Origin: Thermoanaerobaculia bacterium
Lineage (GTDB): Bacteria > Acidobacteriota > Thermoanaerobaculia > UBA5066
Length of the DNA: 46,709 nt
NCBI GenBank assembly: GCA_022071945.1
Contig: JAJVIN010000066.1
Location: forward strand, 1 to 46,709
Reading direction: 5' to 3'
The notes below the pieces were generated by a model, which had not been told where the DNA came from, did not search any database, and worked only from the letters and a program-made list of their open reading frames with translations. The position numbers and the translations under genes were made by a program. Positions 1-46,709 of the stretch are shown here, one piece after another (within the stretch, counting starts at the first letter, position 1; every line of letters begins with the position of its first letter).

Positions 1-467
1 CCGTTTACGGCCCGGCGGGCGGCACCGCCCTCTGCACGGTTCCCGCCTGTCCCGTCACGGTTCTCTCCTCGAATCTCGAGGCCTCGACTCTCGAGGCCTC
101 CGGCACGTCCCTTCTCACGCTGGTTCCGCCTTCACTGGCTCCCGGGTACTACTGGATCCGGACGTCTCACGCGGGAATCACGTCCCACAACGGAAGCTGG
201 CTTCTGGTCGACGCCCCCTCCGTCACCTACGCCCCTCTCCTGCCCGAGGAACGCTCCCTGGCTCGTCTGATCCGTCCGGGCAAGACCGTCATCGGAGAGT
301 TCGTGGAAAACGGAAAGAAACGTGCGCCACGTGTCTCCGTGAATGTTGCCGGGATCAAGAGCGGGGCCGGGGGCAGAACCTGCAAGGCCCGCCTGCGTAC
401 TCAGAACGGGCGCGGTCCCGCCGGCGGCCTCCAGGGGCAGGCGACGGGAGGAAGGAAGACGGTATGA
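1..467 (+). CDS. C-terminal end of an unrecognised, probably secreted protein (5' truncated)
   Basis: An uninterrupted reading frame (codons starting at base 3) enters from the left edge and stops at the TGA at 465-467, giving at least 154 residues. The protein is rich in Ser, Thr, Gly and Pro, and one stretch reads PPSLAPGYYWIRTSHAG, which looks like part of an extracellular beta domain. The last 40 residues are basic and low in complexity. I recognise no family. Its stop overlaps the next start as ATGA (464-467), so the esterase behind it is probably translationally coupled to it. The 5' end lies outside the window. Confidence 0.55.
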   Translation, partial: VYGPAGGTALCTVPACPVTVLSSNLEASTLEASGTSLLTLVPPSLAPGYYWIRTSHAGITSHNGSWLLVDAPSVTYAPLLPEERSLARLIRPGKTVIGEFVENGKKRAPRVSVNVAGIKSGAGGRTCKARLRTQNGRGPAGGLQGQATGGRKTV

Positions 468-1720
468 GGTTCTGGCTCCCCGGGGCTCTTCTGATCGCGG
501 TGCTCGTCTCCGGGAGTGTGTCCGCCGATCCGATCACCATCGGCCAGACGGTGACACTCGAGTCCAAGGTCCTCGGGGAGAAGCGAACGCTGCTGGTTTC
601 GACTCCGGCCGGCTACGCCGGCAGCGCCGAGCGATATCCCGTCCTTTACCTCACCGATGGCGGGGCAAACATCATTCATGTGCGGGGCGCGGTCGATCTC
701 CTCTCCCGCACGGGGCTCGCGCCCGACATGATCATCGTCGGCATCATGAATACCGACCGGACCCGGGACCTGACCCCGACCCGCGCCAGGAGGCTGGATC
801 GGGACGGGAGCCGCGCGGAGGTTCCGGGGAGCGGCGGCGCGGCGAACTTCCTCCGTTTCTTCGAGCAAGAGCTCTTTCCCCTGGTCGAGTCGAGCTACCG
901 GACATCCTCCTGCCGTGTGTTCGCCGGGCACTCGCTTGGCGGGCTTTTCGCCCTCCATGTCCTGATGACCCGCCCGGAGACCTTCAATGCCTATATCGCC
1001 GCGGCGCCGTCCCTCCACTGGGACGACGACCTTCCACTCCGGGAGGCCGACGTCTTCTTCAAGCAGAGGCGGGAGTGGCACGGGACTCTCTACGTGACGA
1101 TGGGAAATGACGAACAGGGGCACCCGCGACCGACTCGCTTCGAGAGGTTCGTGAAGACCCTCTCCCGGGCGAAGCTCGATGGCTTCGTCTGGGAGTCGAA
1201 GGCGCTTCCCGAGGAGTCCCACGGCACCGTGGTCCTGCCCAGCTTCTACCTGGGGCTGAAGAAGGTCTGGGAAGGCTGGAGCCTCCCGCTCGATCCCAAG
1301 AAGGGCGCTTTCACCGGCGAAGCCTCGGATATCGACCGGCACTACGCAAAACTGAGCAAGAGAGCTGGCTGTACCGTCATTCCGCAGGAAGCCGTCGTGA
1401 ACCTCGCCGGGTACCAGGCCCTCGCGGCCGGCGACACCAGCCGCGCCGAGGCCATCTTCCGGTACAACGTTGGGCTTCACCCGGAAAGCGCCAATGCCCA
1501 CGACAGCCTGGGCGAAGCTCTGGAACGGCAGTTCCAGATCGACGAGGCACTCGCGTGCTACGAGAAAGCGGTGGAGAAGGCAAAGGCCGTCTCCTCGGAG
1601 GTCCGGACGGTCTCGACGCCCAGCGGGGCGACGGCGGCAGATCCTCGGCTGCTACAGGTCTACATCCACAACAGGGACCGCCTGAGGGTCCTTGTCCAGA
1701 AGGGCCCGGGAGGACCTTGA
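464..1720 (+). CDS. Secreted esterase of the esterase-D/enterochelin-esterase fold with C-terminal TPR
   Basis: The 418-residue protein begins with a signal peptide (about 1-21, cut after SVSA). An alpha/beta-hydrolase domain of the putative esterase type (PF00756-like, the fold of Fes/IroE and esterase D) follows. The nucleophile elbow GHSLGG is at 155-160 with Ser157, and the likely catalytic histidine is His253 in EESHGTV. After about residue 310 a tetratricopeptide-like region begins (AEAIFRYNVGLHPESANAHDS), an arrangement common in bacterial members. The substrate cannot be told; a carboxylic or phenolic ester or a siderophore ester would fit. A purine-rich RBS (GGAGGAAGGAAG) precedes the ATG. 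The gene overlaps the previous one by 4 nt and converges on the lyase gene. Confidence 0.85.
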   Translation: MRFWLPGALLIAVLVSGSVSADPITIGQTVTLESKVLGEKRTLLVSTPAGYAGSAERYPVLYLTDGGANIIHVRGAVDLLSRTGLAPDMIIVGIMNTDRTRDLTPTRARRLDRDGSRAEVPGSGGAANFLRFFEQELFPLVESSYRTSSCRVFAGHSLGGLFALHVLMTRPETFNAYIAAAPSLHWDDDLPLREADVFFKQRREWHGTLYVTMGNDEQGHPRPTRFERFVKTLSRAKLDGFVWESKALPEESHGTVVLPSFYLGLKKVWEGWSLPLDPKKGAFTGEASDIDRHYAKLSKRAGCTVIPQEAVVNLAGYQALAAGDTSRAEAIFRYNVGLHPESANAHDSLGEALERQFQIDEALACYEKAVEKAKAVSSEVRTVSTPSGATAADPRLLQVYIHNRDRLRVLVQKGPGGP

Positions 1721-1725
1721 CATGA

Positions 1726-1747
1726 CCCCGGGCCGCCAGGCCCGGGG
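1726..1747. terminator. GC hairpin between convergent genes, probable bidirectional terminator
   Basis: CCCCGGGCC, loop GCCA, GGCCCGGGG: a perfect 9-bp stem lying 5 nt after the esterase stop and 40 nt beyond the stop of the convergent lyase gene. There is no clear T-tract on either side, so intrinsic termination is likely but not certain. Confidence 0.6.
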
Positions 1748-1787
1748 CATTCGGACAGGCGGAAGACCTGGCGAAGATCTCGTCCCG

Positions 1788-3311
1788 TCAGCCCAGCTCA
1801 CCGACCTCCTTCTCGACCTCCGCGAGGACTTCGCACGACCGGATCAGTTCCCTCATTCGGGTGTGATCCGGGTAGAGGGGGCGGTCCACGTCCAAGTGGT
1901 CGACGTGCCTCCTGACGACCCGCCGCGCGGCCTGAACCCCACGCCCCGGAGTGAACTCGCGGAAGTCGAGGGCCTGCGAGGCCGCCATCAGCTCGATGCC
2001 GAGGACCCCGTACGCGTTCTCGAGAATCTGCCCGTTCTTGATCGCCGTGTTCATCCCCATCGAGACGAAGTCCTCCTGGTCGGCCGCCGCCGGAATCGAC
2101 TGGATCGAGGCAGGCATCGAGAGGATCCGCTGTTCGACGATGAGAGAGTCGGCCGTGTACTGGCTGAGCATCAGGCCCGAGAACATCCCCGCCCCCTTCG
2201 TCAGGAAGGCCGGGAGCCCCACGGAGAGCGCCGGGTGATTGAGCCGGTTGAGCCGCCTCTCGGAAAGGACGCTCACCATCGTCACCGCGGCCCCGACCAT
2301 GTCCATCGGCAGCGAAACCGGCGTTCCCTGGAAGTTCGCTCCCGTGAGCGTCAGGCGCTCGCCGGGCAGGAAGATGGGGTTGTCGCCGACGCCGTTCAGT
2401 TCCGTCTCCACCTGGATCTTTGCGAAGGCGACCGCGTCGCGCGCGGTCCCGATCACCTGTGGCGTGGAGCGCATCGAGTAGGCGTCCTGCACTTTCGTCT
2501 TGATCTTCCCTGACAGCAGGTCGCTTCCCTCCACGCACTTCATGATGTTCCGCGCGGACTTCACCGCTCCGGGAAAACCGCGCAACTCGTGAAGCCTCAC
2601 GTCGTAGGGCTTGAGGTTGGCGTAGAGGGCTTCGAGCGACATCGCGCACGTGATCTCCGCCTGGGAGAGCCACCGCTCGATGTCGTACAGGTGGATGGCG
2701 CTCATCGCGGTCAGGACGTTGGAGCCGTTGATCGTGGCCAGGCCGTCTCTTGCCTTCAGGCCCGGGACCGGGATCCCGGCCCTCTCCATCGCGACCGCCC
2801 CGGGAAGACGTTCTCCCTTGTAGGTCGCCTCGCCTTCGCCCATCAGGAGAAGAGCGATCTGCGACATCGGGGCGAGGTCGCCGCACGCGCCGACGGAGCC
2901 CTTCTGGCAGACGACGGGCGTGACGCCGCGGTTGAGCATCTCGACCAGTGTCAGCGTGATCTCGGGCCGGCATCCGGAGTTGCCGTGCGCGTGGACATTG
3001 ATTCGCCCCGCCATGGCTCCTCTGACGTACTCCTCCGGAGCGCTCTCGCCGATCCCGGCGGCATGGTTGTAGATGAGGTACCGCTGGAACTGCTGGACCT
3101 GCTCGTCGGTGAGGACGACTTCCGAGAACTCCCCGATGCCGGTGTTGACGCCGTACATGATCTCGTGGGCGTCGATCTTTTCCTCGAGCACGCGCCGGCA
3201 CGCGCGGATCCGCTCGAGAGCGTCCGGAGCGAGTTCCACCTTCTCCCCGTGCCGGGCAATGCGAACGAGATTCTGGACCGTCAGGGACGATCCGTTGAGA
3301 ACGATGGCCAT
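1788..3311 (-). CDS. hutH: MIO-family aromatic amino-acid ammonia-lyase, probably histidine ammonia-lyase
   Basis: The 507-residue protein matches the HAL/PAL/TAL family (PF00221) over its whole length. In order it shows YGVNTGIG (catalytic Tyr loop), YNHAAGIGE (a His where HAL carries its substrate-selecting Ser-His pair), the cofactor loop GSVGACGDLAP, NGSN, YSMRSTPQ and QEDFVSM with the catalytic-site Glu. HAL makes urocanate and ammonia from histidine, the first step of the Hut pathway. The MIO cofactor normally forms from Ala-Ser-Gly; here the codons read Ala-Cys-Gly. QEDFVSM has Phe where HAL usually has His, so a different aromatic substrate or an aminomutase is possible. I chose the ATG at 3311 (MAIVLNG) because GAGGGAG lies 7-8 nt upstream; a longer frame from 3359 lacks an RBS. 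No other hut genes are adjacent. Confidence 0.82.
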   Translation of the reverse strand: MAIVLNGSSLTVQNLVRIARHGEKVELAPDALERIRACRRVLEEKIDAHEIMYGVNTGIGEFSEVVLTDEQVQQFQRYLIYNHAAGIGESAPEEYVRGAMAGRINVHAHGNSGCRPEITLTLVEMLNRGVTPVVCQKGSVGACGDLAPMSQIALLLMGEGEATYKGERLPGAVAMERAGIPVPGLKARDGLATINGSNVLTAMSAIHLYDIERWLSQAEITCAMSLEALYANLKPYDVRLHELRGFPGAVKSARNIMKCVEGSDLLSGKIKTKVQDAYSMRSTPQVIGTARDAVAFAKIQVETELNGVGDNPIFLPGERLTLTGANFQGTPVSLPMDMVGAAVTMVSVLSERRLNRLNHPALSVGLPAFLTKGAGMFSGLMLSQYTADSLIVEQRILSMPASIQSIPAAADQEDFVSMGMNTAIKNGQILENAYGVLGIELMAASQALDFREFTPGRGVQAARRVVRRHVDHLDVDRPLYPDHTRMRELIRSCEVLAEVEKEVGELG

Positions 3312-3378
3312 GATGTGGCTCCCTCGGCCGCGAGCGCTCTGGCGCCGGGCGGCAGCCAATTATCCGCCGGGCGAACCG

Positions 3379-3765
3379 CTAGGGCACGAGACCGGTGGCC
3401 GCCTTGCCGCTCTCGGCGCCTCGGCTCCGCTTCTTGCGTTCCGGGGCGGGGAGCTTCCCATCCACGAGGATGTGCATGAGCGCAAGGTACGGGTGCCTGA
3501 GCACCATCTTCGGGCCGGAGTAGCGCATCACCTCGCGCACCCGCTCCCGCATGGCCGCCTGGTAGCAGTGCACCTTGCAGTTCACGCAGGTCGGCTTCTC
3601 CGAACCGAAGGGGCACTTCTCCAGGCGGTAATGCGCGTAGGCCCTCAGCTCCTCGCAGCTCTCACACAGGCGGACGCCACCCTGGTGGCGGTCCTTGCAG
3701 AAGATGCGGACCATGGCCTCGATCGTCTTGTACTCGCGCGAAAGCCGCCGGCTCGAGAACGCCAT
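3379..3765 (-). CDS. YgbA-family cysteine-rich protein (nitrous oxide-stimulated promoter family)
   Basis: The 128-residue soluble protein has seven clustered cysteines: C23, C34-x2-C37, C51, C60-x2-C63 and C67. The arrangement, and motifs such as YKTIEAMV, CxxHCYxxxMRE and MRYSGPKM, match the family called nitrous oxide-stimulated promoter (PF11756, E. coli YgbA). YgbA is linked to growth under nitrosative stress and the cysteines probably bind iron or an Fe-S cluster; that role is transferred here by family only. Its ATG overlaps the stop of the upstream membrane-protein gene by one base (TGATG), so the two are coupled. The C-terminal 25 residues are basic and low in complexity. Confidence 0.8.
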   Translation of the reverse strand: MAFSSRRLSREYKTIEAMVRIFCKDRHQGGVRLCESCEELRAYAHYRLEKCPFGSEKPTCVNCKVHCYQAAMRERVREVMRYSGPKMVLRHPYLALMHILVDGKLPAPERKKRSRGAESGKAATGLVP

Positions 3766-4118
3766 CACGCCTCCGCGAGCTCGGGACTGAGGACAACACG
3801 TTCCCTCACCTTCCTGGCGGAGAGCAGGAACGCCGAGGCGAGAGTCACGGCGGCCACGACGCCGAGGATGACGGCCATCCGGAGCCACGGCATGCCCTGA
3901 GCCTGCCTCACGGCGGCGATTGAAGCCAGCGTCCGGATCCACTCGAGGGCTCCGAGCGCCAGGATCGCCTGGACGGTCCAGAGCGCCCATTGACGGCGGG
4001 CAAGGAGCAGGAGCGGCGAGGCGGCGATGGCTACAGCGATGAAGACGCTGCCCCCCCTCAGGAAATGGGCGCCCAGGACGATCGAACTCAGGATCACGGG
4101 AACAAGCCTGATCACCAT
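3765..4118 (-). CDS. Small four-helix membrane protein coupled to the YgbA-like gene
   Basis: A 117-residue protein with four predicted membrane helices, roughly residues 2-20, 24-40, 45-70 and 80-100, and an Arg/Glu-rich tail. I recognise no family. GGAGG lies about 10 nt before the ATG. The stop codon shares its last base with the start of the YgbA-like gene, and no gene lies between it and the palindrome at 4204-4219. It may therefore belong to the same nitrosative- or redox-stress operon, but nothing in the protein itself shows a function. Confidence 0.6.
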   Translation of the reverse strand: MVIRLVPVILSSIVLGAHFLRGGSVFIAVAIAASPLLLLARRQWALWTVQAILALGALEWIRTLASIAAVRQAQGMPWLRMAVILGVVAAVTLASAFLLSARKVRERVVLSPELAEA

Positions 4119-4203
4119 GGCCCGTCAACCTCCGTTCGGGCGGACGGTCTGAAAGCGGCGCGTCCGCCCGGCCCACACTTCATCACCGGGCTTGGCTGGA
4201 GGG

Positions 4204-4219
4204 TATGACGCACGTCATA
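4204..4219. promoter_or_regulatory. 16-bp palindrome, candidate CRP/FNR-family (Dnr/NnrR/HcpR-type) operator
   Basis: TATGACG-CA-CGTCATA is a perfect 7-bp inverted repeat. Its core, TGAC-N4-GTCA, is the spacing and half-site expected of NO-responsive CRP/FNR-family regulators (Dnr, NnrR, HcpR: TTGAC-N4-GTCAA). It lies about 93 nt before the start of the membrane-protein/YgbA-like operon and about 40 nt beyond the corA stop. The operon content makes an NO link plausible; binding is inference. Confidence 0.45.
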
Positions 4220-4258
4220 TCGCGAACGATTCGCGCCGATTTCCTTGCTTCCCCGCGT

Positions 4259-5401
4259 TCAGAGCCAGCCTCTCGATTTCAACCAGGCGATGAGGCCGCC
4301 CGACGTGGCGATGCAGATGATCCAGAAGGCCGGATACGTCCACTTCATGTCGAGCTCCGGCATGTGATGGAAATTCATGCCGTAGACGCCCGCGAGGAAC
4401 GTGATGGGGATGAAGACCGTTCCGACGATCGTGAGGACCTTCATGATCTCGTTCATCCGGTTGCTCATCGCGGTCATGTACGTGTCGTTCAGGGCCGTGG
4501 ACACCTCGCGGTACGCCTCCACGATGTCGATGATCTGCACGACGTGATCCTGGAGGTCTCTCAGGTACGTTCGAGTGACGTCGCTGAGGCACTCGTGAGG
4601 CTCGCGCTGCATCTGGGCGATGACTTCGCGCATGGGCCAGATCGCGTGCCTGAGGACCAGGAGATCACGCTTGGTCCGGTGCACCTCCTGGATGAGGTCC
4701 GGCGAGGGAGACTCGAGGATCAGGGCTTCCAGCTCCTCGAGCCGGTCCCCGATCTGCTCGAGGAGCGGGAAGCAGTGGTCGACGATGGCGTCGAGCAGCG
4801 AGTACGCGAGAAAGCTGGCGTCTCCCTCGCGGACTCTCGACCCCTTCTTGGTGATCCGTTGACGGATCGGGTCGAAGACGTCCCCGGGATCTTCCTGAAA
4901 AGTCAGAACGGTCGAGTGCCCGACGAAGATGCTGATCTGCTCGGTCGAGAGCCGGTGGTCGGTGAGCCTGACGAGGCGAGCAATGAGAAAGAGGCGGGCC
5001 TGGAACCGCTGGGTCTCGTCATAGGCCTCGCACTTGGGTCGCTGGGGGATGTGAAGGACATCCTCGACCGCCAGCGGGTGAAGGTGGTACTTCCCCGCGA
5101 GACCCTCGATGATCTTCAGGTCCGTCAACCCGTCGACGTTGATCCAGCGGACCTTGCTCCAGGAGGGCCGGTGGTCCTGAAGGAAACTCTCCAGGTCGTG
5201 AACCTGCGTGATCTGGGACTGCTCCGGCGAGTAGTCGATGCACGTGACATCGACGCTGCCCGCCTCGGTTGGCATCGAGCGCAGATCCGCGAGGTCGAGC
5301 CCGGGACTGGCGCCGGGCTTCTTCGAAAAGCGTTTCGGGATTCCGAACTGCGTGACTTCTTCTTCCTCGGGTCCTTCGGCCCGTTTTTCTTCTTCACTCA
5401 T
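4259..5401 (-). CDS. corA: CorA-type magnesium/cobalt channel
   Basis: The 380-residue protein has an acidic N-terminal tail, a cytoplasmic alpha/beta plus long-helix funnel domain, and two C-terminal membrane helices with the hallmark YGMN loop (AGVYGMNF) followed by an acidic periplasmic loop (MPELDMKW). It is a homopentameric Mg2+ uptake channel of the inner membrane, and the long helix is seen in the LEALILESPSP region. The start is the ATG at 5401 (MSEEEKR) with GGGGAG 6 nt upstream; the open frame continues to 5599 without an RBS and with unlikely sequence. It stands alone, followed at some distance by the YgbA-like operon. No Mg2+ riboswitch was apparent in the 160-nt leader. Confidence 0.93.
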   Translation of the reverse strand: MSEEEKRAEGPEEEEVTQFGIPKRFSKKPGASPGLDLADLRSMPTEAGSVDVTCIDYSPEQSQITQVHDLESFLQDHRPSWSKVRWINVDGLTDLKIIEGLAGKYHLHPLAVEDVLHIPQRPKCEAYDETQRFQARLFLIARLVRLTDHRLSTEQISIFVGHSTVLTFQEDPGDVFDPIRQRITKKGSRVREGDASFLAYSLLDAIVDHCFPLLEQIGDRLEELEALILESPSPDLIQEVHRTKRDLLVLRHAIWPMREVIAQMQREPHECLSDVTRTYLRDLQDHVVQIIDIVEAYREVSTALNDTYMTAMSNRMNEIMKVLTIVGTVFIPITFLAGVYGMNFHHMPELDMKWTYPAFWIICIATSGGLIAWLKSRGWL

Positions 5402-5439
5402 CGCCACTCCCCGTCCTGTTTCCGCACAGGAAAGTGTAA

Positions 5440-5471
5440 GGCCCGGGCCGCTTTTTGGAGCGACCCGGGCC
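5440..5471. terminator. Imperfect 13-bp hairpin between the VIT/VWA gene and corA
   Basis: GGCCCGGGCCGCT (5440-5452) can pair with AGCGACCCGGGCC (5459-5471) with one mismatch and a TTTTGG loop. It sits in the corA leader, about 90 nt beyond the VIT/VWA stop, and could terminate that transcript or lie in the corA 5' UTR. Confidence 0.4.
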
Positions 5472-5515
5472 GGCGGGATGTGACGCCCTAAGCGTTCGAC
5501 CGAGGGGTCTCGGGG

Positions 5516-5541
5516 CTCTCCCCCGCTTGTGCGGGGGAGAG
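5516..5541. repeat. REP-like GC palindrome 3' of the VIT/VWA gene
   Basis: CTCTCCCCCGC, loop TTGT, GCGGGGGAGAG: an 11-bp perfect stem 20 nt beyond the VIT/VWA stop (minus strand). No T-tract follows, so it resembles the short palindromes at 39932, 41347 and 42365 more than a classic terminator, but it may well stop transcription or protect the mRNA 3' end. Confidence 0.5.
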
Positions 5542-5561
5542 TCGCCGGTAAGGGCCCTTCG

Positions 5562-7961
5562 TCAGGCGAGGAACTTCGCCGCGAGGTCCGTCCAGGCACC
5601 CGAGGCCGGAGCCGCCTGCTTCTTCAGCCAGCTCTCGGCCTTCCTTGCCAGGAGCATCCATTCATCTCTTTCGCGGGCAGCGTGTTTCTCCAGCCATGCG
5701 AGGGCGAGCGCCGTGGCGAAGGCCTTCTGGACCGCCTCGTTCACGGGCCCGGGAATCGCCTTCTGGAGCTCGGGGAGTTTCTTGCCGAGGATACTGGCGA
5801 GGCCCTCCGAAAGCTCCCACGACCCGTCCGCCTTCTGCAGGGCGACGAGCCGGTCCAGAGGCCGAAGAGTGGTTTCGGATTGGGTCCTGGCCTCTTCCAT
5901 CTCCTGCGCGGGCACCGCCATCATCGCGTCCATATCGGCGCTCACGGGCGGACGGGCCGACTTCTTGAGAAGGGGCTTCATGGCCCGGGCGACGAAGCCT
6001 CCGGGGGCCGAAGCGGCCGGAGCCGGGGCTGGAGGGGGAGGCGGCGCCCCGGGCATGTGCATGCTGAAGGTCGCCGTTGGTGGGAGTCCCGCGCCCAGAG
6101 CCCCCATCGACGCGCCCTTGGCGTCGGAGCCGCCCCAGCCTCTCGTCAGGGCGACAGGGATCTTCCGCAGCTGCATCTGGCCGGTGACCGGGTCCTTCCG
6201 CTCTTCCACGGCAACGTAGGACGTTTCCTTCGAGACGAGGCCGTACTTCGTCCCCAGGGCGACGAGCTCGGCCTTCAGCTGCTTCTCCGGGGTCACGGAG
6301 GCCTCGGGCCGGGCGCGCCCTTGCAGGGAGCCGCGCCGGGTGTGAAGCGGGCTCGACCCCTCCTCGAGATCCCGGATCAGCGTGCGCGCCGCGAGTGTCG
6401 AGATCAGGGTGCCCTCGCTGGCGCCCGAGAGGTCGAGCGGGAGCGAGAACGTCACGGCTCCGCTCGGGCCCATGGCCTTCAGCGTGACGGTGGCCTGTCC
6501 CGCCGCCTCGAAGAGGCCGTAGACCAGGATCCGGTGGCCGTCGAAGGCGGGCGGTATCCGGTGGGGAGCCTGCCGTGGTTTCAGGCCACCCCAGTCGATC
6601 TCCACGTCCGAGTAAGCGGGGCTCAGAGCCTTCGAGAGCTGACGGAGGACCTTGCCTTCCATCCTTTCGCCTGGGGCGATGAACTCCGCCGTCCCCTCTC
6701 CCGCGCGCGCCATCCCCTTCACGAGATGATGGCTCGCCCCGGCGCCGATGCCGAACGTGAAGACCCGTGTCGAGGCCGAGTGCTTCCTGACGAGGGCGAT
6801 CACGGCCTCCGTGTTGGAGACCTCGCCGTCCGTCAAGACGAAGAGCTGCCGGGGACGACCGGACTCGGGCTCTGTCTGAAGAATGGCCTCCAGGGCCGGA
6901 AGGATCTCCGTGCCTCCCATGTCGGCGCCGATCGATCGCACGTGGTCGCTCGCCTTCTTCAGGGAGTCGTCGCCGTACGAGACGCTCTTGGGGAAGAGAA
7001 AGGCATGGGTCGATCCGAACCCGACGATGTTGAAGGCGACCCCTTCCCGAAGACTCCTCAAACAGAGCTGCAGGGCGTTGCGCGCCTCGGCGATCGAGGT
7101 CCCGTCCATCGAGCCCGACCGGTCGATGAGGAAGATGAGCTCCGCCGGCGCCTTCTCGCTGTCGTCCGCCGAGAACTTGGGCTGGAAGGCGAGGAGCGCG
7201 GCTGGCTTTCCGTCGACGGACGTCTCGGCCCACGCCCGGGCTTGGGGAGGAGACGCCAGCGCGACCTTCAGGACGAAGTCGCGATCCAGGGCCGTCTCAC
7301 GCTCCCCGAGGCGGACCTTTCCCTTCTTCCCTTCGACCTCCACCGAGATCGGGTGAGTGGGCGACTCCAGACGCTTGATGTCCGAGGCCATCTCGAGCCC
7401 TATCTCGAGCTCCAGGCCATACGGGACGCTCCACGCAACCGGCGGGTTGACCGCCTCCGCCGGCGTTCTCCCAACTCCCTTTCGATCTTCTTCCGGCGCG
7501 TAGCGCGGAGAGACCGTCGAAGGCAGGACGAAACGGATCTCTTCCCCTTCCAGCCCCAGCTCGGCGACGGTCGTGATCCGGATCAGAACCTCCTGGCCCG
7601 GAGCCACGTTCCCCACGCTCATCGTGAAGACATCCGCCTTTTCCTGGTCGAGAAGGAACGCCCCGTGCCCCGCCGAGATCGCATCATCGTAGGTCTTGAA
7701 GGCCTCTTCCCTTTCCTTGACCTCTCCCTTGATCACCGTCCCGCCAATCACCGCCTCGAATCCGCAGACGGCCGCTGCTTCGTCGAGCGGGAACACGTAG
7801 ACCGCCTCGATGGGGTTCGCCTCGTGGTTCACGTAGCGCTGCGACACGACTTGCCTTATGGCGAAGTCCTTGATCTCGGCCTCGACCTTGACTCCCTGAA
7901 GCGGGATCCTCCCCGCTGGCGACATCAAACCTGCCTGTGTGCTCTCTTTCGGCATGACCAT
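5562..7961 (-). CDS. VIT and von Willebrand factor A domain protein (VWA5A/inter-alpha-trypsin-inhibitor type)
   Basis: The 799-residue protein starts with a VIT domain (about 10-140; VKVEAEIKDF, VSQRYVNHEANPIEAVYVFPLD). A VWA domain (about 274-440) follows with an intact metal-ion-dependent adhesion site, D280-x-S282-x-S284, and LTDGEVSN. Next come a beta region, a Pro/Ala linker near 600-640, and a C-terminal helical domain (RLVALQKADGSWELSEGLASIL) like that of VWA5A. There is no signal peptide or sortase motif, so it is predicted to be cytoplasmic. Such proteins mediate Mg2+-dependent protein contacts; the partner is unknown. The ATG at 7961 has GAGGA 9 nt upstream and a second ATG lies 6 nt on. 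It follows the MerR-like gene by only 4 nt, so that regulator probably controls both. Confidence 0.85.
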   Translation of the reverse strand: MVMPKESTQAGLMSPAGRIPLQGVKVEAEIKDFAIRQVVSQRYVNHEANPIEAVYVFPLDEAAAVCGFEAVIGGTVIKGEVKEREEAFKTYDDAISAGHGAFLLDQEKADVFTMSVGNVAPGQEVLIRITTVAELGLEGEEIRFVLPSTVSPRYAPEEDRKGVGRTPAEAVNPPVAWSVPYGLELEIGLEMASDIKRLESPTHPISVEVEGKKGKVRLGERETALDRDFVLKVALASPPQARAWAETSVDGKPAALLAFQPKFSADDSEKAPAELIFLIDRSGSMDGTSIAEARNALQLCLRSLREGVAFNIVGFGSTHAFLFPKSVSYGDDSLKKASDHVRSIGADMGGTEILPALEAILQTEPESGRPRQLFVLTDGEVSNTEAVIALVRKHSASTRVFTFGIGAGASHHLVKGMARAGEGTAEFIAPGERMEGKVLRQLSKALSPAYSDVEIDWGGLKPRQAPHRIPPAFDGHRILVYGLFEAAGQATVTLKAMGPSGAVTFSLPLDLSGASEGTLISTLAARTLIRDLEEGSSPLHTRRGSLQGRARPEASVTPEKQLKAELVALGTKYGLVSKETSYVAVEERKDPVTGQMQLRKIPVALTRGWGGSDAKGASMGALGAGLPPTATFSMHMPGAPPPPPAPAPAASAPGGFVARAMKPLLKKSARPPVSADMDAMMAVPAQEMEEARTQSETTLRPLDRLVALQKADGSWELSEGLASILGKKLPELQKAIPGPVNEAVQKAFATALALAWLEKHAARERDEWMLLARKAESWLKKQAAPASGAWTDLAAKFLA

Positions 7962-7965
7962 GGCT

Positions 7966-8373
7966 TCAGTCCTCTCCTTCCCTTCGTATGTTGCCGTGAC
8001 ACCAGCTTGAAAGTTCCGACAGTTTGCCCGGCGACGGGGTCTTCCAGCTCGACGACAAGTGGAGCTCGAGCCCGTCCGCCAGGATGATCCGAATCCACGT
8101 CTCCCGAGACGGCTCTGGAAGCGGCGCGGCCCTGGACGCCGCCTCTGGCTCTCCGGATGGGGCCGCGCGGATCTCCTCCAGCGTCCTTCCGGATTCCTGC
8201 ATCCCGCGCACCGCTATCAGACGCTCGAGATGCTCCTTGCCGTAATGCCTTCCCCGGCCCACCCCGAGGGGCGGCGGCAAGAGGCCTTCCTGGATGTAGT
8301 AGCGAATGGTCCGCCGGGATACCCCGCCGAGCTGCGCCAGCTCCTCGATTCCGTAGCGTGTCTCACCGTCCAT
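7966..8373 (-). CDS. MerR-family transcriptional regulator
   Basis: 135 residues. The N-terminal 70 form a MerR winged helix (YGIEELAQLGGVSRRTIRYYIQEGLLPPP, then GRGRHYGKEHLERL), which binds DNA between a -35 and a -10 box. The C-terminal half has no cysteines placed for metal binding (its only Cys is in the last 15 residues) and no known effector domain, though IRIILADGLELHLSS is beta-rich. It heads a two-gene unit with the VIT/VWA gene. There is no Shine-Dalgarno sequence before the ATG, and the promoter geometry implies a leaderless message. Autoregulation is likely from the dyads in the promoter. Confidence 0.82.
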   Translation of the reverse strand: MDGETRYGIEELAQLGGVSRRTIRYYIQEGLLPPPLGVGRGRHYGKEHLERLIAVRGMQESGRTLEEIRAAPSGEPEAASRAAPLPEPSRETWIRIILADGLELHLSSSWKTPSPGKLSELSSWCHGNIRREGED

Positions 8374-8408
8374 ACGGTAAATATGGACAGCTACTGTCGC
8401 ATTTTCAA
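8368..8408 (-). promoter_or_regulatory. Probable leaderless, autoregulated promoter of the MerR/VIT-VWA operon
   Basis: On the minus strand TTGAAA (8408-8403) and CATATT (8385-8380) are 17 nt apart, and the start codon begins 7 nt past the -10. Transcription would therefore begin at or next to the ATG. The dyad GACAG-TAG-CTGTC (8386-8398) fills the spacer, the typical MerR position. A second perfect repeat, GTCCATA-N7-TATGGAC (8368-8388), spans the -10 and the start codon. Confidence 0.55.
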
Positions 8409-8587
8409 GGGTGGAGTGTCTCTTTTTTTCTGCTTTCGCTCGGATCGGGGAAAAGGCCGGAACGAGGCCTTTCCTCCCGCCAGGGGACCCGCGAACCGTG
8501 GGTTCTCGACCGCCACAGGAGGGCCCTTCCCGAATCCGCTCCGGCGGGGGTGCCGGGGGGCCCGGGCTCGAAGGCTAAACTCGCGGC

Positions 8588-10618
8588 GTGTTCGGGCGCG
8601 AGTTCCTCAGAGATGCCGCGGTCATCCTGGCCGCGTCTTTTCCCGTCCTCTTCCTGTGCCGGCGGTTGCGTCTGCCGCAGATCGTCGGCTTCTTGGTGAC
8701 GGGGATCGCGATCGGGCCGCACGCGCTCGGCTGGCTGGCGGACGCCGCGAGAGTCGAGGGGATCGCGGAGTTCGGCGTGGTCTTGATTCTGTTTTTCGTG
8801 GGCCTGCAGTTCCCGGTCACGAAGCTGTTTTCGCTCGGGCGGACCGCCCTCGTGGGCGGGTTCCTGCAGATGTCGCTGACGACGGGAGCGATTGCCATTC
8901 TGAAGATGGCGGTGGGATCTCCGTGGAACGAGGCTGTCTTCTACGGAATGCTGATTTCCGTCTCCTCGACGGCGGTGATCCTGCCGATCCTCTCGGCGCG
9001 AGACGAGGTGGCGGCGCCCTTCGCGAAGCGGTTCCTCGGGATCTCGCTCTTCCAGGATCTGGGAGTCATTCCTCTCGTCTTGCTTCTCCCGGCGCTGGCG
9101 ACGACCTCGGGGGGCGGGCCCTCGACTCTTGCGGTCGCGACCCGGGTGGCGGTGGCCATCGTCGGTGTCGTGATCCTTGTCGCGGGTGCGCGTTTCGCGG
9201 TGCCCCGGCTTCTCGACCAGATCGTCCGTCTGGGGAGCCGGGAGAGCTTCACGGGGGGCGTCTTCGTCGTCGTGATCGTCTTGATCTCACTCGCCGAGGA
9301 AGCGGGGGTGTCGGCGGCGATGGGAGCGTTCGCGGCCGGCATTGTGTTGGGGGAGAGCGAGCACGTTCACGAGATCGCCGCCACGCTGTCTCCCTTTCGC
9401 GATTTGCTGTCGAGTCTTTTCTTCGTATCGATCGGGATGCTGCTCGAGCCGCAGACGGTCCTGTCCCGTCCCTGGGTGATTCTCTTCGCGGTCGGCGCCG
9501 TTCTTCTGATCAAGGCCCTCTTCGCTCATATCGCGCTTCTGGCGGCAGGGACGTCGCCGAGGACGGCCTTTCGGGCGGCTCTCGCTCTCGCCACGGTTGG
9601 AGAGTTCTCGTTCGTCCTCGCGACGGCGGGTGGCCGTCTCGGTCTGCTCCCCGCCGAGTCGCAACAGACGTTCGTCGCCGTGGCTGTCGTGACCCTGACT
9701 CTCGCTCCCTTCTTGCTCATGGCGGGACCGAGGCTGGCGGAGCGTCTCTCGGAGCGTGTCGAGGGTCTCGAGGACGATTCCGGCCATCACGGGCCGAAGC
9801 TCGCCCGGCACATCGTCATCATCGGATATGGCCTGAACGGGCGCAGCGTGGGCCGCGTCCTCCACGACACCGGGATCCCGCAGGTCGTCCTGGAGCTCGA
9901 TCCGGAGAGGGTGGCGCTGGCGCGGCGGGACGGCGTCCGGGTGATCCGGGCGGATGCGACGGGACCGGAGGCCCTCGAGGCGGCGGGTGTGGCGAATGCG
10001 GCCGGAGTCGTGATCACGATTCAGGATCCGGACGGAGCGCGGCGGGCGACGCGGCTGTGCCGGCACCGGACGGACTCTGCCCGAATCATCGTCCGGACAC
10101 GGTACGTGCACGAGGTCGAGATCCTCAGGCAGGCCGGAGCCGACGAGGTCATTCCCGAGGAGTTCGAGACCTCGATCGAGATCGTGGCGCGGGTCCTCCG
10201 GATGCTGCACGTTCCGGGCAATATCCTGGCGACCCAGCTCCGGCTGCTGAGGGACGAGGGATACCTGAGGCTTCGGGACCCGCAAGGAAAAGCCAAGGAG
10301 GGGAGGCGGCTGTCGGCGTTGCTGGCGGCCGGGACGACCGACCTGTTTCTCGTCATGCCCGAGACGGCGGCGGACGGAGTCACGCTTTCGGACCTTCGTC
10401 TCACGGACCTCCACGTGGCGGTGCCGGCGGTGATCCGCGATGGGAATCCGATCGCTCCCGTCCCGCTCGAGTTCATCTCCCAGGCAGGCGACACCCTCGT
10501 TCTGGCCGGCGCGCACGAAGACCTGGCCGCGGCCACGGCGCGGCTCGAGGCCCTTCGCGCGGCCGGTTCAGTCGAGGTCGAATCCCAAAACGAGCGCCAG
10601 CTGACGAACTCCGATTAG
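8588..10618 (+). CDS. KefB/KefC-type CPA2 monovalent cation:proton antiporter with RCK domain
   Basis: 676 residues. A 12-13 helix Na+/H+ exchanger domain (about 5-385) carries FQD at 155-157 and the CPA2 pattern LFFVSIGM. It is followed by a TrkA-N/RCK nucleotide-binding domain beginning at about 407 with the dinucleotide motif GYGLNG (413-418) and an acidic residue closing the second strand (LELD), then a TrkA-C domain (about 560-650). This order is that of K+ efflux systems gated by cytosolic ligands; whether it is glutathione-gated like KefC cannot be told. It starts with GTG, and no strong RBS is visible. Its last 51 bp overlap the 3' end of the convergent GH57 gene. Confidence 0.88.
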   Translation: MFGREFLRDAAVILAASFPVLFLCRRLRLPQIVGFLVTGIAIGPHALGWLADAARVEGIAEFGVVLILFFVGLQFPVTKLFSLGRTALVGGFLQMSLTTGAIAILKMAVGSPWNEAVFYGMLISVSSTAVILPILSARDEVAAPFAKRFLGISLFQDLGVIPLVLLLPALATTSGGGPSTLAVATRVAVAIVGVVILVAGARFAVPRLLDQIVRLGSRESFTGGVFVVVIVLISLAEEAGVSAAMGAFAAGIVLGESEHVHEIAATLSPFRDLLSSLFFVSIGMLLEPQTVLSRPWVILFAVGAVLLIKALFAHIALLAAGTSPRTAFRAALALATVGEFSFVLATAGGRLGLLPAESQQTFVAVAVVTLTLAPFLLMAGPRLAERLSERVEGLEDDSGHHGPKLARHIVIIGYGLNGRSVGRVLHDTGIPQVVLELDPERVALARRDGVRVIRADATGPEALEAAGVANAAGVVITIQDPDGARRATRLCRHRTDSARIIVRTRYVHEVEILRQAGADEVIPEEFETSIEIVARVLRMLHVPGNILATQLRLLRDEGYLRLRDPQGKAKEGRRLSALLAAGTTDLFLVMPETAADGVTLSDLRLTDLHVAVPAVIRDGNPIAPVPLEFISQAGDTLVLAGAHEDLAAATARLEALRAAGSVEVESQNERQLTNSD

Positions 10619-12970
10619 CTCGGCGGACGTCCCCAGGAGGGGATAGAGAAGCTCCTGAGCCTCGTCGAGGTTGACGGGGACTCCTAGCGCCGAGGCGATC
10701 GAGACGGTTCCGAGGGCCTTCTCGACGCTCGACTCCGACGCGTGGTCGGCCACCGCCTTGACGGCGTGGACGATCATCTTCTCGAAGTGCGACGTCACCT
10801 TGTCTCTCGCGACCGTGACGCCGTTTCTCTCGGCCTCTCTCAGGAGAGAAAGAGCCTCTGCGTAGTCGGAAGGGTCGAGGCTGCCGTCCTGGGGGAGAAC
10901 GGCGTTCTCGAAGCGGCGCGCGAGGGCGAACTCGGCCGCGAGCCGCAGCAGGGCCGGCATCTCGAATCCGCCCCGTCTGAGCATTTCGATGACGCGGCGG
11001 TTGTCGTCATAGATCCGGGTGTATTGCAGGGCGAGGGTGTCGAGAAGGTCCGAGAAGACTCTGTTGAAGAGATCGGTCCGGGTGTCGGTCGCCAGGTGCT
11101 CGAGGCCATAGGCGTCGGGTCCGAACTCACGGTCGAGCATCCGGAAGATGGACGGCATCGAGGCGGCAACGAAGTGCGCATCGAGCCGCTCGATCGTCTT
11201 GGCGAAGAGGTCGTCGCCAGGGAAGGGCCGGACAAACCCGTAAAAGTCGGCGCCACCGATGAAGATGGCGGCGGTGGCGAAGTCGTAGAGCCGTCCCGTG
11301 TGGGCCGCCTGCAGGCGCGTGCGTCCCGTTCCGATCCGGAACCGCCCCTCCTTGCGGTCGGAGTAGGAGGAGATCGAGTAACGGAATCCAGCTTCTTCCC
11401 CCTGCTCGGGCATGTGGCCGCCGAGGCGCGTCAGGGCGATGGAGGCGGCGACCTGCGGCGGCGACACCCGGCTCGGCAGGACCGACCTGGCGTAGATCTC
11501 CGCGCCGTTTCCTCTTGCGGGGAGGTTGCTCCTGGCCTCGGCCAGTCTCTCGAGGAAGGGCTTCTCCTGGATGGAAAGGCCGATGGACTTCATCTCGTCG
11601 ATGAGGCGTCCCGCGTACTTGAGAACCTGGATCGTCTCGATGCCTCCGAGGTCGTTGAAGAACCAGCCGCAGCTCGTGAACATCCCCATCGAGAAGCGCT
11701 GGGTCTCGAGAAGGCACATGGCCCGCACGTGGTCTTTCTGTGTCAGGCGGCGGGCGCGCGTCCGCTTCATGAAGGCGCCGATCGGACGCGAGGGGTCGAG
11801 GAGCCTATCGATGTAGAGGTCTCGTGCCTCCCAGGGATCGGTGAAGAAGTCGTGGCCGTTCTCGAGAAAGGCCCGATCGGCCTCGGCCTTGAGCCACGAC
11901 AGCGCGGTTCTGAGCGGAGCCCGCCAGTCCTGGCGCCAGGAGGGATCTCCGCCGGTCTGGCAGCCGCAGTGCTCCTTCCAGCGCGCCAGCCCGTGAGGAC
12001 AGCTCCACGACGTTCCCTCTCCGCCCGGCCCCGGGCTGAGCTCCACGTCGAACTCGGGAGGGCAAGACTCGAGGACCCTGCCATAGTTCGTGACAGAAAA
12101 GCCGCGGCGAGGCGCCTCCTTCGAAAGCGCGTAGGCCAGGCACCGGTCGCCGAAACGGGAGTGATGCCCGTAGCTCTCGCCGTCGGTGGCGGCGTGGACG
12201 AGGCGGCTTCCTCCCTTCGATTCCCTCTGGAACCGGTCGATGAGGCCCTGGCTCGAGGCCAGAGCGCCCTCGAACGCAATCGCCCGCGCGATGGCGGCGT
12301 CGTAGAAGAAGAGGCTGATGGACCGGCCGGAGCCGTCCGGGTGAAGGAACCGGTAGGGGATCGAGGGATCGAGGGTGCTCGCGGTGACGGGAGTCCAGTG
12401 TTCGGCGCCGAACCTTCGGATCCGGCCCGCCTGGGAGGGATCGAGGATCGTGAAGCGGACGCCTTCGTCGATCAGATAGCCGAGAACCGTGGGGTTGCAC
12501 GCGGTTTCGGGGAGCCACATGCCTTCCGCCGGCCGGCCGAAGTGGTGAGCGAAAAACGCCAGGCCCCACCGGATCTGCGTACGGGCGTCGTGCTCGTCCA
12601 GGAGCGGGAGGATCGGGTGGTTGAACGGCTGAGCGATGGCGTTGCCGTGCCCGTCGTTGCGCAGCCGGCTGGCGCGGTCCGCCTCGAGGATCCGAGCGAA
12701 GGTGCGCGGGTGGTGAGCCGTCATCCAGCGCGCCAGCGTCGGACCGACGTTGAAGCTCATCAGCTCGTAGTTGTTCACGATCGCCGTGACGTGGCCCGTC
12801 TGCCCGAACACCCGGGCGAAGGCATTCGGCCGGTAGCACTCGGCGTGAATGCGCTCGTTCCAGTCGTGGAAGGGAGCCGCGGAGGCCTCCTTTTCGATCC
12901 GGCCTGTCCAGGGGTTCTCCCGGGGGGGCTGGTAGAAGTGGCCGTGGATGACGAGGTGCGGCTGGCTCAT
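10568..12970 (-). CDS. Glycoside hydrolase family 57 protein with DUF3536 domain
   Basis: The 800-residue protein opens with HGHFYQPPRENPWTG (9-23), the signature of GH57/DUF3536 enzymes. MWLPETACN follows with Glu155 as likely nucleophile, then ATDGESYGHH with Asp263 as likely acid. The C-terminal half (from about 430) is the DUF3536 region (SCGWFFNDLGGIETIQVL). GH57 enzymes act on alpha-glucans such as glycogen or amylopectin in the cytoplasm; the exact reaction of this subgroup is not established. There is no signal peptide. The 3' end overlaps the antiporter gene by 51 bp, and the divergent acyltransferase starts 92 bp upstream. Confidence 0.87.
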   Translation of the reverse strand: MSQPHLVIHGHFYQPPRENPWTGRIEKEASAAPFHDWNERIHAECYRPNAFARVFGQTGHVTAIVNNYELMSFNVGPTLARWMTAHHPRTFARILEADRASRLRNDGHGNAIAQPFNHPILPLLDEHDARTQIRWGLAFFAHHFGRPAEGMWLPETACNPTVLGYLIDEGVRFTILDPSQAGRIRRFGAEHWTPVTASTLDPSIPYRFLHPDGSGRSISLFFYDAAIARAIAFEGALASSQGLIDRFQRESKGGSRLVHAATDGESYGHHSRFGDRCLAYALSKEAPRRGFSVTNYGRVLESCPPEFDVELSPGPGGEGTSWSCPHGLARWKEHCGCQTGGDPSWRQDWRAPLRTALSWLKAEADRAFLENGHDFFTDPWEARDLYIDRLLDPSRPIGAFMKRTRARRLTQKDHVRAMCLLETQRFSMGMFTSCGWFFNDLGGIETIQVLKYAGRLIDEMKSIGLSIQEKPFLERLAEARSNLPARGNGAEIYARSVLPSRVSPPQVAASIALTRLGGHMPEQGEEAGFRYSISSYSDRKEGRFRIGTGRTRLQAAHTGRLYDFATAAIFIGGADFYGFVRPFPGDDLFAKTIERLDAHFVAASMPSIFRMLDREFGPDAYGLEHLATDTRTDLFNRVFSDLLDTLALQYTRIYDDNRRVIEMLRRGGFEMPALLRLAAEFALARRFENAVLPQDGSLDPSDYAEALSLLREAERNGVTVARDKVTSHFEKMIVHAVKAVADHASESSVEKALGTVSIASALGVPVNLDEAQELLYPLLGTSAELIGVRQLALVLGFDLD

Positions 12971-13062
12971 GGACTCGATGATCTTCCTTGCGAAACCCTT
13001 ATCGGCGTCCGATGCCTGTCTGTCAAGCGGACACGGCCCGCTCCGGTTTAGGATCCCGCCGG

Positions 13063-14403
13063 ATGCGAACGGTCCTGACCTGGGTTCTGAGGCTCGTCCT
13101 GAGGATCTTCTACCGCGAGATCGAGGTGAAGGACCTCGAGCGTCTGCCGCGGGAAGGGCCCGTGATCGTCGTTCTCAATCACCCGAACGGTCTGATCGAT
13201 CCCCTCTTCATCCTGTGTTTGTCGCCCCGGCCGGTCTCTTTTCTCGCCAAGGCCCCGCTCTTTCGGATGCCCCTCCTCGGAGCCGCGGTTCGGGCGCTTG
13301 GTTCCATTCCCGTCTACCGCAAACAGGATGAAGGCTCCGACCCCGCGCGAACGCGGGAGACCTTCGAGAAGGCCAGTGCCCTCTTGAAGTCCGGCGGCGT
13401 TCTGGCCCTTTTCCCCGAGGGGACGACGCACGACGATCCCAGGATGAAGGCTCTGAAGACCGGCGCGGCCCGCATCGCGCTGGGGGCCGCGGCCCTCAAC
13501 GAAGGGGAGAGACCCGTCACGGTCGTCCCCGCTGGCTTGACCTTTCCCGACAAGGGGGTTTTCAGGAGCCCGGCCCTGCTTCAGTTCGGTGAGCCGATTG
13601 CCGTTTCCCCTGTCGAGATGAGTCCCTCCGGGTCTCCGCCCGCGGCCTCGGTCGAGGCGCTCACCCGGGAAATCGAAGATCGGATCGAAGCCGTGATCCT
13701 GCAAGCCGAGACGGCGGAAGCCCTTTCGCTCGCCGCCATGGCCGAGCGCATCATGGCCTCTTTCGGGCCCGCGCCTGCCGGACTGGCGGAGAGTGTGGCG
13801 ATGAGACAGCGCCTCGTCGATGGCTACGGGCGCCTGAAGAACGAGAGCGAGATCGAGATCGGGCGGCTGGCGGGCCGCGTTCGCCGATTCGAGGAAACGC
13901 TCAGGCTTCTCGGACTCGATCCGTCGCTGCTGTCTCCCGGGGTTTTCACGCTTTCGGCCGTCTCGCGCGCCACGCTGCGCACGTTCTTCGTCAGCATCCT
14001 CCTGCTTCCGCTCGCCATCCCGGGCATCCTCCTCCATTTCCCGGCCTACACGCTGGCGCGATTGCTGGGCCGCAGGTTCGCGAAGAACGACGTGAGCATC
14101 ATGGCCACGGTCAAGATCCTCGCTTCCCTGGTCTTCTATCCGCTGACCTGGGGTGTCGTGGCGGTGGGAACCTACTTTCTCGGGGGGCTCGCCTGGTCCC
14201 TCGCATCCCTCGTTCTCGGCCCGGTTTCGGCTCGTGTCGCTCTCTACCTTCTCGAGCACCTCGACACTTTCGTCGCCAGCGCTCGAGCCTTTCTTCTGCT
14301 CGTCTTTCGCCGTTCCCGGTTTCTTGCCCTGGCCTCGGAGCGCGACGCGATCAGGGAAAAAATCCTGGCGCTTGCCCGCCGGCTGGAATCCGCGAGGTCC
14401 TGA
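13063..14403 (+). CDS. PlsC-like 1-acylglycerol-3-phosphate acyltransferase with C-terminal membrane region
   Basis: 446 residues from the ATG at 13063. The acyltransferase domain has NHPNGLID (His40 and Asp46, a spacing of five rather than the canonical four residues, as also seen in the GPAT-like subgroup with NHPNSFLD), FLAKAPLF, and LFPEGTT as the phosphate-binding motif. After about residue 300 come at least three hydrophobic segments that PlsC itself lacks. A role in acylating lysophosphatidate or a related glycerolipid at the inner membrane is expected. A frame open from 12988 would add 25 residues with no RBS. The gene is 25 nt upstream of lhgO and probably co-transcribed. Confidence 0.82.
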   Translation: MRTVLTWVLRLVLRIFYREIEVKDLERLPREGPVIVVLNHPNGLIDPLFILCLSPRPVSFLAKAPLFRMPLLGAAVRALGSIPVYRKQDEGSDPARTRETFEKASALLKSGGVLALFPEGTTHDDPRMKALKTGAARIALGAAALNEGERPVTVVPAGLTFPDKGVFRSPALLQFGEPIAVSPVEMSPSGSPPAASVEALTREIEDRIEAVILQAETAEALSLAAMAERIMASFGPAPAGLAESVAMRQRLVDGYGRLKNESEIEIGRLAGRVRRFEETLRLLGLDPSLLSPGVFTLSAVSRATLRTFFVSILLLPLAIPGILLHFPAYTLARLLGRRFAKNDVSIMATVKILASLVFYPLTWGVVAVGTYFLGGLAWSLASLVLGPVSARVALYLLEHLDTFVASARAFLLLVFRRSRFLALASERDAIREKILALARRLESARS

Positions 14404-14428
14404 AGAGCCTGGCGTCTAGAATGGAGGT

Positions 14429-15700
14429 ATGTCGTCCGGTGCATCGGGTCCGGCGCCGCCGAAAGTTCTCGTGGCGGGCGCCGGCATCGTCGGACTGGCC
14501 ACGGCCCTGAAACTCTCGACCCTCTGCCGGGCCTCGGTCCTCGTCGTGGAGGCGGAAGAAGGGGTTGCGCGCCACCAGACCGGCCGCAACAGCGGGGTCA
14601 TTCACTCGGGTCTCTACTACAAGCCGGGTTCCCTCAAGGCCCGGCTCTGCCGGTCCGGGCGGCTTTCGCTCATCGACTTCTGCCAAGAGAGGTCGATCCC
14701 GCACGAGATCTGCGGGAAGCTGGTCGTGGCGACGACCGAGTCCGAGAAGGCGTCCCTTTCCGCGCTCGAGGAGAGAGGGCGCGCGAATGGCCTCCTGGGT
14801 GTTCGCCGGATCGAGGGCGGGGAGATTCCCGGGTACGAACCGCACGCGCGAGGGGTTGCCGCTCTCGTCGTGCCCGAAACCGGAATCGTCGACTACGCCG
14901 CGGTCGCGGGAGCGATGGCGGCGGCGATCCGGGAAGCGGGCGGCGAGGTGCGGCCATCCGCGCGGCTCCTCGGCCTTTCAAGGACGGCCACGGGACTTCT
15001 CGCCGAGACGTCCGCGGGTCCGTTTCCGGCTGACTACCTCGTCAATTGTTGCGGACTCCAGTCCGACCGCGTGGCCCGGACGTGCGGCGTCGCTCCCGGG
15101 GTGAGGATCGTGCCGTTTCGGGGCGAGTACTACGATCTCACCCCCGAAAAGCGTGAGCTCGTGAAGAACCTGATCTACCCGGTTCCGGATCCCCGTTATC
15201 CGTTCCTCGGAGTTCATTTCACGAGGCGGGTGGACGGCACTGTGGAGGCCGGTCCGAACGCCGTTTTCGCCTTCAAGAGGGAGGGGTACACGCGGACCAG
15301 CCTTTCCGTCAGAGACACATTCGATTCGGTCACCGCTCCCGGGTTCTTCTCGTTCGCGAGGACGAACTGGCGCGCCGGAATCGACGAGTTCCGGCGATCC
15401 TTCAGCAAGCGGCTCTTCGTGGCCGCGCTGCAGAAACTGATTCCCGAGATTGTGGCGGCCGGCGTGACGCGCGGCGGGTGCGGTGTGAGGGCCCAGGCGC
15501 TCGACTCGGCGGGCCGCCTCGTCGACGATTTCCACGTCGTCTCGGGCGAACGGACGATTCATGTCCTCAACGCTCCCTCTCCCGCGGCAACGGCCTCGCT
15601 CGCCATCGGCGAGGCGATCGCGGGACGCGCGGCTCGCGAGTTCGGGCTGAGTCGCCTCTCTGGGGCCGGCGTCTCGGAAGCCTTCACCGCTTTGCAGTGA
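14429..15700 (+). CDS. lhgO: L-2-hydroxyglutarate oxidase/dehydrogenase
   Basis: 423-residue FAD-dependent oxidoreductase of the DAO family. The N-terminal dinucleotide motif GAGIVGLATAL is followed by family signatures HQTGRNSGVIHSGLYY, KPGSLKARLC, PFRGEYYDL and VPDPRYPFLGVHFTRR. It oxidises L-2-hydroxyglutarate to 2-oxoglutarate and passes electrons to the quinone pool, a repair or lysine-catabolic role. GGAGGT directly precedes the ATG, unusually close (about 1-2 nt), so initiation could be inefficient. It lies 25 nt after the acyltransferase gene and converges on ybbP. Confidence 0.92.
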   Translation: MSSGASGPAPPKVLVAGAGIVGLATALKLSTLCRASVLVVEAEEGVARHQTGRNSGVIHSGLYYKPGSLKARLCRSGRLSLIDFCQERSIPHEICGKLVVATTESEKASLSALEERGRANGLLGVRRIEGGEIPGYEPHARGVAALVVPETGIVDYAAVAGAMAAAIREAGGEVRPSARLLGLSRTATGLLAETSAGPFPADYLVNCCGLQSDRVARTCGVAPGVRIVPFRGEYYDLTPEKRELVKNLIYPVPDPRYPFLGVHFTRRVDGTVEAGPNAVFAFKREGYTRTSLSVRDTFDSVTAPGFFSFARTNWRAGIDEFRRSFSKRLFVAALQKLIPEIVAAGVTRGGCGVRAQALDSAGRLVDDFHVVSGERTIHVLNAPSPAATASLAIGEAIAGRAAREFGLSRLSGAGVSEAFTALQ

Positions 15701-15781
15701 TTTCCGCGCGGCCGCGTCGAGACCTCCGTTCGACGCCTCGATGGCCCTCGGCTTCCCGCGGTCTCGAAGCGGTGACCCGCC

Positions 15782-18331
15782 CTATTCCGTCCGGAGTGCC
15801 TCGAGCGGCCGTACGCGGATGGCCCGCAGGCTCGCGGCCAGTCCCGCGATGGAGGTCAGGACGATCGTGACCAGGGGAGCCAGCGTCAGGACCGCGTAGC
15901 TGGGCTTCCAGGCCATCTCGAACCCCTGGGTCACGACGGCCCAGGCGAGCAGGGTCCCGCCCGCCGTTCCGATCACGCCGGCCACGAGGCCGGTCAGGGC
16001 GTACTCCGACGCCAGGACCCCAGAAACGCCCGGCCGCGTCATTCCCAGCACCTTCAGGACCGCCATCTCGCGTGCCTTTCGAACGGAACCGGCGCTGACC
16101 GCTCCCCCGAGAAGAATCAGACCGGCCGCGACGGAGAAGAACCCGAGAAACTGCACGGCAACGCCCAGCTTCTCGAGGATCCCGGCGATCCGCGAGAGGA
16201 CCTCCCGGGTCCGGATCATCGTGACGTTGGGGAACTGGCGCGCGAGCCGGTCCTGCACGATCGGCTCCTTCTCTTCCTCGATCCTGGCCGCCGCCAGACG
16301 CGACTGGGGGGCGGCATCGAGGGTGCCCGGCTCGGCCACCCAGAAGAAGTTGATCCCGAACGTCCGCCAGTCGACGCTCCTGAGGCTCGAGACCGTGAAC
16401 GTCACGGGGACTCCCTGGATGTCGAACTCGAGGACGGCTCCCGCACGGATGCCGAGGGTCTTTTTCGCGAATTTCTCCTCGACGCTGAGCTCCGGTCTTC
16501 CGGGGAGCGACCAGAGCTTCCCCTCGACGACCTTGTTGTCAGGGGGCAGTGCATCGGCATAGGTCAGTCTTTGCTCGCGGGTCAGCGCCCAGAGCCTGTT
16601 CTCCGAGTCCCCTCCCGATGCCTTTTCCCTGGCGATCTCCTCGACCGGCTTGCCGTCGATGGCCGAGAGGCGCGCCATGATCATGGGTACCGAGTCGACC
16701 CGCCCCGCACCTTCTTCTTCCAGGAGGCGCTTCACCCCGGACCACTGGTCGGGCTGGATGTCGATCAGAAAGGCGGTCGGAGCGTCCTTGGGAAGACTCG
16801 AGCGCAACTCGACCGTGAGGTGGCGCTCGACGAGGGCCATGGCGACGACGACTAGGATGCCCAGGCCCAGAGCGACGAGCGATGCCATCGTGCCCGAGCC
16901 GGGCCGGGCCACTCCGGTCAGGCCGTGGCGCAGCCATAGCGGCAGCTTTCCGCGAGGGGCCTTCCCGATCGTCCTGACGAGAAGGGCCGACATCGCGGCC
17001 AGGATGCCCGCCGCGGCGAGGATCCCGAGCGTGAAGAAAAACGCGTGAGAGACGGATCGCGCCTGGACGAGCGAAACGAAGTAGAGGCTCGAAAGAACGG
17101 CCAGGCCGGCGAGCAGCGTGACGGCACGTCCACCCGGCAAGGGTTCGACATCGCGCCTGAGAACGCGAGCCGGCGGGACCCGCAGAGCCTCGAGCAGGGG
17201 AGGCAGGCTGAAGAAAAGGCTCACGACCGTGCCGAGGGCAAGACCCTTGCCCCACGCGGCAGCCGCGAAGGGCGAGATCCAGCCATCGGGCAGGACATCT
17301 CGCAGCACATGGGGGACGAGCAGAAGGATTCCGGACCCCGCCAGCGCCCCGATGAGGCTCGCGAAGAGGCCGAGCAAGACAATCTGGACGAGATAGAGGG
17401 CGAGGACCTCTCGCGGGCGCATCCCGAGGCATTTGAGGATGGCGAGGGAATCGAGCCGCGTCGCGAGCCACGCCCGCACCGTCTGCGCGACGCCCGCGCC
17501 GCCCACGATGAGGGACAGGAGCGCGACGAGAGAGAGAAAGCGGTCCACTCGCGACAGGCCCTGCCGGAGGGCGGGCTGAGCGTCGCTCGAGCTCTCGATC
17601 TTGTAGGCGGTGCTGTCACCCGTGAGGGAGCGGACGACCTGGACGGCTCGTTCCGCCTCCTGTGCGCTCGGCATGCCGGGGAGCTTGATCAGGAGCTTTC
17701 TCAAGACACGGCTCCCGAACTGGACGATGCCCGCCCTGTCGAGTCCCTCCTGCGAGACGAAGATCCTCGGACCGAGACTGAAGGCCCCGGCGATCCTGTC
17801 GGGTTCAGCCTTGACGATTCCCGTGATCGTGTACTCGGCCGAGCCGATGAAGATCCGTCCGCCCACGCTGACGCCAAGCCGCGTGAGAACGTCCGGGCCG
17901 GCGACGGCCGATTGGGGGTCGAGGAGCGTCATGAGAGGACGCGACGGGTCGAGCTTCAGCTCTCCGTGGAACGGGTAGCCCTCCTCGACGGCCTTGAGCT
18001 CGACGAGCTGGCTCTTGCCAGGAGCGTCGCCCTCGCCGCGGACGGAGGCGACCGTTACCATTTCCCGAACCCGGGTCGACCGGGAGCCCGGGACCTTCGT
18101 GATGACGCTCTCGAGGGAAGCTGGGAGGTCCCGGTAGGCGGAAACCACGATGTCGGCCGCGAGGAGCTGGCGCGCCTGGGCGCGGATTCCCCGCTCGACA
18201 CCCAGCGTGAGGCCCGAAACCGCGACGACGGCCGCCACCCCGACGGCCAGGCAGGCCGCGAAAAACATGAGCTTTCCGCGGCTTCCCCGGCTCTCGCGCA
18301 GGGCGGCCCGGAGCAGGAACGCGAGACTCAC
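15782..18331 (-). CDS. ybbP: YbbP-type ABC transporter permease (FtsX/MacB superfamily)
   Basis: 849 residues with the duplicated permease plan: an N-terminal helix (about 20-40), a large periplasmic domain, three to four helices (about 265-405), two central helices, a second periplasmic domain, and three C-terminal helices. This is the E. coli YbbP layout, not the four-helix MacB plan. Such mechanotransmission-type transporters move lipophilic substrates or lipoproteins; the substrate is unknown. The start is a GTG at 18331 that overlaps the ATPase stop as GTGA. A longer frame runs upstream through the ATPase gene but is a shadow. It forms the conserved ybbA-ybbP/tesA arrangement known from E. 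coli. Confidence 0.88.
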   Translation of the reverse strand: MSLAFLLRAALRESRGSRGKLMFFAACLAVGVAAVVAVSGLTLGVERGIRAQARQLLAADIVVSAYRDLPASLESVITKVPGSRSTRVREMVTVASVRGEGDAPGKSQLVELKAVEEGYPFHGELKLDPSRPLMTLLDPQSAVAGPDVLTRLGVSVGGRIFIGSAEYTITGIVKAEPDRIAGAFSLGPRIFVSQEGLDRAGIVQFGSRVLRKLLIKLPGMPSAQEAERAVQVVRSLTGDSTAYKIESSSDAQPALRQGLSRVDRFLSLVALLSLIVGGAGVAQTVRAWLATRLDSLAILKCLGMRPREVLALYLVQIVLLGLFASLIGALAGSGILLLVPHVLRDVLPDGWISPFAAAAWGKGLALGTVVSLFFSLPPLLEALRVPPARVLRRDVEPLPGGRAVTLLAGLAVLSSLYFVSLVQARSVSHAFFFTLGILAAAGILAAMSALLVRTIGKAPRGKLPLWLRHGLTGVARPGSGTMASLVALGLGILVVVAMALVERHLTVELRSSLPKDAPTAFLIDIQPDQWSGVKRLLEEEGAGRVDSVPMIMARLSAIDGKPVEEIAREKASGGDSENRLWALTREQRLTYADALPPDNKVVEGKLWSLPGRPELSVEEKFAKKTLGIRAGAVLEFDIQGVPVTFTVSSLRSVDWRTFGINFFWVAEPGTLDAAPQSRLAAARIEEEKEPIVQDRLARQFPNVTMIRTREVLSRIAGILEKLGVAVQFLGFFSVAAGLILLGGAVSAGSVRKAREMAVLKVLGMTRPGVSGVLASEYALTGLVAGVIGTAGGTLLAWAVVTQGFEMAWKPSYAVLTLAPLVTIVLTSIAGLAASLRAIRVRPLEALRTE

Positions 18332-19098
18332 GCGTTCCCTTCGTCCAGATGGATCCGACCGTCCCGGAGGTGAATCCGGCGTTCGGCCCTCACGGCGAGC
18401 TCCTGATCGTGCGTGACGAGGACGAGGGTCGCCCGGCTTTCCTTCCAGAGGCGTGTGAGGAGGTTGAGCACGGCCTCGCCCGTGGCGCTGTCCAGGTTGC
18501 CGGTCGGTTCGTCCGCGAGGAGGATGGAGGGCTCTGGCGCGAACGCGCGGGCGAGGGCGACCCGCTGCTGCTCGCCGCCCGAAAGCTGGACCGGGTAGTG
18601 GTGGCCCCTCTGCCCGAGTCCGACGGCGGCGAGGAGCCCGTCGGCACGGTCCTCCGCCCCCTCGAGGCCGAGGAGCTCGAGAGGGAAGAGGACGTTCTCC
18701 TTCGCCGTCAGGTTCGGCAGGAGCTGAAACGACTGGAAGACGAAGCCGATCTTCTTTCGCCGCAAGAGGGCGAGGGCGTCCTCTTCCAGGGCCTCGATGG
18801 GTTCGCCGTCGATCAAGATCTGCCCGGAAGAGGGGCGATCGAGTCCCGCCATGAGCCCGAGGAGGGTAGACTTTCCGCTGCCCGAAGGGCCGAGGATCGC
18901 GGCGAACTGGCCGGACCGGATGCCCAGGCTGATGTCGGAGAGAATCGAGAGCTGTGCCCGTCCCGATGGGAGCGAACGGGAGACATTTCGAAGCTCGAGA
19001 GAGAAACTGGGTGCTTGGAGTGGCTGGCCTTTCACGGCAAGAGAACTCCGCGATCCCGAGTGAAATTGGATGGGGTCTTCGTTCTTGGTGAGTGTCAT
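18328..19098 (-). CDS. ybbA: YbbA-type ABC transporter ATPase (LolD/MacB family)
   Basis: ATPase of 256 residues from the ATG at 19098. Walker A is GPSGSGKST, the signature is LSGGEQQR, Walker B is ILLADEP and the H-loop is VTHD. Among ABC families it groups with LolD/YbbA/MacB by [18 protein letters not shown]. It powers the YbbP permease, coupled through the 4-nt GTGA overlap. The start is uncertain: the ATG at 19098 has no RBS and shares bases with the tesA start on the other strand, whereas a GTG at 19035 has GGAG about 10 nt upstream and gives about 235 residues, the usual length. Confidence 0.88.
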
Positions 19099-19810
19099 GT
19101 CGAGATTGGCGGTCCGACTGGGAGCCCTGGCCTGGATCCTGGTTTTCCTGGGATGCGGCCGGGAGCCGTCGACGGCCGAGCCGCCGGCGGCGGGGCCGTC
19201 CGGGCCGCCCCCCGCGCGGGAAACGCCCGTGTCGATCGCGGGGGCAGAGGGAAGGGCGTCCGAGCCAGTCGTGGCTTTTCTCGGCGACAGCCTGACCGCC
19301 GGATACGGTCTGCCCGCGGCGCAGGCGTTTCCGCAGGTCATCCAGAAGAGGCTCGAGGAAAAGGGCGTGAAGGTTCGCGTGATCAACGCGGGGGTGTCGG
19401 GAGACACCTCGGCCGGCGGCCTGCGGCGAGTGGACTGGCTGATTTCTCAGAAACCCTTTGTTCTCGTGGTCGCGCTCGGGGCCAACGATGGTCTCAGGGG
19501 GTTGCCCATCGATGAGATGGAAAAGAACCTGAGGCAGATCGTCGTCAAGGGGAAGTCTTCGGGGGCTCGCGTGCTCCTGTGCGGGCTCAAGGTCTCGCCG
19601 AACTACCCTCCGGCACTGGCCGGAGAATTCGAATCGGTTTTTCCGCGCATCGCGAAAGAGGAAGGAGTCGCCTTCCTCCCGTTTCTCTTGAACGGCGTGG
19701 GCGGCCGGCCCGAGCTCAACCAGCCGGACGGAATCCACCCCAACGAGGCCGGACAGGAGATCGTCGCGAGAAATGTTCTGGAAGAGCTCGAGAAGCTCCT
19801 CCAAGGTTGA
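19097..19810 (+). CDS. tesA: TesA-like GDSL lysophospholipase/arylesterase, predicted lipoprotein
   Basis: 237 residues of the SGNH-hydrolase fold. Block I GDSLTAGYG carries the nucleophile Ser, block II Gly is in VSGDTSAGG, block III Asn in GANDG, and DGIHPNEAG carries the catalytic Asp and His. TesA hydrolyses acyl-CoA and lysophospholipid esters in the periplasm. The N-terminus is a lipoprotein signal with lipobox VFLGC followed by a Pro-rich linker, so this version is probably membrane-anchored, whereas E. coli TesA is soluble. The ATG at 19097 has GGTGAG 5 nt upstream and shares bases with the ybbA ATG; an earlier start at 19070 is possible. Confidence 0.9.
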   Translation: MSRLAVRLGALAWILVFLGCGREPSTAEPPAAGPSGPPPARETPVSIAGAEGRASEPVVAFLGDSLTAGYGLPAAQAFPQVIQKRLEEKGVKVRVINAGVSGDTSAGGLRRVDWLISQKPFVLVVALGANDGLRGLPIDEMEKNLRQIVVKGKSSGARVLLCGLKVSPNYPPALAGEFESVFPRIAKEEGVAFLPFLLNGVGGRPELNQPDGIHPNEAGQEIVARNVLEELEKLLQG

Positions 19811-19830
19811 TGAAAAAGGAGGATTGGGGA

Positions 19831-20163
19831 ATGAGCGTTTTCTATCTGGTCCGGGCGGAAGTGAAGCCCGACATCGAGACGGAGTGGGCGGCACATATGG
19901 CCAAGGAGATCGTCCCCGAGGTGCTGAAGTCGGAGGGCTTCATTCGCGGGGTCTTCAGCCGCGTCGATTCGGGTCCGGTCGAGTGGGCCCAGTACGCGAT
20001 CCTCTACGAGGTCGAGAAACGGGAGGACCTCGATTCCTACCTGACGGGACCGACGATGAGGCGGCTCAGGGCTATCCATGACTCTCGCTGGGGCGCCAAT
20101 GCCCGCCTGAGCCGCATCGTCATCAATCCGCTTCAGGAGATCCTGGCTCCCGCCAGGGTCTAG
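19831..20163 (+). CDS. DUF4286 family protein
   Basis: 110 residues, soluble, with the pattern of DUF4286 (PF14114): MSVFYLVRAEV, ETEWAAHMAKEIVPEVL, GFIRGVFSRV and YLTGPTMRRLRAIH. It is a small ferredoxin-like alpha/beta fold related to dimeric barrel proteins; the function is unknown. AAGGAGG lies 8 nt before the ATG, a strong RBS that decides this start over longer in-frame alternatives. It follows tesA by 20 nt and is probably in the same transcript. Confidence 0.8.
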   Translation: MSVFYLVRAEVKPDIETEWAAHMAKEIVPEVLKSEGFIRGVFSRVDSGPVEWAQYAILYEVEKREDLDSYLTGPTMRRLRAIHDSRWGANARLSRIVINPLQEILAPARV

Positions 20164-20165
20164 GT

Positions 20166-20490
<325 letters not shown>

Positions 20491-20529
20491 GCCCGGAGGT
20501 CACGAAAGGAGCGATCGAGGACCGTGAAG

Positions 20530-21330
20530 ATGCCCCTGTACGTACCAAGAATCCCTCTTCTCTTGGCGATCACGCTGTCGACACTGGCGGCGGACACCGC
20601 GTCCGGCCAGACTTGTAAACCTCCCGTCGCCATAAGCGACGTCCGGTATCTCGGGAAGGTAGATGGCAATGACCGCGTGAAGGTCTCCTGGAGTCTCGGG
20701 ACGGGGTGTCTCGGGTCTCCGGGGTCGGTCTTCCAGGTCGCTGTCAAGGTGACCCGGCGACTCGGGCGCATGGATGAAGGCTCGATCGGCCAAGCGGTTT
20801 CCGGCTCACCGATGGAAACGACGGTCACCATCCCTCGAGGACCGCTCGAAACCGATCCCAGGGAGTACACGGTGTCGATCACGGGGTCCGGTGCCGCGAA
20901 CACGTCAGCGTCCGCGGTGGCGGAGGCCCTCATCTCGGAGGCGACGTCTGGCGGTGGCAAGACCTTTTCCGAGCCCGCTCTTCCGTCGAATCCGTGCGCC
21001 CTCTCGGCCGGGATCGTGAAGCTGGCCTACAAGGGCCGCGCTGCTGGCAAGGACAAGGTCGAGGTGACCTGGCGAGCGAAGAGCGCCTGCGTCAAGCCGA
21101 TCGAGGGGCGCGTCACGGTACACGTGATTTCCTCGGCGGGCCAATCGAGCCACACGGCCACGTTCCCGCACCCGGCATCCACGGCAGCGAGCGGCTTCGA
21201 CGTGACCGCGTCGGGTGTGGTCGAGGTCCCCGTCACGAGCACGGATTCCATCCTCCGGCTCGTGGCCTCGCTCTCCGAGACCGGTCGCTCGAGTCAAGCC
21301 GTCAGCGGCGGCAAGAGCGGCAGCTTCTAG
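20530..21330 (+). CDS. Secreted protein of two tandem cysteine-paired repeats, unknown function
   Basis: About 266 residues with a signal peptide ending near TASGQ. The mature part is two beta-rich repeats of about 110 residues. The first starts CKPPVAISDVRYLGKVDGND and has TGC 31 residues after its first Cys; the second starts CALSAGIVKLAYKGRAAGKD and has SAC, also exactly 31 residues on. Each probably holds one disulfide. The fold looks Ig- or FnIII-like, but I recognise no family. I take the ATG at 20530 because GAGG lies 9 nt upstream; a GTG at 20524 is an alternative, with AAGGAG 12 nt before it. The gene abuts the RND remnant, which hints at a past insertion or deletion here. Confidence 0.65.
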   Translation: MPLYVPRIPLLLAITLSTLAADTASGQTCKPPVAISDVRYLGKVDGNDRVKVSWSLGTGCLGSPGSVFQVAVKVTRRLGRMDEGSIGQAVSGSPMETTVTIPRGPLETDPREYTVSITGSGAANTSASAVAEALISEATSGGGKTFSEPALPSNPCALSAGIVKLAYKGRAAGKDKVEVTWRAKSACVKPIEGRVTVHVISSAGQSSHTATFPHPASTAASGFDVTASGVVEVPVTSTDSILRLVASLSETGRSSQAVSGGKSGSF

Positions 21331-21436
21331 ATCCGGCCGGCAACCCCTCGAGTGTCACGGCTCTCCGCAAGGCCGAAGGAGCACGGACAGAGGGCCAGAA
21401 CCGCGCGGGATTCGCGAGTCTGCGAGACTCGTCCCG

Positions 21437-22618
21437 ATGGAAGTCCCACCAGAAGCCTCGGTGCGCCCGCGGGAGGGGGATCTCAGGGAGCTGGCTCTCC
21501 TCTTCTTGAAGCTCGGGACGACGGCCTTTGGCGGGCCAGCCGCTCACATCGCTCTCATGCAGGACGAGGTCGTGAGACGGAGAGCCTGGCTCACGGATGC
21601 GGAGTATCTGGACCTGATCAGCGCCGCCAACCTGATCCCGGGACCGAACTCCACCGAGGTGGCGATTCACATCGGATGGAAGAGAGCCCGCTGGAAGGGC
21701 CTTTTCGTCGCGGGGTCCGCCTTCATCCTGCCGGCCGTCCTGATCACAATGGGTCTTGCGTCTGTCTACGTGCGGTTCGGAACCCTCCCTCAGGCGGGCT
21801 GGCTGCTCTACGGTGTCAAACCCGTCATCCTCGCGGTGGTCGTCCATGCGCTCCTTGGCCTCGTCCCGAAGGCGGCGCCGAGCTGGGGCCTGCGGGGACT
21901 CGGTGTCGCGGCGATCGCGGCGAACGCCCTCGGCACACACGAACTCCTCGTTCTCTTCGGAGCCGGGTTCCTTCTCGCCCTCTTTCGAGGCGTCTCGAAT
22001 GGGGGCAGGGCCGGCGTCTTCGGACCTCTGGCCCTGCTCTTTCCGATCGCCGGGACTGCCTCGGGCGCGAGCGCGGCCTCTGCCTCCGGGATTTTCTGGG
22101 TCTTCTGCAAGACGGGAGCGGTTCTTTACGGGAGCGGCTACGTCCTGTTCGCGTTCTTGAAGGCGGACCTCGTCACGCGGCTGGGCTGGATGACGGAAGC
22201 CCAGCTCATCGATGCGATCGCTGCCGGACACATGACGCCGGGCCCTCTCTCCTCGAGCGCCACTTTCATCGGATACCTGCTCGCGGGTCCGTGGGGAGCC
22301 GCCGCCGCGACGGCCGGAATCTTCCTCCCCGCGTTCTTCTTCGTCGCGATCTCGGGCCCCCTGGTCCCCCGGCTCCGCGCCTCGCCCCTGGCTGGCGCGT
22401 TTCTGGATGGCGTGAACGTCGCCTCGATGGCTCTGATGGCCGTCGTGACGGCTCAGCTTGCACGAGCCGCCATCCTCGATCTTCCGACCGCCGTTCTCGG
22501 AGTCGCAAGCGCTGCGATTCTCCTTCGGTTCCGCCCGAACGCCACGTGGCTCATCCTGGGCGGCGCCGTTGCCGGGGCAATCGTCCATGGGGCGCGCCTC
22601 GTGGGCTGGGGAGCCTGA
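21437..22618 (+). CDS. chrA: Chromate transporter, long-chain ChrA type
   Basis: 393 residues with two homologous halves, each of six or so membrane helices. The first half has FGGPAAHIALM and LIPGPNSTEVAIHIG, the second has YGSGYVLFAFL and MTPGPLSSSATFIGYLLAG; the paired PGP motifs define the CHR family. Fused halves make it a long-chain ChrA that exports chromate, probably driven by the proton gradient. Some members may move other oxyanions. No ChrB regulator is adjacent. The RBS is weak before the ATG at 21437, and the frame is open upstream, so the start is not firm. It converges on the cytochrome bd-like pair with a 22-nt gap. Confidence 0.88.
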   Translation: MEVPPEASVRPREGDLRELALLFLKLGTTAFGGPAAHIALMQDEVVRRRAWLTDAEYLDLISAANLIPGPNSTEVAIHIGWKRARWKGLFVAGSAFILPAVLITMGLASVYVRFGTLPQAGWLLYGVKPVILAVVVHALLGLVPKAAPSWGLRGLGVAAIAANALGTHELLVLFGAGFLLALFRGVSNGGRAGVFGPLALLFPIAGTASGASAASASGIFWVFCKTGAVLYGSGYVLFAFLKADLVTRLGWMTEAQLIDAIAAGHMTPGPLSSSATFIGYLLAGPWGAAAATAGIFLPAFFFVAISGPLVPRLRASPLAGAFLDGVNVASMALMAVVTAQLARAAILDLPTAVLGVASAAILLRFRPNATWLILGGAVAGAIVHGARLVGWGA

Positions 22619-22640
22619 GGGAGAGGGGAGACTCCACGGG

Positions 22641-23741
22641 CTACGCGACGGGCTCGCCCTCTGGCGGACGGTCTTTGACGGACCGGACCACGGCGCAGAT
22701 CGTGAGGCCGAGACAGAGGGCGAAGGTGAGGGCGAAGAGGAGGAACCCTCCCCATTCGGCACGGCTCTGGACGGGGTCGGCCGCCTTGGCGGCCTCGTGG
22801 TAGAGATTGCGAAGCTGGTGGCGCATCCCCACCATGACGATCATCGTGGCGCCGAAGAACTCGAGCGCGTTTCGAACGCGCTTCGGGTTGGCCATCGGGT
22901 CTTGCGCGGCCACCAGAAAGGCGAGCAGGCCAAAGCTCAGGATGATGCTGAGGAGGAGCGGGAGCACCTCGAGAACTCCTTGCCGCATCCACAGCCGCAG
23001 GACTTGCCGGGGCATGGCCCCGAGGAGCCAGAGACCGTCCGCGATCTGGAAGAGGGTCGCGACGAGCGCGACTCGCATCCCGAACGCCGCCCGGGCCTTC
23101 AACGCCAGGGGATCGAGCCCCTTCTCGGGCCTGCGGACGGAAATCCAGGCCAGGAGAATGCCCGCGAAGATCAAGGCGGCCAGGACGAAGTGGAGGAAGC
23201 GGGCGCGGAACTCCCCGTACCGGAAGGCCGCCATCGGGTCCGTCGCGACCGAGGTCCAGAGCTCCGGACGCAGGTGCAACAAGTTCACCGCCACCTGGAT
23301 CGCCGTGACGCCCAGAAAGAGGAGCGCGGACCCCCAGACGGCAAGCGCGGCTCCCTTGCCCGCCGCGAACCGGAACTTGGCGATGTAGTTCAGGTAGTAG
23401 GCAGCGGCCATCATGAGGAGCATCCCCAGCCAGATCCACGGTAGGAGCGCGCTCGCGGTGTAGAAGAACCTGCCATAGAGGAGCTGAACGAAGAGCAGGG
23501 GCGCCACGCCGAACGTGATCGCGAGCGAGATCGCCCACGAATTCAACTCGACAAAGAGCTCGGCGACTTTCCAGCCGCGACCGGAAACGAGTGTGCTCAG
23601 TCCACCCAGGAGCGAGCCGCCAACGACGGAATTCACGAAGACGAGGTGGAGAAAGAAAGTCAGGAGCCACAGAGCGTGAACGACGGCCGGAGCGCCAGGA
23701 ACGGGGAAGACGCTTTCGGCCGGGACGGTTTCAACGGGCAT
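22641..23741 (-). CDS. CydA'-like membrane partner subunit of a bd-type reductase
   Basis: 366 residues, about nine predicted membrane helices and no Cys-x2-Cys-His motif. The segments LTFFLHLVFVNSVVGG and LAITFGVAPLLFVQLLYGRFFYTAS resemble the first helices of cytochrome bd subunit I, as expected of a CydA paralogue (CydA') that replaces CydB in some bd-superfamily enzymes. It overlaps the end of the heme-c-bearing CydA-like gene by 11 nt, with AGAGG 6 nt before the ATG; a GTG at 23744 is an alternative start. The pair probably forms one inner-membrane complex. Assignment rests on recalled family patterns, not a search. Confidence 0.65.
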   Translation of the reverse strand: MPVETVPAESVFPVPGAPAVVHALWLLTFFLHLVFVNSVVGGSLLGGLSTLVSGRGWKVAELFVELNSWAISLAITFGVAPLLFVQLLYGRFFYTASALLPWIWLGMLLMMAAAYYLNYIAKFRFAAGKGAALAVWGSALLFLGVTAIQVAVNLLHLRPELWTSVATDPMAAFRYGEFRARFLHFVLAALIFAGILLAWISVRRPEKGLDPLALKARAAFGMRVALVATLFQIADGLWLLGAMPRQVLRLWMRQGVLEVLPLLLSIILSFGLLAFLVAAQDPMANPKRVRNALEFFGATMIVMVGMRHQLRNLYHEAAKAADPVQSRAEWGGFLLFALTFALCLGLTICAVVRSVKDRPPEGEPVA

Positions 23742-25089
23742 CACGCACCTCTTGCAGCGACACGAGGTACTGGGCCAGGGCGTCCTGCTCGGAATCGGTT
23801 CCGACGAAGGGCGGCATCAGCGGATAGTCGAGGGGAGCCTCTTCACCCTTCAGAAGCTTCTTTCGGCCCTCGCCGTCCCCCTTCATCAGTGTGAGGATCA
23901 TGTTCAGGGTCTCGGTGTCGGCCCCTTTCGTCAGCTTCCGAATGCCGAGGTAGCCGTCTATCGTGTGACAGGCCGCGCACTGGGAGCGAAAAACGGCCCG
24001 GCCCGTGGCCGCCGCTTCTGTCGCCGAGGGGCTGGCCCTGCCGGTCTCCAGCCGGGCGAACCGGGACTTCTCGAGAATCCCTCGCTGGTTGATCGAGTCG
24101 ATCTCCCGGGCATGGAGTCCATTCGAGAAGACGTGGGGACGGACGACATAGGGTTTGCGAGAACCCTCGCGGACTCTCTCGTAGCCTCCCAGGACGGCGA
24201 ACCCGGCCAGAAGGGAAACGACGGCCGCCGGCCAGGCTTGGAACCTCGGGGCAAGGAGGGCCAAAAGAGCGAGCGCGAGGCAGAGAAGACCGGCCATCAT
24301 CATCTGGTTTCGTGTTGCGGAAAGCCCGGGCAGGAGGGGCTTTGGACCGAGGAAAACGAGACGCATCGCGGGCTCGAGCGCGTTCTCCCACCAGAAGTAG
24401 CCCGCCGCGGCCAGAGCGGCGCCCATCGACTCGAAAGCCGCCAGAAACCTGACGAGCCTCGCCCTTCCCGCTGGGTCCTTTTCGGCGAGGACCGCGAGCA
24501 TCAGATAGGCCCCCGCCAGGAGCAGGCAGACGCCGCTTCTCAGGACGAGCCCAGGCAGGTAGGTGGGGTTGAAGAAGGCGTCCGCCACATCACCCGTCCG
24601 GGGCCAGGCGCCCGGCGTCGACATGAAGGAGAGGATCCCCTGGATGATGACGAGGGACATGTAGGCCGAGAAGGCATACAGCCCGATCAAGAGGAGGTGG
24701 GTTCTCGGGGAGACCTTCTCCCACGTCGAGTAATAGAGGAGGGCGGTCACGATCTCCAGCAGGAAGAACGCCCACTCGATGGCCCACACCCAGACGAAGA
24801 GCCGGATCAGATCGGCCGTTCCGGCGGGCTGGACGACACCGATCGTGAACCAGATGCCTACGCCCGAGATGGCCCCGAAGACGGTCGAGACGAGGATCAG
24901 GATTCTCGAGCCTCTCCTGGCTGCGTTTCTGAACACGGGGTCCCGGCCGTTCTTGATGGAGAGGGACTCGAGGGCGAAAAGGACGATGCCGCCGCCGACC
25001 GCGAAGTGAGAGACGACGACGTGCAGGATCGAGATGACGGCGATCAGGATTCCGCCTCCGATCGCCGGGGTGAAGAGCGGATAGTCCAT
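23731..25089 (-). CDS. CydA-like cytochrome bd-superfamily subunit fused to a C-terminal cytochrome c
   Basis: 452 residues. The N-terminal 305 form eight or nine helices with CydA-like features: His23 and His28 in helix 1, E105 and E112 in AIEWAFFLLEIVT, and KVSPRTHLL followed by QGILSFMSTPG. A cytochrome c domain follows (about 355-452) with CAACH (371-375) and a probable Met ligand in LMPPFVGTD. The long quinol-binding loop of true CydA appears absent. This matches the heme-c-carrying branch of the bd oxygen-reductase superfamily, in which cytochrome c or another carrier rather than quinol may be the donor. It is translated just before its CydA'-like partner. I see no RBS before the ATG at 25089, so the start is uncertain. 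Confidence 0.72.
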   Translation of the reverse strand: MDYPLFTPAIGGGILIAVISILHVVVSHFAVGGGIVLFALESLSIKNGRDPVFRNAARRGSRILILVSTVFGAISGVGIWFTIGVVQPAGTADLIRLFVWVWAIEWAFFLLEIVTALLYYSTWEKVSPRTHLLLIGLYAFSAYMSLVIIQGILSFMSTPGAWPRTGDVADAFFNPTYLPGLVLRSGVCLLLAGAYLMLAVLAEKDPAGRARLVRFLAAFESMGAALAAAGYFWWENALEPAMRLVFLGPKPLLPGLSATRNQMMMAGLLCLALALLALLAPRFQAWPAAVVSLLAGFAVLGGYERVREGSRKPYVVRPHVFSNGLHAREIDSINQRGILEKSRFARLETGRASPSATEAAATGRAVFRSQCAACHTIDGYLGIRKLTKGADTETLNMILTLMKGDGEGRKKLLKGEEAPLDYPLMPPFVGTDSEQDALAQYLVSLQEVRDAR

Positions 25090-25229
25090 CGGGCGCCATT
25101 TTCGGCCGGGGAAGCCGCCCTGGCTACGCCTATCCCTGACACTCGATCGGAAGTAAAGTGGCGAGACGCCATCACGATTTCGCGTCATCCACGTTTCAGG
25201 GCCATCCCACGATCGATCAGGAGGAGGTC

Positions 25230-25823
25230 ATGGAGCTACTCAATGTGAACCGCAGCATCCTGGTGGTGATCGACCTCCAGGGCAAGTTGATGGATGTCAT
25301 CTTCAGGCCAGGCCTGGTGATCGAGAGCACCAAGCGCCTGCTCAGGCTCGCGGAGATGTTTGACGTCCCCGTCATCCTGACCGAGCAGTACCCGAAGGGT
25401 CTCGGGCCGACGCACCCCGAGATCCGGGCTCTCTTCGATGCGATCGAGACCCCCAAGTTCACGCTGGCCAAGACGAGCTTCGGATGCTGCGGAGACCCGG
25501 GCTTCGAGGCCCTCTTGCAGTCAGCCCGGCCCGGCGTTCCCCCCTCGGGACGACAGATTCTCATCGCGGGCATCGAAACTCACGTTTGCGTCACGCAGAC
25601 CGTGCTCGAGCTTCTGGCCCAGAAGAATCACGTCTATCTGTGCTGGGAGGCCATCAGCGGCAGGGGCGAGGAGTACAGAAAGCACGCCCTCGAGCGGATG
25701 GTCAAGTCCGGAGCCGTCCTGACGAACCACGAGTCGGTGGCGTTCGAGTGGATGCGCGACAAGAACCACCCTTCGTTCAGGGCGGTGAGCGCGCTCCTGA
25801 AGGAAGGCCAGCCGGCGGGCTGA
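25230..25823 (+). CDS. Isochorismatase-family cysteine hydrolase (YcaC-like)
   Basis: 197-residue single-domain hydrolase. The catalytic triad of the family is visible: Asp15 in VIDLQGK, Lys81 in LAKTSF and Cys120 in IETHVCVTQT, with the usual cis-peptide Gly-Ile-Glu stretch before it. Members cleave amides or vinyl ethers; the substrate here is unknown, and YcaC-like proteins of this size are common orphans. GGAGGAGG stands directly before the ATG, an unusually strong RBS. It is divergent from the cytochrome pair with 140 bp between, and is separated from the multiheme gene by a strong terminator. Confidence 0.88.
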   Translation: MELLNVNRSILVVIDLQGKLMDVIFRPGLVIESTKRLLRLAEMFDVPVILTEQYPKGLGPTHPEIRALFDAIETPKFTLAKTSFGCCGDPGFEALLQSARPGVPPSGRQILIAGIETHVCVTQTVLELLAQKNHVYLCWEAISGRGEEYRKHALERMVKSGAVLTNHESVAFEWMRDKNHPSFRAVSALLKEGQPAG

Positions 25824-25840
25824 GAGGGACGAGTCTCCCG

Positions 25841-25876
25841 CGCGGCTCCCGGTGCAATGAATCCGGGAGCCGCGCC
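25841..25876. terminator. Strong bidirectional terminator between convergent genes
   Basis: GCGCGGCTCCCGG, a 10-nt loop, CCGGGAGCCGCGC: a perfect 13-bp stem in the 58 nt between the isochorismatase-type gene (stop 25823) and the multiheme cytochrome gene (stop 25882). A short T-rich run (GTTTACTT) follows on the plus side. Confidence 0.8.
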
Positions 25877-25881
25877 GGCGT

Positions 25882-27321
25882 TTACTTCAAACCCAGCTCT
25901 GCCAGGATCTTCGGATCGGCCTCGTCCTGGGCGAGGATCGTGTGGCAGGCGTCGCAGTCCTGGCTGATCGTCAGTCCGTCCTTGGTGGCGTGATTGCCGC
26001 CGTGACAGCGGAAGCAGCCGGGGAAATCCTCGTGGCCGAGGTTGTTCGGGTGTGTTCCCCACCGCACGCGCATGAAGGGGAAGACGTTGTGCGAGTAGAT
26101 GGTCTGGATCTCGCGTATGGCCTGTTGCAGCTCGGCACTCTTCGTGCGGGCGAAGTCTGGGTAGGTCTTCTGGTAGTAGTCGCGAAGGGCCGTGGCGATC
26201 CTCTCTTCTCCGCCCGGACGGTCGTCGTTCTCGGTCTTGAGGATCTCGACGGCCTTCTTGCGGATGAAGGGAATCTCCAGGGAAATGCGGCCCTCCGCCA
26301 TCGCCTTGTCCACGGCCCGTTCGGGCAGCTGGAAGGCGTGGGAAGGCCGGTTGTGACAGTCGATGCAGTCCATGGACCGGGTCTCGGGGGTGAATCCGGG
26401 TTCGGGTTTCGCGGCATTCGGATCGACGTACTCCACGGTCTTCCCCGCGTCGTCGACGTAAATCACCTTCGCGATCGACTGGCGCTTCTTGTCGGTCGAC
26501 ACGTAGGTGATGCGGGACTTCACATCCAGATGCCGGCCGTGGATTCCCTGCAGGCCCTTCCAGCTCTTGCCGCCGATCTTCATGACGAGAACCGTCGTCA
26601 TCGGGGTGTTCTTTTCGTCGTCGGCGAACTTCTTCTTGACGATGAACCGGTCCCCGGTGAACTTGTGAGGCCAGTGGCACTGTTCACAGGTTTCCCGGGC
26701 CGGGACGAGGGTGAGGACCGGCGACGGCACGGGCCTCTCGTAGTTGTTGAGCGTGACCGCGACGACCTGCCTGAGACCGTCGACCTTCGCCTTGACGAAC
26801 CACGAGGCCCCGGGGCCGATGTGGCAGCGGACACAGGCGACGCGCGAGTGGGGGGAATCCTGGTAGGCGGTGTACTCGGGAGTCATGACCCCGTGGCAGG
26901 CCTCGCCGCAGAAGCTCTGCGTGTCCATGTACTCCATCCCCTTGTACGAGGAGGTGCCCACGATCGCCACGTTCAGAAAGGTCAGCCCGAGGAAAAGGAG
27001 CCCTGCCTTCTGGAGCATCGGGTCCCTGAGAGAGACATCGGGGAGCGTGGCCGGGATCTCGCCCGCCTTCTTCAGCTTCCTTCTCCTCAGGATGATGCCG
27101 AGCGGCATCAAGGCCAGGCCCGCGATGAAGATCCCCGGCAGGATGAGAAAGAAGAAGATCCCGGTGTACGGGTTGATCTGGTGGTGAGCGAGCATTTCGT
27201 AGAGCCAGAACGCGACCAGGAGGACGCCGCCCGCCGTCGTTAACCCGGCCCCGAGAATGGTGATCGGGTTGTTTCCAAAGAAGAAGAAGTAACGGAACCT
27301 CGAGGACAGGAACCCAACCAT
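25882..27321 (-). CDS. NapC/NirT-type membrane-anchored multiheme cytochrome c (six heme sites)
   Basis: 479 residues. Three N-terminal membrane helices (about 18-42, 54-78, 106-124) precede a periplasmic domain with six heme-binding motifs. The first is CGEACH (138-143), with three residues between the cysteines. Five are ordinary CxxCH: CVRCH 163, CEQCH 212, CIDCH 319, CFRCH 436 and CDACH 456. NapC/NirT proteins oxidise menaquinol and feed periplasmic reductases, but canonical ones have four hemes and one helix; the extra helices and hemes resemble quinol-linked cytochromes of metal- or nitrogen-reducing bacteria. The start at 27321 (MVGFLSS) has GGAG about 10 nt upstream. With the bd-like pair it forms a respiratory block. 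Confidence 0.85.
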   Translation of the reverse strand: MVGFLSSRFRYFFFFGNNPITILGAGLTTAGGVLLVAFWLYEMLAHHQINPYTGIFFFLILPGIFIAGLALMPLGIILRRRKLKKAGEIPATLPDVSLRDPMLQKAGLLFLGLTFLNVAIVGTSSYKGMEYMDTQSFCGEACHGVMTPEYTAYQDSPHSRVACVRCHIGPGASWFVKAKVDGLRQVVAVTLNNYERPVPSPVLTLVPARETCEQCHWPHKFTGDRFIVKKKFADDEKNTPMTTVLVMKIGGKSWKGLQGIHGRHLDVKSRITYVSTDKKRQSIAKVIYVDDAGKTVEYVDPNAAKPEPGFTPETRSMDCIDCHNRPSHAFQLPERAVDKAMAEGRISLEIPFIRKKAVEILKTENDDRPGGEERIATALRDYYQKTYPDFARTKSAELQQAIREIQTIYSHNVFPFMRVRWGTHPNNLGHEDFPGCFRCHGGNHATKDGLTISQDCDACHTILAQDEADPKILAELGLK

Positions 27322-27515
27322 TCTCGGCTCTCCTCGGATCCGGGGGCCTGTTTCCGGGCCGAGCCCGGACGACGCGCAGCCCCCAGTCGCGACGGTAGTA
27401 TGGGGGACGTCCCGAGGCTTGAAAAGCCGTCCCGCCTGGAGGGCCACGGCTCGAGCCCGCCCCATCGCAGAGACTGCGGCGGGCCTCTGGTATCTTTGGG
27501 GCGAGGAGGGATTCC

Positions 27516-28067
27516 ATGGGCGTTCGGGCCTATCGCGGCATCGTTCCCCGGATCGGCACGGGCGTCTTCATCGCCGAAACGGCGGCCGTGATCGGGGATG
27601 TGGTCCTCGGAGACGACGTCTCGATCTGGTATTCGTCCGTCGTGCGGGGGGATTGCTGCTCGATCCGGATCGGCGACAGGACCAACGTGCAGGACAACTC
27701 CACCCTTCACGTCACGAAGGACGTCGGTCCTCTCGTGATCGAGGAAGAGGTGACCCTGGGCCACAACGTGGTCGTTCACGCCTGCACGATCCGCCGCGGC
27801 GCCCTGATCGGGATGAACTCGACGATCCTCGACAATGCCGAGATCGGGCCGAGTGCCCTGATCGCGGCCGGCTCCGTGGTCTTGCCCAACACCAAGATTC
27901 CCGGTGGAACCCTCTGGGCGGGGAGTCCCGCCAAGCTCAAGAGGACCCTGACCCCGGCCGAGGTCGCCTCGCTCGAGAGCTACTGGAAGAACTACCTCGA
28001 ATACAAGGCGGAATACCTGAGAGAGGATGTTCCGGCGCTTGCCCTGGCAGGCGTTACGGATCGCTAG
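27516..28067 (+). CDS. Gamma-carbonic anhydrase family protein (left-handed beta-helix)
   Basis: 183 residues, mostly hexapeptide repeats (IGDVVLGDDVSIWYSSVVRGD, then IGMNSTILDNAEIG). The three zinc-ligand histidines are in place: one in STLHV and two in LGHNVVVHA. Members such as YrdA, PaaY and Cam form homotrimers; many lack confirmed CO2 hydration activity, so the enzymatic role is open. GAGGAGGG stands 6 nt before the ATG. It is the first of eleven closely spaced plus-strand genes, 14 nt before hisS, and divergent from the multiheme gene. Confidence 0.9.
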   Translation: MGVRAYRGIVPRIGTGVFIAETAAVIGDVVLGDDVSIWYSSVVRGDCCSIRIGDRTNVQDNSTLHVTKDVGPLVIEEEVTLGHNVVVHACTIRRGALIGMNSTILDNAEIGPSALIAAGSVVLPNTKIPGGTLWAGSPAKLKRTLTPAEVASLESYWKNYLEYKAEYLREDVPALALAGVTDR

Positions 28068-28081
28068 TCCGGAAGAAGAAA

Positions 28082-29344
28082 ATGATCAACGCTGTCAAAG
28101 GCACACGGGATCTCCTCCCGCCTGATACAAGAGTGTGGAATCGAGTGGAGGAAACGGCCCGCGAGGTGTTCCGGCTCTACGGCTTCGAAGAGATCCGCAC
28201 TCCCATCCTCGAACCCCTCGAGCTCTTCGTCAGGAGCGTCGGCGAGGCCTCCGACATCGTTCACAAGGAGATGTACGCGTTCACGGACCGCGGGGACAGA
28301 GAGGTCTGCCTGAGACCCGAGAACACCGCGGGGGTCGCGCGCGCCTACATCGAACACGGACTCGCGCGCGCCGGAGGGGTGAAGAAGCTCTACTACATCG
28401 GCCCGCAGTTCCGCTACGAGCGGCCGCAGAAGGGCCGCTACAGGGAGTTCCGCCAGATCGGCGCGGAGGTCCTCGGAGCGGCGGATCCCGCCTCGGACGC
28501 CGAGGTCTTGGTCATGCTCTTCGACTTTCTCCGCAGACTCGGATTCACGGGCTTGACCGTCTCCCTGAACTCCGTGGGCACCGAGGAGTGCCGGCCGAGG
28601 TACGTCGAGGCGCTGCGCGACTACCTCGCCCCGCACATCGCGGTCCTCGGCCCGGACGATCAGAGGCGCCTCGAGCAGAACCCTCTCAGGGTCCTCGACT
28701 CGAAGGACCCGGCCGTCAAGTCCTTGGTCTCGAGCGCGCCGCAAATGCTCGAGTTCCTCGACCCGCCCTCTGCGGCCCACCACGAGGAGATGCTTCGGCT
28801 CCTGGACGCCGCCGGGATCCCGTACAAGATCGAGCCCCGGCTCGTCCGGGGACTCGACTACTACACGCGCACGGTGTTCGAGGTGACGGCGGCGGGTCTC
28901 GGGGCCCAGGACGCCCTCCTCGGGGGGGGCCGGTACGACCGGCTCATTTCCGATCTGGGCGGTCCGAAGACGGCCGGGATCGGGTTTGCCATCGGTGAAG
29001 ACCGTCTGGTGGACGTCGTCTCCGACAGCTTCCGTGCCGCGGCCCTCGAGGGGGTGCCGGTTGCCGTCATCCCGCTCTCGCCGGATGATCGAGGGTACGC
29101 CTTCGCTCTCGCTTCGGGACTGCGCGAGCGGGGGATCAGCTGCGACGTGCAGACGGCGGCCAAGGGGCCCGGAGCCGGGTTGAAGGCCGCCGAGAAACGG
29201 GGATCACGGCTTGCCGTCCTGGCTGGCGAGGAAGAGCGGACAGGACGCTCGGCGGTGGTGAAAGACCTCATCAAGAGGACGCAGGAAAAAGTCAGCGCGG
29301 AGTCGCTCGCGTCCTACATTCGTGAACGGGAAAAGAGCCAATGA
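28082..29344 (+). CDS. hisS: Histidyl-tRNA synthetase
   Basis: 420-residue class IIa synthetase. Motif 1 is in the N-terminal third, motif 2 is FRYERPQKGRYREFRQIG, the HisA motif is LVRGLDYYTRTVFE, and motif 3 is GIGFAIGEDR. The C-terminal anticodon-binding domain begins near residue 325 (VPVAVIPLS). It charges tRNA-His in the cytoplasm. Length is normal. GGAAGAAG precedes the ATG, and the stop overlaps the aspS start as ATGA. Confidence 0.97.
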   Translation: MINAVKGTRDLLPPDTRVWNRVEETAREVFRLYGFEEIRTPILEPLELFVRSVGEASDIVHKEMYAFTDRGDREVCLRPENTAGVARAYIEHGLARAGGVKKLYYIGPQFRYERPQKGRYREFRQIGAEVLGAADPASDAEVLVMLFDFLRRLGFTGLTVSLNSVGTEECRPRYVEALRDYLAPHIAVLGPDDQRRLEQNPLRVLDSKDPAVKSLVSSAPQMLEFLDPPSAAHHEEMLRLLDAAGIPYKIEPRLVRGLDYYTRTVFEVTAAGLGAQDALLGGGRYDRLISDLGGPKTAGIGFAIGEDRLVDVVSDSFRAAALEGVPVAVIPLSPDDRGYAFALASGLRERGISCDVQTAAKGPGAGLKAAEKRGSRLAVLAGEEERTGRSAVVKDLIKRTQEKVSAESLASYIREREKSQ

Positions 29345-31113
29345 CAAAGAAGTCGAGAGTGCCCGCGGGATCGCTCGGGAAGTCTGATGCAAATAGCCGG
29401 GTTTGCCTTCGGGGGTGGGTCAACCGCCGCCGCGACCACGGAGACCTCGTCTTCATCGACCTTCGGGACCGCTCCGGCATCACCCAGGTCGTCTTCGACG
29501 CACAGTTTCTGCCGTCGCCCGAGCTCCTCGAACGGGCCAAGGAGCTGCGCAGCGAGTTCGTCCTCGAAGTCGAGGGAGAGGTCATCCTGCGCGAGAAGGA
29601 AGCGATCAACCCCGATCTGAAAACCGGCGAGATCGAGGTCCGCGCGACGGGACTCGAGATTCTCAACCGCGCGGAAACGCCGCCGTTCCCGATCGAGGAC
29701 GAGGTCCGCGCCTCCGAGGACTTGAGGCTGAAGTACCGCTACCTCGACCTGAGACGCCCCGAGATGACGAGGAACTTCATCCTCAGGAGCGACGTCACCT
29801 ACCGCGTGCGTCAGCTGCTGCACGCCGAGGGGTTCCTGGAAGTCGAGACGCCCATCCTGACGAAGTCGACTCCCGAGGGGGCTCGCGACTTCCTCGTGCC
29901 GTCCCGGATCCACCGGGGGAAGTTCTACGCTCTCCCGCAGTCCCCGCAGCTCTTCAAGCAGCTCCTGATGGTTTCGGGACTCGAGCGCTACTACCAGATC
30001 GCCCGCTGCTTCCGCGACGAGGACCTCCGTGCCGACCGTCAGCCCGAGTTCACGCAGATCGACCTCGAGCTCTCGTTCCCGGACGAAGAAGACATCTATG
30101 AGCTCATCGAGAAGCTCTTCGTCGCGGTCTTTCCTCCCAATGGGATCCCCTGCGAGGCGCCCTTCCGGAGGATGAAGTACGCCGAGGCGATGGAACGCTA
30201 TGGCATCGACCGCCCCGACACCCGCTTCGGACTCGAGCTCTCGACGCTCGACGCCTCGGCCTCGCCCTCCGAGATCCTGAAGAAGGCCCAGATCGTCAAG
30301 GGATTTGCCGTTCCGGGCGGGGCAGGCTTTGCCCGAAAGCGGCTCGATGACCTCGAGTTTCAGGCCAAGAACCTCGGCGCGGGGGGCCTGATCTGGATCA
30401 AGCTCGATGCTTCCCTCCCGGGCGGGTGGAACTCGAATGCCAAGAAGGTCCTGAACGAGGAGACGATCGCCGCGTTCCGAGGCAAGCTCCAGGCGGCGGA
30501 CGGATCGCTCCTTCTCGTCGTCGCGGGCAAGGAGAAGTCCGTCAACGACACCCTCTCCACGCTCCGGGCGCAGATCGGAAGGGAAGAGAAGCTCATCCCC
30601 GAGGGACGCTACGACTTCCTCTGGGTGACCGACTTCCCGCTCCTCGAGTGGCACGAGGACGACGGCCGCTGGTACGCGACGCATCACCCGTTCACATCGC
30701 CGAAGCCCGAGGATCTCGACTATCTCGAGACGGACCCGGGACGGGTTAGGGCCCGCGCCTACGACGTCGTTCTCAACGGCATGGAGCTCGGCGGCGGCTC
30801 GATCCGTATTCACCGCCAGGACGTTCAGTCCCGCATCTTCTCGCGGCTCGGGATAGGGCCCGAGGAAGCGCGGGAGAAGTTCGGCTTTCTCCTCGACGCC
30901 TTCCGCTACGGCGCGCCTCCACACGGGGGGCTCGCTCTCGGCCTCGACCGGATGCTGATGATCCTGGCCAAGGCGGGCTCCATCAGGGACGTGATCGCGT
31001 TCCCGAAGACCGCCTCGGGGACGTGCCTCATGACCGAGTCGCCGGGACCGGTCGCCAGTGACCAGCTGACCGAGCTCGGGATCCAGATCCGGCCTCCCCA
31101 GGCCGGCTCCTGA
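29341..31113 (+). CDS. aspS: Aspartyl-tRNA synthetase, bacterial type
   Basis: 590-residue class IIb synthetase: an OB-fold anticodon-binding domain (CLRGWVNRRRDHGDLVFIDLR), motif 2 FRDEDLRADRQPEFTQIDLE, the bacterial GAD insertion (about 290-430), and motif 3 GLALGLDRMLMIL. The residue after RRRD is His rather than the Leu of tRNA-Asn-discriminating enzymes such as that of E. coli; His there marks non-discriminating AspRS in several bacteria. If so, it charges both tRNA-Asp and tRNA-Asn, and a GatCAB amidotransferase should exist elsewhere. Overlaps hisS by 4 nt. Confidence 0.96.
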   Translation: MTKKSRVPAGSLGKSDANSRVCLRGWVNRRRDHGDLVFIDLRDRSGITQVVFDAQFLPSPELLERAKELRSEFVLEVEGEVILREKEAINPDLKTGEIEVRATGLEILNRAETPPFPIEDEVRASEDLRLKYRYLDLRRPEMTRNFILRSDVTYRVRQLLHAEGFLEVETPILTKSTPEGARDFLVPSRIHRGKFYALPQSPQLFKQLLMVSGLERYYQIARCFRDEDLRADRQPEFTQIDLELSFPDEEDIYELIEKLFVAVFPPNGIPCEAPFRRMKYAEAMERYGIDRPDTRFGLELSTLDASASPSEILKKAQIVKGFAVPGGAGFARKRLDDLEFQAKNLGAGGLIWIKLDASLPGGWNSNAKKVLNEETIAAFRGKLQAADGSLLLVVAGKEKSVNDTLSTLRAQIGREEKLIPEGRYDFLWVTDFPLLEWHEDDGRWYATHHPFTSPKPEDLDYLETDPGRVRARAYDVVLNGMELGGGSIRIHRQDVQSRIFSRLGIGPEEAREKFGFLLDAFRYGAPPHGGLALGLDRMLMILAKAGSIRDVIAFPKTASGTCLMTESPGPVASDQLTELGIQIRPPQAGS

Positions 31114-31121
31114 CGCGTTTC

Positions 31122-32228
31122 GTGGCCTTTCAGACGCGGTCCTTCTCTTTCCGGCCCGAGAAAGGCTCGACGACGGCCGTTCTCCTCGGGACGGGACACA
31201 AGGGCGAGCTCGCCCGGCACCTCGGGGCGATCGCGCCGGGCCGCTGGTTTTGCATCTCGTCCCGCCCGGTCCTGAAAGCCGTGGGGCGGGACTGGCTCTT
31301 GAGCTCGCCCGGCTCGGTCCTGGACGGCGACCCAATCCTGGTTCCTGACGGTGAGCGGGCGAAGACGTGGACGGTGCTGGGCAAGGTCCTTCTCGAGCTG
31401 AAGAAACGCGGATTGAAGCGGGATGGCGGGATCGTGGCCGTCGGCGGAGGAACGGTGGGAGACCTCGCGGGGCTTGCCGCCTCGCTCTCTCTGCGCGGCG
31501 TGCCGGTCGTCCAGGTCCCGACGACGGTCCTCGCGGCCTCGGACAGCGCTCTGGGTGGAAAGACGGCAGTGGATCTCGGGGAGGCCAAGAACCTCGCCGG
31601 CACGTTCCATCACCCGTCGCTCGTCTTCGTGGAGACGTCGTTTTTCTCGTCCCTCCCGGAGCGTGACTACCGTTCGGGGCTCGCCGAGATCGTCAAGAGC
31701 GCGCTTCTGGACGAGGCGTTCTGGCGCCGCTTTCCCCGGCTGGCTCCCTGTCTCGCCGTGAGGGATCAGGTTGGCCTCTCGGAGGCCATCTTCCGGTCAC
31801 TGAAGATGAAGGCGCGTGTCGTTGCGAGCGATCCGAGAGAGACGAAGGGCCTGCGCTTCTCGCTCAACCTCGGCCACACGCTCGGCCACGCGCTGGAAGG
31901 CGCGTCGGACTTCGAGCTCAGACACGGCGAGGCAGTGGCCTGGGGGCTTCTCGCGGCCCTGGAGCTCTCCGTCACGCGAGCCGGCCTCGACTCCAACACG
32001 GCGTCGGAAGCGGCACGCCTCCTGTGGACTCTGGTCAGACCCGTGAGGCCGCCGAAGGCGAGCCTGGAGGGGTGGCCGGCTCTCCTGGCGCTGGACAAGA
32101 AAGGGGATTCGGCGGGAGTCCGGGCGGTGCTGCTTTCGCGGCCCGGTTCCGTGCGGCTTGAGCGGCTCGGCCTTTCGGACTGGCGCCAGGCCTTGGAGGC
32201 CGTTCTCTCTCGATACAATCAGCGCTGA
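31122..32228 (+). CDS. aroB: 3-dehydroquinate synthase
   Basis: 368 residues. NAD-binding GGGTVGDLAG and VPTTVLAASDSALGGKT are followed by the zinc-binding set: Glu in RSGLAEIVKSALL, His in LNLGHTLGHALE, and His in RHGEAVAWG. It converts DAHP to 3-dehydroquinate, the second shikimate step. GTG start, 8 nt after the aspS stop, with little RBS, as expected of a coupled gene. The HD-GYP gene starts 2 nt after its stop. Confidence 0.95.
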   Translation: MAFQTRSFSFRPEKGSTTAVLLGTGHKGELARHLGAIAPGRWFCISSRPVLKAVGRDWLLSSPGSVLDGDPILVPDGERAKTWTVLGKVLLELKKRGLKRDGGIVAVGGGTVGDLAGLAASLSLRGVPVVQVPTTVLAASDSALGGKTAVDLGEAKNLAGTFHHPSLVFVETSFFSSLPERDYRSGLAEIVKSALLDEAFWRRFPRLAPCLAVRDQVGLSEAIFRSLKMKARVVASDPRETKGLRFSLNLGHTLGHALEGASDFELRHGEAVAWGLLAALELSVTRAGLDSNTASEAARLLWTLVRPVRPPKASLEGWPALLALDKKGDSAGVRAVLLSRPGSVRLERLGLSDWRQALEAVLSRYNQR

Positions 32229-32230
32229 AG

Positions 32231-33970
32231 ATGGCGTCCATCAAGCTACCGAGACCGTCGCTGTTTGCCGTCCTGGCGGGCGTTCTGGTCAGCGTCGCGG
32301 TCCTGCCGCTCGTCATCTCTCATATGAGGCTCGTCTCGATCAACCGCGAAGCCCTGCGGACGGCGGAGGAGCAGTACCTCCTCAGGAGCGCCGTCAAGAT
32401 CGCCGGTGACGTCGATCACTTTTTCGAGACGTCCGAGATTCAGCTCCGGAAGATCTCCGAGGCGCTGACACTGGCCGGCTCGATCGCGCCCGACCGGAAC
32501 CCCTTCATGTTCGCGGGCAACAGCACGCTCCTGACGGAGTTCACCTCCGTGCAGAGCGGCGACGTCCTCGTGCTTCGGACGCTCGACCTCGACGGGCGCG
32601 GGGGAATCCTGCAGCCCGAGAAGCTCGACGAGGCGATCGACTTCGAGCTCGCCCGGGCCTTCAAGGCGGCCCTGGACGGGACTCGATTCTCGGGTGAGCC
32701 GGTCAGGACCCCGACGTTCCCCGAGGGCGGTGTCGTCAAGGCCGTTCCGGTGACGGGATACAGCAAGCAAGTCCTGGGAGTTGTCGAGGCTTTCATCTCG
32801 CTTGCTTCCGTCAAGGCGAGCCTCGAGGACGAGCGGAAGCGCGACGTCACCGCCTACATCGTCGACCGGCAGGGAAACCTGATTCTGTCCAACGACCCGA
32901 AGATGGAGGGGACCAAGGGAGCCCTGCTGAAGGTCGAGCTCGTCAAGGAGTTCGTGGCTCACCCGGTCAGGCTCTCTCGCTCCTACTCCCGGATGTCGGG
33001 AGGCGCCGCCAAGAGGGTCCTCGGGACGGTCGCGCCGATCGAGTCGATGGACTGGGGCGTGATCGTCGAGAAGGACGAGGCCAGGGCGTACGCGGCGGTC
33101 ACGCAGATGACGCGCACCACCACGATCGGAGCCATCATCGCGATGCTCCTGGGCGTGGGCGCGGCGTTTCTCGCGGCACGCCTCGTCGCCAGGCCGCTGA
33201 CCGAGCTCGTGGAAAAGGTCCGTCTCGTCGCGGAGGGGAACTACAGCCAGAAGGTCCCGATCCAGGGGACCTCCGAGATCGCGGAGCTCTCCGAGACGTT
33301 CAACATGATGTCCGGAGAAATCGAGCAGGCCGTCATCAAGCTGAAGCAGGCAGCCCGGGAGAACCAGGAGCTCTTCCTGAATTCCATCCGGTCCCTGGCG
33401 GCGGCGATCGACGCGAAGGACCCCTACACGCGCGGCCACTCTGAGCGCGTCGCGAGGTATTCAGTCATCATCGCCAAGGAGATGTCTCTGCCGCCCGAGG
33501 AGATCCGGAAGGTCCGCATCGCGGCCCTCCTTCACGACGTGGGCAAGATCGGAATCGATGACCGCATTCTGCGCAAGCCTACGGCCCTCACCGACGACGA
33601 GTTCGATGTGATGAAGACCCACCCGGTCAAGGGCTCGTTGATCATGGGGCACATTCCGCAGCTTCGGGAGATCATCCCTGGCATGAAGCACCATCACGAG
33701 CGCTGGGATGGCGGGGGATACCCCGATGGCCTGATGGGCGAGGAGATCCCCTTCATCGCCCGCATCGTCTCCGTCGCGGATACGTTCGATGCCATGACGA
33801 CGACGCGCCCGTACCAAAAGGCCATGAAGACGGACTTCGTGGTCTCCCGCATCCGCTCTTTCACGGGCACCCGATTCGATCCGGCGGTCGTTTCCGCCCT
33901 CGTGAAGTCGTACGAGAAGAAGGAACTGGAGGTCGTCGGTGAGGCGGCCAGATTGGCGGCCTCTGCATGA
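32231..33970 (+). CDS. Membrane HD-GYP cyclic-di-GMP phosphodiesterase with Cache sensor and HAMP
   Basis: 579 residues. Topology: a first helix (about 11-31), a periplasmic sensor of Cache type (about 35-295), a second helix (297-318), a HAMP domain (318-370), a short coil and an HD-GYP domain (about 385-575). The HD pair is at 435-436 in LLHDVGKIG, HHHERWDGGGYPDG holds the intact GYP at 496-498, and the metal ligands look complete, so an active phosphodiesterase for c-di-GMP is expected. The signal sensed is unknown. It lies 2 nt after aroB and overlaps the lipoprotein gene by ATGA. Confidence 0.92.
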   Translation: MASIKLPRPSLFAVLAGVLVSVAVLPLVISHMRLVSINREALRTAEEQYLLRSAVKIAGDVDHFFETSEIQLRKISEALTLAGSIAPDRNPFMFAGNSTLLTEFTSVQSGDVLVLRTLDLDGRGGILQPEKLDEAIDFELARAFKAALDGTRFSGEPVRTPTFPEGGVVKAVPVTGYSKQVLGVVEAFISLASVKASLEDERKRDVTAYIVDRQGNLILSNDPKMEGTKGALLKVELVKEFVAHPVRLSRSYSRMSGGAAKRVLGTVAPIESMDWGVIVEKDEARAYAAVTQMTRTTTIGAIIAMLLGVGAAFLAARLVARPLTELVEKVRLVAEGNYSQKVPIQGTSEIAELSETFNMMSGEIEQAVIKLKQAARENQELFLNSIRSLAAAIDAKDPYTRGHSERVARYSVIIAKEMSLPPEEIRKVRIAALLHDVGKIGIDDRILRKPTALTDDEFDVMKTHPVKGSLIMGHIPQLREIIPGMKHHHERWDGGGYPDGLMGEEIPFIARIVSVADTFDAMTTTRPYQKAMKTDFVVSRIRSFTGTRFDPAVVSALVKSYEKKELEVVGEAARLAASA

Positions 33971-34785
33971 AGATGAACTTGCGAAAAACCCTGATCTCAC
34001 AGACCCTGCTGGCCCTCGTCCTCGCGGTGACCGGGTGCCGGGTGTTCACGCCAAAGCCGGTCGACGAGAACCCGAATCCCTCGGTCGCGGACCTGGTCGA
34101 CTACAGAAACGGCCTCGCGCTTCTGCGGGAAGGCCGGGCCGACGAGGCCCTCATCGTCCTGCAACGTGCCCGGGTGAGCTACCCCTCGAGCGCCGAGGTC
34201 GCCAACGCCCTCGGGCTGGTTCTTCTCTACAAGAAGGACTACCCCCGCGCCATCAAGCAATTCACCGACGCCCTCGCAATCGACGGCAAGCTCGTGGAAG
34301 CCCTCAACAACAGGGGAGTGGCGTTCATGGAGATGGGAGATCTCGCCAAGGCCGAGACCGACTTCGAAGCGCTCCTCGATGGGCCGCAAGGACGGGAGAA
34401 GGTGAACGCGCGCTTCAATGTGTCGATTCTCAGATCCAAGCAGCACCTCTGGCAGGAGGCGGAGACCGGGTTCTCGCTCGTCCTTGCGGATGATGCGGGC
34501 TACATGAAGGCCTACCGCGAGCGGGGCCTGGCCCGGTTCCAGCTCGACGACTTCACGGGGGCCCTGGACGACCTCCTGAGGTACCTGAAAGTCGATCAGA
34601 AGGATCCCCAGGCTCACTACTACGCGGCTCTCTGCATGGTCACCAAGGGCCGGAGGGACCTGGCGGTGAAGTACTTGGAAAAGACCGTGGAACTCGCCCC
34701 CGACAGCGAAGAGGGGAAAAAAGCGCGCCGGTTCCTCGAAGGGGAGACCTACTCGCCGCAGGCCCGGCCGGAGGATAAGAGATGA
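33967..34785 (+). CDS. TPR-repeat lipoprotein
   Basis: 272 residues with a lipoprotein signal (lipobox AVTGC, Cys23 or so) and about five tetratricopeptide repeats (for example AEVANALGLVLLYKKDYPRAIKQF and KLVEALNNRGVAFMEMGDLA). It resembles the PilF/PilW class of TPR lipoproteins in plan, but similarity is to the repeat only, so a pilus role is not claimed. The start overlaps the HD-GYP stop as ATGA, and its own stop overlaps the roadblock gene the same way. It is expected to act in the periplasm as a scaffold. Confidence 0.85.
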   Translation: MKMNLRKTLISQTLLALVLAVTGCRVFTPKPVDENPNPSVADLVDYRNGLALLREGRADEALIVLQRARVSYPSSAEVANALGLVLLYKKDYPRAIKQFTDALAIDGKLVEALNNRGVAFMEMGDLAKAETDFEALLDGPQGREKVNARFNVSILRSKQHLWQEAETGFSLVLADDAGYMKAYRERGLARFQLDDFTGALDDLLRYLKVDQKDPQAHYYAALCMVTKGRRDLAVKYLEKTVELAPDSEEGKKARRFLEGETYSPQARPEDKR

Positions 34786-35132
34786 GCTTCCGTGGCGCCC
34801 TGGATCCGCTCCTCGAAGTTCCCGGAGTTCTGGCCACGGCCTTTTTCGATGCCGACGGGCAGCCGATGACCCTTGCGGGCGACGCCGCCCTCATCGAGCT
34901 GGCCGGCGCGTACCAGTCGGTCTGGCTCGAGAAGCTGGCGGCGGCGTGCGACCAGTCGGCCCTGGGGAATCTCGAGGAACTCCGGTTCGACTTCGATCGG
35001 GCCTCGATGTACGTCGTGCGGCTTCCGGAGGGCTTCTTCATCCTCGTGCTCATGGCGCACGGAGCCGCCGTGTGGGAGCTGAAGAACCGCCTCACCGGCG
35101 TCGTGAAGCGTCTGGCGAAAGAGATGATTTGA
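34782..35132 (+). CDS. Roadblock/LC7 domain protein (MglB-like fold)
   Basis: 116 residues, a single Roadblock/LC7 domain: FRGALDPLLEVPGVLATAFFDADG, central helix AYQSVWLEKLAAAC and FFILVLMAHG. Such domains dimerise and regulate small Ras-like GTPases, as MglB does for MglA in cell polarity. No MglA-like GTPase is adjacent; the nearest GTPase is FtsY, whose gene it overlaps by one base (TGATG). The partner could be encoded elsewhere, or it may act with the HD-GYP and TPR proteins of the same operon. Confidence 0.82.
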   Translation: MSFRGALDPLLEVPGVLATAFFDADGQPMTLAGDAALIELAGAYQSVWLEKLAAACDQSALGNLEELRFDFDRASMYVVRLPEGFFILVLMAHGAAVWELKNRLTGVVKRLAKEMI

Positions 35133-36082
35133 TGTCCACGGACACTCCTCAGAAGAAGGGGCTCCTCGCGAAGCTTAAGCGAGGCCTCTTCATGACCCAC
35201 ACCGAGCTCATCAGCCGGGTTGGTGGGGCGATCAAGACGAAGCTCGGTCCGGACCCCCGCGCGCTGGAGGCCCTGGAAGAAGCCTTGATCGCGGCGGATG
35301 TCGGGCCGGCGACGGCCCTCGAGCTCGTCTCCGCCGTGAAGGCCGCGGTCAAGGACGAGGCGGGCCGTAAGGGGCAGGAAGACATCGATCTCGTCAAGAA
35401 CGTCCTGAAGGCCGAGATCGAGAGGCGCCTGACGGCCTCGACGTCCCCGCCCGCCGTTCCTGCCGGGGTCCCGAAAGTCCTCCTGATGGTCGGCGTGAAC
35501 GGAACCGGCAAGACCACGACGACGGCCAAGCTGGCCGCTCGCGCCTCCCAGAGCGGCCAGACTGTCCTGCTGGCGGCCGCCGATACGTTCCGGGCAGCCG
35601 CCATCGACCAGCTCCAAGTCTGGGGAGACCGGCTCGGGATCACCGTCATCAAGCACCGGCCGGGCGCCGACCCCGCGGCCGTCGTCCACGACGCGTGTAC
35701 GGCGGCCCGGAACAGAAAGGCCGACTGCGTCTTCGTCGACACCGCCGGACGCCTGCAGACGAAGACGAATCTCATGGAAGAGCTCGCGAAGATAAGGCGG
35801 ATCGCCGGCCGGGAAATTCCGGGCGCTCCTCACGAGGTCCTCCTGGTGCTCGACGCCGTCATCGGATTGAACGGGCTCTCCCAGGCGCGCGAGTTCACGA
35901 AGTCGGCCGGAGTGACCGGTCTCGTCCTGACGAAGATGGATGGGACGGCCAAGGGCGGCGTCATTCTCGCCATCGTCAGGGAGCTTCAGATTCCCGTGAA
36001 GTACATCGGCGTCGGCGAGACGGTCGAGGACCTCCTGGACTTCGACGCCCGGGCCTTCGCGGAGGCGGTCGTCGATGGCTGA
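35132..36082 (+). CDS. ftsY: Signal recognition particle receptor FtsY
   Basis: 316 residues. The NG domain is complete: a helical N domain, G1 [15 protein letters not shown], an insertion-box [12 protein letters not shown]3 DTAGRLQ, G4 [10 protein letters not shown] and the closing [13 protein letters not shown]. The N-terminal acidic A domain is very short, so membrane binding probably relies on the basic amphipathic N-terminal helix ([13 protein letters not shown]). FtsY docks SRP-ribosome complexes at the inner membrane. [15 protein letters not shown] replaces the common DATTGQNALNQA, a mild variation. Its end overlaps ribD by 8 nt. Confidence 0.95.
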
Positions 36083-37181
36083 CAGCGAGGAAGCACTCTG
36101 GCGCCGCGTCTTCGAGCTGGCGGAAAAGGGGCGCTATTCGACGTCTCCCAACCCCCGTGTCGGGGCCGTGCTCGTCTCTCCCGAGGGGGAGATCGTGGGA
36201 GAAGGCTTCCACGAAAGGGCCGGGGATCCGCACGCGGAGGTGCACTGCCTCGAGCAGGCGGGAGAAAAGGCCCGGGGAGCCACTCTCTACATCAACATCG
36301 AGCCTTGCGCCCATTTCGGCCGGACCCCGCCCTGCGTCGACGCCCTCATCGAGGCCGGGATCGGACGGGTCGTGGCGTCGCTGGAGGACCCGGATCCGAG
36401 GACCTCCGGGAAGGGCTTCCGCAAGCTCGAGGAGGCCGGGATCGAGGTCGACACCGGCTCGCACGCCAACGAGGCGCGGCGGCTCAACGAGGAGTTCATC
36501 GTCTCGGTGAGGCACCAGCGCCCGCACGTTCTCCTGAAGTGGGGAGCGTCCCTGGACGGGAAGATCGCCACCCGCTTCGGCCACTCGCACTGGATCACGA
36601 GCGAGGAGGCCCGCGGGGATTCCATGAAGCTCCGCGAGCAGTGCGACGCGATCCTGGTCGGGGCCGGGACGATCCTCGCGGATGACCCGCAGCTCACGCG
36701 CCGCCTCGGGCGGAACACCTCGATCATCCCGCACAGGAAAATCGTCGTGGACGCCAGGCTCCGGGTCGATCCCGCCGCCCTCGTCTTCAGCCCGGATGTT
36801 CCAGGGGAAGCCTGGCTCGTGACATCCAAGCCCGAGGAGGACCCGGATCTCGTGCCGTTTCGAGAGCGCGGGGTCAACGTGCTCTCTCTGCCGGATGGTC
36901 CGACGCGCGTCGACCTGAAGGCGCTTCTGTCCTACCTCCACAGGCTCGAGGTCCGTTCGCTCCTCGTCGAGGGGGGCGGGACGACGGCCTGGAACTTCCT
37001 GGATGCCGGTCTCGTCGACCGCGTCGTCGCCTACATCGCTCCCATCCTGATCGGGGGCGAGACGGCGCCCGGACCGATCCGCGGAGACGGAGTTCCGGAG
37101 TTGAAGCTCGCGAGGCGCCTGATGGGTCTCGAGGTGTCCACGATTGGTCCCGACGTGAGGATCTCGGGACGGATCGCGTAG
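36075..37181 (+). CDS. ribD: Bifunctional riboflavin deaminase/reductase
   Basis: 368 residues. N-terminal deaminase with zinc site HAE (53-55), and PC(78)AHFGRTPPC(87), then the reductase domain (from about 148, LKWGASLDGKIATRFG and AILVGAGTILADDPQLT). It carries out the second and third steps of riboflavin synthesis from GTP. Overlaps ftsY by 8 nt and is followed 5 nt later by ribE. No FMN riboswitch precedes it because it sits inside the operon. ribBA and ribH are not in the window. Confidence 0.95.
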   Translation: MADSEEALWRRVFELAEKGRYSTSPNPRVGAVLVSPEGEIVGEGFHERAGDPHAEVHCLEQAGEKARGATLYINIEPCAHFGRTPPCVDALIEAGIGRVVASLEDPDPRTSGKGFRKLEEAGIEVDTGSHANEARRLNEEFIVSVRHQRPHVLLKWGASLDGKIATRFGHSHWITSEEARGDSMKLREQCDAILVGAGTILADDPQLTRRLGRNTSIIPHRKIVVDARLRVDPAALVFSPDVPGEAWLVTSKPEEDPDLVPFRERGVNVLSLPDGPTRVDLKALLSYLHRLEVRSLLVEGGGTTAWNFLDAGLVDRVVAYIAPILIGGETAPGPIRGDGVPELKLARRLMGLEVSTIGPDVRISGRIA

Positions 37182-37186
37182 GGAAC

Positions 37187-37846
37187 GTGTTCACCGGGCT
37201 CATCGAGGCGGTCGTCCCGGTTATCGCGCTGAAGCGGCAGGGCGGCGGAGCTGTTCTCGAAGTCGAGCTCCCGGCGAGTTTCGATGATGTCCGCAAGGGG
37301 GACAGCATCTCTGTCTCGGGGGTTTGCCTGACGGTCCTGGGGCCGGTGGGGGGGACGTCCCTTCGGTTCGACGTGTCGGCCGAGTCGCTGTCGCGCTCCA
37401 CGATTTCGGATCTGCGATCAACCAGCCGGGTCAACCTCGAACGGGCGCTCATGGCCGGGGCGAGGCTTGGCGGGCACATCGTGGCGGGCCACGTGGACGC
37501 GACCGCGCGCGTCCTCGGCATCGAGCGATCGGGAGAGTTCTGGACGGTCTGGGTCGAGCTCCAGCCGTCGTTCGAAAGGTATGTCGTGGAGAAGGGCTCG
37601 ATCGCGCTCGACGGCGTCTCGCTCACGGTCGCGCGGCTCGAGCCCGACCGGTTTTCGGTCGCGGTGATTCCAGAGACGTACCGGGCGACGAATATGCCGG
37701 GCTGGCAGCCGGGGACGCTCGTGAATGTCGAGGTGGACATCGTGGGGAAGTACGTCGAGAGGCTGCTCGGCGCGTATCGGACGGAGATTCCCGCCGCACC
37801 CAGTACGAGCTCGGATGACCGCCTGAGGGACCTCCTGGGGGGCTAG
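37187..37846 (+). CDS. ribE: Riboflavin synthase alpha subunit
   Basis: 219 residues made of two similar lumazine-binding barrels (about 1-95 and 96-195). Signatures: MFTGLIEAV at the N-terminus, GDSISVSGVCLTV in barrel one and GHVDATARV then KGSIALDGVSLTV in barrel two. It dismutates two 6,7-dimethyl-8-ribityllumazine molecules to riboflavin, working as a trimer. GTG start, 5 nt after ribD. The last 20 residues are Ser/Arg-rich and variable. Confidence 0.94.
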   Translation: MFTGLIEAVVPVIALKRQGGGAVLEVELPASFDDVRKGDSISVSGVCLTVLGPVGGTSLRFDVSAESLSRSTISDLRSTSRVNLERALMAGARLGGHIVAGHVDATARVLGIERSGEFWTVWVELQPSFERYVVEKGSIALDGVSLTVARLEPDRFSVAVIPETYRATNMPGWQPGTLVNVEVDIVGKYVERLLGAYRTEIPAAPSTSSDDRLRDLLGG

Positions 37847-37863
37847 GCTCCCGGGCTTCTCGG

Positions 37864-38985
37864 ATGCCGCCGGCCGGGGCCTACATCCACGTTCCGTACT
37901 GCGCGCACCGCTGCACGTACTGTTCGTTCGTCGCCCTGACGGACCGCGGGACGGAAGAGGCCTACTTCGATGCGGTGGAGCGCGAGATCGTCGCCCGGCG
38001 TGACGAGGTGATGGGGCCGCTCGACACCGTCTATTTCGGCGGGGGCACGCCGAGCTTCGTCGCCGCACGCCGGCTCGGGTCCGTGCTGGGGCACCTTCGT
38101 GACCTGATGGGAGTCGAATCCTCGGCGGAGGTCACGGTCGAGTGCAACCCAGACGACCTCTCGGGCGAGAAGCTCGCACAGCTCGTGGATCTGGGTGTCA
38201 ACCGGATCTCGATCGGGGTGCAGTCGCTTCACGACTCGGAGCTCGTCTGGCTCGAGCGGCGTCACGATGCCGCGTCCGCCAGGCGTGCCGTGTCTGAGGT
38301 GGTCGAACGAGTGGGCAACGTCTCCGCGGACGTGATGATCGGGATTCCGGGGCAGAGCGGGAGGACTCTTGCCGAGACGGTCCGGAGCCTCGTGGACCTT
38401 GGCGTGACGCACGTCTCGGCCTACCTCCTCGAAATCGAGAAGGCGCCTCGTCTGGTGAAGCTGAAGGGAGACCAGCCCGAACTCTTTCCGGACGACGACG
38501 ATGCGGCGGACCGATGGCTCGATGTGGACGGCTGTCTCGAATCACGGGGGCTCGTCCGCTACGAGTTCTCGAACTGGGCCCGGCCCGGATTCGAGAGCCG
38601 GCACAACCTGAAGTACTGGCTGAGGTGGCCCACAATCGGGTTCGGAGTGTCGGCCCACTCTTTTGATGGCCAAACGAGGCGGGCGAACTCGGGTTCGACA
38701 GTCGAATACATCAGGAAGGTGGGCGAGTCAGGAGTCGCGGTCGTGAGCGAGACCATGCTCGAGGGCCTCGCGGCAGAAAAGGAAGCGGTGCTTCTGGGGC
38801 TGAGGCTCCGGGATGGAGTGGAAGAGGCTCAGTTCGATGCGTTGTTTCCGAAGCTTGCGCCTTCGGACCGGGATCAACTGGAGACGGCGTTCATGTACCG
38901 CTTGCTCGAGCGGGCCAAGGGGCGTGTGAGGCTGACAGGGGACGGACTTCTCGTCTCCAACGAGATCTTCTCGGCGCTGGTGTAG
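37864..38985 (+). CDS. hemW: Radical-SAM heme chaperone HemW
   Basis: 373 residues. The radical SAM cluster motif is C13-x3-C17-x2-C20 (CAHRCTYC), followed by YFGGGTPS and ECNPDDL, then the HemW C-terminal domain (YEFSNWARPGFESRHNLKYW). HemW binds heme and inserts it into respiratory enzymes; it lacks the N-terminal extension that marks HemN, so it is not an oxygen-independent coproporphyrinogen oxidase. A demand for heme insertion fits the cytochromes upstream. It is the last gene of the operon. A decayed copy of its central part lies at 41506-41609. Confidence 0.92.
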   Translation: MPPAGAYIHVPYCAHRCTYCSFVALTDRGTEEAYFDAVEREIVARRDEVMGPLDTVYFGGGTPSFVAARRLGSVLGHLRDLMGVESSAEVTVECNPDDLSGEKLAQLVDLGVNRISIGVQSLHDSELVWLERRHDAASARRAVSEVVERVGNVSADVMIGIPGQSGRTLAETVRSLVDLGVTHVSAYLLEIEKAPRLVKLKGDQPELFPDDDDAADRWLDVDGCLESRGLVRYEFSNWARPGFESRHNLKYWLRWPTIGFGVSAHSFDGQTRRANSGSTVEYIRKVGESGVAVVSETMLEGLAAEKEAVLLGLRLRDGVEEAQFDALFPKLAPSDRDQLETAFMYRLLERAKGRVRLTGDGLLVSNEIFSALV

Positions 38986-39174
38986 GGGGCGGACCATGCG
39001 GGCTCGACCAGAGGCGGGTGGCTCGGAGGAGGGGCGTCTGTAGGATTCCGTCTTCGGGGACCGCGTGGTTCGGTCAACCGGAGAGTGCGACCAAGGACCC
39101 GGCGCTGCACCTTCTGGCCTGGGGCCAGGTCGGGAGCCCCAAGAGCTCTCCCGAGTCCTGCCGCCTGCCATGGC

Positions 39175-39616
39175 TCAGGGTTTCAGGAGTTCCAGATCAA
39201 GTCCCGGAAACCGCAAGAAGTCGCGGTCGAACGTCACCATCCGCAGACCGCCCGCCATCGCGAAGGCGGCGAGGTAGGCATCGGTCCAGGGAACGCCATC
39301 CCAAGCCGGGCCGGAGCTGATTTGGCGGAAGAGCGCTTCGATTTCGGGGGGGCTCTGGGGCAAGCCGAAAGCGGTCGTCGGCGAAGAATTCATCGATCAC
39401 GAGCCAGGCTTCCCCTGGCGGAACGGTGTCCTCCTTCATCACGGCCGCGTTCGTCAACAGACGGAGGAGCCCCATCTGCGCGACGCGGCAAATCACGGCC
39501 GAGCCCGGCGTGCCGATCAACGAGTCGAACCAGCTGACGGCTCTGCGTGCATGCGCATGACGTTCGTGGGCGAGGGCGAGCAGGAGATTGACGTCACACA
39601 GGTGTCTTCTTTTCAT
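39175..39616 (-). pseudogene. VapC-like PIN toxin disrupted by a frameshift in a seven-base homopolymer
   Basis: The first two thirds (MKRRHLCDVNLLLALAHERH to DEFFADDRFRLAPEPP) and the last third (EIEALFRQISSGPAWDGVPW, TDAYLAAFAMAGG, VTFDRDFLRFPGLDLELL) are in two frames. Removing one base from the G7 run at 39346-39352 (C7 on the coding strand) gives one 146-residue PIN protein with all its acidic metal ligands: Asp8, the TD pair and TFDRDF. PIN toxins are Mg2+-dependent RNases. The break may be a true inactivation, a reversible slippage or a sequencing error. The start overlaps the antitoxin gene by 23 nt. Confidence 0.75.
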
Positions 39617-39848
39617 TCGTCTCTTCGCCCTGAAGAAGCCTCTCGATCTCCCGGTTAGTCAGGTGCAGCGTTCGGGGAGCCTGGCTCTTCAGGACCGGGA
39701 AACTCCGCCTCGCTCCGGGTCCTTCTCGGAGCCCGAGTTCGCGTTCCACCGCGGTTCTGACGAACTCCTTCAACGAGATGCCCTTCTCGATGGCTCGGAC
39801 CTTGGCTTCTTTCAGAAGGGCATCGGGCCATTCGATCGTCGTGCGCAT
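39594..39848 (-). CDS. VapB-like ribbon-helix-helix antitoxin
   Basis: 84 residues from the ATG at 39848. N-terminal ribbon-helix-helix DNA-binding domain (RTTIEWPDALLKEAKVRAIE, then ISLKEFVRTAVERELG) with a disordered charged C-terminal half that should wrap the toxin. In such pairs the antitoxin neutralises the PIN RNase and represses the operon. It overlaps the toxin start by 23 nt. No good RBS is seen. An in-frame TTG lies one codon earlier. The paired toxin is frameshifted, so this antitoxin may be an orphan. Confidence 0.78.
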   Translation of the reverse strand: MRTTIEWPDALLKEAKVRAIEKGISLKEFVRTAVERELGLREGPGARRSFPVLKSQAPRTLHLTNREIERLLQGEETNEKKTPV

Positions 39849-40236
39849 CAAGGCGCATTAGCACAAAAGCACTGCCGTGCGGACGAGCCCGGGAACGTGA
39901 GTTGGACCGCCGGGAAGGGTGAGCCATCAATCCCCCTCTTTTGTAAAGAGGGGGTGGGGGGAGTTAGAGGGTGATCGAAGGCGAGCCCCTGATCCTAGAA
40001 GGGGCAGGTACATAGAAATAGAGAACCGGTCTCAGCACCAGCGGTTGTTCTCGAATTGGACGGACAGCCTTCGCCTTTCTGTCGACGGGATCTCGAGAAC
40101 GCTCTACTGACGAAGACCTCGGAGGGGGGCGCGGCATAGAATGTTCCGTCCAAACGTGGACGAAGACGGTCTCACGTTGATCCACAGGAAGGCCCACCAA
40201 TTCCACGGATTTGCCATCGGGGGAGAAGGAGCTTTC
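39849..40236. other. 388-nt non-coding gap between vapB and the DUF7948-like gene
   Basis: No gene is supported. It contains the 10-bp hairpin at 39932-39954, the vapB upstream region, and a weak inverted repeat CGTCCA-AACG-TGGACG (40146-40161). An upstream open extension of the DUF7948-like frame back to 40141 has no RBS. Sequence is otherwise unremarkable. Confidence 0.5.
39932..39954. repeat. REP-like palindrome
   Basis: CCCCCTCTTT, loop TGT, AAAGAGGGGG: a perfect 10-bp stem upstream of vapB on its non-coding side. No T-tract that would mark a terminator for an adjacent gene end. It resembles the other short GC palindromes of the window. Confidence 0.5.
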
Positions 40237-40587
40237 ATGCCGTTCCAGAGTCTGCGCAGCATCATCGCGGTCGTACTCGTATCAACGGCTCTTGCCGCCG
40301 GCACGGTTTCGAGAACGGAAGAGGAGGGGGCTTCGGCCTCGGCCACGTTCGGCAAGATCCCGCTCTACTTCGAGCCGAACCTCGGCCAAGGTCCTGCCGG
40401 GACTGAGTTCCTGGCGCGTGGCGAGAACTACCTGGCGCTCGTCACATCCGAGGGGGTCATGTTGCAGCTGCGATCGGGCAGCTGCGGCGGGAGCGAGCGC
40501 AAGGGGCCGATGAACCGCGAGGCAGAGCGCTCCCTGTCCGGGGCGAACCCGCTCTCCCATCCTGGATCCGGTACGACGTGGGCGTGA
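40237..40587 (+). pseudogene. Orphan N-terminal module of a DUF7948/SBBP-type secreted protein, truncated
   Basis: From the ATG at 40237 (AAGGAG 5 nt upstream) the frame encodes a signal peptide (SIIAVVLVSTALAAG) and a domain reading FGKIPLYFEPNLGQ, then EFLARGENYLALVTSEGVML. This is the conserved opening of large bacterial SBBP/beta-propeller secreted proteins (DUF7948). It then degenerates and stops at 40587, after 116 residues, where such proteins normally run for several hundred. Eighteen nt before the stop the sequence becomes a copy of the SLH module found at 46148 onwards, out of frame with this one. It looks like the product of a fusion or deletion. Confidence 0.65.
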
Positions 40588-41130
40588 CGCTCTCGGGGAT
40601 CGAGGAAGGCCGCCTCTTGCAGGCGATGGCACTGCGGGCATTCACGGACGTGACGGAGACCGACTACTACTATCTGTCATCGGCGCGGATGGCGGATGCT
40701 GGGATCATGGAGCCGGATTTCAACACCTCCGCGCTCGGACCTCAGTTCTCGCCCTCGACGAACGTCCCGAGGGCGCTGATGGCGGAGTACCTGGCAAAGA
40801 GCTACCAGTACTGGCGGGACCGGACGACGGCGCTGCCTTCGGCGACGTGCACGCCGAGCGGAGCGGGATCGACGGACTTCCCGGATGTGCCGTGCAGCCA
40901 CCCCAACTGGCTGGCGATTCACTGGATCAAGGTATGGGGCGTGACGCAAGGATCCCCGTGTGCCCAGGGGTTGTGCTTCTACCCCGGCAACAATGTGACG
41001 CGTGCGGAAATGGTGACGTTCATCGAGCGGCTGCGGCAGACGGGAGTCCTCAACACGCTTCTGTCGACGGTGGGCGAGACGGATCCGGGCTGTGCGGTCG
41101 CCTACCCGGCATGCAAGGGGTGGACTGACG
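40569..41130 (+). repeat. SLH-module duplication, copy A
   Basis: 562 nt aligned without gaps to 46148-46709 (offset 5579). The first 435 nt differ at about 27 positions by eye (near 94% identity), nearly all silent or conservative; the last 127 nt (41004-41130) are identical to 46583-46709. Copy A starts abruptly at CGGTACGACG, where the upstream sequence stops matching copy B. Confidence 0.9.
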
Positions 41131-41318
41131 CCGGTGGCGCAATGGACGTATCTGGGTGGCCGCGCCGCGAAGCGAACCTGGCCTTCCAGGACCGGATCAC
41201 CGCCGGCTGTTCGGGGACTCCCGGGAACAACCTGAAGTTCTGTCCGAACGACGTGGTGAGCCGGGCACAGATCGGCGAGTTCCTCGCAAGGACGCTGGGG
41301 CTCGTGCCGATGCCGTAA
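40578..41318 (+). pseudogene. SLH-domain C-terminal module without its N-terminus (copied from the large SLH protein)
   Basis: 246 codons open from a GTG at 40578. It carries three SLH-type repeats: FTDVTETDYYYLSSARMADA, FPDVPCSHPNWLAIHWIKVW with NNVTRAEMVTFIERL, and a final one ending NDVVSRAQIGEFLARTLG. SLH domains tether proteins to cell-wall or envelope polymers. The start has no RBS and no signal peptide. The sequence corresponds to the end of the large protein at 42650, so it also shows how that protein probably finishes, about 63 residues beyond the window edge. Alone it is unlikely to be exported; it may be expressed only by frameshifting from the DUF7948-like frame. Confidence 0.65.
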
Positions 41319-41346
41319 CCCTCATCCGGCGCTGACGCGCCGCCTT

Positions 41347-41364
41347 CTCCCGCGAGTGCGGGAG
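41347..41364. repeat. Short GC palindrome after the SLH fragment
   Basis: CTCCCGC, loop GAGT, GCGGGAG: a 7-bp perfect stem 29 nt beyond the SLH stop and 34 nt before the stronger hairpin at 41398. Confidence 0.4.
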
Positions 41365-41397
41365 GAGGTGAGTGGGAGAAGCAGTCGGGAAACAACC

Positions 41398-41419
41398 GGC
41401 CCCCTCGCGAGAGGGGGCC
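41398..41419 (+). terminator. Probable terminator of the SLH fragment
   Basis: GGCCCCCTC, loop GCGA, GAGGGGGCC: a perfect 9-bp GC stem followed by ATTTCGTTGTGCTT. It lies 80 nt after the SLH stop. Confidence 0.6.
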
Positions 41420-41505
41420 ATTTCGTTGTGCTTCTTCCTTCGTGAGGAACGGGACGTGGAGAACGGGCCTTGACCGGCCGGAACGAGGGGCGGCTTGCTC
41501 GGCCA

Positions 41506-41609
41506 GCTCGATTGGTGTCCGGTCGCTCCACGACGCCGAGAGCGCCAGGCGTGCCGTGCCGGGGGTGGTCGAGCGAGTGGGCAACGTCTCCGTGGACGTG
41601 CTGTTGGGT
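41506..41609 (+). pseudogene. Decayed internal fragment of hemW
   Basis: Translated in frame it reads SIGVRSLHDAESARRAV, then VVERVGNVSVDV. HemW (37864-38985) reads SIGVQSLHD, an 11-residue stretch, then AASARRAV and VVERVGNVSADV. The DNA matches 38208-38345 apart from a 33-nt deletion lying between the direct repeats CACGAC and CACGAT of the parent, plus point changes. It contains no start or stop of its own and ends just before the vapBC operator. Confidence 0.75.
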
Positions 41610-41616
41610 CTGCGGG

Positions 41617-41645
41617 CCGTGCTACACTGAACCCGTGTAGCACGG
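41617..41645 (+). promoter_or_regulatory. Inverted-repeat operator of the second vapBC operon
   Basis: CCGTGCTACAC-N7-GTGTAGCACGG is a perfect 11-bp inverted repeat ending 10 nt before the antitoxin GTG. It contains TACACT (41623-41628), a plausible -10 box; no good -35 is evident. RHH antitoxins repress their own operons at such sites, so this is the likely target of the antitoxin at 41656. Confidence 0.7.
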
Positions 41646-41655
41646 GGGTTGTGCG

Positions 41656-41886
41656 GTGGCGAATCTGACCATAACGATCGAAGATGACCTGCTGAGGCGA
41701 GCGCGAATTCGCGCGGCGCAACTCGGGACTTCTGTCAATGCCGTCCTGCGCGACTTCATTGATTCCTGGGCCGGTGGATCCTCGGACCGGGCGCGAGCGA
41801 TCGCGGCGCTGGTCGAACTCTCCGAGGCGGTGGAAAGCGGCCGGGCGGAGGCGACGTGGACGAGAGAAGACCTTCATGAGAGGTAG
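41656..41886 (+). CDS. RHH antitoxin of an intact VapBC pair
   Basis: 76 residues, GTG start. MANLTITIEDDLLRRARIRAAQ and GTSVNAVLRDFIDSW form a ribbon-helix-helix; the remainder (RAIAALVELSEAVESGRAEATWTREDLHER) is the toxin-wrapping tail. It should neutralise the PIN toxin whose gene overlaps its last 11 nt, and bind the inverted repeat just upstream. Not closely similar to the vapB at 39594, so the two pairs are not recent duplicates. Confidence 0.85.
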   Translation: MANLTITIEDDLLRRARIRAAQLGTSVNAVLRDFIDSWAGGSSDRARAIAALVELSEAVESGRAEATWTREDLHER

Positions 41887-42292
41887 GGCCTTTATCGACA
41901 CGAGCGTCTTGGTCTACCTCTTCGACAGGGACGCTCCGGAAAAGGCTCGAACGGCCAAGGAAGTCCTGGAGGTGGAGGGGCCACTCGGGGCCATCAGCAC
42001 GCAGATCCTCCAGGAGTTCTACGTCATCGTCACGAGGAAGCTCGGACGTCCGCTCTCAGAGGAAGACGCCGAGCGGGCGCTTCGGAATCTGGCCGTCCTC
42101 GACGTTCGCACCATCGACGTGGAACTCGTTCTCCTGGCCTCGGTGAGATCTCGCCGGGACAAGCTTGCGTTCTGGGACTCTCTGGTTGTTGAAACGGCCT
42201 TGCGAGCTGGTTGTCGGAGGCTTCTGACGGAGGACCTTCAAGACGGGCGGGTTTTCGGGACACTGAGAGTCGAGAACCCCTTTGGTGGATGA
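41876..42292 (+). CDS. VapC-type PIN-domain toxin
   Basis: 138 residues, a full PIN domain: FIDTSVLVYLFDRD with Asp8, Glu in ILQEFYVIVTRK, Asp in LAFWDSLVVETALRAGC, and TEDLQDG. All four acidic metal ligands are present, so it should be an active RNase of the type II toxin class. It starts inside the antitoxin gene with an 11-nt overlap. A frame open from 41738 runs through the antitoxin and is a shadow. Confidence 0.88.
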   Translation: MRGRAFIDTSVLVYLFDRDAPEKARTAKEVLEVEGPLGAISTQILQEFYVIVTRKLGRPLSEEDAERALRNLAVLDVRTIDVELVLLASVRSRRDKLAFWDSLVVETALRAGCRRLLTEDLQDGRVFGTLRVENPFGG

Positions 42293-42649
42293 CCTCGCGC
42301 TGGGCCCGAGAAAGGTCGAACGAAGGCCAGCTCCCGGACGCGGCGCAGCCACCGTAGGAAGGTAGCCGGGGGATTCATCCCCCGGCAGAGGCTTCGCGAG
42401 GGCGGCGAATGCCGGGAAGATCGCACGGGCCTTCTACCGCGCCTCCTGGACACCTCGTTCCTCCGGTGCGAACGCGGCGAATGTCCTGGAAAGACTAAGA
42501 GAAGGGCGCGCCTGTTTACGCGTCGTTCCCCCTTGCTGAGAGAACGCCGCGGCGGGTCCTTGGCAAGCGGCTCGGATGACGCTACGCTCCGCAGCCAATT
42601 TACAGCCGTAAAGGTGTCGTCTGGTCGACATCTCCGGGAGGACAGAATC
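42293..42649. other. 357-nt gap between vapC and the large SLH-protein gene
   Basis: No gene is supported. It contains the hairpin at 42365-42386 and the leader of the large secreted protein, whose GGGAGG RBS lies at 42636-42641. No clear promoter boxes were found. Confidence 0.5.
42365..42386. repeat. REP-like palindrome after vapBC
   Basis: GCCGGGGG, loop ATTCAT, CCCCCGGC: an 8-bp perfect stem preceded by GTA. The form GTAGCCGGGGG...CCCCCGGC resembles dispersed REP-type elements. No T-tract follows. Confidence 0.5.
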
Positions 42650-45600
42650 GTGAAGAGATCCTGGCTTATGTTCGTTGCGCTCCTGCCGCTGGCCCTGGCC
42701 TGCGGCTCCACGGCCCTGGCCGCCGGCGGCCAGGGTGAGGGCGTCTTCCGCGGGATAAGCACCGCGGTCCGGTTCGATGTTTCTCCGCCGCTGCAGTCCA
42801 TCAAGCCCCTTCCGGTTGTCCAGGGCCAAGACCGCGACAAGTTCGAGGAGCGGGAGAACCCCTTCCGTGGTCCGCTGGGGCCACAGGACCTCGACGCGGC
42901 CGTACAGTCCTCCACGCGCGGCGCGGAGATCGTGGCCCCGGCGACCAGCTTCGACGGCCCGAGCAACACATCCAGCGTTTCACCTCCCGACCCGGTGGGC
43001 GACGTGGGCCCGAACCACTACGTGGCCATGTCGAACCTCTCTTTTGCGGTCTACAGCAAGACCGGCACGCTGCTGTACGGCCCGGCGCTCAACAACACGC
43101 TGTGGGCCGGCTTCGGCGGCCCCTGTCAAACGGAGAACTCGGGTGACCCCGTCGTGCTGCATGACCAGCTTTCCGACCGCTGGATCCTCACCCAGTTCAC
43201 CTCCGCGGGCCCGACCTTCTACAACTGCGTGGCCGTCTCGACGACGCCCGACCCGACCGGCAGCTATTACCGCTACGCCTTCAGCACGGGCAGCAACTTT
43301 CCCGACTACCCGAAGTACGGCGTCTGGCCGGACGCGCTCTACATCAGCACACGCGAGTTCCAGGGCGGCGGCCCCTTCGTCGGCGTGGGCGCCTACGCCG
43401 TCAACCGCGCGCAACTCGTCGCCGGAAACCCGGCCCCGCAGGTGATCTCGTTCCTGGTCACGCCGGCCTCGGCCGGCGGTGCCTTCAATATCGGAGACGG
43501 CCTGCTGCCCACGGACCTCGACGGCAGTACGCTGCCCGCCCCCGGGACCCCCAACTTCTTCGTCGGCGCGATGGACAACGGCGGCCCGTACGGCGCCCCC
43601 ATGGACGCGCTGACGATCTGGAAGTTCACCGCGGACTTCACCACGCCCGCCAACTCGAGCTTCGTCCTCGCCAACACGGTCCCTATCACGGCGTACGACA
43701 CGATGCCGGCGTTCTGTTCCGGCCGCTCCTGCGTGCCGCAGCAGGGTACGGCGAACAAAATCGACCACCTCGGCTACCGGCAGCGCCCGCTGCACCGCGC
43801 GGCTTACCGTAACTTCGGCACCCACCAGTCGATCGTGACCAACCAGTCGGTCGAGGCCTCCGCCACGATGTCGGGGATTCGCTGGTGGGAGATCCGCAAC
43901 CCTAACGGGACGCCCGTGATCTACCAGGAAAGCACGTACGCCCCCGGCTTGACTGACGGGATCCACCGCTGGATGGGCTCGATCGCCATGGATAGGGTCG
44001 GCAACATGGCACTCGGCTACAGCGCCTCGAGTGCCACCACCTATCCCAGCGTCCAATACACGGGCCGCCTCGCGGGAGACCCACTCGGCACCATGCCGCA
44101 GGGCGAAGGGGTGATCATCGCGGGAACGGGTGCCCAGACGGGCAGCCAGCGCTGGGGCGACTACACATCTATGAACGTCGACCCCGTCGACGATTGCACC
44201 TTCTGGTACGTGAACGAGTACGTGCCGGCCACGAGCTCCATCGGTTGGCGTCTGCGCATCGGCTCGTTCAAGTTCCCGAGCTGCGGGCCGAACGTGGCTC
44301 CGGCGATCACCCCCGTTGCCTCTCTCTCGGTGCCGCGTGGTGAGACGACAAACGCTCAGATCGCGACGGTGTTCGACCCCGATACCGCGCCGCCCGCGTT
44401 GACTGTCAGTGCCACGGGAGCGCCCGCGGGCATCATCGTGGCCAACTTCGTTCTGACGGCCACGGCTCCCGCCGGGACCTACAACGTGACGGCCGACATC
44501 ATCGCTGCCTGCGGCGCCGCGGCGACGGGACCCGTGAACCTTCAAGTGACGGACGGCATCGGTGCTCCCGCCACAGGGTCCTTCACTCTCAACACCACCA
44601 ATGCTTCGGCGGGCGCGACCCTGACGGGCGGCGCGAACCTGTGCGCTGGCGAGAGCACGACGCTGTCGGTGGCGTTGACGGGCGCCGGCCCGTGGAACAT
44701 CACGTGGTCCGACGGCTTCGTCCAGAACGGGGTCACGACGTCTCCGGCGACACGCGTGGTGTCCCCGGCGGCGACAGCGACCTACACGGTGACGGCGGTG
44801 TCCGGTGCCAACGGGTGCGCCGGGACGGCGAGCGGATCGGCTCTCGTGACGGTGAACCCGCGTCCGACCGCAACGGTGACGGGCGGCGGAACAGTCTGCG
44901 CGGGGACGAACTCCACGATGAATGTGGCGCTGACAGGCACGGCCCCTTGGACGATCAGGTGGAACGACGGCGTGGTGCAGATCGCGGGAACGACGCCGGC
45001 CACGCGCCAGGTGAGCCCGACCTTCGCCCAGAGCTTCTCGGTCGTGACCCTTTCTGACAGCAAATGCGCGGGCGGGACGTCGACGGGAGTAGCGGCGTTC
45101 GTGGTGAAGCCCGTCCCGTCAGCCGTGATCACGGCCGCGGGCGGCGTCTGCTTCTCGTCGACGGGCAACGCGGCCTCGGTGCCGGATGGCGGGCCGGGGA
45201 CGACATACGCGTGGGCGATCACGGGCGGAACGATAACGGCGGGAGCCGGGACGAACAGCGTCACGTTCACGGCGAATGCGTCGGGGAACGTGGTGTTGAC
45301 GGCGACCGTCACGAAGGATGGCTGCCCGAACGTCGGGACGAAGACGATTCCGATCCAGACGCTGCCGTCGGCACCGGTGCCGGCGATTCCGTCGAACGGG
45401 TCGACGTACAGCGGAGCGTTCGTCTCGTGGACGCATGCTGGCGGGACGTACCACGACGTTTACCTGGACACGGTGAACCCGCCGGAGAAGCTGATCTTCA
45501 GCGGGCAGACGAACAACTTTGAAGCGTTCATTCCGTCGTGGGTGCCCGGAGTGACGTATTACTGGAAGGTCATTGCGCGCAACGGATGCGGAACGGCGAG

Positions 45601-46709
45601 CTCACAGGTTCAGTCGTTCATCGCCGGGAGCTGCCCGTGGACGGGCGCGGCGCCGGTCCTGACGAGCCCGGCGAATGGAGCGAGTGGGATAGGGGCTACG
45701 GCGAACCTGGTGTGGACACCGGTCTCCGGAGCAGCTCACTACGACGTCTACGTCGGGACGAACTCGGGGAGCCTGACGCGCTACGACGTGGTGGAGGCTC
45801 CGCAGAACTCGTTGGCGGTGCCGGTGTCGCCCGGAGTGACGTATTTCTGGAAGGTCGTCGCCGTGCCGGTGTGCGGCTCGGCGGTGGCGGCGACGTCATC
45901 GACGAACACCTTCACGACGTCCGGGACACCGTTCGGCGGGACAGCGTTTGCGCCGAGCTTCTTCAACCGTTGGGAGACGGGGACGGTGACGCTGTCTGGC
46001 AGTGGCTTCACCGCCGGCATGCAGCTCTTCACCGACTTCCACGGAGCGGATGCCGGGACGCTCGTTCCGGCTGTCTTCACGAACTCGTTCTCGAGCCCGA
46101 ACCAGCTACAGGCGACCCTGATCGGGAACCCTGCGGCTCCGGCGGGACGGTACGACGCGGGCGTGACGCTCTCGGGGATCGAGGAAGGCCGCCTCTTGCA
46201 GGCGATGGCGCTGCGGGCATTCACGGACGTGACGGAGGCCGACTACTACTACCTGTCATCGGCGCGTATGGCGGATGCGGGGATCATGGAGCCGGACTTC
46301 AACACCTCCACGCTCGGACCTCAGTTCTCGCCCTCGACGAACGTTCCGAGGGCGCTGATGGCGGAATACCTGGCGAAGAGCTACCAGTACTGGCGGTACC
46401 GGACGACGGCGCTGCCTTCGGCCACGTGCACGGCGAGCGGAGCGGGCTCCACGGACTTCCCGGATGTGCCGTGCAGCCACCCGAACTGGCTGGCGATTCA
46501 CTGGATCAAGACGTGGGGCGTGACCCAAGGATCCCCATGCGCCCAGGGGTTGTGCTTCTACCCGAACAACAATGTGACGCGCGCGGAAATGGTGACGTTC
46601 ATCGAGCGGCTGCGGCAGACGGGAGTCCTCAACACGCTTCTGTCGACGGTGGGCGAGACGGATCCGGGCTGTGCGGTCGCCTACCCGGCATGCAAGGGGT
46701 GGACTGACG
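42650..46709 (+). CDS. Large secreted multidomain protein with Ig-like, FnIII, TIG and SLH domains (3' truncated)
   Basis: Open for 1,353 codons from a GTG with GGGAGG 8 nt upstream to the window edge. Order: signal peptide (1-26); an N-terminal domain to about 545 (SPPDPVGDVGPNHYVAMSN, DRWILTQFT, then HRWMGSIAMDRVGNMALGYS), an extracellular family I cannot name; a cadherin-like stretch; three Ig/PKD-like repeats (about 640-900), each opening with a G-x-x-x-C (GGANLCAG, GGGTVCAG, AGGVCFS); two FnIII domains (about 904-1093) with VTYYWKV and VTYFWKV; a TIG-like domain; and SLH repeats from about 1186. It is probably anchored to the cell envelope. Codon choice changes within the gene. The missing end is likely about 63 residues, by comparison with copy A. 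Confidence 0.82.
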   Translation, partial: MKRSWLMFVALLPLALACGSTALAAGGQGEGVFRGISTAVRFDVSPPLQSIKPLPVVQGQDRDKFEERENPFRGPLGPQDLDAAVQSSTRGAEIVAPATSFDGPSNTSSVSPPDPVGDVGPNHYVAMSNLSFAVYSKTGTLLYGPALNNTLWAGFGGPCQTENSGDPVVLHDQLSDRWILTQFTSAGPTFYNCVAVSTTPDPTGSYYRYAFSTGSNFPDYPKYGVWPDALYISTREFQGGGPFVGVGAYAVNRAQLVAGNPAPQVISFLVTPASAGGAFNIGDGLLPTDLDGSTLPAPGTPNFFVGAMDNGGPYGAPMDALTIWKFTADFTTPANSSFVLANTVPITAYDTMPAFCSGRSCVPQQGTANKIDHLGYRQRPLHRAAYRNFGTHQSIVTNQSVEASATMSGIRWWEIRNPNGTPVIYQESTYAPGLTDGIHRWMGSIAMDRVGNMALGYSASSATTYPSVQYTGRLAGDPLGTMPQGEGVIIAGTGAQTGSQRWGDYTSMNVDPVDDCTFWYVNEYVPATSSIGWRLRIGSFKFPSCGPNVAPAITPVASLSVPRGETTNAQIATVFDPDTAPPALTVSATGAPAGIIVANFVLTATAPAGTYNVTADIIAACGAAATGPVNLQVTDGIGAPATGSFTLNTTNASAGATLTGGANLCAGESTTLSVALTGAGPWNITWSDGFVQNGVTTSPATRVVSPAATATYTVTAVSGANGCAGTASGSALVTVNPRPTATVTGGGTVCAGTNSTMNVALTGTAPWTIRWNDGVVQIAGTTPATRQVSPTFAQSFSVVTLSDSKCAGGTSTGVAAFVVKPVPSAVITAAGGVCFSSTGNAASVPDGGPGTTYAWAITGGTITAGAGTNSVTFTANASGNVVLTATVTKDGCPNVGTKTIPIQTLPSAPVPAIPSNGSTYSGAFVSWTHAGGTYHDVYLDTVNPPEKLIFSGQTNNFEAFIPSWVPGVTYYWKVIARNGCGTASSQVQSFIAGSCPWTGAAPVLTSPANGASGIGATANLVWTPVSGAAHYDVYVGTNSGSLTRYDVVEAPQNSLAVPVSPGVTYFWKVVAVPVCGSAVAATSSTNTFTTSGTPFGGTAFAPSFFNRWETGTVTLSGSGFTAGMQLFTDFHGADAGTLVPAVFTNSFSSPNQLQATLIGNPAAPAGRYDAGVTLSGIEEGRLLQAMALRAFTDVTEADYYYLSSARMADAGIMEPDFNTSTLGPQFSPSTNVPRALMAEYLAKSYQYWRYRTTALPSATCTASGAGSTDFPDVPCSHPNWLAIHWIKTWGVTQGSPCAQGLCFYPNNNVTRAEMVTFIERLRQTGVLNTLLSTVGETDPGCAVAYPACKGWTD
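46148..46709 (+). repeat. SLH-module duplication, copy B, ending at the window edge
   Basis: Counterpart of copy A at 40569-41130 with no gaps. It begins inside the TIG-like domain of the large protein, where reading continues in frame. Its last 127 nt are exactly identical to copy A while the base before them (C at 46582, T at 41003) differs. Confidence 0.9.

Follow-up and report, generated by a model that had tools for sequence, protein, structure and literature searches.

Within the cytochrome bd superfamily, qOR enzymes have been studied in depth, unlike those of the OR-C branch. The archaeal CydAA' (qOR4a) is a quinol-using enzyme built from two CydA paralogs. OR-C we take to be defined by a heme c attached at the CydA C terminus. 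The family was reportedly named by Murali, Gennis and Hemp 2021 (ISME J, doi 10.1038/s41396-021-01019-4). The names qOR, OR-C and OR-N are used in PMC13189123, and PMC10839748 distinguishes three bd families and describes an OR-N CydAA' that likely has cytochrome c as its donor. OR-N is placed in Nitrospirales (PMC12342949), the bd-like oxidases of Nitrospira cluster with a Rieske/cytochrome b complex (PMC6606698), profiles for OR-C and OR-N are published (PMC11707229) and acidobacterial oxidases are treated (PMC8407424); PMC7618691 also belongs to the related literature. No report of the purification or characterisation of an OR-C enzyme was found in the literature searched. The original prediction had called bd-type enzymes of this kind barely characterised, which is fair, although the family already has a name.

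The window, the whole stretch of 46,709 nucleotides that was analysed, encodes a CydA-like protein with a C-terminal cytochrome c (CydA) and a partner (CydA'), and both genes lie where they had been predicted, with overlapping frames (Table 1). The frame of CydA' overlaps the cydA stop, sharing 11-14 bases with the cydA frame, and begins at GTG 23744 or, more likely, at ATG 23741. A gene for a chromate-transporter family protein converges on cydA'. The pair is a genuine bd-superfamily enzyme, conserved and of a kind already known though little studied; it is best filed as OR-C type, a placement made by features and not by the tree. Judged from sequences and predicted structures, it would be a CydAA' membrane oxygen reductase of the OR-C type that is fed from the periplasmic side by cytochrome c and not by quinol, a reading to which we give a probability of about two in three.

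Table 1 Coordinates in the window of the genes, domains and residues discussed.
Feature	Position	Strand	Remarks
cydA-like gene with C-terminal cytochrome c	23731..25089	-	452 aa; start ATG 25089, stop 23731-23733; PF01654 and PF00034; pLDDT 93 model
H23 of CydA	25021..25023	-	E. coli H19, di-heme site ligand; by alignment
E105 and E112 of CydA	24754..24777	-	E. coli E99 and E107; by alignment
R184 of CydA	24538..24540	-	at the position of b558 ligand H186 or one residue off
E308 of CydA	24166..24168	-	E. coli E445; by alignment
Cytochrome c domain of CydA, residues 357-448	23746..24021	-	PF00034 at 360-445; aligned to cytochrome c6 at 355-449
CAACH heme c attachment motif (C371, C374, H375)	23965..23979	-	residues 371-375
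cydA'-like partner gene	22641..23744	-	366-367 aa, stop 22641; profile match to CydA family; pLDDT 90.8 model
H32 of CydA' (ATG numbering)	23646..23648	-	at E. coli H19 position; 66/66
H184 of CydA'	23190..23192	-	at E. coli H186 (b558) position; 66/66
M303 of CydA'	22833..22835	-	candidate second axial ligand; 63/66
Six-heme cytochrome	25882-27465	-	NapC/NirT-like domain, membrane protein; five CxxCH and one CxxxCH
Chromate-transporter family gene	21344-22615	+	PF02417

CydA belongs to the bd superfamily by both profile and fold. Residues 16-202 match Cyt_bd_oxida_I (Pfam PF01654; E 7.1e-14; 51.6 bits against a cut-off of 26.2), and the predicted structure (pLDDT 93.0) has the fold of bd subunit I (Z 33.5, rmsd 3.7, 326 residues aligned to 7oy2_C). 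One genome per species was scanned, which yielded 422 CydA relatives, and the best 80 of them were retained; the CydA alignment consists of 71 rows, from 70 of these 80 loci and the window, with near-duplicate and truncated rows dropped. H23, E105, E112 and E308, the counterparts of the superfamily's di-heme ligands (E. coli H19, E99, E107 and E445), are invariant in all 71 rows and align with H21, E101, E108 and E378 of Geobacillus, which we take to be heme-ligand positions. Arginine occupies position 184 in every row (71/71); one alignment pairs this residue with Geobacillus H186, and in another it is its neighbour that falls at the H186 position. Among the 30 cytochrome c-bearing CydA rows of the superfamily alignment, none has a histidine at the H186 position, the M393 column is not conserved, and the columns of the quinol-loop residues K252 and E257 (E. 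coli) are gaps throughout (30/30). The b558 ligands and the quinol loop that mark qOR are both missing from CydA, in which the predicted di-heme oxygen site is preserved and the quinol site lost. The prediction of a CydA-like protein with no quinol loop is borne out; as for the axial heme ligands, whose loss would have counted against it, those of the di-heme site stand while b558 ligand H186 has gone from CydA.

The cytochrome c predicted at the C terminus of CydA is seen both as the CAACH motif and as a Pfam match (Cytochrom_C, E 1.7e-6), which is the OR-C hallmark of a heme c at this position. The three residues of the motif listed in Table 1 are kept in all 71 CydA rows, as is M425, the candidate distal methionine of heme c. 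At least one CxxCH motif occurs in each of the best 80 loci of the 422, and two occur in many.

CydA' matched no family in Pfam. In profile-profile comparison its family matched the CydA family (E 8e-13), against E 0.36 for E. coli CydB, and its predicted structure aligned with Geobacillus CydA (5doq_A; Z 29.4, rmsd 3.5, 340 residues aligned). In a Foldseek search, ten CydA chains (E 7e-5 to 6e-3) ranked above all CydB chains (best 9e-3). Because of these profile values and this fold ranking, the partner is assigned as a CydA paralog, a second CydA-like subunit as the original prediction had it. CydB, the partner expected in a qOR, is ruled out. Cytochrome c oxidase subunit 2 was the only solved structure matched by the CydA' profile, at E 0.12-0.14; these matches were taken as chance and heme-copper subunit II was rejected as an identity for CydA'.

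The CydA' alignment has 66 rows (65 of 76 loci from the best 80 of 422 relatives, and the window), and none of them has a glutamate at the columns of E99, E107 or E445. CydA' therefore has no active-site carboxylates, yet its histidines are invariant at two heme-ligand positions (H32 and H184). With H186 gone from CydA and H184 invariant in CydA', the b558-type histidine is found in the second subunit and not in the first. Its absence from CydA and presence in the partner would also suit a pair that is no enzyme, acting as an electron relay or as a heme-storage membrane protein. We consider this very unlikely, given that H23, E105, E112 and E308 are invariant across at least ten phyla (by the record titles of the best 80 of 422 relatives).

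The pair is a widespread relative of cytochrome bd. By record titles, the best 80 relatives include Acidobacteriota, Eisenbacteria, Zixibacteria, Ignavibacteria, Calditrichota, Armatimonadota, Bacillota and others. In 76 of these 80 loci cydA' lies directly downstream of cydA, which argues that the pairing is not due to chance; the four loci with no adjacent cydA' (L046, L049, L077 and L088) all reach contig ends. Of the 247 genomes examined from the window's phylum, CydA is matched in 54 (E <= 1e-30) and CydA' in 61 (E <= 0.001). All 54 CydA genomes also match CydA', as do seven of the 193 others, five of these seven matches being weak (E above 1e-5). The common neighbours of the stand-alone loci are, by eye, mostly housekeeping-like, with no shared redox gene neighbourhood among them.

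In a maximum-likelihood tree of 62 proteins, made with a quick method and with long branches flagged, all cytochrome c-bearing CydA form one group (SH-aLRT 98) separate from the quinol oxidases (99), and CydA' forms another (100). The bd superfamily, to which both proteins had been predicted to belong and to which the PF01654 match assigns CydA, is thereby supported. Neither fold nor sequence search found a solved structure of the cytochrome c-bearing CydA/CydA' family. A long CydA-like type of 630-775 aa (L144, L145, L146, L147 and L155) has a clade of its own in the same tree (SH-aLRT 100); it keeps the H19, E107 and H186 positions but has a tyrosine in place of E99 and lacks the quinol-loop residues.

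A donor on the cytochrome c side is most strongly supported by an operon found in relatives, not in the window itself. In at least eight of the 54 CydA genomes (L193, L194, L195, L196, L200, L203, L206 and L207) the gene order is cydA', Rieske, cytochrome b, cydA-cytochrome c. PF00355 confirmed the Rieske protein in two scanned operons, and PF00033 did so for cytochrome b in two; the remaining bc-linked operons were identified with profiles built from four of the eight. The listed stretches contain no separate CxxCH frame of at least 120 aa, and since only the CydA domain carries CxxCH, it is the natural acceptor for the Rieske protein. The arrangement points to complex III as a putative donor and to heme c as the entry point. 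The predicted donor, cytochrome c, is thus supported by these operons and by the features of CydA, and the OR-N sister family has been read in a similar way in published work, which is a further reason for this reading, as is the clustering of Nitrospira bd-like oxidases with a Rieske/cytochrome b complex. No literature report of a Rieske-linked OR-C operon was found, and the paper that defined OR-C may describe one. Four bc-linked loci (L148, L150, L151 and L154) seemed to have CydA with no CydA', but in longer stretches CydA' lies upstream of the Rieske gene. In L194 (= L150) the next genes after the bc-linked cydA are those for a FUR-family regulator and a ferritin-family protein. L191, L201 and L219, which are close in the tree to the bc-linked L203, have the reversed cydA'-cydA order with no bc genes, perhaps an operon that lost, or never gained, them.

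Under the preferred reading, complex III, of either the bc or the alternative type, would reduce the attached heme c, directly or via a soluble cytochrome c, and heme c would then reduce the di-heme site of CydA, where O2 would be reduced to water. The pair thus probably reduces oxygen with cytochrome c as the electron source; we infer both the substrate and the donor. CydA' would hold one b-type heme via H184, probably together with M303, and this heme might be an extra electron carrier or a structural one.

The case for a heme in CydA' comes from 139 CydA' rows (loci L023-L102 and L163-L226, the window's own included); these rows do not stand for as many independent genomes, since four genes or more occur twice. 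In the 133 rows with letters at both positions, H184 and M303 are both present in 119 and both absent in 12; two have the histidine only and none the methionine only. Being kept or lost together, the two residues are possible heme b ligands and may be an axial His/Met pair, the simplest reading of their covariation. The covariation is suggestive, with too few independent losses for significance: with both columns blanked, the best tree requires three losses of H184, and a single one if starred branches alone count. M303 was rejected as a strict counterpart of E. coli M393: M393 precedes the E445 helix, whereas M303 is some five residues away from the position of E445 and, if a ligand, would come from a different helix.

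Both residues are lost in seven of the eight bc-linked CydA', L203 retaining both, and they are also lost outside bc operons (L211, L214 and L216-L218). In two genomes of the set L216-L218, L224 and L225, CydA' and CydA are encoded on separate contigs, and the third genome of this set was matched for CydA' only; CydA' of this unlinked variant has neither H184 nor M303. The joint loss in bc-linked operons would fit a stand-alone enzyme that still oxidises quinol, through a new quinol site in CydA' and the H184/M303 heme b to the heme c of CydA, with the bc complex taking over this job in bc-linked operons so that the CydA' ligands were lost. The persistence of the CydA/CydA' pair in genomes with neither cytochrome b nor NrfD matches would fit as well. 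We judge this unlikely, since no quinol-site residue is identifiable, L203 keeps both residues in a bc-linked setting, some CydA' outside bc operons also have neither, and the few losses carry no significance. A more elaborate proposal, which also seems improbable to us, is that electrons enter through a heme b in CydA', a subunit that was exchanged in evolution with a Rieske/cytochrome b complex. Electrons would pass from quinol through CydA' to the heme c of CydA in the stand-alone form, and in the bc-linked form CydA' would be heme-less and the CydA domain would be the cytochrome c1 of a complex III-bd supercomplex.

The gene content of the window's genome speaks for the preferred reading. 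It has one bd-type protein, three COX1-family matches, three cytochrome b matches and seven NrfD-family matches; two of the last share contigs with COX1 matches, from which an alternative complex III is inferred, and the genome thus apparently has both this and a bc complex. Cytochrome b is found in 39 of the 54 CydA genomes, and 13 of the 15 that lack it have an NrfD match; 12 of 16 further genomes from outside the phylum sample also have cytochrome b. In the remaining two genomes (90% and 97% complete), which have the CydA pair and neither a cytochrome b nor an NrfD match, electrons are unlikely to come from complex III and another donor is likely, so that no one donor is established across the whole family. 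A COX1-family protein occurs in 48 of the 54, and CydAA' thus need not be the main oxidase.

FUR-family genes lie near nine, and ferritin-family genes near six, of the best 80 loci of 422, which is one reason why oxygen is preferred as the substrate. The same neighbours, and the presence of other heme-copper proteins in most host genomes, could instead suggest a bd-like enzyme that, still with cytochrome c as donor, reduces nitric oxide or hydrogen peroxide or serves mainly in oxygen detoxification. The full set of oxygen-site residues is invariant and the linkage to Rieske and cytochrome b genes suggests an energy-conserving chain, and we therefore find a different substrate or a detoxifying role doubtful. 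The six-heme cytochrome near the pair had been proposed to supply its electrons. This did not hold up: the gene is outside the operon, an oppositely oriented isochorismatase-family gene separates it from cydA, and a homolog was found in none of the 80 related loci (best 80 of 422; tblastn E <= 1e-5). It was rejected as a linked donor, though it could act in trans.

The preferred reading, oxygen reduction with electrons from the cytochrome c side, offers as predictions the heme c entry point, a complex III donor in some lineages and the two heme-holding residues of CydA'. If it is true, bd-type enzymes go beyond quinol oxidation, in bc-linked forms the cytochrome c belonging to complex III is part of the O2 reductase itself, and for many uncultured Acidobacteriota and their relatives both energy yield and oxygen affinity need rethinking.

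Compared with canonical CydAB of E. coli and Geobacillus, the pair has the CydA fold and the di-heme ligands in common and differs in having no quinol loop, H186 or M393, in the replacement of CydB by CydA' and in the added cytochrome c. As in the archaeal CydAA' (qOR4a), two CydA paralogs are combined, but unlike qOR4a the CydA of the pair shows no quinol-site residues, so that the quinol binding typical of qOR4a is not recognisable. The OR-N CydAA' of Nitrospira and Nitrospinota is likewise a pair of CydA paralogs with a proposed cytochrome c donor, and in Nitrospira it lies near a Rieske/cytochrome b complex, like the bc-linked relatives of the pair; it differs in the location of heme c, which is within CydA here, whereas Nitrospira OR-N has separate cytochrome c genes nearby. 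With OR-C the pair shares a CydA that has no quinol site and bears an attached heme c.
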